Shown here one piece after another: positions 1-64,000 of a DNA stretch of 64,000 bases. How positions within the stretch are numbered: position 1 is the stretch's first letter; the number at the start of each line of letters is the position of its first letter. The notes below the pieces were generated by a model. The model was given only the letters and a program-made list of their open reading frames with translations, was not told the origin of the DNA and did not search any database. The position numbers and the translations under genes are program-made. The stretch comes from Paeniglutamicibacter gangotriensis Lz1y (lineage in GTDB: Bacteria > Actinomycetota > Actinomycetes > Actinomycetales > Micrococcaceae). The DNA lies in NCBI RefSeq assembly GCF_000348945.1, contig NZ_AOCK01000001.1, forward strand, positions 124,001 through 188,000, in the 5' to 3' direction.

Positions 1-196
1 GAGTAGAAGCGCCTCGGATGCCGTGCCGCCAAGGAGCGCGGTCCGCACGGGTACTGCCGGCCTCAAACATCAGAGCGAACCTGCGCTGCAGGAACGGGCG
101 GGCCGTTTTATTGGTGGGAAATCATCTCGGAGATAAGGTTGACCTGCCTTAACAGTGGCCGCAGCCCGTGACCACCGCAGCAACCCTGAGGACACC

Positions 197-1399
197 ATGA
201 CCAGCGCCAACTCGCCACGATCGAACGAAACCACTGTGCACCAACGGATTTCCACGAGCATTTCGGAACACCGGAGCCACGTGTTGGAGCTGGCGCAGGA
301 CATCCACGCCCACCCGGAACTTGCCTTCCAGGAGCACCGGGCGGCAGCGTCCATTGCCGAGCTGCTCAGTAGTGCAGGATTTGATGTCGAGCGCGGGACC
401 AGCGACCTGCCGACCGCCTTCAGCGCAAGCATCGGCAGCGGAGATCTGACGGTGGCCATCTGCGTGGAATACGATGCGTTGCCCGGTATCGGCCACGCCT
501 GCGGGCACAACCTGATTGCCGGTGCCTCGGTCGCCGCAGCTTTGGCCCTGGTCCCGCTGGTCGACGAGCTGGGCATCACGCTCAAGGCGATCGGCACCCC
601 GGCCGAGGAACACGGCGGAGGCAAGGCGCTGATGCTGGCCCGGGGCGCCTTCGACGGGGTCGGGCTGGCCCTGATGGTCCACCCGGTGCAGGATGGCACC
701 AGCTATAACCCGGCCGGCACCTCCGCTCAAGCCGTGGGCCGCTACCGGGCGATCTTCACCGGCAAGGCCTCGCACGCGGCCGCCGCACCGCACCTGGGCA
801 TCAACGCCGGTGACGCTGCCACCCTCGCGCAGGTGGCCATGGGACTGCTGCGCCAACAGATCCCCACCGACCACCGCATCGCCTCGTTCATCGCCGAGGG
901 TGGGGTCGCGACCAACATCATTCCCGAACGCACCGTCGTCGAATTCGAATGTCGTGCCTTCACACTTCCACAATACGAGTCGCTGCTGGTGCGGGTGCGC
1001 AATTGCTTTGCCGGCGCCGCGCTGGCCACCGGCACGACGCTGGAATTCGAGGAAACCGAACCGTTGTACGAGCCGCTGCTTCAGGACGATGCGCTGGCTG
1101 CCCACTGGAGCGCCGCCATGGAATCCTTCGGTAAGGACATCACCCCCTCGGCCGGGCTGGCCGGCGGATCCACGGACATGGGCAACATTTCCCAAGTCAT
1201 CCCGTCGTTGCACCCGTGGCTATCGATCCCCGGCGCCGATGCCTCCATCCACTCCCACGCGTTCACCGCGCTGGCCAACACCGAGCAGGCCTACGAGGTG
1301 ATGTTCGAGGCGGCCCAAGCGCTGGCACGGACCGTTGCCGGTGCCGCCACCAACCCGCGGCAGCGCGAACGTTTTCGCGCTGCCGCGTACCGCCGCTGA
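197..1399 (+). CDS. M20 family amidohydrolase/aminoacylase-type metallopeptidase
   Basis: This 400-residue protein looks like an M20 (M20D-like) zinc amidohydrolase that removes an acyl or aminobenzoyl group from an amino acid in the cytosol. The metal-site motif GHACGHN is at about residues 99-105, preceded by EYDALPG; an acidic EE pair (GTPAEEHGGG) lies near 137-138, and a further HP follows near 162. The central lid/dimerisation domain and the C-terminal GGSTDMGNIS segment are also present. The start is set at ATG 197 because GAGG lies six bases upstream; an in-frame extension to 155 has no ribosome binding site. It stands alone, converging on thiE. The substrate cannot be told from sequence. 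Confidence 0.85.
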   Translation: MTSANSPRSNETTVHQRISTSISEHRSHVLELAQDIHAHPELAFQEHRAAASIAELLSSAGFDVERGTSDLPTAFSASIGSGDLTVAICVEYDALPGIGHACGHNLIAGASVAAALALVPLVDELGITLKAIGTPAEEHGGGKALMLARGAFDGVGLALMVHPVQDGTSYNPAGTSAQAVGRYRAIFTGKASHAAAAPHLGINAGDAATLAQVAMGLLRQQIPTDHRIASFIAEGGVATNIIPERTVVEFECRAFTLPQYESLLVRVRNCFAGAALATGTTLEFEETEPLYEPLLQDDALAAHWSAAMESFGKDITPSAGLAGGSTDMGNISQVIPSLHPWLSIPGADASIHSHAFTALANTEQAYEVMFEAAQALARTVAGAATNPRQRERFRAAAYRR

Positions 1400-1417
1400 G
1401 TAAGAGGGCTGCTTCGC

Positions 1418-1440
1418 AACACCTGCTGGAAAATGGTGTT
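1418..1440. terminator. weak stem-loop between convergent genes
   Basis: AACACC and GGTGTT pair over an 11-base loop in the 49 bases between the M20 gene and thiE. It could end transcription from either side. There is no clear T tract, so this is tentative. Confidence 0.3.
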
Positions 1441-1448
1441 CGGCGGAG

Positions 1449-2129
1449 CTAGTCGAGCTCGGGCAACGTCGCGAGTAATGCCTGCGCCGCAGCAGCGGGG
1501 TCATCCGCCTCGGTGATGGCACGCACCACCACAATGCGCGAGGCCCCGGCAGCGACCACCTGCTCCACATTGCCCACATCGATCCCGCCGATGGCGAACC
1601 ACGGCTTGGTCGTGCCCAGCGAGGCGGCGTGAGCAAGCATCTCCAGGCCGACCGCGGCGCGCCCGGGTTTGGTCGGGGTGGCCCACAGCGGGCCGACGCA
1701 GAAGTAGTCGGTGAGAGGGTTCGCTGCAGCCGCGGAAATCTGTAACCGGTCATGGCTGGAAAGTCCCAGGGCGACCGAAGGCCCGAGCAGCGACCTGACG
1801 CCGGGCAACGGCAGGTCCCGTTGGCCCACATGGAACACCGGCGCGCCGGTGAGCATCGCCAAGTCGGCACGGTCGTTCACCGCGAACGGTTTGCCGTATT
1901 CCTGGGCAACTTCGCGCAGCACACCGAGTAGTTCAAGTTCCTCGGCGGCATCCAGGCTCTTGTCGCGCAGCTGGATGATGTCGACCCCTCCGACGTAGGC
2001 GGCGCGCAGAAAATCGGCGAAATCCCCGCGTTCTCTCCGGGCATCGGTGCACAGGTACAGGCGCGCCGTGGCGAGGCCGGGGGCGGATAAGACGGGTGAC
2101 GCTTCATCTTCGGTGGTGATCTGGCTCAT
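1449..2129 (-). CDS. thiE: thiamine-phosphate synthase ThiE
   Basis: ThiE joins the pyrimidine (HMP-PP) and thiazole phosphate halves to give thiamine monophosphate. The 226-residue TIM-barrel protein carries the expected landmarks: [41 protein letters not shown] and the phosphate-binding IGGID segment. It is transcribed away from the thiO-thiS-thiG series, with which it shares a 143-base divergent region. No Shine-Dalgarno sequence precedes the ATG, so the message may be leaderless. Family membership is certain; the start is slightly less so. Confidence 0.95.
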
Positions 2130-2149
2130 GTCTCATAGACTAGTTCAGT

Positions 2150-2266
2150 ACCGCGGGAGCCAGGAAAGCTGGCTGAGAGGGCGCCGATTGCGCCGACCGA
2201 CAGACGCCGCCCGAAGCCTCGGGCCGCGTGGAACCTGATCCGGCTCATACCGGCGTAGGGAAGGAG
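2150..2266 (+). promoter_or_regulatory. TPP riboswitch (THI element)
   Basis: The conserved aptamer pieces are all visible in order: CGGGAGCC, GGCTGAGAGGG, then GAACCTGATCCGG, TACCGGCGTAGGGA. It lies directly upstream of thiO and the ribosome binding site AAGGAG abuts its 3' end, which fits control of translation by thiamine pyrophosphate. thiE is read from the opposite strand of the same gap, so it is not covered by this switch. Confidence 0.93.
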
Positions 2267-2272
2267 ACCTCG

Positions 2273-3493
2273 ATGTCGTGCACCCCGTCCGACCCCCTGT
2301 CCACAGATGTTGCCGTCATTGGCGGTGGAATCATCGGCCTGGGCATCGCCTTAGAAGCCCAGCGTGCCGGGCACCGCATCATGCTCATCGATCCAGAACC
2401 CGCTCGAGGCGCGACCTATGCCGCCGCCGGCATGCTGGCACCGGTCAGCGAGCTGCACTACCAAGAAGAGGACCTGCTCACCCTCACCCTGGCCTCCGCG
2501 GCCCGCTGGCCCGGGTTTGCCCGGGCATTGGCGGACGAGGGGTATCCGGACATCGGGTTCCGCACCACCCCCACGTTGGCGCTGGGCGCAAACGCGGCAG
2601 ACCGCAATGCGCTGGCGCAGTTGCGTGAGGCCCAGGCCAAACTAGGACTCGATGTTGCCCGGCTCTCCATCCGAGAGGCACGGAAACTCGAACCCCTACT
2701 CTCGCCGGACCTGGTGGCCGCGCACCTGATCGCCGAAGACCATCAGGTCGACCCGCGGGCAGTGGCAGCCGCCATCGAAGCCCGGCTCCTGGCCGCAGCC
2801 CAGCGCTCCGGGCACCGGGCCGATGAAACGGTGGTGCGCACCCGGGCAGTTGAGCTGCTGCACGAAAATCCGGCCAACACCCGGCCCCGAACCCGCGGAG
2901 TGCTGCTCGATGACGGGCGTGAGGTCCACGCCCGGGAAGTGGTGATCGCCAACGGTCTGGGGGCCACGCAGCTGGGCGGGCTGCCGGAGAACCTGATGCT
3001 GCCGTTGCGCCCGGTCCATGGAGATATCCTGCGGTTGCGCGTCCCGGAGCACCTGCGAGAGTTGTGCACCGCGACGCTGCGCGGAATGGTCCGCGGGCTT
3101 CCGGTCTATCTGGTCCCGCGAAACGACGGCACAGTGGTCATCGGGGCCACCGCGAGGGAGGACGGCCGCGATGGCGTCAACGCCGGGGCCGTGCACCAGC
3201 TACTGCGCGACGCCCAGGCATTGCTGCCCGCCGTCGCAGAACTCGAACTTCTTGAATCAACAGCCCGCGCCCGCCCCGGCACCCCGGACAATGCGCCGCT
3301 GCTGGGCCGTGTGGAAGGTCCCGACGGACGCGAGATGCCGGGGCTGCTCATAGCCACGGGATTCTTCCGCCACGGCGTGCTGCTGACCCCCATCGCGGCC
3401 CACATCATCACCGAACTACTGGCCGGGGTGAACGACCCGGCGTGGGATCGATTCCGGCCCGATCGTTTTTCACCGGCACTGCAAGAGCACTGA
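2273..3493 (+). CDS. thiO: glycine oxidase ThiO
   Basis: ThiO is an FAD enzyme that oxidises glycine to iminoacetate (dehydroglycine), one of the three substrates of ThiG in aerobic thiazole synthesis. The 406-residue protein has an N-terminal dinucleotide-binding motif (VIGGGIIG, about residues 15-22), the DAO-family core, and a C-terminal ATGFFRHGVLLTP segment typical of ThiO. ATG 2273 is preceded by AAGGAG just after the TPP riboswitch; the longer frame would start inside the aptamer and is rejected. thiS follows after 28 bases, so the genes form one operon. Confidence 0.93.
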   Translation: MSCTPSDPLSTDVAVIGGGIIGLGIALEAQRAGHRIMLIDPEPARGATYAAAGMLAPVSELHYQEEDLLTLTLASAARWPGFARALADEGYPDIGFRTTPTLALGANAADRNALAQLREAQAKLGLDVARLSIREARKLEPLLSPDLVAAHLIAEDHQVDPRAVAAAIEARLLAAAQRSGHRADETVVRTRAVELLHENPANTRPRTRGVLLDDGREVHAREVVIANGLGATQLGGLPENLMLPLRPVHGDILRLRVPEHLRELCTATLRGMVRGLPVYLVPRNDGTVVIGATAREDGRDGVNAGAVHQLLRDAQALLPAVAELELLESTARARPGTPDNAPLLGRVEGPDGREMPGLLIATGFFRHGVLLTPIAAHIITELLAGVNDPAWDRFRPDRFSPALQEH

Positions 3494-3521
3494 CCATCAA
3501 CACTTCACCCCAGGAGAATCC

Positions 3522-3761
3522 ATGAGCACCATCGAACTCAACGGCGCCACCCACCCGTTGGCCTCCGGAAGCACCCTCGCCGGCCTGGTCGCCGAAGTCA
3601 CCGGCCGCGAACTGCTACCCAGCGGCAAGCCGGCCGACGGCGGCCGACTCGGGGTGGCGGTGGCCCGCAACTCCGGAATCGTGCCGCGCAGCCTGTGGTC
3701 CGCCACGGCCCTCGAGGTCAACGACGACATCGAGATCGTCACCGCAGTCCAGGGCGGCTGA
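3522..3761 (+). CDS. thiS: sulfur carrier protein ThiS
   Basis: ThiS is the ubiquitin-fold sulfur carrier whose C-terminal glycine is adenylated and converted to a thiocarboxylate, delivering sulfur to ThiG. The protein is 79 residues and ends in the required Gly-Gly (TAVQGG). It is a little longer than the usual 65-70 because of an insert rich in Gly/Asp around residue 40. A good ribosome binding site (AGGAG) precedes ATG. It sits between thiO and thiG, with the likely activating enzyme three genes downstream. Confidence 0.93.
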   Translation: MSTIELNGATHPLASGSTLAGLVAEVTGRELLPSGKPADGGRLGVAVARNSGIVPRSLWSATALEVNDDIEIVTAVQGG

Positions 3762-4616
<855 letters not shown>

Positions 4617-4641
4617 ACACCGGAACTCGAAGGAGCACACC

Positions 4642-5301
4642 ATGCCCGCACCAGACGTTCTGACCACGGAACAAGTCCACTCCAACCTCACCGCGCTGCC
4701 GCAGTGGCGTTACGGGCTTGGCGCGCTGCGCACCGTGCTGAAGTGCGAGTCATCGGCCTCCGCGCTGGCCTTGTTCTCCACCATCGGTGCACTGGCCCAG
4801 GAAGCAAACCACCACCCCGACGTCGACTGGCGCTATGACACCTTGTTCATCACGCTGACCTCGCACGACGCCGGCAGCAAGGTGACCACGCGCGATGCCG
4901 CGCTGGCCCGGTCGATCTCCGCCGAAGCGCTCAACGCCGGGGCCACTGCCCGCCCGGAGCTGCTGCGTACCGTGGAGATCGCCCTCGATACCGATGATGT
5001 GGAGGCCATCTCGGAAACCTGGCGCACGGCGCTGGGCTACAAGCGGCAGGGAGACGGCAGCCTCACCGACCCGTTTGGCCGCGGCCCGGCACTCTGGTTC
5101 CAGGAAACCACCACCCCGAACGTCAACCGCTTCCACCTGGATGTCACGGTGCCCTATAGCGAAAGCGCGCCCATCTTGGCGACACTGGCTGGCGGTGGGG
5201 CAGCACTGGATGACGGGGCGGCCCCCAGCTTCGTGGTGGCCACCGATACACAGGGAAACCGGTTATGCATCTGCACCGAGCATGACCGCGAAGTCGACTA
5301 A
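4642..5301 (+). CDS. pterin-4a-carbinolamine dehydratase/VOC (glyoxalase-like) fusion
   Basis: The 219-residue protein has two parts. Residues 1 to about 100 match the 4a-hydroxytetrahydrobiopterin dehydratase (PhhB/DCoH) fold: LPQWRY near the start, then HHPDVDWRYDTLFITLTSHDAG with the catalytic His-His and a VTTRD-LA-I tail. The remainder is a glyoxalase-like (VOC) domain (VEIALDTDDVEAISETWRTALGYK, ending in GNRLCICTEHD). ATG 4642 has AAGGAG seven bases upstream; the longer frame runs inside thiG. Its 25-base spacing from thiG makes it part of the thiamine operon, although no thiamine role is known to me for this fusion. The joint function is undetermined. Confidence 0.85.
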   Translation: MPAPDVLTTEQVHSNLTALPQWRYGLGALRTVLKCESSASALALFSTIGALAQEANHHPDVDWRYDTLFITLTSHDAGSKVTTRDAALARSISAEALNAGATARPELLRTVEIALDTDDVEAISETWRTALGYKRQGDGSLTDPFGRGPALWFQETTTPNVNRFHLDVTVPYSESAPILATLAGGGAALDDGAAPSFVVATDTQGNRLCICTEHDREVD

Positions 5302-5353
5302 CCGATCGGTGGCAGGACAGATGATCCACAATTTTGTCAGGAGCTAAGACTCG

Positions 5354-6556
5354 TTGAGTCAAGGAATGATCAAAAAAAGTATTCTGCGGTTGCCGCCCCT
5401 GGTGGAGCCCGGGCCGGAGCTCCCGGCGGAAGAACTTGAGCGTTACTCACGCCATATGCTCATGCCGGAAATCGGGCTGACCGGGCAGCGCAGGCTGCGC
5501 AATGCCAAGGTACTGGTCATCGGCGCAGGGGGTCTCGGCTCGCCGGCACTGCTGTATTTGGCTGCGGCTGGCATCGGAACCTTGGGCATCATCGATGATG
5601 ATTCGGTGGAGCTGAGCAACCTGCAGCGCCAGGTGATCCACGGCGTAGACGACATTGGCCGGATGAAGCTGGATTCCGCCCGCGACTCGATCGCCGAGAT
5701 CAACCCGGGCGTGCTCACCGTGTTGCACCGGGTGCGGCTGGATACGAGCAATGCGTTGGAGATCTTCGCCGACTATGACGTGATCCTGGACGGGGCCGAC
5801 AACTTCGCCACCCGTTACCTGGTCAACGACGCCGCAGCGCTGCTGGGCAAACCCTATGTATGGGGTTCGATCCTGCGTTTCGACGGGCAAGTCAGCGTCT
5901 TTTGGGCCAAGCACGGCCCGAACTATCGTGACCTCTACCCGGACCCGCCGGCACCGGGCATGGTTCCTTCCTGTGCCGAGGGTGGAGTCTTTGGGATGCT
6001 CTGCGCCTCCATCGGGGCCATGATGGTCACCGAGACCGTCAAGCTGATCACGGGTGTCGGGGAAACGCTGCTGGGCAGGCTGTTGGTCTTCGACGCCCTC
6101 ACCTCCCGCTGGCGGGAACTGCAGATCGCCCAGGACCCGGAGACCGAACCCATCACCGAACTGATCGACTACGAAATTTTCTGCGGAATCCCGGCGGCCG
6201 GTGATAGAACCGCCGCGGATGAGGCAGTGATCTCGGTCGCTGAATTGGTTGCCCGCTTGCTCCAACGCCAGACCGGGGAGGAGGACTTCATCCTGATCGA
6301 TGTGCGCGAACCGGTGGAGTTCGAAATTTCACGGATCCCCGGGTCCGTATTGGTTCCGCTGGCCGGCATCAAGGACGCATCTGCGCTGGCCGGGATCCCG
6401 CGCGGTGTGCCACTAATCCTGCACTGCAAGTCGGGTGTGCGGTCCGCAGACGCGTGGGAATCCCTGCGTGCCGCCGGATACTCAGAGGTCGTGCATCTGT
6501 CCGGTGGGATCGAGGCCTGGCTGTCAGCGGGAAGTTCGGCCCTAAAATTAGAGTGA
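5354..6556 (+). CDS. moeZ: MoeZ/MoeB/ThiF-type adenylyltransferase with C-terminal rhodanese domain
   Basis: This 400-residue E1-like enzyme adenylates the Gly-Gly terminus of small sulfur carriers and transfers persulfide sulfur from its own rhodanese domain. Visible are the ATP-binding GAGGLGSPALLYL (about residues 57-69), IDDDSVELSNLQRQ, the GADNFATRYLVND loop, the cysteine in VPSCAEGG, and a rhodanese domain (about 295-395) with active-site loop HCKSGVRS. Downstream of thiS/thiG it probably serves as ThiF; in actinobacteria MoeZ also serves MoaD and CysO. TTG 5354 has AGGAG ten bases upstream; ATG 5366 is an alternative. Its 3' end overlaps the opposite-strand gene by nine bases. Confidence 0.9.
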   Translation: MSQGMIKKSILRLPPLVEPGPELPAEELERYSRHMLMPEIGLTGQRRLRNAKVLVIGAGGLGSPALLYLAAAGIGTLGIIDDDSVELSNLQRQVIHGVDDIGRMKLDSARDSIAEINPGVLTVLHRVRLDTSNALEIFADYDVILDGADNFATRYLVNDAAALLGKPYVWGSILRFDGQVSVFWAKHGPNYRDLYPDPPAPGMVPSCAEGGVFGMLCASIGAMMVTETVKLITGVGETLLGRLLVFDALTSRWRELQIAQDPETEPITELIDYEIFCGIPAAGDRTAADEAVISVAELVARLLQRQTGEEDFILIDVREPVEFEISRIPGSVLVPLAGIKDASALAGIPRGVPLILHCKSGVRSADAWESLRAAGYSEVVHLSGGIEAWLSAGSSALKLE

Positions 6557-6820
6557 CTCCAGCTCGGAGCGAATCTCTTCGATGTGGTCCACGATCTTGC
6601 GGCGTTCGCCCTGCGTCCAGCGTCGAGCCTGCATGTCGAGGACGGCACGGGCAGGGCTCTCTTCCACGTTCAGTATTGTTTCCAGGACATGAGAAGCCTC
6701 TTCTGCGGTTTCCGCTGATTCAATGGCCGTGAACACCTCCTCGCGCCGGTCAATGGCCTGGACCAGGGCTTCAAGGATTTTCAACACTTCAAGGGTATTT
6801 TCGCGGCGGTTGGGTTCCAT
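6548..6820 (-). CDS. small free-standing protein resembling the GyrA/ParC coiled-coil dimer gate
   Basis: A 90-residue, highly charged, helical protein. Its sequence follows the segment of DNA gyrase subunit A around the long coiled coil: [21 protein letters not shown] (compare GyrA 'ILEGLLIALDNIDEVIALI'), then [12 protein letters not shown], then [18 protein letters not shown] (compare 'AILDMRLQRLTGLEREKI'). There is no catalytic tyrosine, no DNA-binding winged helix and no C-terminal beta-propeller. I infer a gyrase-derived or gyrase-interacting protein; function unknown. It is a single gene, convergent with moeZ. Confidence 0.7.
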
Positions 6821-7041
6821 ACCGCCATCATTCCATGCGGCCAGGGCATCGCAGGGGACTGCCTGGACCGGTGAATTTCTGCCGGTCAGAGGGCAGCCGA
6901 ATGCGTTACAGACAACTGCGGGCGGACCCGTCTAGAATGGCTAAGGTGCCGGAACATACACTGCATGAAGCCGGCGACCAGGGACGGGCGTCAAAGAATG
7001 AATGCCTGCCCCAGCACAACCCCTCCAGGAGATCCCGCCTT

Positions 7042-7464
7042 ATGCAGCGCACCATGTTCAAGTCCAAGATCCACCGCGCCACGGTCACCCATGCCGACCT
7101 GCACTACGTCGGATCCGTGACCATTGACGCGGATCTGCTCGATGCCGCCGACATCCTCCCCGGAGAGCTCGTCTCGATCGTCGACGTCACCAACGGTGCC
7201 CGGCTGGAGACCTACACGATTGCCGGAGAACGCGGTTCCGGGGTCATTGGCATCAACGGCGCCGCAGCGCACCTGGTCAACATCGGAGATCTGGTCATCA
7301 TCATCACCTATGCCTCCATGACCAACGCCGAGGCCCGTGCCTACAAGCCTTCGGTGGTTCACGTGGATGAACGCAACGCCATCCGCGCGTTGGGCAGCGA
7401 TCCGGCCGAGGCCGTGGCCGACGGCCTGGAAACCCCGCCTTTCGCCATCTTCGTCGACGCCTGA
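7042..7464 (+). CDS. panD: aspartate 1-decarboxylase PanD (pro-enzyme)
   Basis: PanD decarboxylates aspartate to beta-alanine for pantothenate and CoA. It is made as an inactive pro-protein that cleaves itself to expose a pyruvoyl group. The 140-residue sequence starts [25 protein letters not shown], with the self-cleavage site at Gly24-Ser25 and the catalytic Lys9, Tyr22 and the downstream INGAAA motif. ATG 7042 follows AGGAGA; the longer frame lacks support. A TAGAAT box at 6933-6938 may be its promoter -10. The fatty-acid ligase gene begins 48 bases after its stop. Confidence 0.95.
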
Positions 7465-7512
7465 GCCCTCCCGGAATAGCTGTAAGGCCCCGGTTCGCGG
7501 CATGATGGAACC

Positions 7513-9201
7513 ATGGAAAACACTGCAACGCACCCCTGGGCCAAGAACTACCAGCCGGGCGTTCCGGCCGAGATTGAGCTCCCCACCGAATCGCTGAGCG
7601 TGATGTTCGAGCGATCCGTGAAAGAAGCGGGGGACAGCCCCGCAACCGAGTTCTTCGGTCGCCGCACCAGCTACCGCGAGCTTGGCGAGCAGGTTGAACG
7701 CGCCGCCGAAGGGTTGCGCTTACTCGGGGTGCGCGCCGGAGACCGCGTGGCACTGATCCTGCCCAACTGCCCACAGCACGTCATTGCCTTCTACGCGGTG
7801 CTGCGCCTGGGTGCCGTGGTCGTGGAACACAACCCGCTGTACACCTCGCGCGAACTGCGCCACCAATTCGAGGACCATCAGGCCCGCATCGTCATCGCCT
7901 GGGACAAGGCAGCAGAAGCGGTGCGCCAGTTCCCGAAGGACGTGCGCATCGACACCGTCATCTCGGTGAATCTGCTCGAAGCCTTCCCCACGGTTAAGCG
8001 CCTGGCACTGAACCTGCCGGTGAAAAAGCTCCGCGCTTCCAAGGCCGCGCTGACCGCTGCCGCCCCGGGGACCATGCCCTTCAAAGATCTGCTCAAGGCC
8101 GAACGGATCGATACCGCGTACCCGCGTCCCACAGTTCAGGACCTGGCGGTCATCCAGTACACCTCGGGGACCACTGGCAATCCCAAGGGCGCCATGCTCA
8201 CCCACTTCAACCTGTACTCCAACGCACTGCAGGGCGAGGCCTGGATGGCCGGGGCAAAGGAACGCGAGGAAATCCTCTACGCGATCCTGCCGATGTTCCA
8301 CGCGTTCGGGATGACCTTGTACCTGACCTTCGGAGTGAAAAAGCAGGGCCTGCTGGTGCTCTTCCCGAAATTCGACCCCGACTTGATCCTGGCTGCGATG
8401 AAGAAGTCCCCGGCCACCGTGTACTGCGCCGTCCCGCCGATCTACGAGCGCACCGCGATGGCCGCGAAGGAAAAGGGCGTGTCGCTGCGTTCGGCGAAGT
8501 ACTGCATTTCTGGGGCAATGAACCTGCCGGACCACGTGGTCGAACTCTGGGAGTCGGTATCCGGCGGACTGCTGGTGGAGGGCTACGGGATGACCGAGTC
8601 CTCCCCGGTGGCCTTGGGCAATCCCTTCCACCCAACCCGCCGCACCGGAACCATTGGGGTGCCGTTCCCCTCCACCTTGATGAAGGTCGTGGACCTTCAC
8701 GATCCCTCGCTCGAGGTGGCCCAGGGCGAGCCCGGCGAACTTTTGCTCAAGGGGCCGCAGGTGTTCTGCGGATACTGGAACAACCCCGAGGAAACCGCCA
8801 AGACCCTGACGGCCGAGGGGTGGCTGCACACCGGGGACGTGGTGACCGTGGATGCGGACGGGTTCACCACGATCGTGGACAGGGCGAAGGAACTGATCAT
8901 CACCGGAGGGTTCAACGTCTCGCCCACCGAGGTGGAGACCGTGTTGCGGGCGCACCCGGATGTCAAGGATGCTGCGGTGTTCGGCAAGGAGCTGGAACGC
9001 GGCGGTGAAATGGTGGTCGCCGCCGTTGAGCTTGAACCTGGCACCGCACTGGACGAAGCCGGTATGCGTGAGCATTGCCGAACCCAGCTGGCAAGCTACA
9101 AGGTCCCCAAACGGATCGTGGCCATTGACGACCTGCCGCGTTCGATGCTCGGCAAGATCCTGCGCAAGCAGGTCAGGGAACTGGCCACTCCGGGCCTGTA
9201 G
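7513..9201 (+). CDS. long-chain fatty-acid--CoA ligase (FadD-like)
   Basis: The 562-residue protein is an ANL-superfamily acyl-CoA synthetase that activates a carboxylic acid through an acyl-adenylate. The AMP-binding P-loop YTSGTTGNPKGAML (about residues 216-229), the GYGMTESSP motif (about 357-365), the hinge TGDVVTVDADGFTTIVDRAKELI, and the C-terminal catalytic lysine in MLGKILRKQ are all present. Length and motif order match FadD long/medium-chain ligases; chain-length preference cannot be told. It lies 48 bases downstream of panD, so the two may be co-transcribed, linking CoA precursor supply to CoA use. Confidence 0.9.
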   Translation: MENTATHPWAKNYQPGVPAEIELPTESLSVMFERSVKEAGDSPATEFFGRRTSYRELGEQVERAAEGLRLLGVRAGDRVALILPNCPQHVIAFYAVLRLGAVVVEHNPLYTSRELRHQFEDHQARIVIAWDKAAEAVRQFPKDVRIDTVISVNLLEAFPTVKRLALNLPVKKLRASKAALTAAAPGTMPFKDLLKAERIDTAYPRPTVQDLAVIQYTSGTTGNPKGAMLTHFNLYSNALQGEAWMAGAKEREEILYAILPMFHAFGMTLYLTFGVKKQGLLVLFPKFDPDLILAAMKKSPATVYCAVPPIYERTAMAAKEKGVSLRSAKYCISGAMNLPDHVVELWESVSGGLLVEGYGMTESSPVALGNPFHPTRRTGTIGVPFPSTLMKVVDLHDPSLEVAQGEPGELLLKGPQVFCGYWNNPEETAKTLTAEGWLHTGDVVTVDADGFTTIVDRAKELIITGGFNVSPTEVETVLRAHPDVKDAAVFGKELERGGEMVVAAVELEPGTALDEAGMREHCRTQLASYKVPKRIVAIDDLPRSMLGKILRKQVRELATPGL

Positions 9202-9368
9202 CTCGGGAGCGTGGGCGGCGACCGCACCGCCATCGCTTCGTGGAATCGGAACGGTGCGATGTTGCTGCCCGAGAGCGGAGCGATTTCTCGCGTCGATCCT
9301 TGCCTGATGCGCTTGGTCGGGCATAGGTTTGGGTTGTTGCTGGACGTTTTTCCTTGGGGGGAGAAGCT

Positions 9369-9626
9369 ATGGATCACTATGAATGCTTGGGGGTGGGGCG
9401 CACCGCGTCGCCGCACCAGATCAATGCCTCCGCCAGGCTGGCGCTCTGGCGCAATGGAACCAACGCCTGGGAGAGCCGGCGGATCATGGCCGCATGGTTT
9501 ATCGTGGGGGACCCGAACCGCCGGTTCGATTACGACTTCTGGCTGCTGTGCAACCCGGCGCCGGGGGAACAGTACCTGCCGGTGGAGCTGAAGCCCTCCC
9601 CGCAACAGGTTCCCGAAGCCGATTAG
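9369..9626 (+). CDS. small J-domain-like protein lacking the HPD motif
   Basis: An 85-residue protein that begins MDHYECLGVGRTASPHQINASARLA and continues to VGDPNRRFDYDFW. This follows the DnaJ J-domain pattern (DYYEVLGV..ASPEEIKKAYRxLA ... L.DP..R..YD) with helix I, the second helix start and the final DP-RR-YD turn, but the diagnostic HPD tripeptide between helices II and III is missing and replaced by RNGTNAW. It probably cannot stimulate Hsp70. ATG 9369 is preceded by GGGGGAGA. It lies next to the heat-shock-regulated clp gene, which may be coincidence. Confidence 0.65.
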   Translation: MDHYECLGVGRTASPHQINASARLALWRNGTNAWESRRIMAAWFIVGDPNRRFDYDFWLLCNPAPGEQYLPVELKPSPQQVPEAD

Positions 9627-9790
9627 ATTCCCGCGGCGGGTCCGCCGCCGAGGAGGCACACCGTGCCGCTGAGGCGGGTCTGCGCAGGGCAAACCGTTCT
9701 CTGGAGACCGTTGCGATGTACCGCAGGAACGAGCGATTTCCTAGGTGGCCGACCCCGTGAGGGCTCCCCGGAAGCACTGAAGCCGAGATC

Positions 9791-9827
9791 CAACGGGGGC
9801 GGGCGAGATTTCCTCCCGCCCCCGTTG
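9791..9827. terminator. strong bidirectional stem-loop terminator
   Basis: CAACGGGGGCGGG and its perfect complement CCCGCCCCCGTTG form a 13-bp stem with an 11-base loop, placed ten bases beyond the stop of the minus-strand clp gene and 165 bases after the J-domain-like gene. It probably serves both convergent genes. Confidence 0.8.
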
Positions 9828-9837
9828 CATCGATCGG

Positions 9838-12408
9838 CTATGCGGCGATGGCCGCGTCCCGACGTGCGGCAACCAGCAGTCCGGACCCATCCGCGGTGAT
9901 GGTGACGACTCCGCCGTCACCCAGCTCGTCGGCGACCAACAGGTCCGCCACCTTGTCGTCGAGCTCGCGCTGGATCACCCGGCGCAACGGGCGGGCGCCG
10001 AACTCCGGCTCGTGGCCTTCGGAGGCGATCCAGTTGACGGCAGCCTCGTCTACCTCCAGCGAGATGCCTCGGGCGGCAAGCCGGGTCGTGGTGCGGACCA
10101 GCTGCAGACGCACGATCTCACGCAGCTGCTCGGCCTCCAGCGTGCGGAAGAGCACCGTCTCGTCGATGCGGTTCAGGAACTCGGGCCGCATCGTTTCGCG
10201 CAGCCGGCCCATGACCTTGGCGCGCAGCTCGCGCTCGGACCCGGCCCCGGAATCGCTGCCGAAGCCCAGCGGTGCGCCGCGGCTGGACAGGAACTCGGAG
10301 CCCAAATTGGAGGTCATGATGATCACCGTGTTGCGGAAGTCCACGGTGCGGCCCTGCCCGTCGGTGAGCCGGCCGTCGTCCAGCACCTGCAGCAGCAGGT
10401 TGAACACGTCCGGGTGCGCCTTCTCCACCTCGTCCAGCAGCACCAGCGAGTAGGGGCGCCGGCGCACGCGTTCGGTCAGTTGTCCGGCGTCCTCGTGGCC
10501 GACGTAGCCCGGAGGTGCCCCGATGAGCCGCGAGACGGTGTGGCGTTCGCCAAACTCACTCATGTCGAACCTGACCATCGCGGACTCGTCGCCGAAGAGC
10601 GAGGAGGCAAGCGTCTTGGCCAGCTCCGTCTTGCCCACCCCCGTGGGTCCCAGGAAGAGGAAGCTGCCCACCGGCTTGCCCTCATCGCCCATCCCGGTCC
10701 TCGAGCGACGGACGGCCCTGGCGACCGAGGCCACGGCATCGTCCTGCCCGATGACTCGCTCGTGGAGCTCGTCCTCCAGCCGGGCCAGGCGTCCCTTGTC
10801 GTCCTCGGTCAACCGGGCTGCGGGAATGCCGGTGGACCGGGCAATGACCTCGGCGATCTGGGCCTCGTCGACCACGGACGCGATGGTTTCCGGGAGGCCC
10901 TCAGCGATTTCGGCCAGGCGGGCGGAGACCTCCTCGGCCTCGTCACGCAGCTTCGAGGCGTCCTCGTAGCGTTCCTCGACGACCGCTCGGTCCTTGGCGG
11001 CGCCGAGCTCGGCGATCCGCGACTCCAGCGCCGCGGTGTCGATACCGGCAGGGCGCTTCAGGCCCAACCTGGCACCGGCAGTGTCGATCAGATCGATCGC
11101 CTTGTCCGGCAGGAACCTGTCGGTGACGTAACGGGCCGACATCTCGACAGCTGCGCGGATCGCCTCGTCGGTGTAGGTCACCTGATGGTGCTGGGCGTAC
11201 CTGTCCTTGAGCCCGTGCAGGATCGCCACGGCGTCCTCGATCGAGGGCTCGCCGATGGTCACCGGCTGGAAGCGCCGCTCCAGGGCGGGATCCTTCTCCA
11301 CTTTGCGGTATTCGGCCAGCGTGGTGGCACCGATCAGGTGCAGTTCGCCGCGGGCCAGCCGCGGCTTGAGGATGTTTCCGGCATCCATGGAGCCCTCGCC
11401 CCCACCGCCGGCGCCGACCACGGTGTGCAGTTCGTCGATGAAGACGATCACCTCGCCGTCCTGTGCGGCGATCTCGTCCAGGGTCTGGGTCAGGCGTTCT
11501 TCGAAGTCGCCGCGGTAACGGGTTCCGGCGACCATCGCCGGCAGGTCAAGGGAGATCACGCGCTTGCCCGCCAGCTGTGCCGGAACCTCTCCGGCGACGA
11601 TGGCGCGGGCCAGGCCCTCAACGACAGCGGTCTTGCCCACCCCTGCCTCGCCGATCAACACGGGGTTGTTCTTGGTGCGGCGGGCCAGGATCTCGATGGC
11701 CTGTTCAATCTCCTCGGTACGCCCGATCACCGGGTCCAGCCCGTCCTCGGCCGCGCGTTTGGTCAGGTCCATGCCGAACTTGTCCAGCAACGGCGTCTGC
11801 CCCTTGGTGGCCTGGGCTGTCTGTGAGGGGGAGGGGGTTGGCTTCGCGGCAGCCTTGTCCCCGGAGGCATCACCCTCGGTGGCGCCATCGGCCGCGGACT
11901 GCAGCGACTGCGGGGTGACGCCGGCGGCGCCCAACACCTGGCCGGCGGGCGCCTCGGTGTTCAGCACGAAGGACAGGAACAGGTGTTCCGGGTCGATGTA
12001 GGTGGAGCCGAAGGCGCGGGCGACTTGGTAGGCATCGAGCAGCGCGCGTTGGGCGGACTGCGTCAACCCCGGCGCGGCATCGGTGGGTCGTGGCCCGGTT
12101 TCGGGTAAGCGTTGTTCGGCGTCGCGGGCGATGGCCGCGGCGTCGGCGCCCGCGCGGCGCAACATCTCGGCGATGGGTTCGCTGTCGAGCATCACGCGCA
12201 GGATGTGAAGCGCGTCGAGTTCGTTGTGGCCGTGCGCCATGGCGAACTGCGCGGCACGGGCCATGACATCGTGCGTGTGGCGGCTGAGCAGCCGGGTGAT
12301 GTCGACGGGCCGCCCGAAGCGGCTGGTGCGTTGGCCTTGCAGGTAGCGCGCAAGGAAGTCTTCGAACGAGCCGTTGCCGGCGCCGGATGGACCAAATGAT
12401 GCTGGCAT
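9838..12408 (-). CDS. ClpC-type AAA+ ATPase (Clp protease regulatory subunit)
   Basis: An 856-residue double-ring AAA+ unfoldase. An N-terminal Clp-N double repeat occupies about residues 35-170, followed by an acidic/Pro-rich linker (175-205). AAA-1 has Walker A GEAGVGKT (253-260) and Walker B VIVFIDE; AAA-2 has GPTGVGKT (587-594). The middle insertion is short with a UVR-like [10 protein letters not shown] (481-490), as in ClpC, not the long ClpB coiled coil. A hydrophobic APLGFGSD loop near residue 710 resembles the tripeptide loop that docks on ClpP. The ribosome binding site AGGAGG is clear. A perfect HspR operator lies just upstream, so it should be a heat-shock gene. Confidence 0.9.
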
Positions 12409-12425
12409 TTTTCCTCCTGAGGATA

Positions 12426-12446
12426 CTTGAGTGCCATTGACTCAAG
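12426..12446. promoter_or_regulatory. HAIR operator (HspR-associated inverted repeat)
   Basis: CTTGAGT, seven spacer bases, ACTCAAG: an exact match to the HAIR consensus bound by the repressor HspR in actinobacteria. It ends 18 bases before the clp start codon, so HspR bound here would block transcription; release on heat shock would induce the gene. Confidence 0.92.
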
Positions 12447-12655
12447 TTAACGTCGGGATCCACAGGATATTCCCGGCACCCTTCCAATTCGATGCATGTT
12501 CGCCGACGGCGAGACAGCAATCGGGAGTGTGGACGCATCCCTGCAGGTCCGGGTGTGGCACCACTCACGGCCTGAGCGGGAATCAGTATGTCCACGAACC
12601 CCGTTGTACTTAGTTGACGTAACAGTCATTCCCGAAAAAACAGGAGAATACTTCC

Positions 12656-13210
12656 ATGGCAACAACTGTCCTCACCCTCGTCGGTTCACTGCGCAACGGT
12701 TCCACCAACCGCCAGCTGGCCGAAGCAACGGCACTGAACGCACCGGACGGCGTCGAAGTCACGCTCTTCGCCGGCCTGGAGAACATCCCGTTCTACAACG
12801 AGGACCAGGACATCGAGGGCCAGGTCCCGGAGGCAGCACGCGAGCTGCGCGCCGCCGCAGGTGCTGCGGATGCCCTGTTGCTGGTTTCCCCGGAATACAA
12901 CGGCACCATGCCGGCCGTGCTGAAGAACGCCATCGACTGGCTTTCCCGCCCGATGGGCGCCGGCGCCGTCTTCGGCAAGCCCGCCGCCGTCATCGGCACC
13001 GCCTACGGCCAGTTCGGCGGCGTGTGGGCCCAGGACGAGGCTCGCAAGGCCGTCGGCATTGCCGGCGCCACCGTGCTGGAAGACCTCAAGCTTTCCATCC
13101 CGGGATCGCTGGTCCGCTTCGCCGAGACCCACCCGAAGGACGACGCAGAGGTTGTCGGCCAGGTTACTGAGATCCTCGAAGGCATCCGCGCCGCCGCCGA
13201 GAGCAACTAG
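12656..13210 (+). CDS. NAD(P)H-dependent FMN reductase (flavodoxin-like)
   Basis: A 184-residue flavodoxin-fold protein of the NADPH-dependent FMN reductase family (ArsH/WrbA/azoreductase relatives), which reduces FMN or quinones with NAD(P)H. The phosphate-binding loop GSLRNGSTNRQLAE (about residues 10-23), the flavin-contact motif SPEYNGTMPAVLKNAIDW (about 78-95) and the GTAYGQFGG turn are typical. AGGAGA precedes ATG. It is a single gene divergent from clp, 247 bases away, and is followed by two strong hairpins. Physiological substrate unknown. Confidence 0.88.
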   Translation: MATTVLTLVGSLRNGSTNRQLAEATALNAPDGVEVTLFAGLENIPFYNEDQDIEGQVPEAARELRAAAGAADALLLVSPEYNGTMPAVLKNAIDWLSRPMGAGAVFGKPAAVIGTAYGQFGGVWAQDEARKAVGIAGATVLEDLKLSIPGSLVRFAETHPKDDAEVVGQVTEILEGIRAAAESN

Positions 13211-13224
13211 TACCGAACTCCCTT

Positions 13225-13240
13225 CGACCCGTCCGGGTCG
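13225..13240 (+). terminator. short perfect hairpin after FMN reductase
   Basis: CGACCC-GTCC-GGGTCG, a 6-bp GC stem with a tetraloop, 15 bases past the stop codon. It probably works together with the larger stem just downstream. Confidence 0.45.
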
Positions 13241-13252
13241 ATAATCACCCAC

Positions 13253-13290
13253 CCTGTGGCCGGCATCTTCCCCAAGACGCCGGCCACAGG
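13253..13290 (+). terminator. stem-loop terminator
   Basis: CCTGTGGCCGGC pairs perfectly with GCCGGCCACAGG (12 bp) over a 14-base loop. It separates the FMN reductase gene from the thioesterase gene. There is no T tract, as is common in actinobacteria. Confidence 0.65.
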
Positions 13291-13360
13291 CGGCTTCGGT
13301 GCAGGTGCCCGAGCGCAACTGCTCCGGCCCGCAAGACGGTGAATGGCTAGGATGAAACCC

Positions 13361-14314
13361 ATGAACGACGAGATGACGTTGCGCTTCCTGGCCGCCCCCA
13401 CCGATGTTTCCGAGGACGGCACCACGGTCCAGGCAGGCCGCGTGCTCGAATGGATCGACAAGGCCGGGTACGCCTGCGCGGTCGGCTATTCCGGCGGGTA
13501 CTGCGTCACCGCCTATGTGGGAAACGTCCACTTCACCCGGCCCATCGAAAACGGGGACCTGATCGAGGTCACCGCCCGGATCGTACACACCGGGCGCAGC
13601 AGCATGCAGGTGGTGGTCACCGTCGACGCCGCCGATGTGCGTGAACGCGTCTTCCAGCCCGCCATGGATTGCATCCTGGTCTTCGTGGCGATGGACGAGG
13701 ACCGGCGGGCCAAGGCGGTGCGGCCCTGGGAGCCGAACGATGCCGCAGCGGCCCAGCTGGCCCAGGGTGCCGCGGACCGCGTCGCGGCGCGCGCTGAGAT
13801 CAGGAAGGCCATGTTGGCCCAGGAATACACGGACTTGGGTACCGCGCCTCGGGAAAGGTTCAGGTTCCTGGCTTCGCCCGGCGATGTGAACTGGGGCGGG
13901 AATGCCCACGGCGGGATCGTCATGCGTTGGATCGACGAGGTCGCGCGGGCCTGCGCCATGGGCTGGTGCGGCAAGGATGCGGTGGCCGTCTACTCCGGCG
14001 GCATCCACTTCACCAGTCCGATCCACATCGGTGACATCGTCGAGCTGGAGGCCCGGCTGATCCACACCGGCCCGCACTCGATGCACATCGCGGTGCAGGT
14101 CAGAGCGAGGGACCCGCGCGAACCCGCGTGGCGCGATACGACGCAGTGCATGACCATCTTTGTCACCCGCGACGAATCCGGGCACACTGCCGAGGTGCGG
14201 CAGCTGGTGCCGGTCAACGAGGAGGACCAGCGGTTGGATGCCCACGCCCTGGATCTGGCGCGCCGCCGCGCGGAGCTGGAACCCATGCAATTCGCCACGG
14301 CCCGGGTGTACTAA
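13361..14314 (+). CDS. acyl-CoA thioesterase with two hotdog domains
   Basis: The 317-residue protein contains two tandem BFIT/ACOT-type hotdog domains: residues about 5-115 (GRVLEWIDKAGYACAV, VGNVHFTRPIENGDLIEV, HTGRSSMQV) and about 165-280 (GDVNWGGNAHGGIVMRWIDEVARACA, SGGIHFTSPIHIGDIVELEA, HTGPHSMHI). Such proteins hydrolyse acyl-CoA to free acid and CoA. The second domain keeps the N-x-H-GG-x-xMRWID active-site pattern; in the first the equivalent Asn/His segment is altered (DGTTVQAGRVLEWID), so one half may be mainly structural. Start at ATG 13361 (TAGGA upstream); 13343 and 13352 are alternatives. Confidence 0.85.
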   Translation: MNDEMTLRFLAAPTDVSEDGTTVQAGRVLEWIDKAGYACAVGYSGGYCVTAYVGNVHFTRPIENGDLIEVTARIVHTGRSSMQVVVTVDAADVRERVFQPAMDCILVFVAMDEDRRAKAVRPWEPNDAAAAQLAQGAADRVAARAEIRKAMLAQEYTDLGTAPRERFRFLASPGDVNWGGNAHGGIVMRWIDEVARACAMGWCGKDAVAVYSGGIHFTSPIHIGDIVELEARLIHTGPHSMHIAVQVRARDPREPAWRDTTQCMTIFVTRDESGHTAEVRQLVPVNEEDQRLDAHALDLARRRAELEPMQFATARVY

Positions 14315-14366
14315 GAGCGCAGCAGTCCGATGCGGGCCGGCTTCCCTCCGATACCGGACGGTCGCC

Positions 14367-16061
14367 TCAACCCCCGCGCGGCGCGATCGCTGCCACTTCG
14401 ACGGTTTCTAGCCTCGGGTGCAGATGGTCTCCGTGCTCAACCACCCCCGTGACCCAGCTGATCACCAGCCCGTCCTCGGTGTCCTCGAGGATGGCCAGGT
14501 TGTTATCGAACCACGGCCCCTTGATGCCGTCCCAGCGAAAGGGCGGATCCGGCACATGTGCCCTTCGCGCCATCCAAGCCCCAAACGGGACGGCCGGCCC
14601 CAGAGCCAAGGCCGCGGCAAAGTAGCGCATAAACCGGGGCAGTGGGTTGCGGATGGGCGAACACACGGCCTGCAGGATCCTGCTCCCGTTCTCACGTTCG
14701 ACTTCGGAGACATAGGAGAAATGCACGTCGCCGGAGAGAAACGTGACGGACTGCGGGGCGGGGCCGCGCTGCCCATCGGCGACCTCGGTGGCCCACCGGG
14801 CCACGTCCTGGAAGCTTTTTTGGAACGCCGCCCAATGTTCAAGATCCACGGCCCGGCGCAGTCGTTCCCCGAGCCACGCCCGGATCTGGCCGTGTTCCCC
14901 CGAGGAGAGGGCCTCGTTCCACGCTTCCACGTGGTGCAGGCCCATGGGCAGCAGGAAGGGCAGCGAGGTGCCGATCAGCAGGTGGCGGAATCCGCCTTGC
15001 ATGTGCTCGTCGAGCCACGCATTTTCCGGTGGATCGAGCAGGGCACGCGCTTCGGGGTCGAAGGTGCGCGCGGCACGGGAGTCCACCACGATCAGCTGTA
15101 CCGTATCCCAGTCACGGCAGTAGCTCCAGCTGTATTCTTCCGGTGCGGCATCGACGCGCTCGGCGAACCGGTCCAAGTCGGCAGTGATATCCAGTTCTTC
15201 GGGGCCGGTGTGCGCCTGGATGCGTTGCCACAGTGGATCTGCAGCGCGCTCGTCGGGGGAGAGGTTGCCGAGGTGCTGGTAGATCCAATACGAGCCGAGG
15301 CCCGCAACAATGCGTTCGTGCCACCAGCTGGTCTGCTCCATGTCCTGCTTCCAACTCAGCGAGGAGTTCCAATCGTCGCGGATGTCGTGGTCGTCGAAGA
15401 TCATGGCGCTGGGCAGGGTGGAAAGAAGCCAACGGTTGGCCGGGTCGGACCAGGCCAACCGGTACAGGTGGGCGTATTCCTCGAAGTCCTTCAGCTCCGC
15501 CCCGGGTTCGTGCCTGATATCGCGCCGACTACGGATGAACTCCCGCTTCTGGTCGCTGGTGGAGTCCGCATAAACCTGATCCCCGAGGAAGAGCAGCAAA
15601 TCCGGCCACGGTCCGTGCCCCGGGCCCGCCATGGACAGGGCATAGGCGCGCATCGCGTCAACGCCGTGCTTGCGGTTGCCCGCCGCGTCATGCGGAATGC
15701 TGGAGCGGCAGGACCCGAAGGCGAGCCGTGGCTTCTTGGCGGGGTCGATGGTGGCGATCATCGAATCGGGGAAGCCGTCGTCGCGCGGCCAGACCGGGTT
15801 CCCGTCCAGGTGCACGCTGTAGGGATTGACGCTTCCAACATCCAGCCCCGTCACCTCCACCAGAGCGTAGCGGTGGCCGTGGGCACCAAAATTTGGCGCA
15901 CGGAATGTGTATTCACCGCAACGGACCTCGACGGTGCAAGACCGAGCGGTCTCCACCCAGATGCTGGCCGAGGTGTTATCCACGTGGCGGAGCATCGGGC
16001 CAAGGACAAGACCCTGAACGTCCAGGGCCCCGGAAACGGCCCGTGTGCTTCGCTGGCTCAT
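14367..16061 (-). CDS. PhoD-family alkaline phosphatase/phosphodiesterase-like protein
   Basis: A 564-residue metallophosphoesterase of the PhoD superfamily. An N-terminal fibronectin-like domain (about 10-105) precedes the metal site motifs FGSCRSS (about 127), LLLFLGDQVYAD (about 172), IFDDHDIRDDWN (about 245) and FLSGDVHFSYVSEVE (about 465). Cation ligands Asp, Asn and His are present. No signal peptide or Tat motif is visible after the chosen start, which is unusual because classic PhoD is exported; a cytosolic relative is likely. ATG 16061 has AGGAAAGGA upstream; the upstream in-frame region is rejected because it overlaps the divergent SRPBCC gene. Confidence 0.82.
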   Translation of the reverse strand: MSQRSTRAVSGALDVQGLVLGPMLRHVDNTSASIWVETARSCTVEVRCGEYTFRAPNFGAHGHRYALVEVTGLDVGSVNPYSVHLDGNPVWPRDDGFPDSMIATIDPAKKPRLAFGSCRSSIPHDAAGNRKHGVDAMRAYALSMAGPGHGPWPDLLLFLGDQVYADSTSDQKREFIRSRRDIRHEPGAELKDFEEYAHLYRLAWSDPANRWLLSTLPSAMIFDDHDIRDDWNSSLSWKQDMEQTSWWHERIVAGLGSYWIYQHLGNLSPDERAADPLWQRIQAHTGPEELDITADLDRFAERVDAAPEEYSWSYCRDWDTVQLIVVDSRAARTFDPEARALLDPPENAWLDEHMQGGFRHLLIGTSLPFLLPMGLHHVEAWNEALSSGEHGQIRAWLGERLRRAVDLEHWAAFQKSFQDVARWATEVADGQRGPAPQSVTFLSGDVHFSYVSEVERENGSRILQAVCSPIRNPLPRFMRYFAAALALGPAVPFGAWMARRAHVPDPPFRWDGIKGPWFDNNLAILEDTEDGLVISWVTGVVEHGDHLHPRLETVEVAAIAPRGG

Positions 16062-16168
16062 CGAAGTCCTTTCCTGATGGTGCAGGTCAACCCAGAATGG
16101 CACCGCTGTTTCTTTCGGCATAGGCCCGGCTGCCGGGTACGGGAGCAGATGCTGCATAGGATGGGCTG

Positions 16169-16615
16169 ATGAGCCCATCCCCGTATCTGCAAACCCGCCG
16201 CCGCCTCGTGGCTGCCGCGCCCCGAGAGATCTTCGAACTGCTTAGCAACCCCGCCATGCACCCGGTCATCGACGGCTCCGGAACGGTGCGGGCCTCAAAC
16301 TCTCAGGGACGCAAACTCACCCTGGGCAGCGAGTTCGGCATGCAAATGCGCCTGGGGGTCCCGTACCGGATCAGCAACACCGTGGTGGAATTCGAGCAGG
16401 ACCGATTGATCGCCTGGCGGCATTTCAGCGGGCATCGGTGGCGCTACACGCTGGAACCGGTCGGGTCCGGGACACTGGTCAGCGAAACCTGGGACGCCAG
16501 CCGGTTGCGGCACAAATGGCTGCTGCGGCTGATGGGCTTCACCCGGAACACCGGACCCAATATGGAACGCACCCTGGAACGGCTGGCCGCGCAGTTCCCC
16601 GACGCCACCAAATAA
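16169..16615 (+). CDS. SRPBCC family protein (polyketide cyclase/START-like)
   Basis: A 148-residue helix-grip protein: RRLVAAAPREIFELLSNPAMHPVIDGSG at the start, a central VEFEQDRLIAWRHFSGHRWRYTLEP, and a C-terminal helix ending MERTLERLAAQF. These are typical of SRPBCC (Bet v1-like) small proteins that bind hydrophobic ligands. No specific function can be assigned. It is divergent from the PhoD-like gene, 107 bases away. Confidence 0.75.
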   Translation: MSPSPYLQTRRRLVAAAPREIFELLSNPAMHPVIDGSGTVRASNSQGRKLTLGSEFGMQMRLGVPYRISNTVVEFEQDRLIAWRHFSGHRWRYTLEPVGSGTLVSETWDASRLRHKWLLRLMGFTRNTGPNMERTLERLAAQFPDATK

Positions 16616-16622
16616 GGGAGCC

Positions 16623-16658
16623 TTTTGCCCTCGATAGCTCGTCGATGACGAGGCAAAA
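16623..16658 (+). terminator. stem-loop after SRPBCC gene
   Basis: TTTTGCCCTCG can pair with CGAGGCAAAA (one bulged C) over a 15-base loop, eight bases after the stop codon. It resembles a Rho-independent terminator that ends the SRPBCC transcript. Confidence 0.55.
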
Positions 16659-16715
16659 CACCGTGCAGCGCCACGCATCACCGGGCACCGGGGTTCAGCA
16701 ACTACGCTGAAACCC

Positions 16716-18158
16716 ATGAGTAAGCCACCCGTGAAAGGTCCGTCAAGGCCAATTCGTGCCCCCCTGCGGATCACCGTGCCCAGCCGCAGCGACGCGTTCC
16801 TGCGCAAGTTCACCGAGCTCATCGGCGGTCCGCTGGGCAAACACAACAATCCGGGGCGGATCAACCCGGGCTTCTTCACCATCGAGCGGGTGCTGGTGCT
16901 CCTCACCGTGGTGGCGGCACTGTTGGCCGTCGCGTCGAAGAACGCCTGCCGGCTCAACGGCTGGGGCGGCACAAACTCCTACGCCTGGGCCTGCTATTCG
17001 GACTGGACGGCGCTCTTCGGTGCCCGCGGGTTCGCCGAGAACGCGTTTGCACCCTTCGCCGCGGGCGCCGAATTCGAATACCCGGTGCTGATGTCAGTCG
17101 TCGCCTCCGTGACGGCAGCACTGATCCCGGCCGGCGAATTCAACAGGGCCCTGGCCTTCTTCGACCTGAACTTCTTGTTGGTGGTGGGCCTGTGGATCAT
17201 GGTGGTCGTGGTGACGGCCCGGACCGCCGGGCGCCGGCCCTGGGATGCTGCGATGGTGGCGCTGGCCCCCGGGATCATCTTGGCCTCCTCGATCAACTGG
17301 GACATGTGGGCGGTGGCGTTCCTGGCCCTGGGGATGCTGGCCTTCTCCCGCGAAAAGACGTTCCTGGCCGGGGTGCTCATCGGCCTGGGCACCGCGATGA
17401 AGGTCTTCCCGCTGCTCTTCTTCGGAGCAGTGATCGTGCTGGCCATCCGCTCCGGCCGCTACCGGCCGCTCGTGGTGTCCCTGTCCGGTGCAGTACTGTC
17501 CTGGCTGGCGGTGAACCTACCGATGGCGATCATGAACTTCGAGGCGTGGAAGCACTTCTTCACCTTTACCGAGGACCGCGGTGCGGGACTGTCCTCCTTC
17601 TGGCACATCTACAATGTGACGGCCTCGGTGGTGCCGGGGATGCCGGAACTGGGGGCCTCGGTGATCAACTCGTTGGCGATGGGCCTCTTCGTGGTCAGCT
17701 GCGCCGGGATCGCCTACCTCGGGCTGAAGGCTCCGACGGCCCCGCGGCTGAGCCAATTGGTGTTCCTCATCGTGGCCTCCTTCATCTTGTTCAACAAGGT
17801 CTACTCCCCGCAATTTGTGGTGTGGCTGGTTCCGCTGGTGGCGCTGGCCTGGCCAAAGTGGAAGGACTTCTTGGTGTGGCAACTCTTTGAGGTGCTGCAT
17901 TTCTGGGCGATCTGGATGTACCTGTACGCGAGCTCGGCCGATATCAAGGCGTCGAACACGTTCCCGACCTCCTTCTACGTGTTCGCGGTACTGGGCCACA
18001 TGATCGCCACCGGGTACCTGATGTACAAGGTCTCTCGATCAATGTTTGAGCCCGATTTGGACCCGGTGCGCCGGGTGGGGCAGCTGGATCCGCAGGCCGG
18101 CGCGTTCGCCGGTGCGGCCGATAAATTCGTGTTGGGAGCAAAAAAACATGTCGCATGA
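16716..18158 (+). CDS. GT87/DUF2029-type membrane glycosyltransferase
   Basis: A 480-residue polytopic membrane protein with about 11 hydrophobic segments, the first at residues about 60-80. It matches the DUF2029/GT87 family of polyprenyl-phosphate-mannose-dependent mannosyltransferases of actinobacterial envelopes (PimE relatives): an extracytoplasmic loop after TM1 (CRLNGWGGTNSYAWACYSDW), YPVLMSVVA, the INWDMWAVAFLALGM segment with the catalytic-type Asp, and LIGLGTAMKVFPLLFF. The last 11 bases overlap the start of the FAD oxidoreductase gene, so translation is coupled. Sugar and acceptor unknown. Confidence 0.82.
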   Translation: MSKPPVKGPSRPIRAPLRITVPSRSDAFLRKFTELIGGPLGKHNNPGRINPGFFTIERVLVLLTVVAALLAVASKNACRLNGWGGTNSYAWACYSDWTALFGARGFAENAFAPFAAGAEFEYPVLMSVVASVTAALIPAGEFNRALAFFDLNFLLVVGLWIMVVVVTARTAGRRPWDAAMVALAPGIILASSINWDMWAVAFLALGMLAFSREKTFLAGVLIGLGTAMKVFPLLFFGAVIVLAIRSGRYRPLVVSLSGAVLSWLAVNLPMAIMNFEAWKHFFTFTEDRGAGLSSFWHIYNVTASVVPGMPELGASVINSLAMGLFVVSCAGIAYLGLKAPTAPRLSQLVFLIVASFILFNKVYSPQFVVWLVPLVALAWPKWKDFLVWQLFEVLHFWAIWMYLYASSADIKASNTFPTSFYVFAVLGHMIATGYLMYKVSRSMFEPDLDPVRRVGQLDPQAGAFAGAADKFVLGAKKHVA

Positions 18159-19560
18159 TGTTGCGGTGATCGGGGCGGGGCCCAATGGCCTGGCCGCGGC
18201 CCTGACCATGGCCCGGGCTGGGCTCTCCGTCCGGCTCATCGAACGTAATTCGACGATCGGCGGCGCCGCGCGCACGCTCGAGCTGGGTTACCCCGGTGCG
18301 ATCCACGATGTGGGCTCCGCGGTGCACCCGATGTCCCTGCTGTCCCCGTTCTTCAACGAGATCGGGTTGCGGGAACGGGTCGAATTCGCTGTCCCGGAGA
18401 TCTCCTTCGCGCACCCGATTCCCGATGGGCGTGCCGGGATTGCCTGGCGGGATCTGGCACGGACGGTGGAGGACCTCGGTGCCGATGGCCCGGGCTACCG
18501 CCGGATCATCGGGCCTGTGGTGGAGCGCATGGCCGGGACCACGGATCTATTGCTGCACCCGTTGCTGCGGGCGCCGCGGCAACTCGGTGCGCTGAGCGTC
18601 TTCGGGCTGCGTGCCGCCCAACTGATGATCCCGGGGCTGGGCACCGGGGAACTTGCCACGGCGATGATCGCCGGCTGTGCGGCGCATACGGCAGGTGGCG
18701 GCCGGGGCCCGGCGGCAACCGGTGCGGGACTCTTTCTGGCGGCCTCCGCGCACTCCGGTGGCTGGCCGATCCCCATCGGAGGATCCCAAGCGATTTCCGA
18801 TGCATTGGCGGCAATGTTCACTCAGGCCGGCGGGCGCATCGAGCTGGATTCCGAGGTCACCGATCTGGCCCAGCTTCCTGAGAAGACCGTACTGTTCAAT
18901 ACTTCGCCCGAGGCGATGGCCTCGATTGCTGGCGGGGTGTTGCCGCCCAAATACCGCAAGGCACTCACCGGCACGCGCCGGGCCCCCGGATCCTGCCTGA
19001 TCCACTATGTGCTCAATGCGCCGGTGCCGTGGCGCAATCAGGAACTCGCCGATGCCGGAACCGTGCACCTGGGCGGCACCGCTGCACAGATCGGGCGCGA
19101 AGAGCGCCGGGTCCGCACCGATGTCTCCGACGCGCCCTATGCCATCGTGTCCCAACCCAGCAGATTCGACCCCTCGCGGGCTCCCGCGGGCAAGCACGTA
19201 CTCTGGGCTTACTGCCACGTGCCCAACGGAACCCCTGCGGACCTGACCGCCGTGATGAACCGCCAGCTCGAGGCCGTGGCCCCGGGCTTCACCGACACCA
19301 TCGAGTACAGCCAGGCCGTCACCGCCCCGGGGTTGGCGTCACAGAACCCCAACCTGGTCGGCGGAGACCTCTCGGGCGGGGTGACCGATATGCGCGGCAT
19401 GCTGATCCGCCCCACACTCTCGGCCGACCCCTGGCGAACGCCGGCCAAGGGGATCTACCTGGCCTCCAGTTCCACCCCGCCGGGACCTTCGGTGCACGGA
19501 ATGAGTGGTCACTTGGCAGCACAAAGCGCCCTGCGCCACGAATTCGGGATTCGTTCTTAG
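18148..19560 (+). CDS. FAD-dependent oxidoreductase, phytoene-desaturase/PNDRD-like
   Basis: A 470-residue flavoprotein with an N-terminal Rossmann motif VIGAGPNGLAAALTMARAG (residues 6-24) and ERNSTIGGAART, followed by a PIGGSQAISDALA segment and a C-terminal GIYLASSSTPPGPSVHGMSGHLAAQSAL that closes the FAD site. It belongs to the phytoene desaturase/retinol saturase-like group; substrates of this subgroup are mostly unknown. ATG 18148 (GGGAGC upstream) overlaps the stop region of the GT87 gene by 11 bases. No other carotenoid gene is in the window, so carotenoid chemistry is not supported. Confidence 0.82.
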   Translation: MSHDVAVIGAGPNGLAAALTMARAGLSVRLIERNSTIGGAARTLELGYPGAIHDVGSAVHPMSLLSPFFNEIGLRERVEFAVPEISFAHPIPDGRAGIAWRDLARTVEDLGADGPGYRRIIGPVVERMAGTTDLLLHPLLRAPRQLGALSVFGLRAAQLMIPGLGTGELATAMIAGCAAHTAGGGRGPAATGAGLFLAASAHSGGWPIPIGGSQAISDALAAMFTQAGGRIELDSEVTDLAQLPEKTVLFNTSPEAMASIAGGVLPPKYRKALTGTRRAPGSCLIHYVLNAPVPWRNQELADAGTVHLGGTAAQIGREERRVRTDVSDAPYAIVSQPSRFDPSRAPAGKHVLWAYCHVPNGTPADLTAVMNRQLEAVAPGFTDTIEYSQAVTAPGLASQNPNLVGGDLSGGVTDMRGMLIRPTLSADPWRTPAKGIYLASSSTPPGPSVHGMSGHLAAQSALRHEFGIRS

Positions 19561-19861
19561 CCGCCTAGCCGCCCGGCGGTCCAGCTGACTGAAGTACTGG
19601 AAAAACCTATACGGCCATATACGCCTGCATACTTTGGTTTGACTCCAGTGGCGGATTCCAAGTCCACATCTCCTCCGTCCACGGGAAATTCCAGGGCTCC
19701 GATCGAAGGAACGGGTAGTTATCTCCCGACCGTTCCGGCCGTGGTTTCCAAAATCATGGAAACTTGCGTGGGCGGAGCGGAGAAGCCTTCTGTGAACCGA
19801 CTGGACATCATGGTCCGAGAGGTCAGACGAACATGACGGGGATAACGACATATGTGAAGTA
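19561..19861. other. AT-richer intergenic stretch, no convincing gene
   Basis: Between the FAD oxidoreductase and the AAA ATPase, base composition drops and no ORF has a recognisable product. A 65-codon frame at 19639-19836 has no family resemblance. The stretch marks the left edge of the accessory region. Confidence 0.5.
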
Positions 19862-19901
19862 ATAACAACTATTGTTATCCTAAGCTAGATCTTTCTATAC
19901 T
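19862..19901 (+). promoter_or_regulatory. palindrome-overlapped promoter of the AAA ATPase gene
   Basis: A perfect 17-base palindrome ATAACAACTATTGTTAT (19862-19878) contains a -35-like TTGTTA (19872-19877); 18 bases later is TATACT (19896-19901), a good -10. The ATG at 19908 lies seven bases after the -10, so the transcript would be leaderless or nearly so. The palindrome is well placed to be an operator. Confidence 0.6.
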
Positions 19902-19907
19902 TGGGAG

Positions 19908-21083
19908 ATGGACCCTGCATTGAATCCCTTCGCCCCCGGTTCTGGAGTCAGACCTCCGGAACTTGTTGGTCGCCAAAGCGAAATTGACGCATTCGACTTA
20001 CTCGTGGTCCGCGCGAAGTCGAACACCATGGGGGATCGCGGCATGGTCCTATCTGGACTCCGTGGCGTCGGGAAGACTGTCCTGCTGAATGTCTTCGCTG
20101 AGCAAGCAAGGCGTAATCACTGGATGGTAATTCAGCTGGAGGCCCAGCCAGGGGTGGAAGGAATGACCAAGACACGCGCGAAACTTGCGCGTGAACTTGA
20201 AATGGGAGCCCGAAGGCTTCGAGGAACACCGGTCTGGTCATATCTCAAGGATGCTCTGGGAAGCATCAGCAATATTTCAGGAAGTCTGGGAGTCGCCGGT
20301 TTCTCCGCATCCGTCGCAACGAAGCATGGCCGGGCAGATTCGGGAAAGCTCGACATTGATGTTGAAGAGCTCGTGGAAGACGTGTCTGTGGCAATGAGGA
20401 AGGCCAGGGCGGGCTTCGGGCTATTCATTGACGAGATGCAGGACCTAGACGAGGAACTATTGACGGTTCTGCTGTCCGTCCAACACTTGGCCGGACAGCG
20501 CGGATGGCCTTTCTACATCATCGGCGCCGGGCTCCCTAACCTTCCTGGAAAAATTGCCGAAGCCAGGACTTACGGGGAGAGACTCTTTCTTTACCGAACG
20601 ATTGGGCAACTGGACAAGAAATCTTCCGCGGATGCACTGACTGTGCCCATCGGCAGGCTGGGTGCCTCGATCACGGAACGGGCGCTGTCCACCCTGCTGA
20701 CGGGTGCGGACGGGTACCCATTTTTTCTTCAGACATATGGTCGTGCAGCTTGGGATATTACGTCCGGCAAAGTCATCAACGAAGATGACGCGAAGTTGGC
20801 GATCGAATACGGAACAATCGATCTCGACCACGGGTTCTTCCAAGCGAGGTGGCAGAGAGCCACGCCAGCCGAGCGGAAGTATCTACGCGCAATGGCCCAA
20901 GACGGTGAAGATTCATCGCAAACGGGTGAAGTCGCAGCCCGGCTTGGGAAATCTACGAATAAGTTGGCAGTAATTCGGTCAAGACTCATTTCTAAGGGTG
21001 TGGTTTACGCGCCCGAGTACGGGCTCATTCAATTTACGGTTCCTGGAATGGCCCGTTTTATCGATCGACAAATTGAAGACTGA
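19908..21083 (+). CDS. AAA/Orc1-like ATPase with C-terminal winged-helix-like region
   Basis: A 391-residue ATP-binding protein: after RPPELVGRQSEIDAF comes Walker A GLRGVGKTVLL (about residues 49-59), then Walker B FGLFIDEMQDL (about 166-176), a sensor-1-like FYIIGAGLPN, and a C-terminal region (about 310-391) resembling a winged helix (SSQTGEVAARLGKSTNKLAVIRSRLISKGVVY). The order resembles AAA_16/Orc1-Cdc6-like ATPases found next to mobile and defence regions. Its codon use is visibly less GC-rich than its neighbours, suggesting transfer. No partner gene with an effector domain lies beside it. Function unknown. Confidence 0.75.
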   Translation: MDPALNPFAPGSGVRPPELVGRQSEIDAFDLLVVRAKSNTMGDRGMVLSGLRGVGKTVLLNVFAEQARRNHWMVIQLEAQPGVEGMTKTRAKLARELEMGARRLRGTPVWSYLKDALGSISNISGSLGVAGFSASVATKHGRADSGKLDIDVEELVEDVSVAMRKARAGFGLFIDEMQDLDEELLTVLLSVQHLAGQRGWPFYIIGAGLPNLPGKIAEARTYGERLFLYRTIGQLDKKSSADALTVPIGRLGASITERALSTLLTGADGYPFFLQTYGRAAWDITSGKVINEDDAKLAIEYGTIDLDHGFFQARWQRATPAERKYLRAMAQDGEDSSQTGEVAARLGKSTNKLAVIRSRLISKGVVYAPEYGLIQFTVPGMARFIDRQIED

Positions 21084-21298
21084 ATGCCAGGTGGTGGGCA
21101 GCATTTGATGTTGCTTCCGTGCCGCGCAGCTGATACGGCCAGTCAGAATCCAGAGCCGATGAGTCTGCCCATGGTTTCTTTCGACGTCGGTAGGTATATT
21201 CCGAGGGCTTGGGGTTCTCCGACACGTTTGACGATGTCCCAAGGAGTCAACCCTTTGGTGGAACCGGCCCGCGAGTGTGCGGCGCTACGCTGGGTGAT

Positions 21299-22600
21299 GT
21301 GAACGATCATGAGCCGCAACCAAGTACCGGTGTAGCACCAAGCCACCTCGAAGCCCACGGCGCGTCGGCCGGAGAGATGGTGCTGCGCGTCCTGCGCGTG
21401 GGGTTGCACGTCGGTTTCGCCGTGCTGCTGGGCGTCGGACTCATCCGCGTGCTGCTCTCCGAACCGAGCCTGGGCCGGCGGCTGATAGCCGTCGTCCTGA
21501 CCCTGCTGCTTGCCGCGCTATACCTGGCCGGGACTTTGGCGGAGAAACGCCATGCCGCGGGCCGGGCGCCGAGCACCGTGCGCTGGGCCAAGTGGTGGCT
21601 CGGCGGGGTTGTGTTGCTGTGGATCGTGCTGCTCTACCTGCACGCGGATTTCTCCTGGCTGGCGTTCCCGCTCTTCTTCCTACACTTACATATCTTGGGC
21701 CAACGCCACTCACTGATTGCCGTCGGACTGCTCACCGCCGCAGTCGTTGCCGCCGGCGGGTACCACTCCGGATCCCTCGCCCTACCGCAGATCCTGGGCC
21801 CGCTGGTCGGAGCCATCTTCGCCGTCATCATGGGCATGGCCTACCGTGCGCTGTACACCGAGGGTGTGAACCAGCGCCTGGCACTGGATGAATTGCGGGC
21901 CACCCGTGCGGCGCTGGCCGCCGAACAACACCGCGCCGGCACCCTGGCCGAACGCACCCGCCTGGCCCGTGAAATCCACGACACCCTCGCCCAGGGGCTT
22001 TCCAGCATCGTGCTGGTCTCCCGATCGGCCTCCGCCGCCCTGGAATCGGGGGACACCGCCGCGGCCGCAGAACGACTTGAAACCATCGGGGAAACCGCCG
22101 CCGAGAATCTGGCCGAGGCTCGCGATTTCGTCGCCGACCTGTCCTCGGCCGGCGACGGGGCCCGTTCCCTGGCCGGCCGGCTACGCCGGCTGTGCACCTC
22201 CACCGAACGCGCCGCCGCCGCTGCGGGCCACGGCTTCGAGGTGGTTTTTCGGCAGGACGGTTCGGCCACCGCACTACCGACGGAGGTTTCCGCCGCGCTG
22301 TGGCGTGCCGCCCAGTCCGGGCTGGCCAACGTCGCCGCGCACGCGCACGCCAAACATGCGGTGATCAGCCTCGGCTACCTGCCCGATGCCGTCACCCTGG
22401 ACATCTTTGACGACGGGTCCGGCATGGACACCGGCGAAATCCCGGCCAAGCCGCGCGCCGACGGCACCGGCTACGGGCTGGTCGGATTGCGTGAACGCCT
22501 GGACCTGCTCGCCGGATCCTTGGAAATCGAATCGGCACCCGGGGAAGGGACGGTCCTGGCCGTCCGCATCCCCCTCACCACCGAAGAAAGCAGCCTGTGA
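21299..22600 (+). CDS. sensor histidine kinase, DesK/NarX-type (repeat unit 1)
   Basis: A 433-residue kinase with about five N-terminal membrane helices (residues 33-185), a short coiled coil, the HisKA_3 H-box LAREIHDTLAQGLSSIV (His about 227) and a HATPase domain with DIFDDGSGMD and GYGLVGLRERL. It should phosphorylate the regulator encoded next, whose start overlaps its stop (TGATG). The GTG start at 21299 is chosen because the degenerate paralogue in unit 2 is homologous from this point (GTGAAC); no strong ribosome binding site is seen. This is the only one of the three related kinases that keeps its H-box. Confidence 0.85.
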   Translation: MNDHEPQPSTGVAPSHLEAHGASAGEMVLRVLRVGLHVGFAVLLGVGLIRVLLSEPSLGRRLIAVVLTLLLAALYLAGTLAEKRHAAGRAPSTVRWAKWWLGGVVLLWIVLLYLHADFSWLAFPLFFLHLHILGQRHSLIAVGLLTAAVVAAGGYHSGSLALPQILGPLVGAIFAVIMGMAYRALYTEGVNQRLALDELRATRAALAAEQHRAGTLAERTRLAREIHDTLAQGLSSIVLVSRSASAALESGDTAAAAERLETIGETAAENLAEARDFVADLSSAGDGARSLAGRLRRLCTSTERAAAAAGHGFEVVFRQDGSATALPTEVSAALWRAAQSGLANVAAHAHAKHAVISLGYLPDAVTLDIFDDGSGMDTGEIPAKPRADGTGYGLVGLRERLDLLAGSLEIESAPGEGTVLAVRIPLTTEESSL

Positions 22601-23235
22601 TGCCTAACCTGAAGATCATGTTGGTCGATGACCACCCCGTGGTGCGCGCTGGCCTGCGCGCCGTGCTCACCGAACAGGGCGGACTCTCGGTGCTGGCAGA
22701 GGCCGCGGACGGAGCCGCGGCATTGGCCCAGCTCGAACGGCTGAAGACGCTGGGCAAGCAGGTGGACGTGGTACTCATGGACCTGCAGATGGACGGGATG
22801 GACGGGGTCACCGCGACGTCCCGCATCCGTGCGCAGAATGGCCCCCCGGTGCTGATCTTGACTACCTACGACTCGGATGCGGACATCCGTGCGGCACTCG
22901 ATGCCGGGGCCGCGGGTTACCTACTCAAGGATGCCCCGCTACCCGAGGTGCTGGCCGCGGTCGAGGCGGCAGCAGCCGGGGGACAAGTGCTCTCGGCGGA
23001 TATCGCCGCCCGCATCACCCCCGAGGCCCGCGCCAACACCACGGATTTGAGCCCACGCGAACTCGAATTGCTGCAGCTGCTGGCCCGCGGACAAAGCAAC
23101 AAGGAAATCGCCGCGGAATTGTTCATTTCCCAGTCCACGGTCAAGACGCACCTGATCCACATCTACGACAAGCTGGGGGTGGATAACCGCACCGCGGCGA
23201 TCGACAGGGCGCGGGGGAACCGGCTGATCCGCTAA
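22600..23235 (+). CDS. NarL/LuxR-family response regulator (repeat unit 1)
   Basis: A 211-residue regulator: receiver domain with acidic pair DD (10-11), phospho-acceptor Asp61 in VVLMDLQMDGMDG, Thr in LILTTYD and Lys in YLLKDAPL; C-terminal LuxR helix-turn-helix (ELELLQLLARGQSNKEIAAELFISQSTVKTHLIHIYDKL). Translation is coupled to the upstream kinase (TGA and ATG share an A). Its paralogue in unit 2 is nearly the same protein. Targets unknown; the adjoining transporter and phosphatidyltransferase genes are candidates. Confidence 0.9.
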   Translation: MPNLKIMLVDDHPVVRAGLRAVLTEQGGLSVLAEAADGAAALAQLERLKTLGKQVDVVLMDLQMDGMDGVTATSRIRAQNGPPVLILTTYDSDADIRAALDAGAAGYLLKDAPLPEVLAAVEAAAAGGQVLSADIAARITPEARANTTDLSPRELELLQLLARGQSNKEIAAELFISQSTVKTHLIHIYDKLGVDNRTAAIDRARGNRLIR

Positions 23236-23817
23236 TGTGCCCACCCGGAATTCTGCTGCCGGGAGGCACGGGAGACGAGGGGTCAAGGTGTGCAACGGTC
23301 CCGTGGAGCAGCAACCAGGCCTCGTGGGTCACGTAGCTCTTCCCGTGGGCCGACACACGCCGTGGGTGAGCACCGCTACCGGGGACCCTGCGTCTGGAGA
23401 CCTCGCGTTGATCGACAAAGGACGGGTTTCCGGATACGTGGTTTGATGCCAAGGGATCCGGTGCCCTGTAAAGGTTCGTTTATGGTGCGCGTTGTCCCTA
23501 GCCGCGCTGACGGCCACGTTTACACGCGTATTCCAGGTGCGGACTCAACCCGCTTGGGCCCAGGTAAAAGTAGGAGTCGGATTCTTGAGCCCAAAATTCG
23601 GCAAAGGCCAAGCCAGCCAGGGATCCCACGCGCAGCAGGGGCGTCACTTCGAATCGTGTTCTGCAACCGGTACCGACCTCCCGGATAGCCGGCCGTGGAA
23701 AACGCCAACCCCGCTCCTCGAACAGTACGCAGCAGGCCACCTGCGGCGCATGACGGGCCCGCCTCTGAACGTATTGCGTGGGGCCTTGCCGGCAGGGGAT
23801 GCGTATAGGGTGAAGCC
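23236..23817. other. 582-base gap before ribA, no gene or FMN riboswitch seen
   Basis: No ORF in this stretch has a recognisable product or a good start. I looked for an FMN riboswitch before the GTP cyclohydrolase gene and found none of its conserved boxes. In unit 2 the regulator is followed at once by the phosphatidyltransferase, so this gap is the left junction of the extra gene set in unit 1. Confidence 0.5.
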
Positions 23818-25251
23818 ATGTCTCTTGAATCCCAAACGCTCGGCGGAGCGACGCAAATCACCCGCATGGTCAGTACCCGGCTGCCGACCCGGCACGGCGA
23901 GTTCAAATTACTGGGCTATCGCGACGTTTCGGGCGTTGACCACGTAGCCCTCATCCGTGAGGAGGGCGCGGCAGCCAACGGGCCGGCGCCGCTGGTGCGG
24001 CTGCATTCGGAGTGCCTGACCGGCGACGCATTGGGTTCCTACCGCTGCGACTGCGGGGAACAGCTCGATGCGGCCCTGCAGGCCATTGCTGCGGCCGGTC
24101 GGGGCGTCCTGATTTACGTCCGCGGACATGAGGGCCGGGGCATCGGACTGATGAATAAGCTGCGGGCCTACGCCCTGCAGGACGCAGGCAAGGACACCGT
24201 GGATGCGAACACCAGCCTCGGGTTGCCGGTCGACGCCCGCGACTACCGCCAAAGCGCGCAGATCCTGCGCGACCTTGGAATAGGACGGATCAGGTTGCTC
24301 TCCTCGAACCCGGCCAAGCAGGAGGCCCTGGAGGCGCAGGGCATAGAAGTGGAAGCACGGGTTCGGCTGGACGTCAGGGACCGACCGGAAAATTCCGGCT
24401 ACCTGGCCACCAAACGGTCCCGGATGAGCCACGATGCTCCGCCGGAACACCATGCCTGGGACACGCTGGCCGACGGCCGGCTTCCCGGTGGAGCTCTGAC
24501 ACCCGCTGACGAAGCCCTGGTGCAGCGTTACGGGCCGCTGATCGAGGCGGGCCCGCAACTGGTGATCGCGCAGCTGGGACAGAGCATGGACGGGTTCATT
24601 GCCTCTCGCACGGGTGATGCCTGCTTCGTGACGGGGGAACTGGATCGCGAGCATCTCCACCGCCTGCGGGCCCTGGTGGATGCCGTGGTCGTGGGTGCCG
24701 GGACGGTGCACAACGATGACTGCCAACTCACCGTCAGGGCCGTCACCGGAACCAATCCGGTCCGCGTGGTCATTGATCCGCACGGGCGCATCCCGCATAC
24801 GACCACCGTATTGACCGATGCGGGCACACCGACCCTGTGGCTCGTCGGCGCCGAGGCCAGCACGCCGCAGACCCTCTCTTCGCACGTGGCCGTCCACCGG
24901 TTCACGAGCGAGCAGGACTTCGAGCCCGCGGCGATCCTTGGTTTCCTGGCGAAACTGGGCCTAGGCCGGGTCCTGGTGGAGGGCGGGGGACTAACCGTTT
25001 CCCGTTTCCTGCGTGCAGGTGTTCTGGACCGTCTTTTCCTCACCAGTGCCCCGTTGTTGGTCGGTGACGGTGTCCCGGGCATCCGCTTCGAGGGAACCGA
25101 CGCCCTCTCCGGGGCGTTGTCCGCTCCCGTGCGCAGGTTCGTTCTGGGCGAGGACGTGTGCACGGAGTTCAACTTCGCCGCAGCTCGCCCGGCGTCCCCG
25201 GTTACTGCGCAACGTCCGGATCAACAAGACGAGGCCGCCGGGCAGCACTGA
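23818..25251 (+). CDS. GTP cyclohydrolase II fused to RibD-type reductase domain
   Basis: The 477-residue protein has two enzymes. Residues about 15-205 are GTP cyclohydrolase II: zinc cysteines in [17 protein letters not shown], the [11 protein letters not shown] loop, the active Tyr in LIYVRG, and [12 protein letters not shown]. Residues about 240-460 are the RibD C-terminal, DHFR-like reductase ([28 protein letters not shown]). The deaminase half of RibD and DHBP synthase are absent, so this is not the standard RibBA or RibDG. The likely product is a ribosyl- or ribitylamino-diaminopyrimidinone phosphate. It converges on a gene set with a pterin-synthase-like member and overlaps the last 261 bases of the flippase-like gene. 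Confidence 0.88.
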
Positions 25252-26049
25252 GACCAGGGCAAGGATCCCGTAGGCCACCGACACCGCGACCCCTTGCTCG
25301 GCCGCATGGCCCAGCAAGACGAATCCCAGGGCGGCAGCTCCCTCCCGCGGCCCCCACCCTGCCACATTGAGCGGAATGGACATGCCTGCCAGGGTGATGG
25401 CCGCCAGGACGGGGATTTGACCGGCCGGCAGCCCGGGAGCCAGGGCAAGGGCAGCCAGTAGGAACATCACCGCAAAGACGCACCACCCCGCAACTGAAAG
25501 CACGGACACCATCGCGATGTCCCGCAGGGTGAGCCGGCGCAGCCACAGCCAGGAAATTGCCGCAGCCGTGACGGCCACGACAATGGACAGGATTCCGACG
25601 CCGGGCCGTAATCCCAGCAGCACGATCCCCGACGCCAGGAACACCACCGAGGTGCCCGCCAGGCGTTCGGCCGAAACGGCACCCAGGCTGCGCTTGAGCG
25701 TGTCGCGGCGTCGACGGCCGTCATCCGGAGTCCGTTCCACGGCCCGGAGTGCGTCCCCGGCCAGCCCGCCGGGCAATACCGCGTTGATGAATGCCGCCTG
25801 CCAGCAACGAGCCACCGCCGGGCCAAGGCCCACTTCGATGCCCTGGCCGCGGGCGACAAGCCTCCATCGTTGGGCCTGCACTGCCACTCCCATCGCCCCC
25901 AGGAACAGTGCACCGACCAATGCCGGCACGGTGAGCACCCCCGCCGCTGCGGCAAACGGGTCGCTGCCCCACAGCTCGAGCATCCACACCAAGATTCCGG
26001 CAGTCACGGCGACTTGCGCCAAGGCCATGAGCAAAGAGCGGCGACTCAT
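24991..26049 (-). CDS. flippase-like membrane protein (lysylphosphatidylglycerol synthase TM/UPF0104 family)
   Basis: A 352-residue protein with about eight membrane helices over residues 1-285, matching the LPG-synthase transmembrane/UPF0104 group ([53 protein letters not shown]). There is no catalytic LPG synthase domain. The hydrophilic tail after about residue 288 is encoded antisense to the end of the ribA-fusion gene and resembles no domain, so the functional part may end earlier. Its ATG overlaps the methyltransferase stop (ATGA), so the genes are coupled. A role in moving a lipid-linked or glycosylated product across the membrane is inferred from the family and context. Confidence 0.78.
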
Positions 26050-26966
26050 CCAGGCAACCGCGCTCCCCAGGGATCAGCGACCGGGCCGTGGTGTGGGCGT
26101 GGGGCGCACGGCAGGCACAACAGGTCCTGGTGCCCGACGCGCACGGTGAGGGCGCCTTCTCGTTCAAGCGACAACCGGTCCGCCAGCCAGAGCCCCGCCC
26201 CGGTGTCCCCGGCGTTCTCTTGTTCCCTGACGGCGTCCGCCCGGTCCTGCAGATACCGCCGGATTAACGCACCGTCGGCCGGACCGAGTTTCCAGTCCGT
26301 GTCCGCGAGGTGGACTTCCATGCCGGCAGCCCGAAGCCGCTCGGCGACATGTCCGACGGCCTCCGGCCCCGCCAGGAAACCCCGGCGTTGATGATCGTTG
26401 AACGCCGCATTCACTACATCGTCCAACCGGTGGCGCGGAGACAATTCCACGACGCCGGTGACGCTGAGACTGAGCAAGGCCGGGACGCCCCGCAGCGCGA
26501 GGAGGTCACAGAATGCGTCGAGCTGGTCCACACTGAGCAGGTCAAGGACCGCCGAACAGGTGACCAGGGCGCGTTCGGCCGCGGCCTGGGGCAGCGTGGC
26601 GAGGTCCTCGATCCCGGCGACAACACGGCGCGGTTGCCCCACGGCATCGTCTTGCCGGCTCTCCTGGGCCAGGGCCAGCAACGCCGGATCGTGATCCAGC
26701 AGCGTCCATCTCTGGGCGAAATCCAGACGGGGCGCGAGCCACGTCTGGTTGGCTCCGGTTCCCGCGCCGACGTCGATGACCTCGACCCCCGAAGTGGCCC
26801 CGGGGATCGAGAAGTACTCGGCGAGTCTATCCAGCAGGGGGCCCGAGGCCACCCGGGCGCGCTCGTCGGCTGCCCGCCGCAGCGTCAGCCAGTCGCTGGC
26901 GATCGGGCGCTCGAGTTCGTTCACGAAGCGAGGATCCGCTGCATGTGATGCGCTGTCTGGTTCCAT
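26046..26966 (-). CDS. class I SAM-dependent methyltransferase
   Basis: A 306-residue protein with the Rossmann SAM-binding motif I VIDVGAGTGANQTWL (about residues 63-77), an acidic residue after strand 2 (LLDHDPALL), and a motif resembling IV/post-I (ALVTCSAVLDLLS). Substrate unknown. It lies between the glycosyltransferase (46-base overlap with that gene's end) and the flippase-like gene (4-base overlap), so all three are translated from one message. In this context a tailoring methylation of a pterin/pyrimidine or of its sugar is plausible. Confidence 0.82.
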   Translation of the reverse strand: MEPDSASHAADPRFVNELERPIASDWLTLRRAADERARVASGPLLDRLAEYFSIPGATSGVEVIDVGAGTGANQTWLAPRLDFAQRWTLLDHDPALLALAQESRQDDAVGQPRRVVAGIEDLATLPQAAAERALVTCSAVLDLLSVDQLDAFCDLLALRGVPALLSLSVTGVVELSPRHRLDDVVNAAFNDHQRRGFLAGPEAVGHVAERLRAAGMEVHLADTDWKLGPADGALIRRYLQDRADAVREQENAGDTGAGLWLADRLSLEREGALTVRVGHQDLLCLPCAPRPHHGPVADPWGARLPG

Positions 26967-27979
26967 GTGGGCAGTCTATCGCGGGCGACCGCCGCGGCTT
27001 CGCGCCAGGCGGTGCGCAGCCGCGGATCGGTGAGCCAGCGTCGCAACACCGCCTCTAGGCCGTGGTGGTCATCGGGTTCCACGGCGGTACCGGGCAATAC
27101 GGTTCCCGCCAGGGCCAGGGCCTCCTGCGATCCGGTTCCGGCTCCGACGACGGCGGGGATCCCGTGGGCCAGTGCCTCGGTAACCACCATTCCGAACGTC
27201 TCGGCGCGCGAAACCAGCAGCAAGAGGTCGGTGGCGCTCCAGATGCTCTCCAGCTCATCTCCGGTGCGTGCCCCGATGACCTGCACCCGATCTTCTTCAA
27301 ACGCGTTTGCGGCGAATTCGCGCACTTTGTTCGCATAGCCGGGGTTCGCGGTGTCCGGACCCACAATCGAGACCCGCCATGGAAGGTCTCGCAGGCCGGA
27401 CAACGCACGCAGGATGGCCAAATGGTTCTTGCGCGGGGTGATCGATGCCAGCAGGAGCAGTTGCAGCGGGGTGCTGCCCACCGCAGGTGACGCGGGTTCG
27501 GTGCCCGGAAGCAGCACGCGCGTGGGCAAGGGTCCGTAGCGGTTCACCACGTCTTGTGCCGCCCATGCACTGGTGCAGATCACGGTGTGCGCCCCCTGCA
27601 GGGCCTGGCGTTCCCGGACGCGCAACCGCTCCGTCTCCTCGGGCGGCAGCCTTGATTCCGCCAGCAACGAGAGGTGGAAGAGGATGTAGACCCGTGTTCC
27701 GGCCGCCGCCGCCGCCTGGATCTCTGCAGGCGCCGCGGAGGCGATGAGTCCGTCGATGACCACTTGGGAACGCCCGGTCAGTGCGGCCCGCACCGCGGCA
27801 AGATCCCGGGCCTCGGGTCGCGGCCACGAGCCGGGTATGGCACGCACCTCGACACGGTGTCCGAGGGCTTCAAGGGCCCGGACCAGTGCCTCGTTGTAGC
27901 GGGTTCCCCCGCTGGGGCCCGGCAACCCCGCAGGAAGCAGGAACGTGGTTCCGGCCGGTTCAGTCGAAGGCGATGTCAT
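26921..27979 (-). CDS. GT4-family glycosyltransferase
   Basis: A GT-B-fold retaining glycosyltransferase of about 352 residues. The N-terminal domain has GLPGPSGGTRYNEALVRALEALGH, the loop where GT4 enzymes bind the acceptor; the C-terminal domain has LLLLASITPRKNHLAILRAL and the nucleotide-sugar E-x7-E motif ETFGMVVTEALAHGIP. The start is placed at ATG 27979, which overlaps the end of the pterin-synthase-like gene by 20 bases; ATG 27994 is also possible and neither has a strong ribosome binding site. It probably glycosylates the pathway intermediate; the sugar donor is unknown. Confidence 0.85.
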   Translation of the reverse strand: MTSPSTEPAGTTFLLPAGLPGPSGGTRYNEALVRALEALGHRVEVRAIPGSWPRPEARDLAAVRAALTGRSQVVIDGLIASAAPAEIQAAAAAGTRVYILFHLSLLAESRLPPEETERLRVRERQALQGAHTVICTSAWAAQDVVNRYGPLPTRVLLPGTEPASPAVGSTPLQLLLLASITPRKNHLAILRALSGLRDLPWRVSIVGPDTANPGYANKVREFAANAFEEDRVQVIGARTGDELESIWSATDLLLLVSRAETFGMVVTEALAHGIPAVVGAGTGSQEALALAGTVLPGTAVEPDDHHGLEAVLRRWLTDPRLRTAWREAAAVARDRLPTWNQTAHHMQRILAS

Positions 27980-28340
27980 GGGAGGCCCAGGCATCGGGGT
28001 GCTCACGCAGCAGGACTTCCAGGCCGGCGTACTGCGTGGTGTCGAAGCGCACGCACAGTTCCGTGCTGATATAGCCGGCAATGGCCTCGGTGGTGCTCAG
28101 GCGCCCGGCAAAGGCGGGGTGCTCATCCAGGTTGGAGTACCGCAGGGTCTCCAACACCTCCGAAAGCATCGAGGTCGCGGCCCCGATGTCCATCACGACC
28201 GACTGGGGGCCGAGTTCGGCACGACGCCACGTCGCCTCGACCACCAGGGTCGCACCATGCAGCGACTGGGCGGGGCCAAAGAAGGGATCCGGAAGGCTAT
28301 GGGCGATCATCACGTGGTCGCGGACGGTCAAGGAATACAT
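27960..28340 (-). CDS. divergent 6-pyruvoyltetrahydropterin synthase/QueD-like protein with altered active site
   Basis: The 126-residue protein has the PTPS T-fold outline: MIAHSL near the start, LHGATLVVEATW, VMDIGAATSMLSEVLETL and LSTTEAIAGYISTEL. However, key positions differ from working PTPS/QueD enzymes. The zinc motif HGH reads HGA, the cysteine before it is absent (PAQSLHG), and the catalytic Asp-His of LDH..LN is LRYSNLD. One zinc His and the substrate-binding Glu in TTE are kept. It may bind a pterin and do different chemistry, or be non-catalytic. It opens the three-gene overlap chain with the glycosyltransferase and methyltransferase. Confidence 0.8.
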   Translation of the reverse strand: MYSLTVRDHVMIAHSLPDPFFGPAQSLHGATLVVEATWRRAELGPQSVVMDIGAATSMLSEVLETLRYSNLDEHPAFAGRLSTTEAIAGYISTELCVRFDTTQYAGLEVLLREHPDAWASHDIAFD

Positions 28341-28459
28341 TCAAGGGCCTTTCTTGCGGGTCATCGCCGCGGTGGTCCCTCGGGGCATTCGCGGCACATG
28401 CCATGAGCCTACCGTCCGAAACGCGCAACGGTGGTGAAGGTGGGCGGCGCCGCCTCTTC

Positions 28460-29455
28460 CTAGCTGTTGCCGGGATAGCTGATCGCCCGGCACAGTGAGG
28501 GCAGTGCTCCGCTGGCCAAATCCGCAATGACCCCCGGCAGCTCGGCGAAGTCCGACTCCCCGCTGATCAGCGCATCGAACACCGGATCCACCAGTGCCTC
28601 CATCACCAGGCCCAAACGCGATGCGTGCGTGTGCCGGTGCCGGCGGGCACGCCCGATCGTCGAGACCTGGCTGGCCGTGATGCGCAGGCGCCGGACGTGG
28701 AAGTCGGCACCGAGCGGAACCGCGGGGACATGGGACCCGAACCATGAGAGTTCAACCAAATCGCCCTCGTCCGCGAGCAGTTCCAGGCCCCGCGCGAGCC
28801 CTGCCTCGGTGGTGGATGCGTGGTAGACGATGTCGCATCCTCCCGTTGCTGCTTCGGGGGCAACGGCCTCGATCCCCATCTCGCGTGCCATGTCCCGCTT
28901 GGCGGGATCAGGGTCGATTAGTTGCAGCGCCGCCAGCGGGAAACGGCGCAACAACGCGGCCAGCGAAGCACCGATCATCCCCCCGCCCATCACCGCGACA
29001 CGGTCCCCCATGCACGGGGAGACGTCCCACAGGGCGTTCAGTGCCGTCTCCACGGGTCCGGCCAGAATGGCACGCCTGCTGGGGACATCCACGGGAATGA
29101 GACCCAACGCCTCCACCGGCACCACGTAGCGGTCTTGGTGGGGATAAAGGCAGAACACCCGGCGACCCAGCAGGTGCGCCGGCCCTTGCTCGACGATGCC
29201 GACCGAAAGGTATCCGTACTTCACCGGGAAAGGAAAGTCTCCTTCTTGAAAGGGTGCCCGCATCCTGGAGGCGACCGCCGCGGGGACCTGTCCGCGGTAC
29301 ACCAGCATCTCGGTGCCGCGGCTGACCCCGGAGTACAGGCTGCGCACCAGCGCCTCGCCCTGACGGGGAGCGGGCACCTGTCCCTGGCGGAGTTCTCCCG
29401 TCTCAAACGCCGTCGTCCAATAGGCGGTGACCTGCAGGGGCTGTTGTGGATCCAT
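28460..29455 (-). CDS. MDR-superfamily dehydrogenase (BchC-like, apparently without the catalytic zinc site)
   Basis: A 331-residue medium-chain dehydrogenase/reductase. The N-terminal GroES-like half has SGVSRGTEMLVYRGQVP where zinc alcohol dehydrogenases have a G-x-CGTD-x-H segment, so the usual zinc Cys is missing; this version, followed by FPFPVKYGYLSVG, recalls 2-desacetyl-2-hydroxyethyl bacteriochlorophyllide dehydrogenase-like proteins. The Rossmann motif is VAVMGGGMIGASLAALL (about 153-169). It heads the minus-strand gene set, 119 bases before the pterin-synthase-like gene, and is divergent from the phosphatidyltransferase. It probably oxidises or reduces a side chain or sugar of the product. 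Confidence 0.82.
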   Translation of the reverse strand: MDPQQPLQVTAYWTTAFETGELRQGQVPAPRQGEALVRSLYSGVSRGTEMLVYRGQVPAAVASRMRAPFQEGDFPFPVKYGYLSVGIVEQGPAHLLGRRVFCLYPHQDRYVVPVEALGLIPVDVPSRRAILAGPVETALNALWDVSPCMGDRVAVMGGGMIGASLAALLRRFPLAALQLIDPDPAKRDMAREMGIEAVAPEAATGGCDIVYHASTTEAGLARGLELLADEGDLVELSWFGSHVPAVPLGADFHVRRLRITASQVSTIGRARRHRHTHASRLGLVMEALVDPVFDALISGESDFAELPGVIADLASGALPSLCRAISYPGNS

Positions 29456-29574
29456 GTCTAGACTCTAGCTTCACCGACACCAGGCAACGTCCTGCGGCGG
29501 CTCCGAGCACCGAACCCGTTCCCGGCCCCAGTAGACTTTTTGCGAGATACCCAACTATCCAGGGGAGGAGCACG

Positions 29575-30333
29575 ATGCATCGATTCACGGGCCGGAGCCG
29601 GCACCAGGCGCTCACGGATGTGCTGTGCGCCATCGGGGGCTCCGTGGTGCTCGGTGCCGTGTTGGTGCACTTCGGGAAGGTCCCCTGGTGGGAAGGCCTT
29701 GCCGCGGTGGCCGGCGGACTGGCGTTGGTCTCCGTTAGCGTTCTGAACATCGTGCGGCGCGATCCCATGTTCTCGACCGCGGCGGACCGGGTGACGCTGA
29801 GCCGCGCCGTGCTCGGCGGCGGCTGCGCCACCCTCATCGTATTAGCAGCCCTGGGATCGGACCAGCACCGCTCGTGGTGGCTGGTTCTGCTGGCCGGTCC
29901 CGCGGTCTTGCTTGATGCCGTTGACGGGGCCGTGGCCAGGAGAACCGGCACCGCCTCGGCACAGGGTTCGAGACTGGACATGGAGACCGATGCCGCGCTG
30001 ATGTTGGTGCTCTCGGTGCCTTTGGCCTTCACGCTCGGGCCATGGGTGCTGGCGATCGGTTTGATGCGATACGGGTTCGTTGCGCTTTCCTGGCGGCGTC
30101 CCGCGCTGCAGGCGCCGCTGGAGTTCAGCCGGTTCCGCCGGATCGTGGCAGCCATCCAATCCGTGGTCCTTGTTGCTGCGCTGGTCCCCAGCGTACCCGT
30201 GCCCCTGGCCACGGCCACCGTGGCGTTCAGCCTGGCGCTGCTGGTCACGTCGTTTGCCCGCGATGTCGTCACCTTGGAACGCAGGCAAGGCTCCGGGACG
30301 GCCGAGGGAAAATCGGTGGACGGGCACATCTAG
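29575..30333 (+). CDS. CDP-alcohol phosphatidyltransferase family protein (unit 1)
   Basis: A 252-residue membrane protein with about six helices. It carries the family's metal-binding signature, D-x2-DG-x2-AR-x8-9-G-x3-D-x3-D, as LLDAVDGAVARRTGTASAQGSRLDMETDA (about residues 102-130), so it should transfer a phosphatidyl or phospho-alcohol group between a CDP-alcohol and an acceptor. Ribosome binding site AGGGGAGGAG is very strong. A close paralogue in unit 2 lies directly behind a response regulator. Specific lipid product unknown. Confidence 0.88.
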   Translation: MHRFTGRSRHQALTDVLCAIGGSVVLGAVLVHFGKVPWWEGLAAVAGGLALVSVSVLNIVRRDPMFSTAADRVTLSRAVLGGGCATLIVLAALGSDQHRSWWLVLLAGPAVLLDAVDGAVARRTGTASAQGSRLDMETDAALMLVLSVPLAFTLGPWVLAIGLMRYGFVALSWRRPALQAPLEFSRFRRIVAAIQSVVLVAALVPSVPVPLATATVAFSLALLVTSFARDVVTLERRQGSGTAEGKSVDGHI

Positions 30334-31072
30334 TTCAACGGATGGGGTTGAAAAACGACCTGGAATACAACCCGGCGCGATGCCCCGGAATTGAAAGCGT
30401 TGTCTTGGTGAACACCAGGGACCACGGATGCGATGTCCGTGCCGCAGGGTTTCCACGGCTCGAACAACGTCAGCCACACATCACAAGTGCCCTGCCATAG
30501 ACGGCGCTCGTGGTGCGCAGCGCTTCCCGGTGGGCGCCGGGAGAACCGGTGGCCCAGCGACCCCAGGCAGTTTCAGGAGCCGGTCCTCCAAGGCATGATC
30601 CACCGACCGGCGAGGAACCCCTCTGCAATGCCAGTCCGCGGTGGCACCAGCGACTGCGGCCCGCCAGGAGCTAAAGGCGGGACCAATGACAGGCACTAGC
30701 GTCACAGTTCGCCAGAAGTCCTTGGCCTCCTTGAGGCGTGAAGTCTCCGGGCGAGCCAGGTCCAAGTGCGTGAGCCCACGAGCGCGGCGTATACCGCGCC
30801 GGGGCAGATCGCCCAAATGCGCGCTTGGGCAGAGAATCCATACCATTTGTCTTTCATCATGGTTCCACTGCCGCACCGCGGTGACGATCTTGGCGATCAA
30901 CCCATCGAACCGATGGGTCTTCGCGTGTCACCGGTGACATTCCATCCGGGGCGCGTTCGAGTTCCCCGCGCTCAGCAGAAGCACGGGACCAACGCCGGGA
31001 AGACCGATTCATCGTGTTTTTTCAGGACCCAACCCAGTGGGGTTTTCCGGCACGCGCGCTCAACGTGGGCTC
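30334..31072. other. 739-base intergenic stretch, longer than in unit 2
   Basis: The corresponding gap in unit 2 is only 224 bases. Both ends resemble that gap (GTTGGTGAACACC near 30410, and the segment running into AACGTGGGCTCATG at 31060-31075), so about 0.5 kb in the middle is extra. A 139-codon minus-strand frame (30481-30900) lies there but matches no family I recognise. Confidence 0.5.
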
Positions 31073-31930
31073 ATGACAACGCCGGATGCCGGACAGTGGC
31101 CCTCGACACCCCGGGAAGGCACCACTCCCAGGACACGGAATCCGAGGAAGCGTACCTGCCACACAAGTGGTCGGCGTCATGGGTTCTGGTGATCGGTTTG
31201 GGCATGATCATCCCGGGCGGCACTATCGTCGGGGTGGCGTTGCCGAGCATCATCACCAGCCTCGATCTGGAGCTCACCGAGGCCCAGTGGATCAACAGCA
31301 CCTACTCGGTCGTGTTCGTGGCACTGTTGCCCTCCACTGGACGGAGCGGTAACCGGCTGGGTCGGAAACGATTGTTCATCGCCGGTACGGCGATCTTCGT
31401 GGTCGGTTCCACCCTGGCTGCACTCTCGGGTTCATCCCCGCTGCTGCTCGCTCGGGTGGTGCAGGGAATCGGTGGATCGATGGTGCTTCCCGCCAACCTG
31501 TCCACCAGCAACGCCGTCTTGCGCGGCAAGGACCGCGCTGCGGCCTTTGGGGTCTGGGGTCTGGGGTGCAACCATGTCCGGGGCCGCCGCCGTGGGGCCG
31601 TTGCTCGGTGGCCGGCTCGCCGGGTCTTTCTCCCGGGAGCGGATCTTCCTGGTCAATGTGCCGATCGGGGTGGCCGTGGTCTTCGCGATCATCGAGAGAC
31701 CCTCCAGGGGATGACGGGCGCCTACGCGGGACGCAACGGTCCTGTTCCGGACCTGGCCCCAAAGCGCCGCCGCTTCTCCGGTTCCAGTGATCGGGTTGCT
31801 CGGCCTGGTGGCGATCGCGGTCTTTTTGCTGTGGGACCGGCAGCGCGATAAAGTACGGCGCTCGGCACTGGTGGACCTCTCGCTGTTCAGCCTGCCCCGA
31901 TTCAGCTGGGGCAACATGACCGCTGCCACG
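31073..31930 (+). pseudogene. broken DHA2-type MFS exporter (unit 1 copy)
   Basis: This copies the first half of the intact exporter at 37488. Compared with that gene it has a net 4-base loss in the first 60 bases, a net 7-base gain from a repeated GGGGTCTG near 31551-31566, a loss of about 108 bases near 31675, and then a sudden end in the middle of the gene (near 31930), where it joins the end of a DUF2871 gene. Motifs such as DGTIVGVALP (here GGTIVGVALP) and GRKRLFIAGTAIF are still readable. It cannot make a working transporter. Confidence 0.88.
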
Positions 31931-31974
31931 GCATGCAGCGCACGAAGCAGCCCTGGGAACGCGTCTCGGCGTAG
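31927..31974 (+). pseudogene. 3' remnant of DUF2871 gene (unit 1)
   Basis: The last 48 bases match the end of the intact DUF2871 gene (43755-43802), reading HGMQ..KQP.E.VSA-stop in the old frame. It is fused directly to the truncated MFS gene, marking a deletion that removed the region equivalent to about 38.45-43.75 kb of unit 2. Confidence 0.8.
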
Positions 31975-32045
31975 TCCCAGCGGCACCGAATTTCCGTGTT
32001 CGGGCCAAGTCCGTACGTGCCTAACAGGAAAATGCGGTGGCCAAC

Positions 32046-32079
32046 GAGAAGGTCCGCTGACTCTTTGAGTCACCTTTTC
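32046..32079 (+). promoter_or_regulatory. covarying leader hairpin upstream of the ubiB remnant (unit 1)
   Basis: Outer stem GAGAAGGT/ACCTTTTC and inner stem GACTC-TTT-GAGTC. In unit 2 the inner stem is GACCC/GGGTC: the C-to-T change on one side is matched by G-to-A on the other, so pairing is conserved. Confidence 0.55.
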
Positions 32080-32137
32080 CATCGTGCTGGCTGACGCATT
32101 ACGGTGTAGAGATACTTTGACAACAATGGGAGCCATC

Positions 32138-32179
32138 ATGATTCTTTGCCACCTTCGCCTACCAGGGTCCCCGTCCTGA
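32138..32179 (+). other. 13-codon upstream ORF before the ubiB remnant (unit 1)
   Basis: Reads MILCHLRLPGSPS-stop behind GGGAG, and its TGA shares an A with the ATG of the following ubiB fragment. It is identical to the one in unit 2. Confidence 0.5.
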
Positions 32180-32379
32180 TGGCCATTTTGGGTGTGCTGC
32201 TGGCGGTTCTGCTGGCCATCACGGGATTGCTTTTCCTGGTGCTTCAATCGTGGTTGGCCGACACCGTGGTTCGCCGTGTGGTGGGCGTGCCCATTGGCTG
32301 GCCGCGCTCCATCGTTGTGGGTTTCGTGATGAGTGTTGCCATGGGATTAACAGTGCAATATCTTTTTCGTGCATGTTAA
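32179..32379 (+). pseudogene. 5' remnant of ubiB/ABC1 kinase gene (unit 1)
   Basis: About 190 bases nearly identical to the start of the intact gene at 44007, covering the first membrane helices (MAILGVLLAVLLAITGLLFLVLQSW...). Similarity stops after TTTTTCGTGC, where a stop codon soon follows. The whole kinase domain is missing. Confidence 0.85.
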
Positions 32380-32519
32380 ATAAGTACAGGACCGGTCGTG
32401 ACGGCTAAGGATGAGCAAATCCGCCGCGAAAGGTCCTGCTGATCACTCGCACCTTGAAGCGGTATCCCCACCAGTAAGGTATGAAACCTCACGCCACCGG
32501 CGTACGCGTTGACAGTTGT

Positions 32520-32990
32520 TTATGGTTTCCAAACCATGAGGATCACGATTACGAGCAGGCAGAGCGTGGTGATACCGGAGCTGACAGCGATCGCCCCATA
32601 ACCGCTCCTCGGTGCCGCTACGCCCGGGGATGCGGTATCGGGGTGGGTGTCTGGCGTTGCCGTTGCCCTCAGCGCCTCGCCCGTACGTTGCATGACGGGC
32701 ACGATCAGGAACAGGGCCAACCCTAGGGCGACGACGTACAGCAGGATCGATAACCAGATCCAGGTGGCGCCGAAGGATATATTGAACTCGCTCATGCCCA
32801 TCGCCCCGAAGCCAAACACGATCACGAGCAGGGATAGCAAACTGAATAGCCTGGTTGACTTAGATAGCGCTACCACTTGGGGTCCCTCGCCGGCTCGAAT
32901 CGAACGCATCGCCGTCATCGGCAGAATTGCCATCGGACCGACGATGAACACCGCACCGACCACATGCAGCACAGCAATTACGGTACTCAT
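32520..32990 (-). CDS. small integral membrane protein (DUF2269-like)
   Basis: A 156-residue protein with four predicted helices: about 5-27 (VIAVLHVVGAVFIVGPMAIL), 50-70, 78-98 and 133-153. The pattern, with a short basic loop (RSIRAGEGPQV) after helix 1, resembles DUF2269-type membrane proteins of unknown function. GAGG lies eight bases upstream of ATG. It follows the DUF3817 gene by 40 bases and is probably co-transcribed. Neither gene is repeated in the other units, so they are an insertion or a leftover between units 1 and 2. Confidence 0.65.
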   Translation of the reverse strand: MSTVIAVLHVVGAVFIVGPMAILPMTAMRSIRAGEGPQVVALSKSTRLFSLLSLLVIVFGFGAMGMSEFNISFGATWIWLSILLYVVALGLALFLIVPVMQRTGEALRATATPDTHPDTASPGVAAPRSGYGAIAVSSGITTLCLLVIVILMVWKP

Positions 32991-33030
32991 AGCTTCAACC
33001 TCTTATCTATTTCACTTTTCATGGCGCTTC

Positions 33031-33540
33031 TCATCTTCCGGGTGGGCCGATGATCAGCAGGACGGTCATGATGACGACGACACCCAAAACGAACAGTGTG
33101 ATCAAGGCGGCCGGGCGGTTGAGTAACCAGCGCAGGAAACGGCGCGGCCACGTAAGGTCGCGTGGATCTTCGCTCGCCTTACGGTGCCACTCACCCTCGA
33201 GCTTGTCTCGGCGCACAAGCCACATGTCGAAAGGGATCGTCGCATAGGGCACGATCGCGGTGGCGACCGCAGCCGCGATTTGCGCGACACTCCAGCGCTG
33301 GTTGACGCCGATGAGTACGGCTGTCAGCGCGTATGTGATGAAGACGAAACCATGGATGGATCCGCCGATCAGCACGGGCAGGCTACCCAGACCAGCTACA
33401 TATTTCAGGAGCATTCCCGTGATCAACAGGGTCCAGGTTATCGCCTCGGCTATGGACACGGCTCGATAGAAGCTGCGCGGGGTGACCCAAATGGTGGATG
33501 ACTTGTGTACAGGTGATGTCGTCTGCTTGTTAATGATCAC
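33031..33540 (-). CDS. DUF3817 family membrane protein
   Basis: A 169-residue protein. The core FYRAVSIAEAITWTLLITGMLLKY, GSIHGFVFITYALTAVLIG and VPYATIPFDMWLVRRDKL is the DUF3817 signature (three helices ending in FD-x-W-L-RR). An extra C-terminal helix (about 143-165) follows a charged loop. Function of the family is unknown. A likely ribosome binding site GAAGGTGAAG precedes the ATG. It is the first gene of a two-gene minus-strand operon. Confidence 0.8.
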   Translation of the reverse strand: MIINKQTTSPVHKSSTIWVTPRSFYRAVSIAEAITWTLLITGMLLKYVAGLGSLPVLIGGSIHGFVFITYALTAVLIGVNQRWSVAQIAAAVATAIVPYATIPFDMWLVRRDKLEGEWHRKASEDPRDLTWPRRFLRWLLNRPAALITLFVLGVVVIMTVLLIIGPPGR

Positions 33541-33999
33541 ACTTCACCTTCTCACCTGTGCGCGCCGTGTGCATCAACCAAAAGGTTGGCTCTCCCGGCC
33601 CCGACGGCCGTTTTTGCGTGGTCACCACTGAGCTTCGTCGACGGAGCATCCGTGTCGGGATCATCATCGCACAGCGGCCTCTGTGTACTGGGTAGACGTT
33701 TCGGGTGATTCGGGTTCAGCGTGTGTCTGATGGTGTCATTTTCAGTATCTGTCTGCGCCGACGGTGTCGCCCAGAAGCGCTCCAATGCGCTGGCTGTGCC
33801 TCCACCCAAACATGCCGATCGTCTCGCTACCAGTACCGGTCCAAGGAGTCTTGTCCTGCTTGAGCTTGCATGGATCAACCAACCAATTGGAATCACCGAA
33901 ACGAAGCTGACAACTCCCGCAGGGACTGTTTGGATTGAATAGTTCAGTGGCAACCGCGTACGTTCGGCAGTTAGGGATGAAATGAGAGGAGGAGCCGCG
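33541..33999. other. 459-base divergent gap, no gene recognised
   Basis: A minus-strand frame here (up to 34100) overlaps a real gene and resembles nothing. The right edge, GTGGCAAC then TACG-TCGGCAG at 33941-33970, is repeated at 47929-47953 in front of the paralogous small membrane protein and so marks the start of repeat unit 2. Confidence 0.5.
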
Positions 34000-34470
34000 G
34001 TGAGTAGACCTTCAGGGAACCGGGGGCTAGGATCTGGGGCCGTCCAGAATTTCTTCACGATCGCGTTGCGGTCTAGCTGGCGCTGGCTGGCGATGCTCAT
34101 GCTGTTGGTTTCCGCGGCCGCACACTTACCGGTGGTTGGTCCCGGACTGACTGACGCAGTCTATGTCGGTGTTCTCTTTATTATGCTGATCCTTGCAGAT
34201 TTTGTGCTAATCGTCAGGTTGTGGATCCATGACAGTCCAGCCATATGGGTCTTGATGGCCACCATTACTGGTTTGGCGTTATTGGCCTATGTCTTATCGC
34301 GCACGGTGGGATTACCTCAATCGTCGGACTATATCGGGGATTGGGTCTCCCTGCCGGGGCTCGCGTCGATCGCTTCTGAAGCCGTGGGTTGTATCGTCGC
34401 GTTCTTAGTTTTGGTTAGGCTTTTCTCCAACGCACACCGGCCGGGCCAGGTTGGGCCCGCAGCAAGGTGA
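34000..34470 (+). CDS. four-helix small membrane protein (head of unit 2)
   Basis: A 156-residue protein with four helices (about 28-48, 55-78, 85-105, 122-142) and a conserved YVLSRTVGLPQSS-YIGDWVS loop. It has a paralogue of identical length at 47982 (head of unit 3). GTG 34000 is chosen over ATG 33982 because it follows GAGGAGGAG and aligns with the paralogue's start. The loop and helix pattern recall small DUF-type membrane proteins of unknown function. Conserved loop sequence in both copies implies it is or was a functional protein. Confidence 0.72.
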   Translation: MSRPSGNRGLGSGAVQNFFTIALRSSWRWLAMLMLLVSAAAHLPVVGPGLTDAVYVGVLFIMLILADFVLIVRLWIHDSPAIWVLMATITGLALLAYVLSRTVGLPQSSDYIGDWVSLPGLASIASEAVGCIVAFLVLVRLFSNAHRPGQVGPAAR

Positions 34471-34719
34471 TATACGGACAGTAGGAGGCCGGACGTCGTC
34501 CAACCCGTCAACCTGACGGTGCAGTTCGCGTTCATGGGTTGTTTCTACTCGCCTACCGACCCGACACGGCGTCTGTGATCTGAGCTGCGGCTGCGCTCAC
34601 GACGATCGCACTGCCGTGATATTGCGGTTGCTGTCTGAAGACGGCCTTGCGCCCTGGTTTGGATCCATTCCGAACGCCTTATCGGTAATTCCTGGGGTTC
34701 GGTTTGTTGTGCCGGCGCA

Positions 34720-34910
34720 GCACAGCGTTGCAGGGGGCTGCAGAGCGCTGCAGGCGATCAGTCGTTCGGAGTGCGGCGTCTTTTTATACGCTCATGGCAA
34801 CAAGACCCGGGTGTGGCGTTTACAAGCGAAAGTTGAAGACACACTACTTATCGGAACCAGAATAACGGACTATGCCAACCTTGCGTTGGGTTTGCCGACA
34901 GGCGCACGGG
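34720..34910 (+). pseudogene. eroded GTP cyclohydrolase II fragment
   Basis: One frame reads ALQAIS...GVFLYAHG...R...L..K, then YANLALGLP-GAR. Aligned to the cyclohydrolase at 23818 (ALQAIA...[12 protein letters not shown]...NKL...[13 protein letters not shown]) I count about 23 identities in 60 residues with a one-residue gap. Zinc cysteines and the HEGR core are lost. It sits in an open frame running into the decayed kinase downstream. Confidence 0.6.
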
Positions 34911-35041
34911 TTTGCCGGTTCCCGGGTTGCGCAAAGCACTCAACACCATGGTTTCAGGATCTCCTTTATATGAAACTGTGGGGCGTGGGCTCAACCCTTC
35001 GGTGGAGCCCTGTGGTCGGGAGGCGTCGATACGCTGAGTGG

Positions 35042-35854
35042 GTGAACGTTGATGCCCAGCACCCAAAATTTTTTGGCTTACACAACCCTGTCGAGACCCC
35101 CAAGACATCGCACGAGGAAACGGTGCTGCGTGTGCTGCGTATGGGGTTGTATGTCGGGCTCGCTCGTGTGCTATCACCCGGGCCAGGTCCGGTCCGGGGC
35201 ATCACCGTTACCGCCCCGAATTCCCTGCTCGCCGCGCCGTACCTGGTTGGAACCGTGCAGGAAAAGTGCCATGCCGCCGGTCGGGCACCAAGTACTGTTC
35301 CCTGGGCCAAGTGGGGGCTCTGTGCGGTCGTGGTGTTATGGCTCGTGCTGCTTTACCTGCATGTTGGCTACTCCTGGCTGGCGTTCACGTTGTTCTTCCT
35401 GCACCAGAAAATCCTGGGCCACTGCAATTCGCTTCTCGCCGTCGCGCTACTCACCGTGGGCGTCATCGCCGCCGGCTGGTTCCATTCGGGACCTGCGGTC
35501 CTGGGGCCGGTGATCTGGGCAGTCTTTACAGTAATCATGGGCATGGTCTGCAAGGCGCTGTACACCGAAGACGTGAACCAGCGGGCGGCCCTGGATGAAC
35601 TGCCTGCCACCCGCGCCGCGATCACTGTCGAACAGCACCGCGCAAGGGCTTTGGAAGAACGCACCCGGTTGGCCCGCAAAAACGCTGGAATTCCGACCAA
35701 GCCTCGGTCCGATGGCACCCGAAACGGGCTAATCGGGTTGCATGAGCGGCTGGAATTGCTCGGCGGCACCCTGAAAATCGAATCGGCACCCGGGGAGGGG
35801 ACGGTACTTGCCGTCTGTGTTCCTTACACCATTGAAGAAAGCCAAGGACGATGA
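35042..35854 (+). pseudogene. decayed sensor kinase lacking H-box (unit 2)
   Basis: Homologous to the kinase at 21299 from its GTG start through the membrane helices to ERTRLAR, and again from GIPTKPRSDGT through LHERLELLGGTLKIESAPGEGT to the end. The middle, which would hold the phospho-accepting His, dimerisation helices and the N-box of the ATPase, is deleted in frame. The reading frame is open, so a protein could be made, but it cannot autophosphorylate. Its stop overlaps the start of the following intact regulator (ATGA). Confidence 0.85.
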
Positions 35855-36486
35855 GAAACCTAAAGATCATGCTCGTCGATGACCACCCGGAGGTGCGCGC
35901 AGGCCTACGCGTCGTGCTCACCGAACAAGGCGGACTTCAAGTGCTGGCCGAAGCCGAGGACGGGGCGGCCGCCCTGGCCCAGCTCGAACGACTGGGCACC
36001 CTGGGCCAACGCGTTGACGTGGTGCTGATGGATTTGCAGATGGACGGCATGGATGGAGTAGTAGCCACCAAAAGAATCCGCGCGCGGGGAGGCCCACCGG
36101 TGCTGATCCTAACCACCTATGACTCGGACGCCGACATCCGCGCCGCATTGGACGCCGGAGCTGCAGGATACCTGCTCAAGGACGCACCGCTCGGCGATGT
36201 ACTCGCGGCCGTCGAGGCCGCAGCGAAGGGCGAGCACGTGCTTTCAACTCAGGTCGCAGCGCGCAACGCACCTCAGACCCACACCAACAGGACCGACCTG
36301 AGCCCGCGGGAACGGGAACTGCTGCAACTACTGGCCCGGGGAAACAGCAACAAGGAGATCGCTGCCGAGCTTTTCATCTCCCAATCCACCGTCAAGACGC
36401 ACCTGATCCACATCTACGACAAGCTCGGGGTGGAGAACCGCACTGCAGCGATCGACAGGGCCCGTGGCAACCGGCTGATTCACTAG
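35851..36486 (+). CDS. NarL/LuxR-family response regulator (unit 2)
   Basis: A 211-residue paralogue of the regulator at 22600, the same length and almost the same in the receiver (DD, MDLQMDGMDG, TTYD, LLKDAPL) and in the DNA-binding helix-turn-helix (NSNKEIAAELFISQSTVKTHLIHIYDKL). It is intact although the kinase gene in front of it has lost its H-box, so it must be served by another kinase, most simply the one at 21299. Both regulators would probably bind the same sites. Confidence 0.9.
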   Translation: MRNLKIMLVDDHPEVRAGLRVVLTEQGGLQVLAEAEDGAAALAQLERLGTLGQRVDVVLMDLQMDGMDGVVATKRIRARGGPPVLILTTYDSDADIRAALDAGAAGYLLKDAPLGDVLAAVEAAAKGEHVLSTQVAARNAPQTHTNRTDLSPRERELLQLLARGNSNKEIAAELFISQSTVKTHLIHIYDKLGVENRTAAIDRARGNRLIH

Positions 36487-37263
36487 GTGCATCCGCTCAG
36501 GATCGCGGTGCGCCAATGGACGGACTGGATGAAGCAAGCCGCATTCACTGATGTGCTGTGCACCCTCGTGGGCTCTGTAACGCTGGGCATCGTGCTGGTG
36601 CTGGCTCGAACCGCTCCCGCGGGGGAAAGTATCGCCGCAGTGCTTGGCGGCTTGGCGATGGTCTCCGTCTGCGTGCTGAGCATCATGCGGCGCAAGCCCC
36701 TGTTTTCGACCGTGGCGGACCGGGTGACATTGACCCGTGGGGTGCTCGGTGGCGGTTGCGCCACGATCATCATGTTGGCCATCATGGGCCCGGATCCGCA
36801 CCGCTCGTGGCCGCTGGTGTTTCTGGCCGCCCCCGCAGTGTTGCTGGACGCCGTTGACGGGGCGGTGGCCCGACGCACCGGCACCGCCTCGATACAGGGT
36901 GCGAGACTGGACATGGAAACCGATGCTGCACTGATGCTGGTGCTCTGCGTGCCTTTGGCCTTCGCTTTGGGGCTCTGGGTCATGGGGATCGGACTGATGC
37001 GTTATGGGTTCGTGGCCCTTTCTTGGTGCCGTCCCGCGCTGCGGACGCAGCTGGAATTCAGCCAGTTCCGCCGGGTCGTGTCCGCGATCCAAGCCGTGGC
37101 CTTGGTCATCGCGTTGGTCCCGGTGGTGCCCGAGCTCATGTCCATGGTCATCCTGATCCTGAGCTTGGCCTTGCTCAGCACTTCTTTTCTCCGGGATATC
37201 ATCGTCCTGGAACGTCGGCAAGGCTCCGGATCAGACGGTGTCGCCGAGGCCTCCGACATGTAA
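36487..37263 (+). CDS. CDP-alcohol phosphatidyltransferase family protein (unit 2)
   Basis: A 258-residue paralogue of the protein at 29575, with the full metal-site signature LLDAVDGAVARRTGTASIQGARLDMETDA. GTG 36487 begins directly after the regulator's stop codon, so the two genes are translationally linked here, unlike in unit 1 where 6.3 kb separates them. Six membrane helices are predicted. The pairing with a two-component system suggests regulated change of membrane phospholipids, which is inference. Confidence 0.87.
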   Translation: MHPLRIAVRQWTDWMKQAAFTDVLCTLVGSVTLGIVLVLARTAPAGESIAAVLGGLAMVSVCVLSIMRRKPLFSTVADRVTLTRGVLGGGCATIIMLAIMGPDPHRSWPLVFLAAPAVLLDAVDGAVARRTGTASIQGARLDMETDAALMLVLCVPLAFALGLWVMGIGLMRYGFVALSWCRPALRTQLEFSQFRRVVSAIQAVALVIALVPVVPELMSMVILILSLALLSTSFLRDIIVLERRQGSGSDGVAEASDM

Positions 37264-37487
37264 ACGGTGAATAAGTACCTCAAATTCATCAGGCATCAAG
37301 GTGATGAAACATGGCTCGGGATAGGGGTGGGGCCAACTGCCAGCATCGTAGATCCGGCGTTGGTGAACACCGCGGGTGCCAAGCACATCCATCCTTAGGC
37401 GCAAGGACCGCCTCGAAGGAACCATGTTTCAAGGATGCAAGACCCAATCCATTGGCGATTTCCGGTAGGCGCCGTTAACGTGGGCTC
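37264..37487. other. intergenic region before the MFS exporter
   Basis: 224 bases, no gene. The last 60 bases, ending AACGTGGGCTCATG, are conserved in front of the broken copy at 31073, suggesting they hold the promoter or translation start of the exporter. Confidence 0.4.
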
Positions 37488-39125
37488 ATGAGAACTCCAA
37501 ACTCCGGACAAGCACGCTCGACACCCTGGAAAAGTATGAAGAACTCCGAGGACACAGAGCCCGAGGAAGTGGACCTGCCCCACAAGTGGTCAGCGCTATG
37601 GGTGCTGGCGATCGGCTTGGGAATGATCATCCTGGATGGCACCATCGTCGGAGTGGCGTTGCCGACCATCATCACCAGCCTCGATCTGGACCTCACCGAG
37701 GCCCAATGGATCAACAGCATCTACTCAGTCGTCTTCGCGGCGCTGTTGCTCTCCGCTGGACGGATCGGTGACCGGCTGGGCCGGAAACGTTTGTTCATCA
37801 CCGGCACGTCGATCTTCGTTATCGGGTCCATCTTGGCCGCGCTCTCCGGGTCTTCCACGCTGCTGCTCTTGGCCCGTGTCGTACAGGGAATCGGCGGAGC
37901 GATGGTGCTGCCGGCCACCCTCTCAACGGTCAACGCCGTCTTCCGCGGCAAGGACCGCGCTGCGGCCTTCGGTGTCTGGGGCGCCACCATGTCCGGGGCC
38001 GCCGCCGTAGGTCCGCTGCTCGGTGGCTGGCTCGCAGGCTCCTTCTCCTGGGAATGGATCTTCTGGGTCAACGTGCCGATCGGACTGGCCGTGATCGTGG
38101 CAACGGTGCTGCTGGTCCCGGAGACCAAGGGCAAGGTCACAACCCGAGGCCTCGACGTGGATGGTTTCCAACTCTCGGCCCTGGGCATCGGGGCCGTGGT
38201 CTTCGCGATCATCGAGGGCCCCTCCATGGGGTGGTGGGCTCCAACCCGGGACGCCACGATCCTGTTCTGGACCTGGCCTCAAACCGCCTTCCTCTCTCCG
38301 GTCCCGGTGATCGGACTGCTCGGGCTGGTGGCGATCGCGGTCTTCTTGCTGTGGGAGCGGCACCGTGCCCGAGTACAACGCTCCGCGCTCCTTGACCTCT
38401 CTCTGTTCAGCCTACCTAGGTTCAGTTGGGGAAACGCGACCGCTGCCATGGTTGCGGTCGGCGAGTTCGCGCTCATCTTCGTGCTGCCGCTCTACCTCGT
38501 CTCGGCCCGCGGGCTGGGAGTCATGCAAGCGGGCTTCGTCCTGGCGGCGATGGCAGTCGGAGCGTTCCTCGCCGGCGCCCAGGCACGCCACCTGGCTGCA
38601 CGAATCGGTCCTCCAGCAGTGGTCCTGCTGGGCCTGGGCCTGGAAGTGGTGGGGATCGCGGTGATGGCGTTCCTGCTGGCTCCCACAGTCAGCGTCTGGT
38701 TGATGACCATTCCGCTGGTGATCTACGGACTGGGACTGGGGTTGGCTTCGGCGCAGCTCACCTCTCTGGTGCTCGCCGATGTCTCAACGTCCCAGTCCGG
38801 GCAGGGCTCGGCGACCCAGAGCACGGTGCGCCAAGTGGGCATGGCCATTGGCACCGCCGTCGCCGGAGCATTGCTGTCGATGGGTCTGGGGTTTTACCTC
38901 TCCACCGGGACGCCTTTGGATGAGGCCACCCGGGTCTCTGCCGGCGGCGCCTTGCAGAGCCTGCGCGCCCAAGGAGGACAAGAGGACTTGGTCGCCGAGC
39001 TCAGTGGCCAGTTCGCCCAAGCAACGCAGATGACACTGCTCGGTGCGGTGGCGTTCCTGGTGATGGGCTTGTTGGGAGCTTGGATCATGCTGCGGCTGAG
39101 CAAGCGCAGTGAACAGGCACATTGA
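37488..39125 (+). CDS. DHA2-type MFS drug/lipid exporter (EmrB/QacA family)
   Basis: A 545-residue transporter with 14 membrane helices. Landmarks: motif D1-like LDGTIVGVALPTI (residues about 42-54), motif A GRIGDRLGRKRLFITG, motif B-like LLLARVVQGIGGAMVLPATLS, and motif C-like GAAAVGPLLGGWLAGSFSWEWIFWVNVP. These define proton-coupled DHA2 exporters of drugs, dyes or lipophilic compounds. ATG 37488 is conserved in the broken copy; ATG 37536 is an alternative. An MMPL exporter and a two-component system follow, suggesting a regulated export locus. Confidence 0.9.
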   Translation: MRTPNSGQARSTPWKSMKNSEDTEPEEVDLPHKWSALWVLAIGLGMIILDGTIVGVALPTIITSLDLDLTEAQWINSIYSVVFAALLLSAGRIGDRLGRKRLFITGTSIFVIGSILAALSGSSTLLLLARVVQGIGGAMVLPATLSTVNAVFRGKDRAAAFGVWGATMSGAAAVGPLLGGWLAGSFSWEWIFWVNVPIGLAVIVATVLLVPETKGKVTTRGLDVDGFQLSALGIGAVVFAIIEGPSMGWWAPTRDATILFWTWPQTAFLSPVPVIGLLGLVAIAVFLLWERHRARVQRSALLDLSLFSLPRFSWGNATAAMVAVGEFALIFVLPLYLVSARGLGVMQAGFVLAAMAVGAFLAGAQARHLAARIGPPAVVLLGLGLEVVGIAVMAFLLAPTVSVWLMTIPLVIYGLGLGLASAQLTSLVLADVSTSQSGQGSATQSTVRQVGMAIGTAVAGALLSMGLGFYLSTGTPLDEATRVSAGGALQSLRAQGGQEDLVAELSGQFAQATQMTLLGAVAFLVMGLLGAWIMLRLSKRSEQAH

Positions 39126-39285
39126 ACAGGCAGCATCACTGACCCCCCTTGCGTCCCGGGTCGGGGAAGGTGGAGCTCCGGACTCCGGGGGTGGGATGCC
39201 AGCTTTCCTTATCAACCAAAGGATTGAGTTGAGATTCAATCTGAAGTCCGATGTGCCAGGGGCGGCATCTTGATTGACTGGAAGC

Positions 39286-41427
39286 ATGACCAAATCACGG
39301 CTTAGTTTTTCCCTGCCCCAACGCCTGACCTCCCGTCGCGGAGCCTGGGTTTCCCTGGTTATTGTGCTTCTGGCGGTCGTGGCCCTGTTCGGGGTCCTGA
39401 GCTCGGCGCAGGCGCCGGCGGGCAATTCGATCTCACCTGCCAATTCCGAGTCCGCTCAGGTCAAGGCGCTGGCTGATCAGTTCCCGGGCAGTGACGAAGG
39501 ATCCGTGCTGATCGTGGCCACGCACCAGGACGGAGCACCGCTCACCGAAGCGGACCTGTCTGCTGTTGGTGCGATGGGACCGGGCATTGATGCCACGACC
39601 GGGCATGAAGCGTCCCGGCCGATCAGCAGTGACGACAAGAAGGCTGCGGTCATCCAGACATCGATCACCCTAGGCGATGACAATTCGGTGACCGCACAAA
39701 CGGTCAAGGATTTGCGGACCGAATTGGCCGAGAACCCGATTGAGGGTATTTCGATGCAGGTCACCGGTGGTTCTGCTTTCGGTGCCGATATCGCTGCTTC
39801 CTTCGAGGGCGCGGACTTCACCTTGCTGCTGGTGACGATCGGCATCGTCGCGGTGCTGCTGATCATCACCTACCGCTCCCCGGTGCTGTGGTTGATCCCA
39901 CTGGTGGTGGTCGCCCTGGCTGACCGGATCGCCGGGCTGTCCACAGACGCTTTGGGTAGCGCTCTGGGACTGGAATTCGATGCGGGCATCATCAGCGTCC
40001 TGGTTTTCGGTGCCGGAACGAACTATGCCCTCCTGCTGATCTCGCGCTACCGCGAAGAACTATTGCATACCGAGGACCATCGCTTGGCCTTGGCAAACGC
40101 TTGGCGCGGTACCGCACCAGCGGTTCTAGCCTCCAACGTCACGGTCGTGCTGTCCCTGGCGACCCTCGTCCTGGCCGTCATCCCCGGCACACGAGGCTTG
40201 GGTATTTCCTCGGCCGTTGGCCTGATCATTGCCTTGGTTGCCGTGCTAGGTGCCCTGCCTCCTTTGCTTGCGGTGTGTGGGCGCGGCCTCTTCTGGCCCT
40301 TTGTTCCCCGCCCGGGCAACGGCCCCACCGGTCAGCGTATGTGGGGAGCAATCGCCAGCCGCGTGGTACGCCGCCCGGTCGTGGCGCTGCTGGCAGGTGG
40401 CGCATTGCTGGCAATCATGGCCACGGGACTCTTTGGTACCTCGATTGGCTTGACACAGACCGAGAAGTTCCGGGTCGCCTCCGAGTCGGCATCTGGTCTT
40501 GAAACGCTCGGCGAGCATTTCCCCGCCGGCGAATCCCAACCGATGATCGTGATTGCCAAGAGCCAAGCAATCGATCAGGTACGGACGAAGGCCGAAGACA
40601 CCACCGGAGTGGTACGGGTGACCCCGCTGGGTGAATCCACGAACGGTGAGCTCGGCAAACTGATGGTCACCGGTGAACCCGGTCCCGGAACCCCGGAAAG
40701 CCTGGCCTTGGTCGAAGAGCTGCGTACCGCGGTGCATTCGGTCAGCGGTGCCGAGGCGATGGTTGGCGGAGCCGTGGCCGAGGACGCCGATGCCCGGACC
40801 GGGAACATGCGCGACTTGCTCTTGATCGCCCCGCTGGTGCTGGCGGTGAGCTTCATCGTGCTGCTGGTACTGCTGCGCTCGATTGTTGCCCCGGCATTGC
40901 TGCTCGTGGTCAACATGGTCAGCGCCCTCGCGGCGATCGGTGCTGGGTCGTGGCTCAGCCACATGCTCTTCGGGCAAGATGCCCTTGACCTGCAGGTGCC
41001 TTTGCTCGCGTTCCTCTTCCTAGTTGCCCTGGGTATCGACTACACGATCTTTTTGGTCCACCGAGCCAGGAGCGAGGCAGCGATCCATGGAACTAGGGAA
41101 GGCATGGTGCGTGCTGTGGCGAGCACCGGTGGCGTGATCACCAGCGCCGGCGTCGTCTTGGCCGCAGTGTTCGCCGCCCTGGGTATGCTGCCGCTGGTGA
41201 CCCTTGGACAGCTCGGCTTGATCGTCGGGCTGGGCGTGTTGGTCGACACCCTGGTCGTGCGCACGGTGATCGTTCCTGCCATCTTCAGCCTGCTCGGAGA
41301 TCGCATCTGGTGGCCGACAGCGCCGCCCCATGCCCGACACGTTGAGATGGGCATCCCGTCAACGGACGCCCAGGAGGGAGAATCAAGTCATGGCACTTAC
41401 TCCGCGGGAGACACCCTCACCCACTAG
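39286..41427 (+). CDS. MMPL-family RND-type exporter
   Basis: A 713-residue protein with 12 helices arranged 1+5+1+5 and two extracytoplasmic domains (residues about 45-180 and 385-510), the MMPL layout. VTGGSAFGADIAASFEGADF precedes the second helix group, and ALGIDYTIFLVHRARSEA and GAGTNYALLLISRYREELLHTEDH are the paired proton-relay/SRxxEEL motifs. MMPL proteins export lipids and lipophilic compounds. An inverted repeat-like TTGAG...TTCAATC at 39224-39241 lies in the upstream gap. The next gene, a kinase, starts 38 bases before its stop. Confidence 0.88.
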   Translation: MTKSRLSFSLPQRLTSRRGAWVSLVIVLLAVVALFGVLSSAQAPAGNSISPANSESAQVKALADQFPGSDEGSVLIVATHQDGAPLTEADLSAVGAMGPGIDATTGHEASRPISSDDKKAAVIQTSITLGDDNSVTAQTVKDLRTELAENPIEGISMQVTGGSAFGADIAASFEGADFTLLLVTIGIVAVLLIITYRSPVLWLIPLVVVALADRIAGLSTDALGSALGLEFDAGIISVLVFGAGTNYALLLISRYREELLHTEDHRLALANAWRGTAPAVLASNVTVVLSLATLVLAVIPGTRGLGISSAVGLIIALVAVLGALPPLLAVCGRGLFWPFVPRPGNGPTGQRMWGAIASRVVRRPVVALLAGGALLAIMATGLFGTSIGLTQTEKFRVASESASGLETLGEHFPAGESQPMIVIAKSQAIDQVRTKAEDTTGVVRVTPLGESTNGELGKLMVTGEPGPGTPESLALVEELRTAVHSVSGAEAMVGGAVAEDADARTGNMRDLLLIAPLVLAVSFIVLLVLLRSIVAPALLLVVNMVSALAAIGAGSWLSHMLFGQDALDLQVPLLAFLFLVALGIDYTIFLVHRARSEAAIHGTREGMVRAVASTGGVITSAGVVLAAVFAALGMLPLVTLGQLGLIVGLGVLVDTLVVRTVIVPAIFSLLGDRIWWPTAPPHARHVEMGIPSTDAQEGESSHGTYSAGDTLTH

Positions 41428-42694
41428 TCCCGGGACCCTCCCAATAGCTGGATTGGTTCTGAGGCCGGAGCGGCGCACCTCTAATACGACGATCCGTTCG
41501 ATGCAGTTCGGGTTGCACCTGCTCACCGCCGCCCTCGTGGTGATCTCCGCAATTCGCGCAGTCCTCAGCGGGGCCCCGTTGGCCTTGGCGGTGGGCAGCG
41601 CGGTGGTGATTTCCTGCTGGTACTTGGCCGGGGTCCTGATGGCTGGGCGTGTGCAGCGCACCTCGATGGCCGGTTGGTGGCTGCTAGGCCTTGCCCTGCT
41701 CTGGATTGGCGCGGTCACCGCGTCGGCAGAGTTCCTGTGGCTGGCCTTCTCCCTGTGGCTGCTGGCCGGTTACATCCTGCCCTGGCGCTGGGCCGTTGCC
41801 TTCTCCATCGTGGTGTACGCGATGGTGGCCGCCGCGCCGATCCTGGAATTCGGTTCCACCACTTTCGCCAGCGCAATCGGACCATTGCTTGGCGGGGTCT
41901 TTGCCCTGAGCATCGCCCGTGGCTACGTGGAGCTCGTCCAGGACCTACGCGAACGCCAAGCCTTGGTTGTCTCGCTCACCCATGCCCAAGCAGAAATGAC
42001 CGCGTTGCAAGAGGAACTAGCCCAAACCCAGCGGATCTCCGGAGCCTTGGAGGAACGCACCCGCATCTCTCGGGATATCCATGACACCATCGCCCAAGGG
42101 CTTTCCTCCATATCGTTGTTGGCCACCGCAGCAGTGGAGAACGCACAGATCCAGCAGATGCCCCGGACCTTGCAACAGGTTGATGCCTTGGCGCGCGACA
42201 ACCTGGCAGATGTGCGCCGGATCGTTGCCGCGCTGGCACCGGCGGAACTCGAAGAAGGGGCCTTGGCCGGAGCCTTGGGCCGAATGCTTGAGCGTCTGAG
42301 CGCCGAGACCGGACTCCGAACCGAAGTCCGCGTCGATGAGGGCATGCCGGCCTTGCCCACCACTGTGGAGGTTGCCCTGTTGCGCACCGCCCAATCCGCG
42401 TTGGCCAATGTACGCCAGCATGCCGAAGCCACCAGAGTCGTGGTGAACCTGGCCGACGCCGGGAACTCCGTGCGTCTTGACATCGTTGATGACGGTCACG
42501 GATTCGACGTCTTAGCGTGGGACCGTGCCTTCGAGGGGTTGGGCGAATCGGGTGCCGGCGGCTACGGCATGCATTCGATGCGCGCAAGGCTGCGCGAGCT
42601 TGGTGGCGGACTGGATGTCGAGAGTCGACCCGGAGAGGGTGTGGCACTGTCCGCTCACGTTCCCCTCACCCAGGGACCGAAGGACGGTGCATAG
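41390..42694 (+). CDS. sensor histidine kinase (second system of unit 2)
   Basis: A 434-residue DesK/NarX-type kinase: about five membrane helices (30-185), coiled coil (200-225), H-box [19 protein letters not shown] (His about 234), then HATPase with [24 protein letters not shown] and [17 protein letters not shown]. The start ATG 41390 has CAGGAGGGAG ten bases upstream and overlaps the MMPL gene, so exporter and sensor are coupled. It is distinct from the repeated kinase family. Confidence 0.9.
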
Positions 42695-42696
42695 AA

Positions 42697-43320
42697 ATGC
42701 CGATCACCGTTCTGCTGGTCGATGACCACCCGGTGGTGCGCACCGGTTTGCGCGCCCTGTTCGAGCACAACAACGACGTACTCGTCGTCGGCGAAGCCGC
42801 CTCGGGCGAAGAAGCAATCGCCCTGGCCGAACACCTCGCCCCGGATGTGGTGCTCTGCGATCTGCGTTTGGGCGAGGGAATCGACGGAGTTCAAACCACC
42901 ACGGCGCTGCGTGCCCAACGACCCGCCCCGGCCGTGATCATCTTGACCACCTTCGACCGCGATGTGGAAATCCTGCGCGCGATCGAGGCAGGAGCCGCCG
43001 GATACCTGCTCAAGGACGTCTCACCGGCGACGATTGTCTCCTCGCTGAAGGAAGCTGCCAAGGGTGGCATGGTGCTGGCCCCGGAAATGGCCCAACGTGT
43101 GGTCGACGGGATGCGTCACCCACGGCTTCAGCTCACCGCCCGTGAACTCGAGGTCTTGGGGCTGCTGGACACCGGGGCCTCCAATCGCGAGATCGCACGC
43201 AAGCTCTTCGTCACTGAAGCCACCGTCAAGACACACCTGGTCCATCTGTTCAGCAAACTCAACGTCGAAAGCCGCGCCAAAGCGGTATCGACGGCCCGGG
43301 ACAGCGGACTTATCCAATAG
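42697..43320 (+). CDS. NarL/LuxR-family response regulator (second system of unit 2)
   Basis: A 207-residue regulator with phospho-acceptor Asp in [15 protein letters not shown] (about 53), TTFD, LLKDVSP and a LuxR helix-turn-helix ([27 protein letters not shown]). It begins two bases after the kinase stop. It probably controls the MFS/MMPL exporters around it. Confidence 0.9.
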
Positions 43321-43364
43321 CCCTCCCACCGACCACCTAAATATCACCCCACGATTGGAACATC

Positions 43365-43802
43365 ATGAACAAACTGTTTTACGCTGCCTTCACCTACATG
43401 GTTCTTGGAGTTCTCTCCGGCCTCTTCTACCGGGAGTTCACCAAGGCCGAGGATTTCCCTGCAGGTGAGTTCACCCAGCTTGGATTGGTCCACACCCATC
43501 TGCTCACCCTGGGCTTCATTGTTCTGCTGATTGTCTTGGCCCTGGATAAGCAGTTCCAGTTCTCCTCGAACAAGCTGTTCTCTTGGTTCTTCTGGACCTA
43601 CAACCTCGGCGTGGTGCTGACTTCCGCCATGATGGTTTGGCACGGTTCATTGACCGTGCTCGGTAAGGAATCTTCGTCGATGATTGCCGGTATCGCCGGC
43701 TTGGGCCATATCTTCTTGACGATCGGCATGGTCCTGTTTTTCCTGGCCCTGCGCCACGGCATGCAGCACACAAAGCAACCCCTGGAGAGCGTCTCGGCGT
43801 AG
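43365..43802 (+). CDS. DUF2871 family membrane protein
   Basis: A 145-residue protein with four helices. It matches DUF2871 by FYAAFTYMVLGVLSGLFYREFTK, the HTHLLTLGF segment with two histidines in a helix, and SAMMVWHGSLTVLG. The helix histidines resemble those of heme-copper oxidase-like small proteins, but no function is established. Only the 3' end survives in unit 1. Confidence 0.82.
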   Translation: MNKLFYAAFTYMVLGVLSGLFYREFTKAEDFPAGEFTQLGLVHTHLLTLGFIVLLIVLALDKQFQFSSNKLFSWFFWTYNLGVVLTSAMMVWHGSLTVLGKESSSMIAGIAGLGHIFLTIGMVLFFLALRHGMQHTKQPLESVSA

Positions 43803-43811
43803 TCCCAGCGG

Positions 43812-43867
43812 CACCGCATTTCCGTGTTCGAACTAAGTCCGTACGTGCCTAACAGGAAAATGCGGTG
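43812..43867 (+). promoter_or_regulatory. long-range hairpin in the DUF2871-ubiB gap
   Basis: CACCGCATTTCC pairs with GGAAAATGCGGTG (one bulged A) across a 31-base loop just after the DUF2871 stop. The unit 1 copy has a mismatch (CACCGAATTTCC), so its importance is unclear. It may end DUF2871 transcription. Confidence 0.4.
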
Positions 43868-43873
43868 GCTAAC

Positions 43874-43907
43874 GAGAAGGTCCACTGACCCCGCGGGTCA
43901 CCTTCTC
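43874..43907 (+). promoter_or_regulatory. covarying leader hairpin upstream of ubiB (unit 2)
   Basis: Outer stem GAGAAGGT/ACCTTCTC, five unpaired bases on the 5' side, inner stem GACCC-CGC-GGGTC. The inner stem changes to GACTC/GAGTC in unit 1, a compensated change. There is no T tract, so a regulatory or processing role is as likely as termination. Confidence 0.55.
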
Positions 43908-43918
43908 CATCGTGCTGG

Positions 43919-43946
43919 CTGACGCATTACGGTGTAGAGATACTTT
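43919..43946 (+). promoter_or_regulatory. possible promoter of the uORF-ubiB transcript
   Basis: CTGACG, 16 bases, TACTTT, conserved without change in unit 1. The spacing suits a housekeeping promoter about 20 bases before the small upstream ORF. Weak match, so tentative. Confidence 0.3.
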
Positions 43947-43965
43947 GACAACAATGGGAGCCAAC

Positions 43966-44007
43966 ATGATTCTTTGCCACCTTCGCCTACCAGGGTCCCC
44001 GTCCTGA
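43966..44007 (+). other. 13-codon upstream ORF coupled to ubiB
   Basis: ATG 43966 follows GGGAG by six bases and encodes MILCHLRLPGSPS; its TGA (44005-44007) shares the A with the ubiB ATG. The peptide is identical in unit 1. This looks like a translated leader that feeds ribosomes to ubiB. Confidence 0.55.
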
Positions 44008-46022
44008 TGGCCATTTTGGATGTGCTATTGGTGGTTCTGCTGGCCATCGCGGGATTGCTTTTCCTGATGCTTCAATCGTGGTTGGCCGCCACCGTGGTTC
44101 GCCGTGTGGTGGGCGTGCCCATTGGCTGGCCGCGCTCCATCGTTGTGGGTTTCGTGATGAGTGTTGCCATGGGATTCACAGTGCAATATCTTTTTCGTGC
44201 CGGGACCGACCAAAACACCAACGGCCTGAACGTAGCCCCCTCGGTGGCCGTCTTGTTTCTCATCCTGGCGATGGGCTGGATTTTTGCCTTGGGCGTTGCC
44301 GCCCTGGTGTTCATTGAGGCAGCCTTTCCCACCGGTTCATTGCCCACGTTTTCCTCGTTTTTCACCGGCGGCAAGGCTCGGCGGCAACGCTCGCGCCGGT
44401 ACACCGAAATCCTCTCCATCGCAGTCCGCCACGGGTTAGGCTCCCGGCTCCGCGGCTTCGGGCAAGCTGGTCTCGACGAGCACGAGGCCAAGACGGCCCG
44501 TGCGTTGCGCAACGCGTTGAACGAAGCAGGAGTCACGTTCGTCAAGCTCGGGCAGATGCTCTCCACCCGGCGGGACCTGCTGCCGGCGGTCTACATCCGG
44601 GAACTGCAGACCTTGCAGACCAATGCGAGCCCGGAACCGTGGGAAAAGATTATGGCAGCGGCCGAGGAACAGCTCGGGCGGCCGCTATCGGAAATCTTTT
44701 CCGAAGTGGACCCGACACCGCTGGCCGCCGCCTCCGTAGCTCAGGTGCACCAAGCCGTGCTGTGGGACGGGACAGCAGTGGTCCTGAAAGTCCAGCGCCC
44801 CGGCGCGCTGGCGCAGGTCAATCTGGACACGGACATCATCATCCGATTGGCCAAGTGGTTGGACAAGACCACACCGTGGGGCAGCTCGCTGGGCGTGCAT
44901 GAGCTGGCACGCGGTTTCGCTACATCCCTCGAGGAGGAACTGGACTACACCATCGAACTGGAGAACATGCGCACCATTGAGCATGCCCTGGATGCAGGAA
45001 CGTTCGCAGTGACCGTTCCGCACGCCTACGAGGAACTTTCCAGCGAACGCCTCCTGGTCATGGATCGGTTGCCAGGGCGCCCAGTGAGCTCGGCCGGAAA
45101 GATCCTGGCGAATCTCACGGACGCCGAACGCAGCGCCCTGGCAGCCACCTTGCTGGGTGTGACGCTGCAACAAATCATTTCCGACGGGGTCTTCCACGGC
45201 GACCTTCACGCCGGGAACATCTTCATCACCCCGGAAGGAACGCTGGGTCTGTTGGACTTCGGAGCCGTGGGACGCTTGGATCCCGGGACGCAAACAGCGT
45301 TGGGGATGATGCTTTATTCGATCGACAAAAATGATGCTGCCGGGGCCACCGATGCGCTCATTGAACTTCTTGATCGGCCCGAGGACCTTGATGTGAGAGT
45401 TGTGGAGCGTTCCCTGGGACAGCTCCTTACCCGCTTTCGCAGCGGATTTCGTGCAGGTGGCAGCCAAAAGATGTTTAGTGAGCTGTTCGCGCTGATCATC
45501 GCGCATAAATTCTCCGTACCGGCTCAGATCGGTGCCGCCTTCCGGGCTTTGTCCACAGTTGAGGGCACCTTGATGTTGATCGACCCGCGAATGGACCTGG
45601 TGACCGCTGCCCGAACCGAGGGCAGCCGTCTGATGTCGGGGAGATTCAGTCTTGGTAGTCTCAAGGACAGCCTTGAGCAACGTCTTGTTTCCCTGGTGCC
45701 GCTGCTCAATCGTCTCCCGCGTCGGATGAATAAGATCAGCGAAGATCTGGAGCACGGTCGCTTCTCCATGAACGTGCGCATGTTGGCCCATGCTGCCGAC
45801 CGCCGCTTCCTCACCGGGTTGTTCCAGCAGCTCGTCGTCGCGGTGCTGGCTGGCGCTGCGGTGCTCGGTGCCATCACACTCATTGTGAGCAATGAGGGTC
45901 CCTTGCTGACCGGCGAAATCCACCTCTATGCGGTCTTTGGCTTCGCTCTGCTCTTTGGTGGCTTTGTGCTGGGCATGCGTAGCCTGATGCTGGTCTTTAA
46001 GCGGGATGACGATGAGGATTGA
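44007..46022 (+). CDS. UbiB/ABC1/ADCK-family atypical kinase, membrane-anchored
   Basis: A 671-residue protein. Residues 1-125 form about three helices; the ABC1 kinase-like domain follows, with the KxGQ motif FVKLGQMLSTRRDLLP, the A-rich loop AAASVAQVHQAVL, VVLKVQRPG, EELDYTIELENMRTI, the catalytic-loop FHGDLHAGNIF and LLDFGAVGRL; two helices close the C-terminus. ADCK/UbiB proteins are linked to quinone or lipid homeostasis. The ATG 44007 start is coupled to a 13-codon leader; TTG 43974 is an alternative. A decayed copy lies at 32179. Confidence 0.9.
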   Translation: MAILDVLLVVLLAIAGLLFLMLQSWLAATVVRRVVGVPIGWPRSIVVGFVMSVAMGFTVQYLFRAGTDQNTNGLNVAPSVAVLFLILAMGWIFALGVAALVFIEAAFPTGSLPTFSSFFTGGKARRQRSRRYTEILSIAVRHGLGSRLRGFGQAGLDEHEAKTARALRNALNEAGVTFVKLGQMLSTRRDLLPAVYIRELQTLQTNASPEPWEKIMAAAEEQLGRPLSEIFSEVDPTPLAAASVAQVHQAVLWDGTAVVLKVQRPGALAQVNLDTDIIIRLAKWLDKTTPWGSSLGVHELARGFATSLEEELDYTIELENMRTIEHALDAGTFAVTVPHAYEELSSERLLVMDRLPGRPVSSAGKILANLTDAERSALAATLLGVTLQQIISDGVFHGDLHAGNIFITPEGTLGLLDFGAVGRLDPGTQTALGMMLYSIDKNDAAGATDALIELLDRPEDLDVRVVERSLGQLLTRFRSGFRAGGSQKMFSELFALIIAHKFSVPAQIGAAFRALSTVEGTLMLIDPRMDLVTAARTEGSRLMSGRFSLGSLKDSLEQRLVSLVPLLNRLPRRMNKISEDLEHGRFSMNVRMLAHAADRRFLTGLFQQLVVAVLAGAAVLGAITLIVSNEGPLLTGEIHLYAVFGFALLFGGFVLGMRSLMLVFKRDDDED

Positions 46023-46554
46023 TGGAGGTATGGACGGAACCGATAGGTCCGTGACTTCAACGTTTGGGCCCACTGCCGAAGCTCGTGGAACAGGAAGTAA
46101 CCAACTCAAGGGTTATGCAAGAGAAAGTCACGCTGGAGCGGCGGTAGAAGGAAACTGCGCAGGGTGTCATTCCAAGTTCCAGATATTGGGTGGGGAGAGG
46201 CGTTCACCGTGGTAAACGAAAACCTGATTGATTGGTGCGGATGAAGTTTCCGTTGTCGATCGGCCCGCGCTCGTTGCCCCGCACGATGTGAAGGTCCGTT
46301 TGATATCACTCCTCAAGGCCAGGGTGGACCGCCAGGTCCCCGTTTGCCCATGCGAAATCCAGGAACGGTCACGACTCAGCGCGGAAACGGGTCCGTTTTC
46401 CGACAAACGGGGGCGGGGGAGACATCCGGCGAAGGTTCGAAAAAGATCGTGGTCTTACAGGTCCGATGTGGATAAACCAAACATCTGAAGCCACCCAAAT
46501 GGAAGCTGTCTAACCCGCGCGTCCGCCGTTTTCCCGCCTTGCCTCATGTCAATA
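46023..46554. other. 532-base gap between ubiB and the IS element
   Basis: No recognisable gene. Short frames on the minus strand (for example 46167-46406) have no family resemblance. Confidence 0.4.
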
Positions 46555-47894
46555 TGCTCGCGAAATAATCCTGCATGCCTCAACTAATCTGCTCGCCAAA
46601 TACGGCATCCCCGGACTGAGCACGCATCTTGGCCCGGTTGATGAGCTGGTTCTGAATGGCATTGATGCGGCGGGTGATGGCCGCCGGGTTCAGATCCCGG
46701 TGGATGCCGGCGAGGGCCTCGGCGTGCTCCGGGTCCATGGCCTCCAGATTCACGATGCGTTGGTAGGCGGTGCGGGGCCTGTCGTAGGTACGTTTCCTGC
46801 GGCCTGAACGTGCGGTGCCGTAGCCGTTGGCCTTGACCATCGGCAGCAGGTGGTTCTTGCGCAGGTTCACCAGTCCCAGAGCTCGTTGAGCAGGCCCATC
46901 TCCTCGGGCCCCTCGTAGCGGAACCGGAACGCATGGCGGCGGACCCAATCCCGGTTCCGCTGCTCGACATGCGCATTGTCGTTGTGCTTGTACGCTCGTG
47001 CCCTGGTCAGATCGATGTTTCGCTCCTGCGCCCACTCGATGAGCTGGGTGTTGATGAATTCACCACCATTGTCGAAGTCCAGGGCCCGCATCGGGTAGGG
47101 CAGAGACCGGACCAGCAGGTCGATCCCGGCCACCACATGGCTGTGCGCACGGTTCTTCACACACGTATTCACGGTCCACCCGGTGAACACATCGGTGAGG
47201 GTGATCGAATACAGGAACTCGCCCTTGAGGCTGTGCCCGCAGTGGGCCACGGTGTCGATCTCGAAGAACCCCGGCTCCTGCTCCATCGGCGTGCCCGACC
47301 ACCGCACCGGGATCTCCGAACGCAACATCGCCCCTGGCTTGGTGGAGGACAACGCCGAAGGGTATCGGGCGTCGCGCAAGGGCTTCAGGTACCGATCCAT
47401 GGTGGAGGCCGACATGGACAACAATTCGTGGCGGACCCCGTCGGTGAGCAACCCCGCCACGGGCCCGAGTTCGTCGAAGCGTTCCAGCCGCTCAAGGTCG
47501 TGGGCCATGATCGGTGCCAGGTACTTCCCGCACGGCTCCCCGGACAGCGTCCAGATCCGCTCCAAGACCTTGATGGCCGCAGCACCGTACTTCCGGGGCC
47601 TGCGCCGCGGCAGGGGCTTCGGCGCCCCGCGTGCGGGCTTGCGTAGTTCCGTGGCCAGGCGCCGGCGCGCGTTGGCCCTTGACCAGCCTGTCGACGCGCA
47701 CAGGTAGTCGAGCATCACGCCCTTCTGCCCCTTGGTTCCTTTCGCGTATTCGGCCGCAAAGCCTTTGACCAGTTCCTGCCGGGTGTCCATCGAAATCCCC
47801 TGTTTCATTACCCCAGCACACCGCGCTGCCCGCCCCGGTGGCCAGAGTTTTCGCGAGCATTCCTAAATGAGGCATGAACCTCATTTCGCGAGCA
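46555..47894 (-). mobile_element. insertion sequence with bipartite 12-bp terminal repeats
   Basis: A 1340-bp element. Left end TGCTCGCGAAAT (46555-46566) is repeated inverted at the right end (47883-47894). At each end a second TGCTCGC(G/C)AAA occurs exactly 35 bases inward, with ATGCCTCA between, so the termini are bipartite transposase-binding sites. One transposase gene, on the minus strand, fills the inside. I see no clear target-site duplication. Confidence 0.82.
46580..47808 (-). pseudogene. DDE (rve) transposase, frameshifted near its last third
   Basis: The first 313 codons (47808 to 46867) encode an N-terminal HTH region (QKGVMLDYLCASTGWSRANARRRLA) and an integrase-type catalytic core: FFEIDTVAHCG (Asp), ALDFDNGGEFIN (Asp) and HVEQRNRDWVRRHAFR (Glu). 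The frame stops after LLNELWDW near 46867. A one-base shift restores LVNLRKNHLLPMVKANGYG... to about 46580, the expected C-terminal region. No slippery heptamer is evident, so a damaging mutation is more likely than programmed frameshifting. The family is integrase-core, IS481/ISNCY-like; exact group not determined. Confidence 0.82.
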
Positions 47895-47981
47895 CTTTAG
47901 ATGAGTCAACACGTTTCCTTGAAAAGTGCGGTGGCAACGGGGTACGGTCGGCAGGAGACCGAGTGGGTAGGGGGAGTCGTT

Positions 47982-48452
47982 ATGAGTAGTCCTGCGGTAA
48001 GCCGAGGGCCGGGGTCCGGGCCCGTTCACGATTTCTTCACTATCGCTCTGCGGTCTGGCTGGCGCTGGTTGGCCATGTCCATGCTGTTGGTTTCCGCGCT
48101 GGCGCACACCACGGTGGTTGCTCCCGGGCTGGCTGAAACAACTTATATGGGTGTGCTTTTCATTGGGCTGATCCTTGCCGATTTGATGCTGATCGCCGCG
48201 TTGTGGATCCGTGACAGCCCAGCCATGTGGACCTTGACCGCCATCATCACCGGGTTGGCGTTTCTGGCGTATGTCTTATCGCGTACGGTGGGACTGCCGC
48301 AATCCTCCGGCTACATCGGGGACTGGGTCTCGGGGCCGGGCCTCGCGTCAATCGCTTCTGAAGCCGTGAGCTGTATCGTCGCGCTATGGGTCTTAACCAG
48401 ACACTTCACTCGCGCACGCCAGCCCAGCCACGTCCCACCCGTGTCCGGGTGA
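47982..48452 (+). CDS. four-helix small membrane protein (head of unit 3)
   Basis: A 156-residue paralogue of the protein at 34000, sharing HDFFTIALRSGWRWLAM, the GVLFI-LILADL helix, YVLSRTVGLPQSSGYIGDWVS and IASEAVSCIVAL. ATG 47982 is preceded by AGGGGGAG. The IS element ends 88 bases upstream. Function unknown, but two copies of equal length with an intact frame suggest selection. Confidence 0.75.
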   Translation: MSSPAVSRGPGSGPVHDFFTIALRSGWRWLAMSMLLVSALAHTTVVAPGLAETTYMGVLFIGLILADLMLIAALWIRDSPAMWTLTAIITGLAFLAYVLSRTVGLPQSSGYIGDWVSGPGLASIASEAVSCIVALWVLTRHFTRARQPSHVPPVSG

Positions 48453-48465
48453 GATACGGAGAATA

Positions 48466-48700
48466 GGGTGGCGCAAGCGGTCGAGCAGCACCGCGACAGG
48501 AACCTTGCCGAGCGCACACATCTGGCCCTGGGTTTATCCAGCATCGCGCTGGTCTCCCGCGCGGCATCCGTCGCCCCGAACACGGGGGTCATCGAAGCCG
48601 TTGCTCAACGCCTTGACACCATCGCGGGACCGCTGCTGGGAACCTTGCCGACGCCCGGAACGTTGTCGCTGTCCTTTGCTCGGTTGGGGACGGGGCAGGC
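48466..48700 (+). pseudogene. third sensor-kinase remnant, H-box deleted (unit 3)
   Basis: Reads VEQHRDRNLAERTHLA-LGLSSIALVSRAAS...AVAQRLDTIAG, matching AEQHRAGTLAERTRLAREIHDTLAQGLSS...AAAERLETIGE of the kinase at 21299. Exactly the REIHDTLAQ segment with the phospho-accepting His is missing. The membrane domain and the ATPase domain are gone as well. Confidence 0.75.
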
Positions 48701-49242
48701 GCCGGGCACGTATTTGTGGCTCTACCGACATATCCGTGGGCGTGAGCCGCGATCTTTAACGGCCGCACGCCGCTTCCCGCCGAGGATTTTTGACTGACTA
48801 AGGTACAAAAATTCAAGGACTGGAAACGGCATGCAGAAAACAAGCATAGGGGCCACCCTGCTGGGTGCCGAAATACAACCGTTCACCACGTGGAGAACTG
48901 TCCGGCAGCCGGGGTTCTACTGGCTAGGGTGAGACCCTACAAATCCATGCACAACAGATGTGGGAACCGCTCCAGGAATTCCCCCGCTACGACCGTGGTG
49001 AGGGCCCCGGCGTTGGCAACCCGGTTCTTGCTCGGACCCGGCATTATCCCGTGGGATGCAGCCAACAAGAAGCAACGTGGAAACCGCCAACGCTGAGCCC
49101 AGACGCACGGCATGGCCCGTGCGGTGCTGCGGCCCTTTCCTCGGCTCTCCGCTCGATGACGCCGGGGCCTGATGCTTCCGCGCTGGATGCTGCTTGGTCC
49201 AAGCTGCGCCGTGGATGCGTGCCGGTCGCGGTCAGGGCAGGC
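48701..49242. other. intergenic decay zone, no confident gene
   Basis: The right border of the repeated region. A minus-strand frame at 48917-49108 (GTG start) begins with a lipoprotein-like leader (STLLLVGC) but its remainder looks non-coding. Confidence 0.4.
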
Positions 49243-50304
49243 TCAGTGCTGCGGCGGTGCGTTCCAACCCCCGGGCTGTCCCCCTGCGCCGAGTGCGGCC
49301 ACGGGTGCCGGCGGGGTGCTGAGCCGCGCAATATTCCGCTTTTTCGCCAGCCTCATGACTACCAAGACGAAGATGACGGTGGTGGCCATCGACACCAGCA
49401 GGCTGGGCAGGTCACTCTGGGTGTCAGAGACATCGATCAATCCCACGGCACCCATGGCAAAGAGCAGGGAATTGTTCACCACGTGCAGCGCAATCGCAGC
49501 CTCCAGGCCGCCGGTCCGCCACGCCAACCAGCCGGCGGCCAGGGCGAAGAAACCCACGTCCAGCTGCCCGTAGATGTCGTAGCCATGCCCCAGCACAAAC
49601 AGCGGGATGGGCAACAGGATCGCGAACGCCGGGTGGCGCAGCCAACCACCGATCAGCTGCATCAAATATCCGCGGAACACATACTCCTCGGCCGCTGCCT
49701 GGAAGGGCACCAGCAGGATGGTCATGATCAGCAGGATGCCCATGTCCGGGTTGTTGAAGTCCACCGAGATTGGGCGGCCCGCAATGGCCTCAACGACGAA
49801 AGACAGCGAAAAGCTCAGCGCCAAGAGCACGAAGGCCACGCCCATGCACCAGCCCAGCCAACCCCAGCGCATGCGCCCGGCCACAGAGGTTAACGATCCG
49901 ACCTTCTGCACGTTCATCATCCGGGTGGCCAACAGGATCACCGGCAGCATCAAGATCAGGCTGACCAAAATGAAAGCGAAGATAGCGGGGTTGGACATGT
50001 CGAGCTCATCCGGCGAAAGCGCCACGGCTTCCATGGCGCTTTCGATCTCCGGGTTGCCCGCGGCCACCACCACAAACACGATCGTGGCCACGATCATCAC
50101 CCCGAGGTAGAGGCCCAAGGCGATCAGGCCGACCATCAACGGCTTCCACCAGCGGTAGGCACGGTAGGTGCGGGCCAACCGGTGGTATTCAAGCGGTTCG
50201 GCCGGAGCCGGGGGCGGCACCGGTGCCGGCATCCAATAGGCCGGCGGCTGGCCGGGCTGCGGGTGCTGTGCCGGGGGAGGGAATGGTGGGGGGATCGTGT
50301 TCAT
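49243..50304 (-). CDS. CPBP family intramembrane metalloprotease
   Basis: A 353-residue protein with a proline-rich cytosolic N-terminus (MNTIPPPFPPPAQHPQPGQP) followed by about eight helices. The CPBP (Abi/CAAX protease-like) motifs are EEYVFRGYLMQL (Glu-Glu and Arg), VLGHGYD (His) and ALHVVNNSLLF (His/Asn), the expected metal and catalytic residues. Family members cleave membrane substrates or handle bacteriocin self-immunity. ATG 50304 is chosen because it opens the proline-rich tail; the upstream in-frame extension overlaps the divergent kinase gene. Confidence 0.85.
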   Translation of the reverse strand: MNTIPPPFPPPAQHPQPGQPPAYWMPAPVPPPAPAEPLEYHRLARTYRAYRWWKPLMVGLIALGLYLGVMIVATIVFVVVAAGNPEIESAMEAVALSPDELDMSNPAIFAFILVSLILMLPVILLATRMMNVQKVGSLTSVAGRMRWGWLGWCMGVAFVLLALSFSLSFVVEAIAGRPISVDFNNPDMGILLIMTILLVPFQAAAEEYVFRGYLMQLIGGWLRHPAFAILLPIPLFVLGHGYDIYGQLDVGFFALAAGWLAWRTGGLEAAIALHVVNNSLLFAMGAVGLIDVSDTQSDLPSLLVSMATTVIFVLVVMRLAKKRNIARLSTPPAPVAALGAGGQPGGWNAPPQH

Positions 50305-50437
50305 GTCACCATTCTGTATCAACGAGTGCCCATTTTCCCTCGACAATACGGACGATCTTTGTGCGGCCGGCGGGGGATCCAATGTTGGTCCTTTCGGTCG
50401 ATACCCCCTGGTGGAGGCCGCCGGTAACGTTAAGCCA

Positions 50438-51685
50438 ATGACCTCTGAAGCCCACCCGGCAAGCAAAACAACTAGGCTGCGCGCCCTGTGGGCGCAGGCC
50501 TGGCGGATGGCCCTGGGCGTTTTGATCGGGCTCGTGGGCTTCGGCATCGTCTACGACGCCTACTCACCCGATCTCCCCGCCGACGTGGCCGCCGTCGGTG
50601 CCCTAGTTCTACTGGACATATTCTGCGGGCTAGCGGCCCTGGTGATCTACCCGTTCCGGCATCGGTTCCCGCTGCCGGTCGTGATCGTGCTGGTGCTGCT
50701 GTCGATTCCCTCGGCGTGCGCCGCCGGATTCACCATATTGGGCGTCGTGTCCCTGGCCACCCGACGCAAGCCCTGGGAAATTACCGCGGTGACGGTGTTG
50801 TTCCTTGCCGTGACCCAGATCAGCGAGGAAGTCGTGGGCAAGACGCTGGTTCCGGCCGAGGAAGTGCTGGCCTGGTGGGAGACGGGTATCGCCGCCATGG
50901 TGATGATCGCCGTCATGGTGCTCACCGGCATGTACATCGGTGGACGCCGCCAATTGGCTGCCTCCCAGCGCGAACAGCTGCACAGTGCCCACCGAGAACG
51001 GCAGGCGCAGATCCAAGCGGCCAAGGCCGATGAACGCACCCGCATTGCCCGGGAAATGCATGACGTTCTGGCGCACCGACTCTCACTGGTAGCCCTGCAT
51101 GCCGGGGCCCTGGAATACCGCAGCGACCTCACACCGCAAGAAATCAAGAACACCGCCGGCATCATCAGGGAAAATTCGCATCTGGCCCTCGGCGAGCTGC
51201 GTGAAGTGCTGGGCATGTTGCGTGACCCCCACACGCTTTTCGACGATGAGTCGGCCAGACCTCAACCCACGCTGGAGCAGTTGGGGCAGATCCTGGAAGA
51301 CAGCAGGGCCGTGGGCACCGGGGTGGAGCTGCTGCTGGAACCAAAGATGCGCAAACGGTTGGATTCGCTGCCGGAAACCTTAAGCCGCCACCTGTATCGC
51401 ATCATCCAAGAAACACTCACCAACGCCCGCCGCCATGCTCCGGGGGCCGCCGTCGTGCTTCAGATCGGCGGCTTAGGCGAGGACCGCTTGTTTCTGCAGG
51501 CCTCCAACCAGCTTGTAGCCGTGTCTCGGGAAGCCGCAGCAACAGGATCAGGATCAACGAGTGGTTCGGGCCTCGGGCTGACGGGCCTGGCCGAGAGGGT
51601 CCGGCTTGCCGGCGGGGAATTGCAGATCGGACCGGAAAACCAGGGTGAATTCGTCTTGAAAGTGTGGTTGCCATGGGAAACCTAG
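50438..51685 (+). CDS. sensor histidine kinase (system A beside ABC exporter)
   Basis: A 415-residue DesK/NarX-type kinase: about five membrane helices (residues 20-165), coiled coil, H-box ERTRIAREMHDVLAHRLSLV (His about 206) and HATPase region (ETLTNARRHAPGA, SGSGLGLTGLAERVRLAGG). It is divergent from the CPBP protease gene with 133 bases between starts. Its stop overlaps the start of its regulator by 13 bases. Confidence 0.88.
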   Translation: MTSEAHPASKTTRLRALWAQAWRMALGVLIGLVGFGIVYDAYSPDLPADVAAVGALVLLDIFCGLAALVIYPFRHRFPLPVVIVLVLLSIPSACAAGFTILGVVSLATRRKPWEITAVTVLFLAVTQISEEVVGKTLVPAEEVLAWWETGIAAMVMIAVMVLTGMYIGGRRQLAASQREQLHSAHRERQAQIQAAKADERTRIAREMHDVLAHRLSLVALHAGALEYRSDLTPQEIKNTAGIIRENSHLALGELREVLGMLRDPHTLFDDESARPQPTLEQLGQILEDSRAVGTGVELLLEPKMRKRLDSLPETLSRHLYRIIQETLTNARRHAPGAAVVLQIGGLGEDRLFLQASNQLVAVSREAAATGSGSTSGSGLGLTGLAERVRLAGGELQIGPENQGEFVLKVWLPWET

Positions 51686-52341
51686 ATACCTTGATCCGGA
51701 TCATGCTGGTTGACGATGAGAACCTGGTGCGTGCCGGGCTGCGGATGATTTTGGAGTCCGACCCTCGCATCGAGGTAGTCGGTGAATGCGCCGACGGCCG
51801 TACGGCAGTGGAACGGGTCGACGCGCTCGCCCCGGACTTGGTGCTGATGGACATCAGGATGCCCGTCATGGACGGTCTGGAGGCCAGTCAGGCAATTCTG
51901 AAGACGCGTCCGGACCAAAAAATCTTGGTCCTGACCACGTTCAACACCGACGAGATGGTGCTGACCGCGCTCAAGGCAGGGGTCAGTGGGTTCCTGCTCA
52001 AGGACACCCCGCCGGCCGAACTCATGGAGGCAATCAACCAGGTGGCCGCCGGCCGGACGATGCTCTCGGAATCGGTCACCAAGCAACTGATCGCCGTGGC
52101 GGGATCGCGCCCGGAAGGCTCGCGGCGCCAGGCAGCCCTGGAAAAACTGGGGGTGCTCACCGAGCGGGAACGCGAGATCGCGGTGGCGATCGCGCGCGGG
52201 TACGCGAATCAGGAGATCGCCGGGAAGCTGTTTATTTCCTTGGCCACGGTGAAGACTCACATCGGCAGGGTATTGGAAAAGCTGGACATGGAAAACCGTG
52301 TCCAGGTGGCGCTGTGCGTTTTCGAAGCGGAGTCCGGCTGA
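51673..52341 (+). CDS. NarL/LuxR-family response regulator (system A)
   Basis: A 222-residue regulator: DDE near residues 13-15, phospho-acceptor Asp in LVLMDIRMPVMDG (about 60), TTFN, LLKDTPP, and LuxR helix-turn-helix TEREREIAVAIARGYANQEIAGKLFISLATVKTHIGRVLEKL. It likely controls the ABC transporter whose first gene begins 118 bases downstream. Confidence 0.9.
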   Translation: MGNLDTLIRIMLVDDENLVRAGLRMILESDPRIEVVGECADGRTAVERVDALAPDLVLMDIRMPVMDGLEASQAILKTRPDQKILVLTTFNTDEMVLTALKAGVSGFLLKDTPPAELMEAINQVAAGRTMLSESVTKQLIAVAGSRPEGSRRQAALEKLGVLTEREREIAVAIARGYANQEIAGKLFISLATVKTHIGRVLEKLDMENRVQVALCVFEAESG

Positions 52342-52459
52342 GGCGAAAGTAGCCATCCCCTAAGGGATTACCCGTACGCCGAAAGAGTGACAGGACGCGG
52401 CACGAAGATCATCCGCGGGGGCGGTGACGCGGTGTCCAGAATTCCGTACCGTTGAAGAC

Positions 52460-53404
52460 ATGATCACAGCAGAGGCACTAACCAAGAACTATGGCACCAA
52501 GCGTGCAGTGGATTCGGTGAGCTTCACCGTCCAGCCGGGCAAAGTCACCGGCTTCCTCGGCCCCAACGGGGCAGGAAAATCCACCACCATGCGCATGATC
52601 GTTGGCCTTGACCGGCCCTCGATCGGAAACGTGACCGTCAACGGCCGCAAGTACGCCGAGCATGCCGCGCCGTTGCGCGAGGTAGGTGCCCTGCTGGAAG
52701 CCAAGTCGGTACACAAGTCCCGCAGTGCACGCACCCACCTGCGGGCACTGGCCGCCACCCACTCGATCCCCAAAAAGCGGGTCGACGACGTCATCGAGCT
52801 CACCGGGCTCGAGGCAGTCGCTACCAAGAAAGTCGGCGGATTCTCGCTGGGCATGGGCCAGCGTCTGGGCATCGCGGTGGCGCTGTTGGGCGACCCGCAG
52901 ACCCTGATCCTCGACGAACCGGTCAACGGACTGGACCCCGAGGGTGTGTTGTGGGTCCGCAACCTCGCCCGCTACCAGGCGGCGCAGGGCAAGACCGTGT
53001 TCATTTCCTCGCACCTGATGAGCGAAATGGCGCTGACCGCCGACCACCTGATCGTCATCGGGCGCGGCCGCATCATCGCCGACGCCCCCATCGACCAGGT
53101 CATCGGCGGCACCAACGTGCCCACCTGCCGGGTCAAGACCGACTCGGCCGAAGAGCTGATGAACGCGCTGGCCGCCCAGGACGTGCAACTCACCCGCTTG
53201 GACGCCGCCACCGTCGAGGTCGCCGGACTTGACGGCCGGGCGATTGCCACCCGCGCGATGGAAACCGGGATCATGATCTACGAGCTGACCCCGGTGAAGC
53301 AATCCCTCGAAGCTGCCTACATGGCCTTGACCCAGGACGAGGTCGAGTATCACTCTCATGTCGGCAATCCGCTGACCACCGCAAATTCCGGAAAGCAGGC
53401 TTAG
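52460..53404 (+). CDS. ABC transporter ATP-binding protein (DrrA/bacitracin-type)
   Basis: A 314-residue ATPase with Walker A GPNGAGKST (about residues 34-42), Q-loop region, signature FSLGMGQRLGIA, Walker B LILDEPVNGLDPEG and switch His in SSHLMSE. The GMGQR signature and the C-terminal accessory domain (residues 220-300) are typical of ABC-2-type exporters of antibiotics or peptides. The permease gene starts three bases after its stop. Confidence 0.9.
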   Translation: MITAEALTKNYGTKRAVDSVSFTVQPGKVTGFLGPNGAGKSTTMRMIVGLDRPSIGNVTVNGRKYAEHAAPLREVGALLEAKSVHKSRSARTHLRALAATHSIPKKRVDDVIELTGLEAVATKKVGGFSLGMGQRLGIAVALLGDPQTLILDEPVNGLDPEGVLWVRNLARYQAAQGKTVFISSHLMSEMALTADHLIVIGRGRIIADAPIDQVIGGTNVPTCRVKTDSAEELMNALAAQDVQLTRLDAATVEVAGLDGRAIATRAMETGIMIYELTPVKQSLEAAYMALTQDEVEYHSHVGNPLTTANSGKQA

Positions 53405-53406
53405 CG

Positions 53407-54279
53407 ATGAGCACCGAAACCATGAAACGCCCGCGTTCCGCCGAGCCCGGAGCCGCAGGCAGCGGAAAGTTGAAATTCAGCGGGGTGCTGCGCAGTGAAT
53501 TCATCAAATTCTTCTCGCTGCCCTCCACCCTGATCCTGATCCTCTCCACCCTGGTGGTGATGGTGGGCTTCGCCGCCCTGAGCGCCTGGGGCATTGGCGT
53601 GTCCATGGAGGCGATGGCCAGTGACCCGGAGATGATGGCCCAGATGGGGGTCATGGGGGACATGGAGACGATGGCGGCAGCGATTCCGGGCAGCGGACTG
53701 ATGTTCGCCCAATTGATTATGGGCGCCCTGGCGGTGATGGTGATGAGCTCCGAGTTCGCCACCGGAGCGGCCCGCTCGACCTTCGTCGCCGTCCCCAACC
53801 GCCAGCTTGTGCTCGGGGCCAAGACGCTGCTGGTGAGCATCGTGTCCATCGTGGTTGCCCTGGTTTCGCTCCTGCTGTCATATCTGTTGGCCAAACCGAT
53901 CGCGGAGAATTACAAGCTGTCCCTGGAGTTCTCCTCCGAGGCGTTCCAACGCCAGCTCTGGTTTGGGGTGCTGTACGTGCTGATGGTCTCGCTGATCGCA
54001 CTGGCGCTGGGCGCGCTGCTGCGCAACTCGGCCGGCGGCATCGTGGTGCTCGCAGCATTGTTCTTCGTGCTGCCGATCGCCGTGGGCAGCCTCTCCTCCA
54101 TCGTCTCCTGGCTGGCCGACGTCGCGCGTTTCCTGCCCGACGCCGCGGGAACCGCCCTGATGATGATGCCCGGCGCGGATAATGCGCTCGAGACCTGGGC
54201 CTCGGGCCTGGTGGTCGCCGGCTGGTGCATCATCCCGTTGGCTTTCGCCGCGGTCACGCTCCAACGCCGCGATATCTAG
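53407..54279 (+). CDS. ABC-2-type transporter permease
   Basis: A 290-residue membrane protein with six helices and a large first extracytoplasmic loop rich in Met/Glu (MEAMASDPEMMAQMGVMGDMETM, residues about 60-85). It pairs with the ATPase just upstream. The arrangement kinase-regulator-ATPase-permease-kinase-regulator suggests response to an envelope-active compound, but the substrate is unknown. Confidence 0.87.
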   Translation: MSTETMKRPRSAEPGAAGSGKLKFSGVLRSEFIKFFSLPSTLILILSTLVVMVGFAALSAWGIGVSMEAMASDPEMMAQMGVMGDMETMAAAIPGSGLMFAQLIMGALAVMVMSSEFATGAARSTFVAVPNRQLVLGAKTLLVSIVSIVVALVSLLLSYLLAKPIAENYKLSLEFSSEAFQRQLWFGVLYVLMVSLIALALGALLRNSAGGIVVLAALFFVLPIAVGSLSSIVSWLADVARFLPDAAGTALMMMPGADNALETWASGLVVAGWCIIPLAFAAVTLQRRDI

Positions 54280-54310
54280 GTTTACACCAACCTCTGGATA
54301 GGCTCGAAGA

Positions 54311-55684
54311 ATGAATGAGATCCCGTCGAAGCAGACCCCCGGTGCGCCGGAGGTCTCCTTCGACGACCTCTCGGCGCTGCGCGTTGGCCGCTTCCGCGGA
54401 TTCATGCGGCGCCATCCACGACTCGTGGACACGCTGGTGGTGCTGCTCTACTGCATCTTGTCGGTACCCAGCATCCTGGATTCCGCGTTCAGCGCGCATT
54501 GGCTGACGGTGGGGCTGCTGGTGCTCACCGGCGTGATGCTGTACTTCAGGCGACGCTGGCCGATGCCGGTGCTGGTGCTGGTGGTGCTGGCCGACAACGG
54601 TGCCACGCTGCTGGACTCCTCGTACTTGGGCAGCAGCGTCGGGCTGTGGATCGCGCTCTACACCGCCTCAACAAGATATTCCGCACGCCGCATGTTCATC
54701 CTCGCCGTGCTGGTCAGCGCCTTGCAGGGGCTGATCTTCATCGTTTTTGGTCTGCCGGGACTGTTCACCAGCTCCCCCGAAGACCAGGCGGCGCTGGCGG
54801 AGCTCGGTGGCAAGGTGCTGCTGATCAGCATCGGGCTGGCATCCATGCTGGGCAGCAACATCGCCGCGGTGGGAATCGGTGCGGCGGTGCGCAACCACCG
54901 GCTGCACGACGCCGAACTGAACAACTGGGCCGTGCGTGTGCAAACGCTCGCCCAGGTGCGCGAACGCAACCGGATCGCCCGGGAGATGCACGACGTGGTG
55001 GCCCACTCGCTATCGGTGATGATCGCCCTGTCCGACGGTGCCGCAGTGGTGCTCAAACGCGACCCGGTCCGCGCCGGAGAGGTGCTGAACGAACTTTCGG
55101 GCACCGGGCGGCGCGCGTTGGGGGACATGCGCCGGGTCATCGGGGTGCTGCGCACCGGGGATAACGGGGCGCCGTTGGAACCTCAGCCCGGCGGATCGCT
55201 CCAAGAGATGCTCGCCGGATTCACGGTCGCAGGGCTGCCGCTGCGCTACACCACCACCGGCCCCGCACTGCCCGAGGATGCCACATTCTTACTGACCATC
55301 CACCGCATCATCCAAGAATCGCTGACCAACGTGCTGCGCTACGGACGCAACGTAAGCACCGTGGAAGTCTCGGTCTGCCGGTCCGGCGAGGACGTCACGG
55401 TGCGCATCCACGACGACGGCGTGCACCAGGGGGCCCGCCGCGAAATGATCGGATCGGCCCAGGGCATCCGCGGCATGAAGGAACGGGCGGCGCTCTTTGA
55501 CGGCACGTTAGCGGCAGGACCGGACCCCCGCGGCGGCTGGACGGTGCTGGCCACCCTCAAGCTGCCCTGCCCGGCACCTTGCCCGGAAAAGAAACCAGCA
55601 CAGCACACCCAGGAACCTGCCACCGACCCGGCGCCGGATCTCGCAGCCACACCGGCACCCACTACCCAGAACCAAGGATCGTGA
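54311..55684 (+). CDS. sensor histidine kinase (system B)
   Basis: A 457-residue DesK/NarX-type kinase with about four to five membrane helices (residues 40-195), H-box RNRIAREMHDVVAHSLSVMI (His about 228) and HATPase motifs (ESLTNVLRYG, RIHDDGVHQG, GIRGMKERAALF). It ends in a Pro/Ala/Thr-rich tail (about 420-457). The regulator follows by 10 bases. Confidence 0.9.
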   Translation: MNEIPSKQTPGAPEVSFDDLSALRVGRFRGFMRRHPRLVDTLVVLLYCILSVPSILDSAFSAHWLTVGLLVLTGVMLYFRRRWPMPVLVLVVLADNGATLLDSSYLGSSVGLWIALYTASTRYSARRMFILAVLVSALQGLIFIVFGLPGLFTSSPEDQAALAELGGKVLLISIGLASMLGSNIAAVGIGAAVRNHRLHDAELNNWAVRVQTLAQVRERNRIAREMHDVVAHSLSVMIALSDGAAVVLKRDPVRAGEVLNELSGTGRRALGDMRRVIGVLRTGDNGAPLEPQPGGSLQEMLAGFTVAGLPLRYTTTGPALPEDATFLLTIHRIIQESLTNVLRYGRNVSTVEVSVCRSGEDVTVRIHDDGVHQGARREMIGSAQGIRGMKERAALFDGTLAAGPDPRGGWTVLATLKLPCPAPCPEKKPAQHTQEPATDPAPDLAATPAPTTQNQGS

Positions 55685-55694
55685 GCACAACCCC

Positions 55695-56408
55695 ATGCCA
55701 GAGACCACCGGAGATCCAGCAGCGCCCATCGGGGTGCTGCTGGTAGACGACCAGCCATTGCTTCGCATGGGATTCAGGCTCATCCTCGAGGGCGAAGACG
55801 ACCTACGTGTCCTGGGCGAGGCCTCCGACGGTGCCGAAGGGGTTGCGCTGGCCGCCACGCTGAAGCCCGACGTGGTACTCATGGACGTGCGCATGCCGGT
55901 GATGGACGGCATCGAGGCCACCACCCGCATCGTGTCCGAGCACCCGGAGGCGAAGGTCATCATCCTGACCACCTTCGATCTTGACGAATATGCCTTCGCC
56001 GGACTCCAGGCCGGAGCCAGCGCCTTCCTGCTCAAGGATGTGGCACCCGAGGAACTGGTGTTGGCGGTGCGCCTGGTCGCCTCCGGGGACGCGGTGGTCG
56101 CCCCGCGGGTGACCGCCCGGCTGCTGGAAACCTATGTGCGCGACGGCTCGGCCAACCGCGCGGCCCCCGCCCCGGAACGCGACCCGCTGCTCGGGGACCT
56201 GACCCCACGCGAACTCGAGGTGCTCGGGGCCATGGCCGAGGGGCTGTCCAACGCGGAGATCGCGCACCGCTTCTTCCTCTCGGAGGCCACGGTCAAGACC
56301 CATGTGCGCCGGATCCTGACCAAGTTGCACCTGCGCGACCGTGTTCAGGCCGTGGTCTATGCCTATGAGACCGGGCTGGTCATCCCCAGCCAGGGGCTGG
56401 ACTACTAG
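55695..56408 (+). CDS. NarL/LuxR-family response regulator (system B)
   Basis: A 237-residue regulator with phospho-acceptor Asp in VVLMDVRMPVMDGIEATTR, TTFD, LLKDVAPEE, and a LuxR helix-turn-helix SNAEIAHRFFLSEATVKTHVRRILTKLHL. This is the second two-component system on the same strand beside the ABC exporter; together they bracket it. Confidence 0.9.
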   Translation: MPETTGDPAAPIGVLLVDDQPLLRMGFRLILEGEDDLRVLGEASDGAEGVALAATLKPDVVLMDVRMPVMDGIEATTRIVSEHPEAKVIILTTFDLDEYAFAGLQAGASAFLLKDVAPEELVLAVRLVASGDAVVAPRVTARLLETYVRDGSANRAAPAPERDPLLGDLTPRELEVLGAMAEGLSNAEIAHRFFLSEATVKTHVRRILTKLHLRDRVQAVVYAYETGLVIPSQGLDY

Positions 56409-56432
56409 GGCCGGGAAACGGGGAAAACGTAC

Positions 56433-56597
56433 GTGAACTCCGAATTCCTGCGCAGCCCGTGGCTGTTGCTAGCGGTGATCTTGGTGGTGCTTGGGGCCTT
56501 CCTGATCGCCCCGTTCGGGCTGCCCATTCCCGGGTGGGCTAGCATCGTTCTTGGGATCGGCGCCCTCGTGGTTGCCCTGCTCCGCACCCGCGTCTAG
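56433..56597 (+). CDS. 54-residue two-helix membrane protein
   Basis: A small ORF starting at GTG 56433 and ending at TAG 56595-56597. The peptide has two hydrophobic helices, WLLLAVILVVLGAFLIAPFG and WASIVLGIGALVVALL, joined by LPIPG, with a basic C-terminus RTRV, so it should insert with the C-terminus inside. GGGGAAAA upstream is a weak ribosome binding site. It begins 25 bases after the system B regulator and may be co-transcribed with it. No family recognised. Confidence 0.6.
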   Translation: MNSEFLRSPWLLLAVILVVLGAFLIAPFGLPIPGWASIVLGIGALVVALLRTRV

Positions 56598-56673
56598 GCC
56601 CCACGGTCCACTCGCACACAGCGGTTTCGGCCCACGGCCGGACCCCGCACGCCACTAAAGCCAAGGGAAGTCA

Positions 56674-57951
56674 ATGTCCAGCGCAGCCATCGAGCACATC
56701 AACGACCTCGCCGCCTTCGTCGCGGCCTCACCGTCTTCCTTCCACGCCGTGGCCGAGGCCGCACGCCGGCTGGATGCCGAAGGCTTCACCGCGCGCACCG
56801 AGGCCGACGCCTGGGAATCTTTGCCCGGCGGGCACTACGTCATCCGTGACGGCGCCCTGATCGCCTGGGTGCAGCCCGAAGGCGCCGGTGCCACCACCGG
56901 CTTTCACGTGCTGGGCTCGCACACCGACTCGCCCTCCTTCAAACTCAAGCCCAAGCCGACCACCGGTGCCCACGGCTGGCTGCAGGCCGGAGTGGAGGTC
57001 TACGGTGGCCCGCTGCTGAACTCCTGGCTGGATCGGGAGCTGTTGCTCGCCGGCCGCCTGGTGTTGCGCGATGGCACCGAAGTCCTGGCCCGGACCGCCC
57101 CGATGCTGCGCTTCCCGCAACTGGCCATCCACCTGGACCGGGCCGTGAACGAGGCCCTCACCCTGGACAAACAGCAACACATGAACCCGGTCTGGGGGAT
57201 CGGGGACCCGGGGCAGGCAGACGTGCTGGCGGTGCTGGCGGCCTCTGCGGGCGTCGATGCGGCGGATGTCGGCGGCTACGACGTGGTGGTTGCCGATGCG
57301 CAGCCGGGGACCGTCTTTGGCGGAAGTGACGAGTTCTTCGCCTGCGGACGATTGGATAACCTCTCCTCGATGCACGCTTCGTTGGCCGGGCTCATCGAGC
57401 ATGCCGCGAGAGGTACCGGGGAGCACATTGCGGTGCTGGCCGCCTTCGACCACGAGGAAATCGGCTCGGCCTCACGCTCCGGGGCATCCGGTCCGTTCCT
57501 GGCCGACGTGCTGGAACGCATCGGCCACGGGCTGGGCGCCAGCGGCGAGGACCGCAATCGCGCCTACGCCGACTCCTTCTGCCTCTCGGCCGACGCCGGG
57601 CACTCGGTGCACCCGAACTACCCGGGACGCCACGATCCGGCCAACCGCCCGATGCTGGGTGCCGGACCGCTGCTGAAGATCAACGCGAACCAGCGTTACG
57701 CCACCGACGGGGTCGGTGCGGCGCTCTTCGCCCGGCTGTGCGCGGAAGCCGAGGTCCCGTACCAGGAATTTGTCTCCAACAACCAAATGCCGTGCGGTTC
57801 GACCATCGGCCCGCTGACCGCCACCCGGCTGGGCATCCGCACCGTGGATGTGGGCATCGCCCTGCTGTCCATGCACTCGGCGCGTGAATTGTGCGGCGTC
57901 GAGGATCCGTTGCGCCTGGCCAAGATCTCCACCGCGTTCTTCGCCGCCTGA
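56674..57951 (+). CDS. apeB: M18 family aminopeptidase
   Basis: A 425-residue binuclear zinc aminopeptidase (aspartyl aminopeptidase type, M18). Metal and catalytic motifs: LGSHTDSPSFKLKP (His/Asp about 91-93), CGRLDNLSSMHA (Asp), AAFDHEEIGSASRSGA (Glu-Glu), DAGHSVHPNYPGRHDP, and the C-terminal VDVGIALLSMHSARE (His). It removes N-terminal residues from peptides in the cytosol. Ribosome binding site AAGGGAAG precedes the ATG. Confidence 0.92.
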   Translation: MSSAAIEHINDLAAFVAASPSSFHAVAEAARRLDAEGFTARTEADAWESLPGGHYVIRDGALIAWVQPEGAGATTGFHVLGSHTDSPSFKLKPKPTTGAHGWLQAGVEVYGGPLLNSWLDRELLLAGRLVLRDGTEVLARTAPMLRFPQLAIHLDRAVNEALTLDKQQHMNPVWGIGDPGQADVLAVLAASAGVDAADVGGYDVVVADAQPGTVFGGSDEFFACGRLDNLSSMHASLAGLIEHAARGTGEHIAVLAAFDHEEIGSASRSGASGPFLADVLERIGHGLGASGEDRNRAYADSFCLSADAGHSVHPNYPGRHDPANRPMLGAGPLLKINANQRYATDGVGAALFARLCAEAEVPYQEFVSNNQMPCGSTIGPLTATRLGIRTVDVGIALLSMHSARELCGVEDPLRLAKISTAFFAA

Positions 57952-57973
57952 GCCCCGGGAGGGTCGGCGTCCC

Positions 57974-58585
57974 ATGGGCTACGAGGAAGCAAAGGGCACG
58001 GGACTCGGCATCAAGCCCGTGCTGAGGGGGGAGCGGGTCGTCCTGCGCCCCTTCACCGAGGCGGACATCGAGGCGATGGGCCCGATCCTGGCGGATCCCG
58101 AGGTGTTGCGCCTGACCGGGTCGGTGGATTCGACCCCGGCCGCCGAAACGGCGGATCCGGTCATCGATGCAAGGACCAGTGCCTGGTACCAAGGGCTCGC
58201 CGCGCGCACCGACCGGCTGGACCTGGCGGTGGTGGATGCGGCCGGCGGCCACTGCCTGGGCGAGGTGGTGCTCAACAACCTGGATGCCCGGAACCGCTCG
58301 TGCAGCTTCCGGATCCTGCTCGGGCCCGCCGGGCGGAACCGGGGACTGGGTTCGGAGGCAACCGGGCTGCTGCTGGAGCACGCCTTCATCGCCACCACCC
58401 TGCACCGCATCGAACTGGAGGTCTACGCCTTCAACCCGCGCGCCCGGCACGTGTACGAGCGCGCCGGATTCACCTTCGAGGGCACGGCGCGGGATGCCCT
58501 GCTCTTTGACGGGCAATTCATCGACGCGCACCTATTCTCCATCCTCGCCACCGACCCCCGCCCGGGCCGCGCGGTCCGCTCCTGA
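57974..58585 (+). CDS. GNAT family N-acetyltransferase (RimJ/RimL-like)
   Basis: A 203-residue GNAT acetyltransferase. After LRGERVVLRPFTEADIEAM come the acetyl-CoA-binding core GRNRGLGSEATGLLLEHAF (about residues 117-135) and LHRIELEVYAFNPRARHVYERAGFTFEG, the RimJ/RimL pattern. It follows the aminopeptidase gene by 22 bases, likely co-transcribed. Target unknown (protein N-terminus or a small amine). Confidence 0.88.
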   Translation: MGYEEAKGTGLGIKPVLRGERVVLRPFTEADIEAMGPILADPEVLRLTGSVDSTPAAETADPVIDARTSAWYQGLAARTDRLDLAVVDAAGGHCLGEVVLNNLDARNRSCSFRILLGPAGRNRGLGSEATGLLLEHAFIATTLHRIELEVYAFNPRARHVYERAGFTFEGTARDALLFDGQFIDAHLFSILATDPRPGRAVRS

Positions 58586-58661
58586 GTTATCGGGTGCCCG
58601 AGCGCCTGCCGGCCACTCGTTCGTCACCCGATGTTCACCCCACCGTGCTTTGCTCGCGGAC

Positions 58662-60797
58662 ATGATCTCCGCACCGAAGCCAACACGCCGTTTCCTGCCC
58701 GAGGTCCAGTCGCTGCGCGCCCTGGCGGTGCTGCTGGTTCTTGCCTACCATCTGGAACCTCGGCTGGTCCCTGGCGGATTCATCGGTGTCGACGTGTTCT
58801 TCGTGATCTCCGGATTCCTGATCACCGGGCACCTGCTGCGCGAGGTGCGCAACAACGGGCGCATCGACCTGCCGGCATTCTGGGCAGCACGGGTGCGCAG
58901 GATCTTGCCCGCCGCGTTCGCGGTGATCCTGGCGGTGCTTGCCGCCAGCTTGCTGCTGCTGCCGGCCACCGTGTGGAAGGCCGTGGGCATCGCGGCACTG
59001 GCCTCGGTGTTCTCGGTGGAGAACTGGGTGCTTGCCGCCAACTCCGTGGACTATTTGGCCGCGGACGAAGAGCCCACGGCGCTGCAGCACTTCTGGTCCT
59101 TAGGTGTTGAGGAACAGTTCTACCTCTTCTGGCCGTTGCTGGTGGTGGTGGCCGTGTGGCTCGGCAGCAAGTTGCAGCGCTCCGGGCAACTGGCGGGGCG
59201 CGGGACGGTGGGCAGACGACAGGCGCAGGGAGGGTTGCCGCGCACCGCACTGCTGTTGGTTTTCAGCACCACCGTGGTCACCTCACTGGTCTATTCGATG
59301 GTGCTGGTCGGGGCGGGCAACCCCGCGGCCTACTTTGTGACCGGCGCCCGGGTCTGGGAGTTGGCCGCCGGCGGCCTGCTGGCACTGGCCATGCTCCCGC
59401 CGGAGCCCGGAGCCAGCGCCCCGGCCGCCCGAATCCTGAAGGCACCGGGGGTGCGGACTGCGCTGGCCTGGGCCGGATTTGCCGCCATAGCCATTGCGGC
59501 CTTCGGCTACGGGGCGGCCACCTCGTTCCCCGGACTCTCCGCCGCACTTCCGGTGGCCGGCACCCTGGCGGTGATCCTGGCCGGGGAAACCCGTGGCGTT
59601 CTGGCCCCGCGGAAGATCCTTGAACTCCGGGCCGTGCAATGGGTCGGGAACATCTCCTACTCGCTTTACCTGTGGCACTGGCCGGTGATCACTTTCTTCC
59701 TGTTTCTTGCAGGTCGTGAACCGGGTCCGGCCCAGAGCCTCGGGTTATTGGCGCTGAGCCTACTGCTGGCCCAGGCCAGCCACCGCTGGGTCGAAACCCC
59801 GGTGCGCACCCTGGCTCCGCTGGCCGCCTCGAAATGGCGGGCGCTGGGCGCCGGTGCGGTGGCGGTTGCCGTGGTCGCCGTGCTTTCGCTGACCCCGGGG
59901 TCGATGGCCCAACGTGACACCGTCGCCGCCGAGCGGGCCGTGGCCACACTGCTTGCCGATCCGCCGCCCGGCTTCGGTGCGGCATCGATCCCCTCCGGCG
60001 CACCGGCCTATCTGGCGGGCATCAAGCAGATCGTCCCGATCCCGGCCGAAGCCGAGCAAGACCAACCGGACCTGGGTGAGTGCGTGCAGAAACCGCAGTC
60101 GCCCGTCACCCGCGAATGCTCGCGAGGGGCCAAAGACGGGTCCCTAACCATCGCCCTGGTCGGCGACTCGCACGCGGCGCACTGGTACCAGGCGCTGGAG
60201 GCCACCGCGCAGAAGCACGGGTGGACGCTGCTGACCTACCTGAAGAACTCCTGCCCGTTTTCCGCCACCCAGCGTGTGGCCGAAGCCAACGGCAGCATTT
60301 CCTGCCTTGAGGCCAACCAGGACACCATGAAACGCCTCGTGGAACGCGGCGACGTTGATGCGGTGGTGACCAGCTACTGGGCCGGCTCCACCTTTGAGCC
60401 CGATGCTGCCGAGGGTTTCGCCGGGTCTTGGGGAGAGCTCGAAGACGCAGGAATCAAGGTCTACCCGATCATCGACACCCCACGCCCCGGAACCAGGACC
60501 TACGCGCGGGACTGCGTGGCGGGGCACCCGGCGGAACTGCGTTCCTGCGGTACCCCGGAGTCTGAGGCCTTCGAATCGAACGACTACACGCGCGCCGCGG
60601 CCAAGAACGAGCCGCGGGTTGGCACGATGGACTTTTCCGACCAGTTCTGTGCCGAGGGGTTCTGCCCTGCGGTGATCGGGAACGTGCTGCTGTATCGGGA
60701 CAAGCACCATGTCTCGGACACCTACATGCGCACCCTGGCCCCCATCTTCGATGCCAGGCTCTCTGAGCTGCTCCGCGAGGACGGGCTAGTCGGCTGA
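58662..60797 (+). CDS. acyltransferase-3/SGNH-domain fusion (cell-envelope O-acyltransferase)
   Basis: A 711-residue protein. Residues about 10-365 are the ten-helix acyltransferase-3 domain ([77 protein letters not shown]). Residues about 470-711 are an extracytoplasmic SGNH hydrolase-like domain with [16 protein letters not shown] (block I Asp-Ser), and [17 protein letters not shown] (block V Asp/His-like). Such proteins O-acetylate envelope glycans. The start at ATG 58662 is set by the domain start; no strong ribosome binding site is seen. Confidence 0.88.
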
Positions 60798-60835
60798 ATC
60801 CGCACGGGAGCGTGATGCACTACATCGAACTTGGT

Positions 60836-60864
60836 CTGTCGCAGCCCCGGTTTTCCGCTAGAAT
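60836..60864 (+). promoter_or_regulatory. likely promoter of the rpsF operon
   Basis: CTGTCG, 17 bases, TAGAAT, about 112 bases before the rpsF start. The -10 is a good match to the housekeeping consensus; the -35 is weak. Confidence 0.45.
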
Positions 60865-60923
60865 GGTTGAGGCTGTTTCTGCCGCACCCGGCAATCGGGT
60901 TGTGGTGACAGCAAATGCAAAGA

Positions 60924-60968
60924 ACCTCCTGTTGCGGAAATGCCGTGACCGTTTAGCCCAAAGGAGGT
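60924..60968 (+). ncRNA. rpsF leader hairpin that sequesters the ribosome binding site (S6:S18-type candidate)
   Basis: ACCTCCT (60924-60930) is perfectly complementary to AGGAGGT (60962-60968), which holds the rpsF ribosome binding site. The 31 bases between contain a small CGG/CCG stem and an unpaired CCG further along. Autogenous control of rpsF by the S6:S18 complex through a CCG-containing leader hairpin is known in several bacteria; this structure fits that role. Confidence 0.5.
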
Positions 60969-60976
60969 GGGTTCAC

Positions 60977-61282
60977 ATGCGTGCTTATGAATTAATGGTG
61001 CTGATCGACCCCGAGGTCGACGAGCGAACCGTTGAACCGACCCTCGGTAAGTTCTTGGACGTTGTCCTCAACGATGGTGGAACCATCGAAAAGGTCGACA
61101 TCTGGGGCCGTCGCCGCCTGGCCTACGACATTCAGAAGAAGAATGAGGCCATTTACGCGGTAGTTAACTTCACCGCTACCCCCGCTACTTCCGCAGAGCT
61201 TGACCGCCAGCTGGGCCTCAACGAGACCATCATGCGCACCAAGATCACCCGCCCGGAAGAGGCAAAGGTCGAAGCAGAGTAA
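60977..61282 (+). CDS. rpsF: 30S ribosomal protein S6
   Basis: S6 binds S18 on the platform of the small ribosomal subunit. The 101-residue protein has the standard start [16 protein letters not shown] and the segment [29 protein letters not shown] 60977 follows AAGGAGG. The longer upstream frame is rejected because it crosses the leader hairpin. It is the first gene of rpsF-ssb-rpsR-rplI. Confidence 0.97.
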
Positions 61283-61326
61283 TTCTGCTTTTCGATCTTC
61301 GTAGAACAACACTTTAGGAGGCTCCA

Positions 61327-61908
61327 ATGGCAGGCGAGACAGTCATTACGGTTATTGGTAATTTGACCGCTGACCCGGAACTGCGTTTCACCCCGTCAGG
61401 AGCGGCAGTGGCGAACTTTACCATTGCGTCGACTCCGCGAACCTTCGATCGCCAGTCCAATGACTGGAAGGACGGCGACACGCTGTTCCTCCGTGCTTCG
61501 GTATGGCGTGATGCGGCTGAAAACGTCGCTGAGACTTTGACCAAGGGCATGCGAGTCGTCGCCCAGGGTCGTCTCAAGTCGCGTTCCTACGAAACTAAGG
61601 AAGGCGAAAAGCGTAACGTCACCGAGCTTGAGGTCGATGAAATCGGCCCGTCGCTGCGTTACGCCTCCGCAAAGGTCACCCGTGCCCAGCGCTCCGGCGG
61701 TGGTGGTGGTGGCTTTGGTGGCCAACAGCAGAACGCTGGCGCAAATGCCGGCGGCAACCAAGGCGGCGGCGGTGGATTCGGTGGCGGCAACGCTGGCGGA
61801 AACAACGGCGGCGGCTGGAATGCACCTGCGGCCGATCCATGGGGTGCTCCTGCCGGAGGAAACAACGGCGGATGGGGCAACCCGGGTTCCGACGAACCAC
61901 CTTTCTAA
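61327..61908 (+). CDS. ssb: single-stranded DNA-binding protein
   Basis: SSB coats single-stranded DNA in replication and repair. The 193-residue protein has the OB fold ([32 protein letters not shown], residues 3-34), a long Gly/Asn-rich linker (about 115-180) and the acidic interaction tip DEPPF at the very end. Ribosome binding site TAGGAGG. It sits between rpsF and rpsR, the usual bacterial order. Confidence 0.97.
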
Positions 61909-61971
61909 ACAAATTTATTCACCATCCCGCAGAATTTTCTGCGGGCTCCAACTGAATTAAGGAGCTCCACG

Positions 61972-62211
61972 ATGGCTAAGGCTGAACTCCGTAAGCCCAA
62001 ACCAAAGTCCAATCCCTTGAAGGCCGCTGACATCACTGTCATCGACTACAAGGACGTAGCATTGCTGCGCAAGTTCATTTCGGATCGCGGAAAGATCCGT
62101 GCCCGTCGCGTCACCGGTGTTTCCGTCCAGGAACAGCGCAAGATTGCACAGGCCATCAAGAACGCGCGCGAAGTGGCATTGCTGCCTTACTCCGGCGCCG
62201 GCCGCGGCTAA
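61972..62211 (+). CDS. rpsR: 30S ribosomal protein S18
   Basis: S18, partner of S6. The 79-residue protein contains [50 protein letters not shown], the diagnostic S18 core. It lacks the N-terminal zinc-binding cysteines found in C+ type S18, so it is a Cys-free form. AGGAGCT precedes ATG. Confidence 0.97.
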
Positions 62212-62226
62212 GGAAGGTATACCAAC

Positions 62227-62682
62227 ATGGCAAAGCTCATTCTGACCCACGAAGTTACCGGCCTTGGTGCCGCAGGCGACATCGTCGAGGTGAAGGATGG
62301 TTACGCACGTAACTACCTTCTCCCGCGCGCCTTTGGCATCACCTGGAGCAAGGGCGGTGAGAAGCAGGTTGAGTCGATCAAGGCCGCCCGTGCTGCTCGC
62401 GCCGTTGCTTCCTTGGAAGAGGCACAGGCACTTGCTGCTTCGATTGCTGCCAAGCCGGTCAAGCTGACCGTCAAGGCCGGCGCTACCGGTCGCCTCTTTG
62501 GCACCGTGAAGACCGAGGACATTGCCAAGGCTGTTGCAGCCGCTGGCTTGGGCTCGATCGACAAGCGCAACATCGAGATCAACGATCACATCAAGTCGAC
62601 GGGTAACTACTCGGCGACCGTGCGTCTGCACACTGATGTCTCCGCGACCGTCACGCTGCAGGTTGTAGCCGTCAAGAAGTAA
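62227..62682 (+). CDS. rplI: 50S ribosomal protein L9
   Basis: L9 of the large subunit. The 151-residue protein has the N-terminal domain ([33 protein letters not shown]), the long connecting helix (about 45-75) and the C-terminal domain ([21 protein letters not shown]). It starts 15 bases after rpsR and ends the operon, followed by a strong terminator. Confidence 0.97.
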
Positions 62683-62718
62683 TTCTTGTCCGGTCGCCGT
62701 CCTTCGTGGCGGCACATC

Positions 62719-62752
62719 GCTAGGGACCCCGCCATTTGGCGGGGTCCCTAGC
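62719..62752 (+). terminator. strong intrinsic terminator of the rpsF-rplI operon
   Basis: GCTAGGGACCCCGCC and GGCGGGGTCCCTAGC form a perfect 15-bp stem closed by ATTT, followed by TGTTTAAG. It lies 36 bases past the rplI stop. Confidence 0.9.
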
Positions 62753-62899
62753 TGTTTAAGCCTCGTACTTTGAGATCTCCTTGAGAATCGCCACTCAGAC
62801 CCTGGCGCCGATGGAAGACCCCGGGGTAACTTTGGCCCCATGACGGCGCACCTGCCGAGGTAGATTCGCACCGGACAATTGAGGACGAAGGTAGGGACA

Positions 62900-63526
62900 A
62901 TGAAACTGACGTTGACCGAATTCGTGAGCCTGGACGGTGTTTCGCAGGGTCCAGGGTCGCCGGAAGAAGACACCACCGGCGGATTCACCTTAGGTGGCTG
63001 GTTCGTTCCGCATATGGACCAAGACTTCATCGACCTGGCCGCCGAATGGCTGGGCCGTGCCGACGGTCTATTGCTGGGGCGCCGCACCTACGAGGCATTT
63101 GCGCGGGACTGGCCGCAGATCACCGACGCCGACGATCCGTTTACGGTGCGTATGAACGCGCTGCCGAAGTACGTCGCGACGAACTCGCTCGAGCAGGGGA
63201 GCTGGAACCCCACCACGGTGCTCTCCGGTGACATTGCTGCGCAAGTGCAGGAACTCAAGAAGCAACCCGGCAGGGAACTGCAGATCCATGGAAGCGCCAG
63301 GTTGGCCGGATCCCTCCTCGCTGCGGGGTTGATCGACGAACTGCGGCTCGTGGTGGCTCCTGTTGTTCTAGGCCGCGGGCGACGGCTCTTCCCGGACGGC
63401 GGCGCACCGGCGGGGTTGCGGTTGATGGAAACGAAGACCACGCCCGGCGGACTCACCATTCTTCTTTTTGCGTACACCGGAAATCCCGACTATTCGACGT
63501 ACACCGGCGCAGGGGACATCACCTAG
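62900..63526 (+). CDS. dihydrofolate reductase family protein (RibD C-terminal-like)
   Basis: A 208-residue DHFR-fold protein: KLTLTEFVSLDGVSQGPGSPEED near the start, LLLGRRTYEAFARDWP (about 56-71), and the NADPH-binding IHGSARLAGSLLAAGLIDELRLVVAPVVLGRGRRLF (about 133-168). This is the YwjB/YyaP-like group of RibD_C-type reductases, with unknown substrate. ATG 62900 has AGGTAGGGA upstream. It is a single gene after the ribosomal operon. Confidence 0.87.
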   Translation: MKLTLTEFVSLDGVSQGPGSPEEDTTGGFTLGGWFVPHMDQDFIDLAAEWLGRADGLLLGRRTYEAFARDWPQITDADDPFTVRMNALPKYVATNSLEQGSWNPTTVLSGDIAAQVQELKKQPGRELQIHGSARLAGSLLAAGLIDELRLVVAPVVLGRGRRLFPDGGAPAGLRLMETKTTPGGLTILLFAYTGNPDYSTYTGAGDIT

Positions 63527-63848
63527 CCCGGGGAGGGCCCCCAGTCGTGCCAAGACATTCGAATCCGGTACTTCGATCGCAGGATCTTCGATTCTTACGG
63601 ATCGTGACGGCCTTGGGCGAATAAACTTTGACGAGACCCGCGGCAACCTTCTATCGTGGGTAGTGAATCAAGAGTGCCAACATAAAAGCCCTGGCTTGTT
63701 GACCGGCAACCCTCTCACGGTAGTGGGGTGCTCCAGGTGATGATTCGGCCTTCCGGGACCTCGGAGGCAAATACCGCACACCTGCCCGGGTAGCGCGTGG
63801 ATCGCACGCACCTGGAACCGGTGGGCCGAAACCGAAGGAACGAGCGTT
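63527..63848. other. 322-base gap, no gene seen
   Basis: No ORF with recognisable product. It should contain the promoter of the flavin reductase gene; GGAACGAGCG directly before 63849 is a weak ribosome binding site. Confidence 0.4.
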
Positions 63849-64000
63849 ATGACACTCACCTCTGACCTCTCACCCAATACCCTGCGAAACGTCTTTGCTC
63901 AGCACCCTTCCGGCATTGCCGCGCTCTGCGCCATCGTTGACGGTGCCCCGCAAGGGATTGTGGCCTCATCCTTTACGGTGGGGGTCTCCATGGACCCTCC
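63849..64000 (+). CDS. flavin reductase-like domain protein, 5' part only
   Basis: The window ends after 50 codons. The visible start LSPNTLRNVFAQHPSGIAALCAIVDGAPQGIVASSFTVGVSMDP matches the beginning of FMN-binding flavin reductases (split barrel; the 'PSGVAVVTA...G..ASSF.SVSLDPP' pattern), the small components of two-component flavin monooxygenases. Downstream partners are out of view. Confidence 0.8.
   Translation, partial: MTLTSDLSPNTLRNVFAQHPSGIAALCAIVDGAPQGIVASSFTVGVSMDP

Follow-up and report, generated by a model that had tools for sequence, protein, structure and literature searches.

The window analysed here is a 64,000-nt stretch of the Paeniglutamicibacter gangotriensis Lz1y genome, and its features around the ubiB gene are listed in Table 1. 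The ubiB product is a member of the UbiB/ABC1/AarF atypical kinases, with an ABC1 domain score of 194.2 bits against a Pfam cut-off of 22.9; its nearest named relative, in our named collection, is that of P. antarcticus W2 (L036, 95% protein identity). Between the upstream DUF2871 gene and ubiB lie two inverted repeats, a -10-like element and a short ORF that runs into the ubiB start. The inverted repeat next to DUF2871 may be an end-of-gene structure of that gene; its arms look kept in P. antarcticus, by eye. An Rfam 15 search of 43800-44100 (E up to 1) gave no family match near the leader, and the sole match in the window was a distant SAM-IV riboswitch (63666-63779, 78.9 bits), followed by an ORF that starts at 63849 and runs off the window end.

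Table 1. Features of the ubiB locus and of its partial duplicate (window coordinates)
Feature	Position	Strand	Remark
DUF2871 gene, upstream	43365..43802	+	Pfam E 1.4e-48
Second inverted repeat, 17-nt arms, 88%, 22 nt apart	43812..43867	+	Directly 3′ of the DUF2871 stop
Hairpin or dyad, TGACCCCGCGGGTCA core	43874..43907	+	3′ of the DUF2871 gene, 5′ of the -10-like element
TACGGT, -10-like element TAnnGT	43928..43933	+	38 nt 5′ of the leader ORF; T, A, G, T invariant in 11/11
GGAG, Shine-Dalgarno core of the leader ORF	43957..43960	+	9 nt 5′ of the ORF start; same spacing in 11/11, window included
Leader ORF, 13 codons, MILCHLRLPGSPS	43966..44007	+	TGA stop at 44005-44007; its A is also the first base of the ubiB ATG (44007)
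ubiB, long-form ABC1/AarF/UbiB atypical kinase, 671 aa, hydrophobic N-terminus	44007..46022	+	Pfam ABC1 E 2.6e-57
Unit 2 of the 448-bp duplicated segment, attached to intact ubiB	43753..44200	+	Repeat comparison
Unit 1 of the duplicated segment	31925..32372	+	Repeat comparison
Unit 1 hairpin, TGACTCTTTGAGTCA core	32046..32079	+	Sequence comparison
Unit 1 leader ORF, identical to the unit 2 ORF	32138..32179	+	Sequence comparison
Unit 1 ubiB, cut to 66 codons, then stop	32179..32379	+	Reading frame

Orthologs were collected by whole-genome searches of 15 genomes of the window's genus, of 295 and 395 genomes drawn from the family, and of 23 genomes of a second genus (g24), together with the named collection. 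The scored set consists of the window and 10 distinct close orthologs that keep the 5′ end (76-95% identity), namely that of P. antarcticus and nine in g24; the 11 genomes form one clade. The named members of g24 are labelled Arthrobacter sp. (GMC3 and H35-D1) and were assigned to this genus because their leaders match those of G262 and G122 exactly. Pairs with the same leader, GMC3 (L037)/G262 and G122 (L079)/H35-D1 (L038), were counted once. Two matches that hold a 3′ part of the gene, without the leader, were left out: A. terrae (L039, query 436-669) and a G005 fragment on contig C17 (query 578-669). The latter (G005:C17:14860-15135, in the window's genus) matches just the last 92 codons of ubiB, at 87% identity, and is perhaps the remnant of a lost ubiB gene.

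The 295-genome search matched 34 genomes, 11 of them the close group (the window, G001 of the window's genus, eight of g24 and G122) and 23 more distant; loci were available and surveyed for 20 of these 23, leaving out G022, G107 and G123. The 395-genome family search returned no close ortholog beyond those from the 295-genome search, and a plasmid search returned eight records, all at only 40-42% identity. The close ortholog is accessory, present in 2 of the 15 genomes of the window's genus and in 9 of the 23 of g24. A BLAST search of the 295 family genomes with the leader DNA found the window genome, G001 and eight short matches; of the eight, G246 alone is a true ortholog, while the remaining seven (L043-L049) lie in other contexts, look coincidental and were rejected. 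In Arthrobacter sp. H35-D1 (L038) and in G122 (L079) the ubiB gene is frameshifted after codon 84 in both assemblies, which may reflect a pseudogene or an assembly error; the leader is intact and identical in the two.

The leader ORF is exactly 13 codons long in the window and in all 10 other distinct orthologs. In each of the 11 a GGAG stands 9 nt before its ATG or GTG start, giving the ORF, to judge by its sequence, an initiation signal of its own, and in each the leader stop overlaps the ubiB start by 1 nt (junction TGATG, TAATG or TAGTG). The stop itself varies among TGA, TAA and TAG, and one ubiB start is GTG; the overlap is kept throughout. The earlier note had proposed a coupled 13-codon ORF before ubiB, and its retention in another genus supports that proposal; being kept in the window and all 10 distinct orthologs, the ORF is more than a chance feature. 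The peptides fared otherwise. Written with the first letter as the codon reads, they are MILCHLRLPGSPS, MILCRLLLPGAHC, VNLACTANLPGGN, VNLACTAVVRNGR, MTAVRPHRPGCRR, VHIGPSTSVRGAH, VNVARTSVGRCRF, VVVVSSNLSKCSS, VNAVCGNAGRSLS, VNVVQRVFSRSRS and VNVARTSVSKCQP, and the start is the only residue common to all 11, so the peptide conservation that the note had reported does not reach beyond the recent duplicate in the window.

Changes per site were counted by parsimony on a tree built from ubiB. The ORF interior shows 3.67, 3.58 and 2.00 changes at codon positions 1, 2 and 3 across all 11 genomes, against 0.98, 0.42 and 2.62 in the first 84 codons of ubiB, the codons present in all 11 given the frameshift of H35-D1. 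Without H35-D1 the values are 3.42, 3.42 and 2.00 for the interior against 0.82, 0.41 and 2.52 for ubiB over 499 codons. Because interior positions 1 and 2 change faster than in ubiB, the leader peptide is, on this measure, unconstrained. Changes per site are 0, 0, 0 and 0 in the GGAG, 1, 0 and 0 in the leader start, and 0, 1 and 1 in the leader stop. The interior has taken no indel over at least 111 substitutions. The spacer of 23-25 nt just upstream has taken four length changes over 61 substitutions, and at that ratio the ORF should have taken 7.3 indels (Poisson P about 7e-4, with only four events in the control); this deficit points to a reading frame that is kept. Other coding signals are weak: 484 of 5000 column permutations do as well in the absence of in-frame stops, and 350 of 5000 do as well in GC3 excess. 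The ubiB frame is also stop-free across the same stretch (0/143). An N-terminal extension of ubiB in that frame was rejected, as no in-frame start is shared by the 11 sequences, by eye, and the fastest sites are its would-be second and third codon positions.

Across the alignment, then, the putative load site, start, frame, stop and overlap are conserved and the peptide is not; coupling that is conserved while the peptide sequence is not characterizes a coupled leader ORF. We consider it probable (about 0.78) that the ORF is a sequence-independent leader cistron, translationally coupled to ubiB, and that its ribosomes pass on to ubiB by termination-reinitiation. The ubiB mRNA would start just after TAnnGT, about 25-27 nt before the leader ORF. 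Ribosomes would load at the GGAG Shine-Dalgarno of the ORF, translate its 13 codons, whose sequence would be immaterial, and terminate where the stop codon and the ubiB start have one base in common; there the terminated ribosomes would reinitiate, and most ubiB translation would depend on this reinitiation.

Duplex energies with the anti-Shine-Dalgarno sequence bear on where ribosomes may load. At the ORF start they are steady (-6.5 to -8.1 in all 11), and at the ubiB start they are scattered from -1.7 to -9.4, without a consistent Shine-Dalgarno. The value at the ubiB start is as good as or better than that at the ORF start in G290 (-9.4), G246 (-6.6) and G283 (-7.3), and poorer in the other eight, with moderate values in G221 (-6.2) and G195 (-5.8); direct ubiB initiation is therefore possible in these genomes. 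The steady energy at the ORF start, a leader no more structured than shuffled sequence and the stop/start overlap fit the delivery of terminating ribosomes to ubiB. The arrangement is also rare: when a simple ORF caller was run on 464 kb of the genome, a short ORF of 6-30 codons with a Shine-Dalgarno and a 1-nt overlap preceded 2 of the 219 long ORFs, one of them ubiB, by criteria (energy -6.5 or better) that were fixed after the window had been seen.

A more specific form of the coupled leader cistron, which we find doubtful, would have the length itself locked. The 13 codons (41 nt from start to start) would set how loading and reinitiating ribosomes share the mRNA, and the leader would be a natural bicistronic device, tuned in length and free in sequence, that took the place of direct Shine-Dalgarno initiation at ubiB in the clade ancestor. 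Such a lock is not separable from plain frame keeping, because the nearby length changes are of one base and would be forbidden by the frame alone.

Coupling might instead work by RNA unfolding: leader translation would melt a fold that masks the ubiB start and so let fresh ribosomes load on ubiB. This model of coupling is described by Brown and Wade (PMC12548453), and the ubiB start is indeed partly paired (mean unpaired probability 0.21-0.66), is in 6 of the 11 genomes more closed than the ORF start, and has a fair Shine-Dalgarno in three orthologs. We think it unlikely at this locus, since the leader is no more structured than its mononucleotide shuffles over the 11 genomes (z -1.34 to +1.57), the window's leader has z +1.39 with dinucleotide shuffles, and newly loading ribosomes would find no consistent Shine-Dalgarno at ubiB.

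An attenuator or stalling peptide, whose specific codons, perhaps for Cys, would sense a metabolite or drug and so control ubiB, is far less probable. Cys does occur in 9 of the 11 leader peptides, and a Cys-rich leader ORF precedes cysA2 in mycobacteria (PMC4633059), but its position shifts (4, 5, 11 or 13) and it is absent in G037 and G283; a Cys-sensing peptide was rejected. No residue or codon past the start is common to all 11, and codon positions 1 and 2 of the ORF change faster even than the third positions of ubiB. A scan of 43780-44060 gave no terminator-like site, there was no Rfam match, and the leader stop overlaps the ubiB start, with no terminator/antiterminator arrangement found. 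That the ORF has no function, being a chance frame carried by descent, would account for its shortness and weak coding signals, and overlapping short ORFs do occur at 4 of 20 distant loci; we give this reading very little weight in view of the near-frozen Shine-Dalgarno, start and stop beside a saturated interior, the missing indels and the rarity of the arrangement in the genome (2 of 219 long ORFs).

Distant relatives were surveyed at 20 UbiB loci (49-58% identity; no start was resolved for L065), and none of the 20 has the 13-codon arrangement. A candidate start lies 18-24 nt further upstream in 15 of the 20 loci, with a duplex energy of -8.4 or better in eight of those. Short ORFs overlap a candidate start in four loci, all unlike the 13-codon leader: at the likely start in L062 (9 codons, 1 nt overlap) and L070 (6 or 8 codons, 4 nt), and at unlikely starts in L066 and L068. 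Overlaps can thus arise without the history of this clade, and the leader cistron itself seems, from this survey, to be an invention within the clade.

Coupled leader ORFs are a kind already known from mycobacteria and from engineered designs, and the ubiB leader is a new case. The mycobacterial small ORFs (Shell et al. 2015, PMC4633059) are likewise short and unannotated, with a stop overlapping the downstream start; their placement and coupling are kept between species while the peptide is not, and ribosome delivery was proposed for them. They differ in having leaderless transcripts and a 4-nt RTGA overlap, whereas the ubiB leader has a leadered transcript with a Shine-Dalgarno, a 1-nt overlap and 13 codons in 11/11 of one clade; that comparison covers two species, against 11 genomes here. 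The uPPE2-PPE2 pair of M. tuberculosis (PMC11260477) resembles the ubiB leader by sequence, in that the uORF has a Shine-Dalgarno, the downstream gene has none, and stop and start overlap. PPE2 expression depends on uPPE2 translation, mainly by termination-reinitiation, and removing the uORF start or its Shine-Dalgarno strongly lowers the downstream gene (PMC11260477). As described there, uPPE2 is riboswitch-controlled, with an AUGA overlap and a longer uORF, and the ubiB leader has no riboswitch match.

The same hypothesis, that a leader ORF raises the translation of the next gene, was advanced for leader genes, Actinobacteria included (Korolev et al. 2016, PMC4833913), but those leaders are set apart from the structural gene without overlap, with a distance peak at 10-11 bp, unlike the ubiB leader. 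A term search of the main text of that paper gave no Arthrobacter, Micrococc-, UbiB or ABC1. Translational coupling is reviewed by Brown and Wade 2025 (PMC12548453), where spacings of -4 to +3 nt are among the most efficient for coupling in E. coli, and where a short first cistron hands ribosomes to the gene of interest in bicistronic design vectors; these are engineered, and the ubiB leader is natural. A literature search on UbiB, Arthrobacter and upstream open reading frames returned nothing, by title, on the ubiB leader. Compared over its 11 genomes, the locus is a clean example of a leader ORF in which selection seems to favour that it is translated, whatever peptide results. Use of the called ubiB start may hinge on a cistron so short that routine annotation would miss it, and the leader could serve as a natural bicistronic leader in actinobacterial expression work.

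The earlier note had joined the hairpin to the ORF as a single conserved leader, and here the two parts come apart. The hairpin sequence was seen only in the two Paeniglutamicibacter genomes and in none of the nine other-genus orthologs, so the sister genomes proposed as a refutation, lacking both hairpin and uORF, turned out to lack the former and keep the latter. The hairpin also ends 20 nt before the -10-like element, whose four named bases are invariant in 11/11 at 38-40 nt before the ORF. A sigma-70 consensus scan gave no promoter match there; we infer that TAnnGT is the -10 box of the ubiB promoter, in which case the hairpin, lying upstream of it, probably enters the ubiB mRNA only through read-through.

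The compensated substitutions that the note had seen in the stem reduce to a single pair (43890/43896, C-G to T-A). At a second pair unit 2 has G-C where both unit 1 and P. antarcticus have G-U, and a further one is disrupted in P. antarcticus, where 12 of 13 pairs are possible. The hairpin is indeed present in both copies, but a single double change among three sequences is matched by 177 of 500 shuffles and the fold alone is of modest stability (z -1.55, equalled in 12 of 200 shuffles), so neither covariation nor fold statistics support more than chance. The 60 bases upstream of the -10-like element behave like shuffled sequence in the nine other-genus orthologs (z -1.02 to +2.11), with z -1.54 in the window and -1.62 in P. 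antarcticus. G230 folds at a lower energy than the window (-26.3 against -20.4) and the window z is just -1.54, so energy alone does not separate the genera. One RNA leader element made of hairpin and ORF could claim the compensated pair and the 12 possible pairs in P. antarcticus; given the shuffles, the absence from the other genus, the place upstream of the -10-like element and the different fold that P. antarcticus prefers in wider windows, it is hardly to be expected.

The hairpin looks like a local feature in its own right at the Paeniglutamicibacter locus, most likely tied to the end of DUF2871 or to control at the DNA level. We give roughly even odds to its being either a dyad that acts in the DNA, as an operator immediately 5′ of the ubiB promoter, or a structure that ends the DUF2871 transcript; both are compatible with the coupled leader cistron. 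A perfect dyad, TGACYCNNNGRGTCA, is kept in both copies and in P. antarcticus, the dyad is centred about 47 bp upstream of the transcription start that TAnnGT would set, and the compensated change would fit a dyad in DNA no less than a stem in RNA. However, no terminator-like site was found, and the dyad occurs at only four places in the genome, two of them these copies, against one for a reversed control pattern, with no sign of a regulon; a repeated operator was rejected on this count. In the 3′ flanks of 13 of 27 DUF2871 matches, the hairpin sequence occurred only in the window and P. antarcticus, the 11 others being without it. Several of the other DUF2871 3′ flanks have strong hairpins of their own.

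The two units of the duplicated segment (448 bp) are 93.75% identical without gaps, and both contain the hairpin, the 13-codon ORF and the overlap of the ORF stop with the ubiB start. As the earlier note had it, both copies encode the identical peptide MILCHLRLPGSPS and the unit 1 ubiB is dead. TGA and ATG share an A in both copies, and the frame of the unit 1 gene stays open for 66 codons. A three-way comparison of differing sites sets P. antarcticus apart at 31, copy 1 at 16 and copy 2 at 11, with one three-way site, and searches of the P. antarcticus draft turned up a single copy. This site pattern and the single copy there make it most likely that the unit 1 copy arose after the split from P. 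antarcticus, and an identical peptide in both units therefore needs no special explanation.

The note had argued that an element conserved beside a dead gene implies recent duplication or another use; the site pattern bears out the former, and the latter is not supported. Between the copies the leader ORF is the least changed part (0 of 41 sites differ against 28 of 407 elsewhere, Fisher p 0.095) and the hairpin the most changed (7 of 36 against 21 of 412, Fisher p 0.004). A 114-bp stretch with one difference gives p 0.003, having been picked after it was seen, and the longest identical run (87 bp) lies inside ubiB and not in that stretch. With 28 differences in 448 sites, p 0.095, a post hoc stretch and the longest run elsewhere, conservation despite a dead gene weighs little. 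Older repeats, of 73-82% identity, lie in the window at 21506-23234, 29612-32372, 33935-34485, 35225-38451 and 47919-48696. One copy, at 31023-31931, is similar to the MFS gene (37488-39125), and the younger 94% duplicate is joined to this older MFS-like repeat at about 31925.
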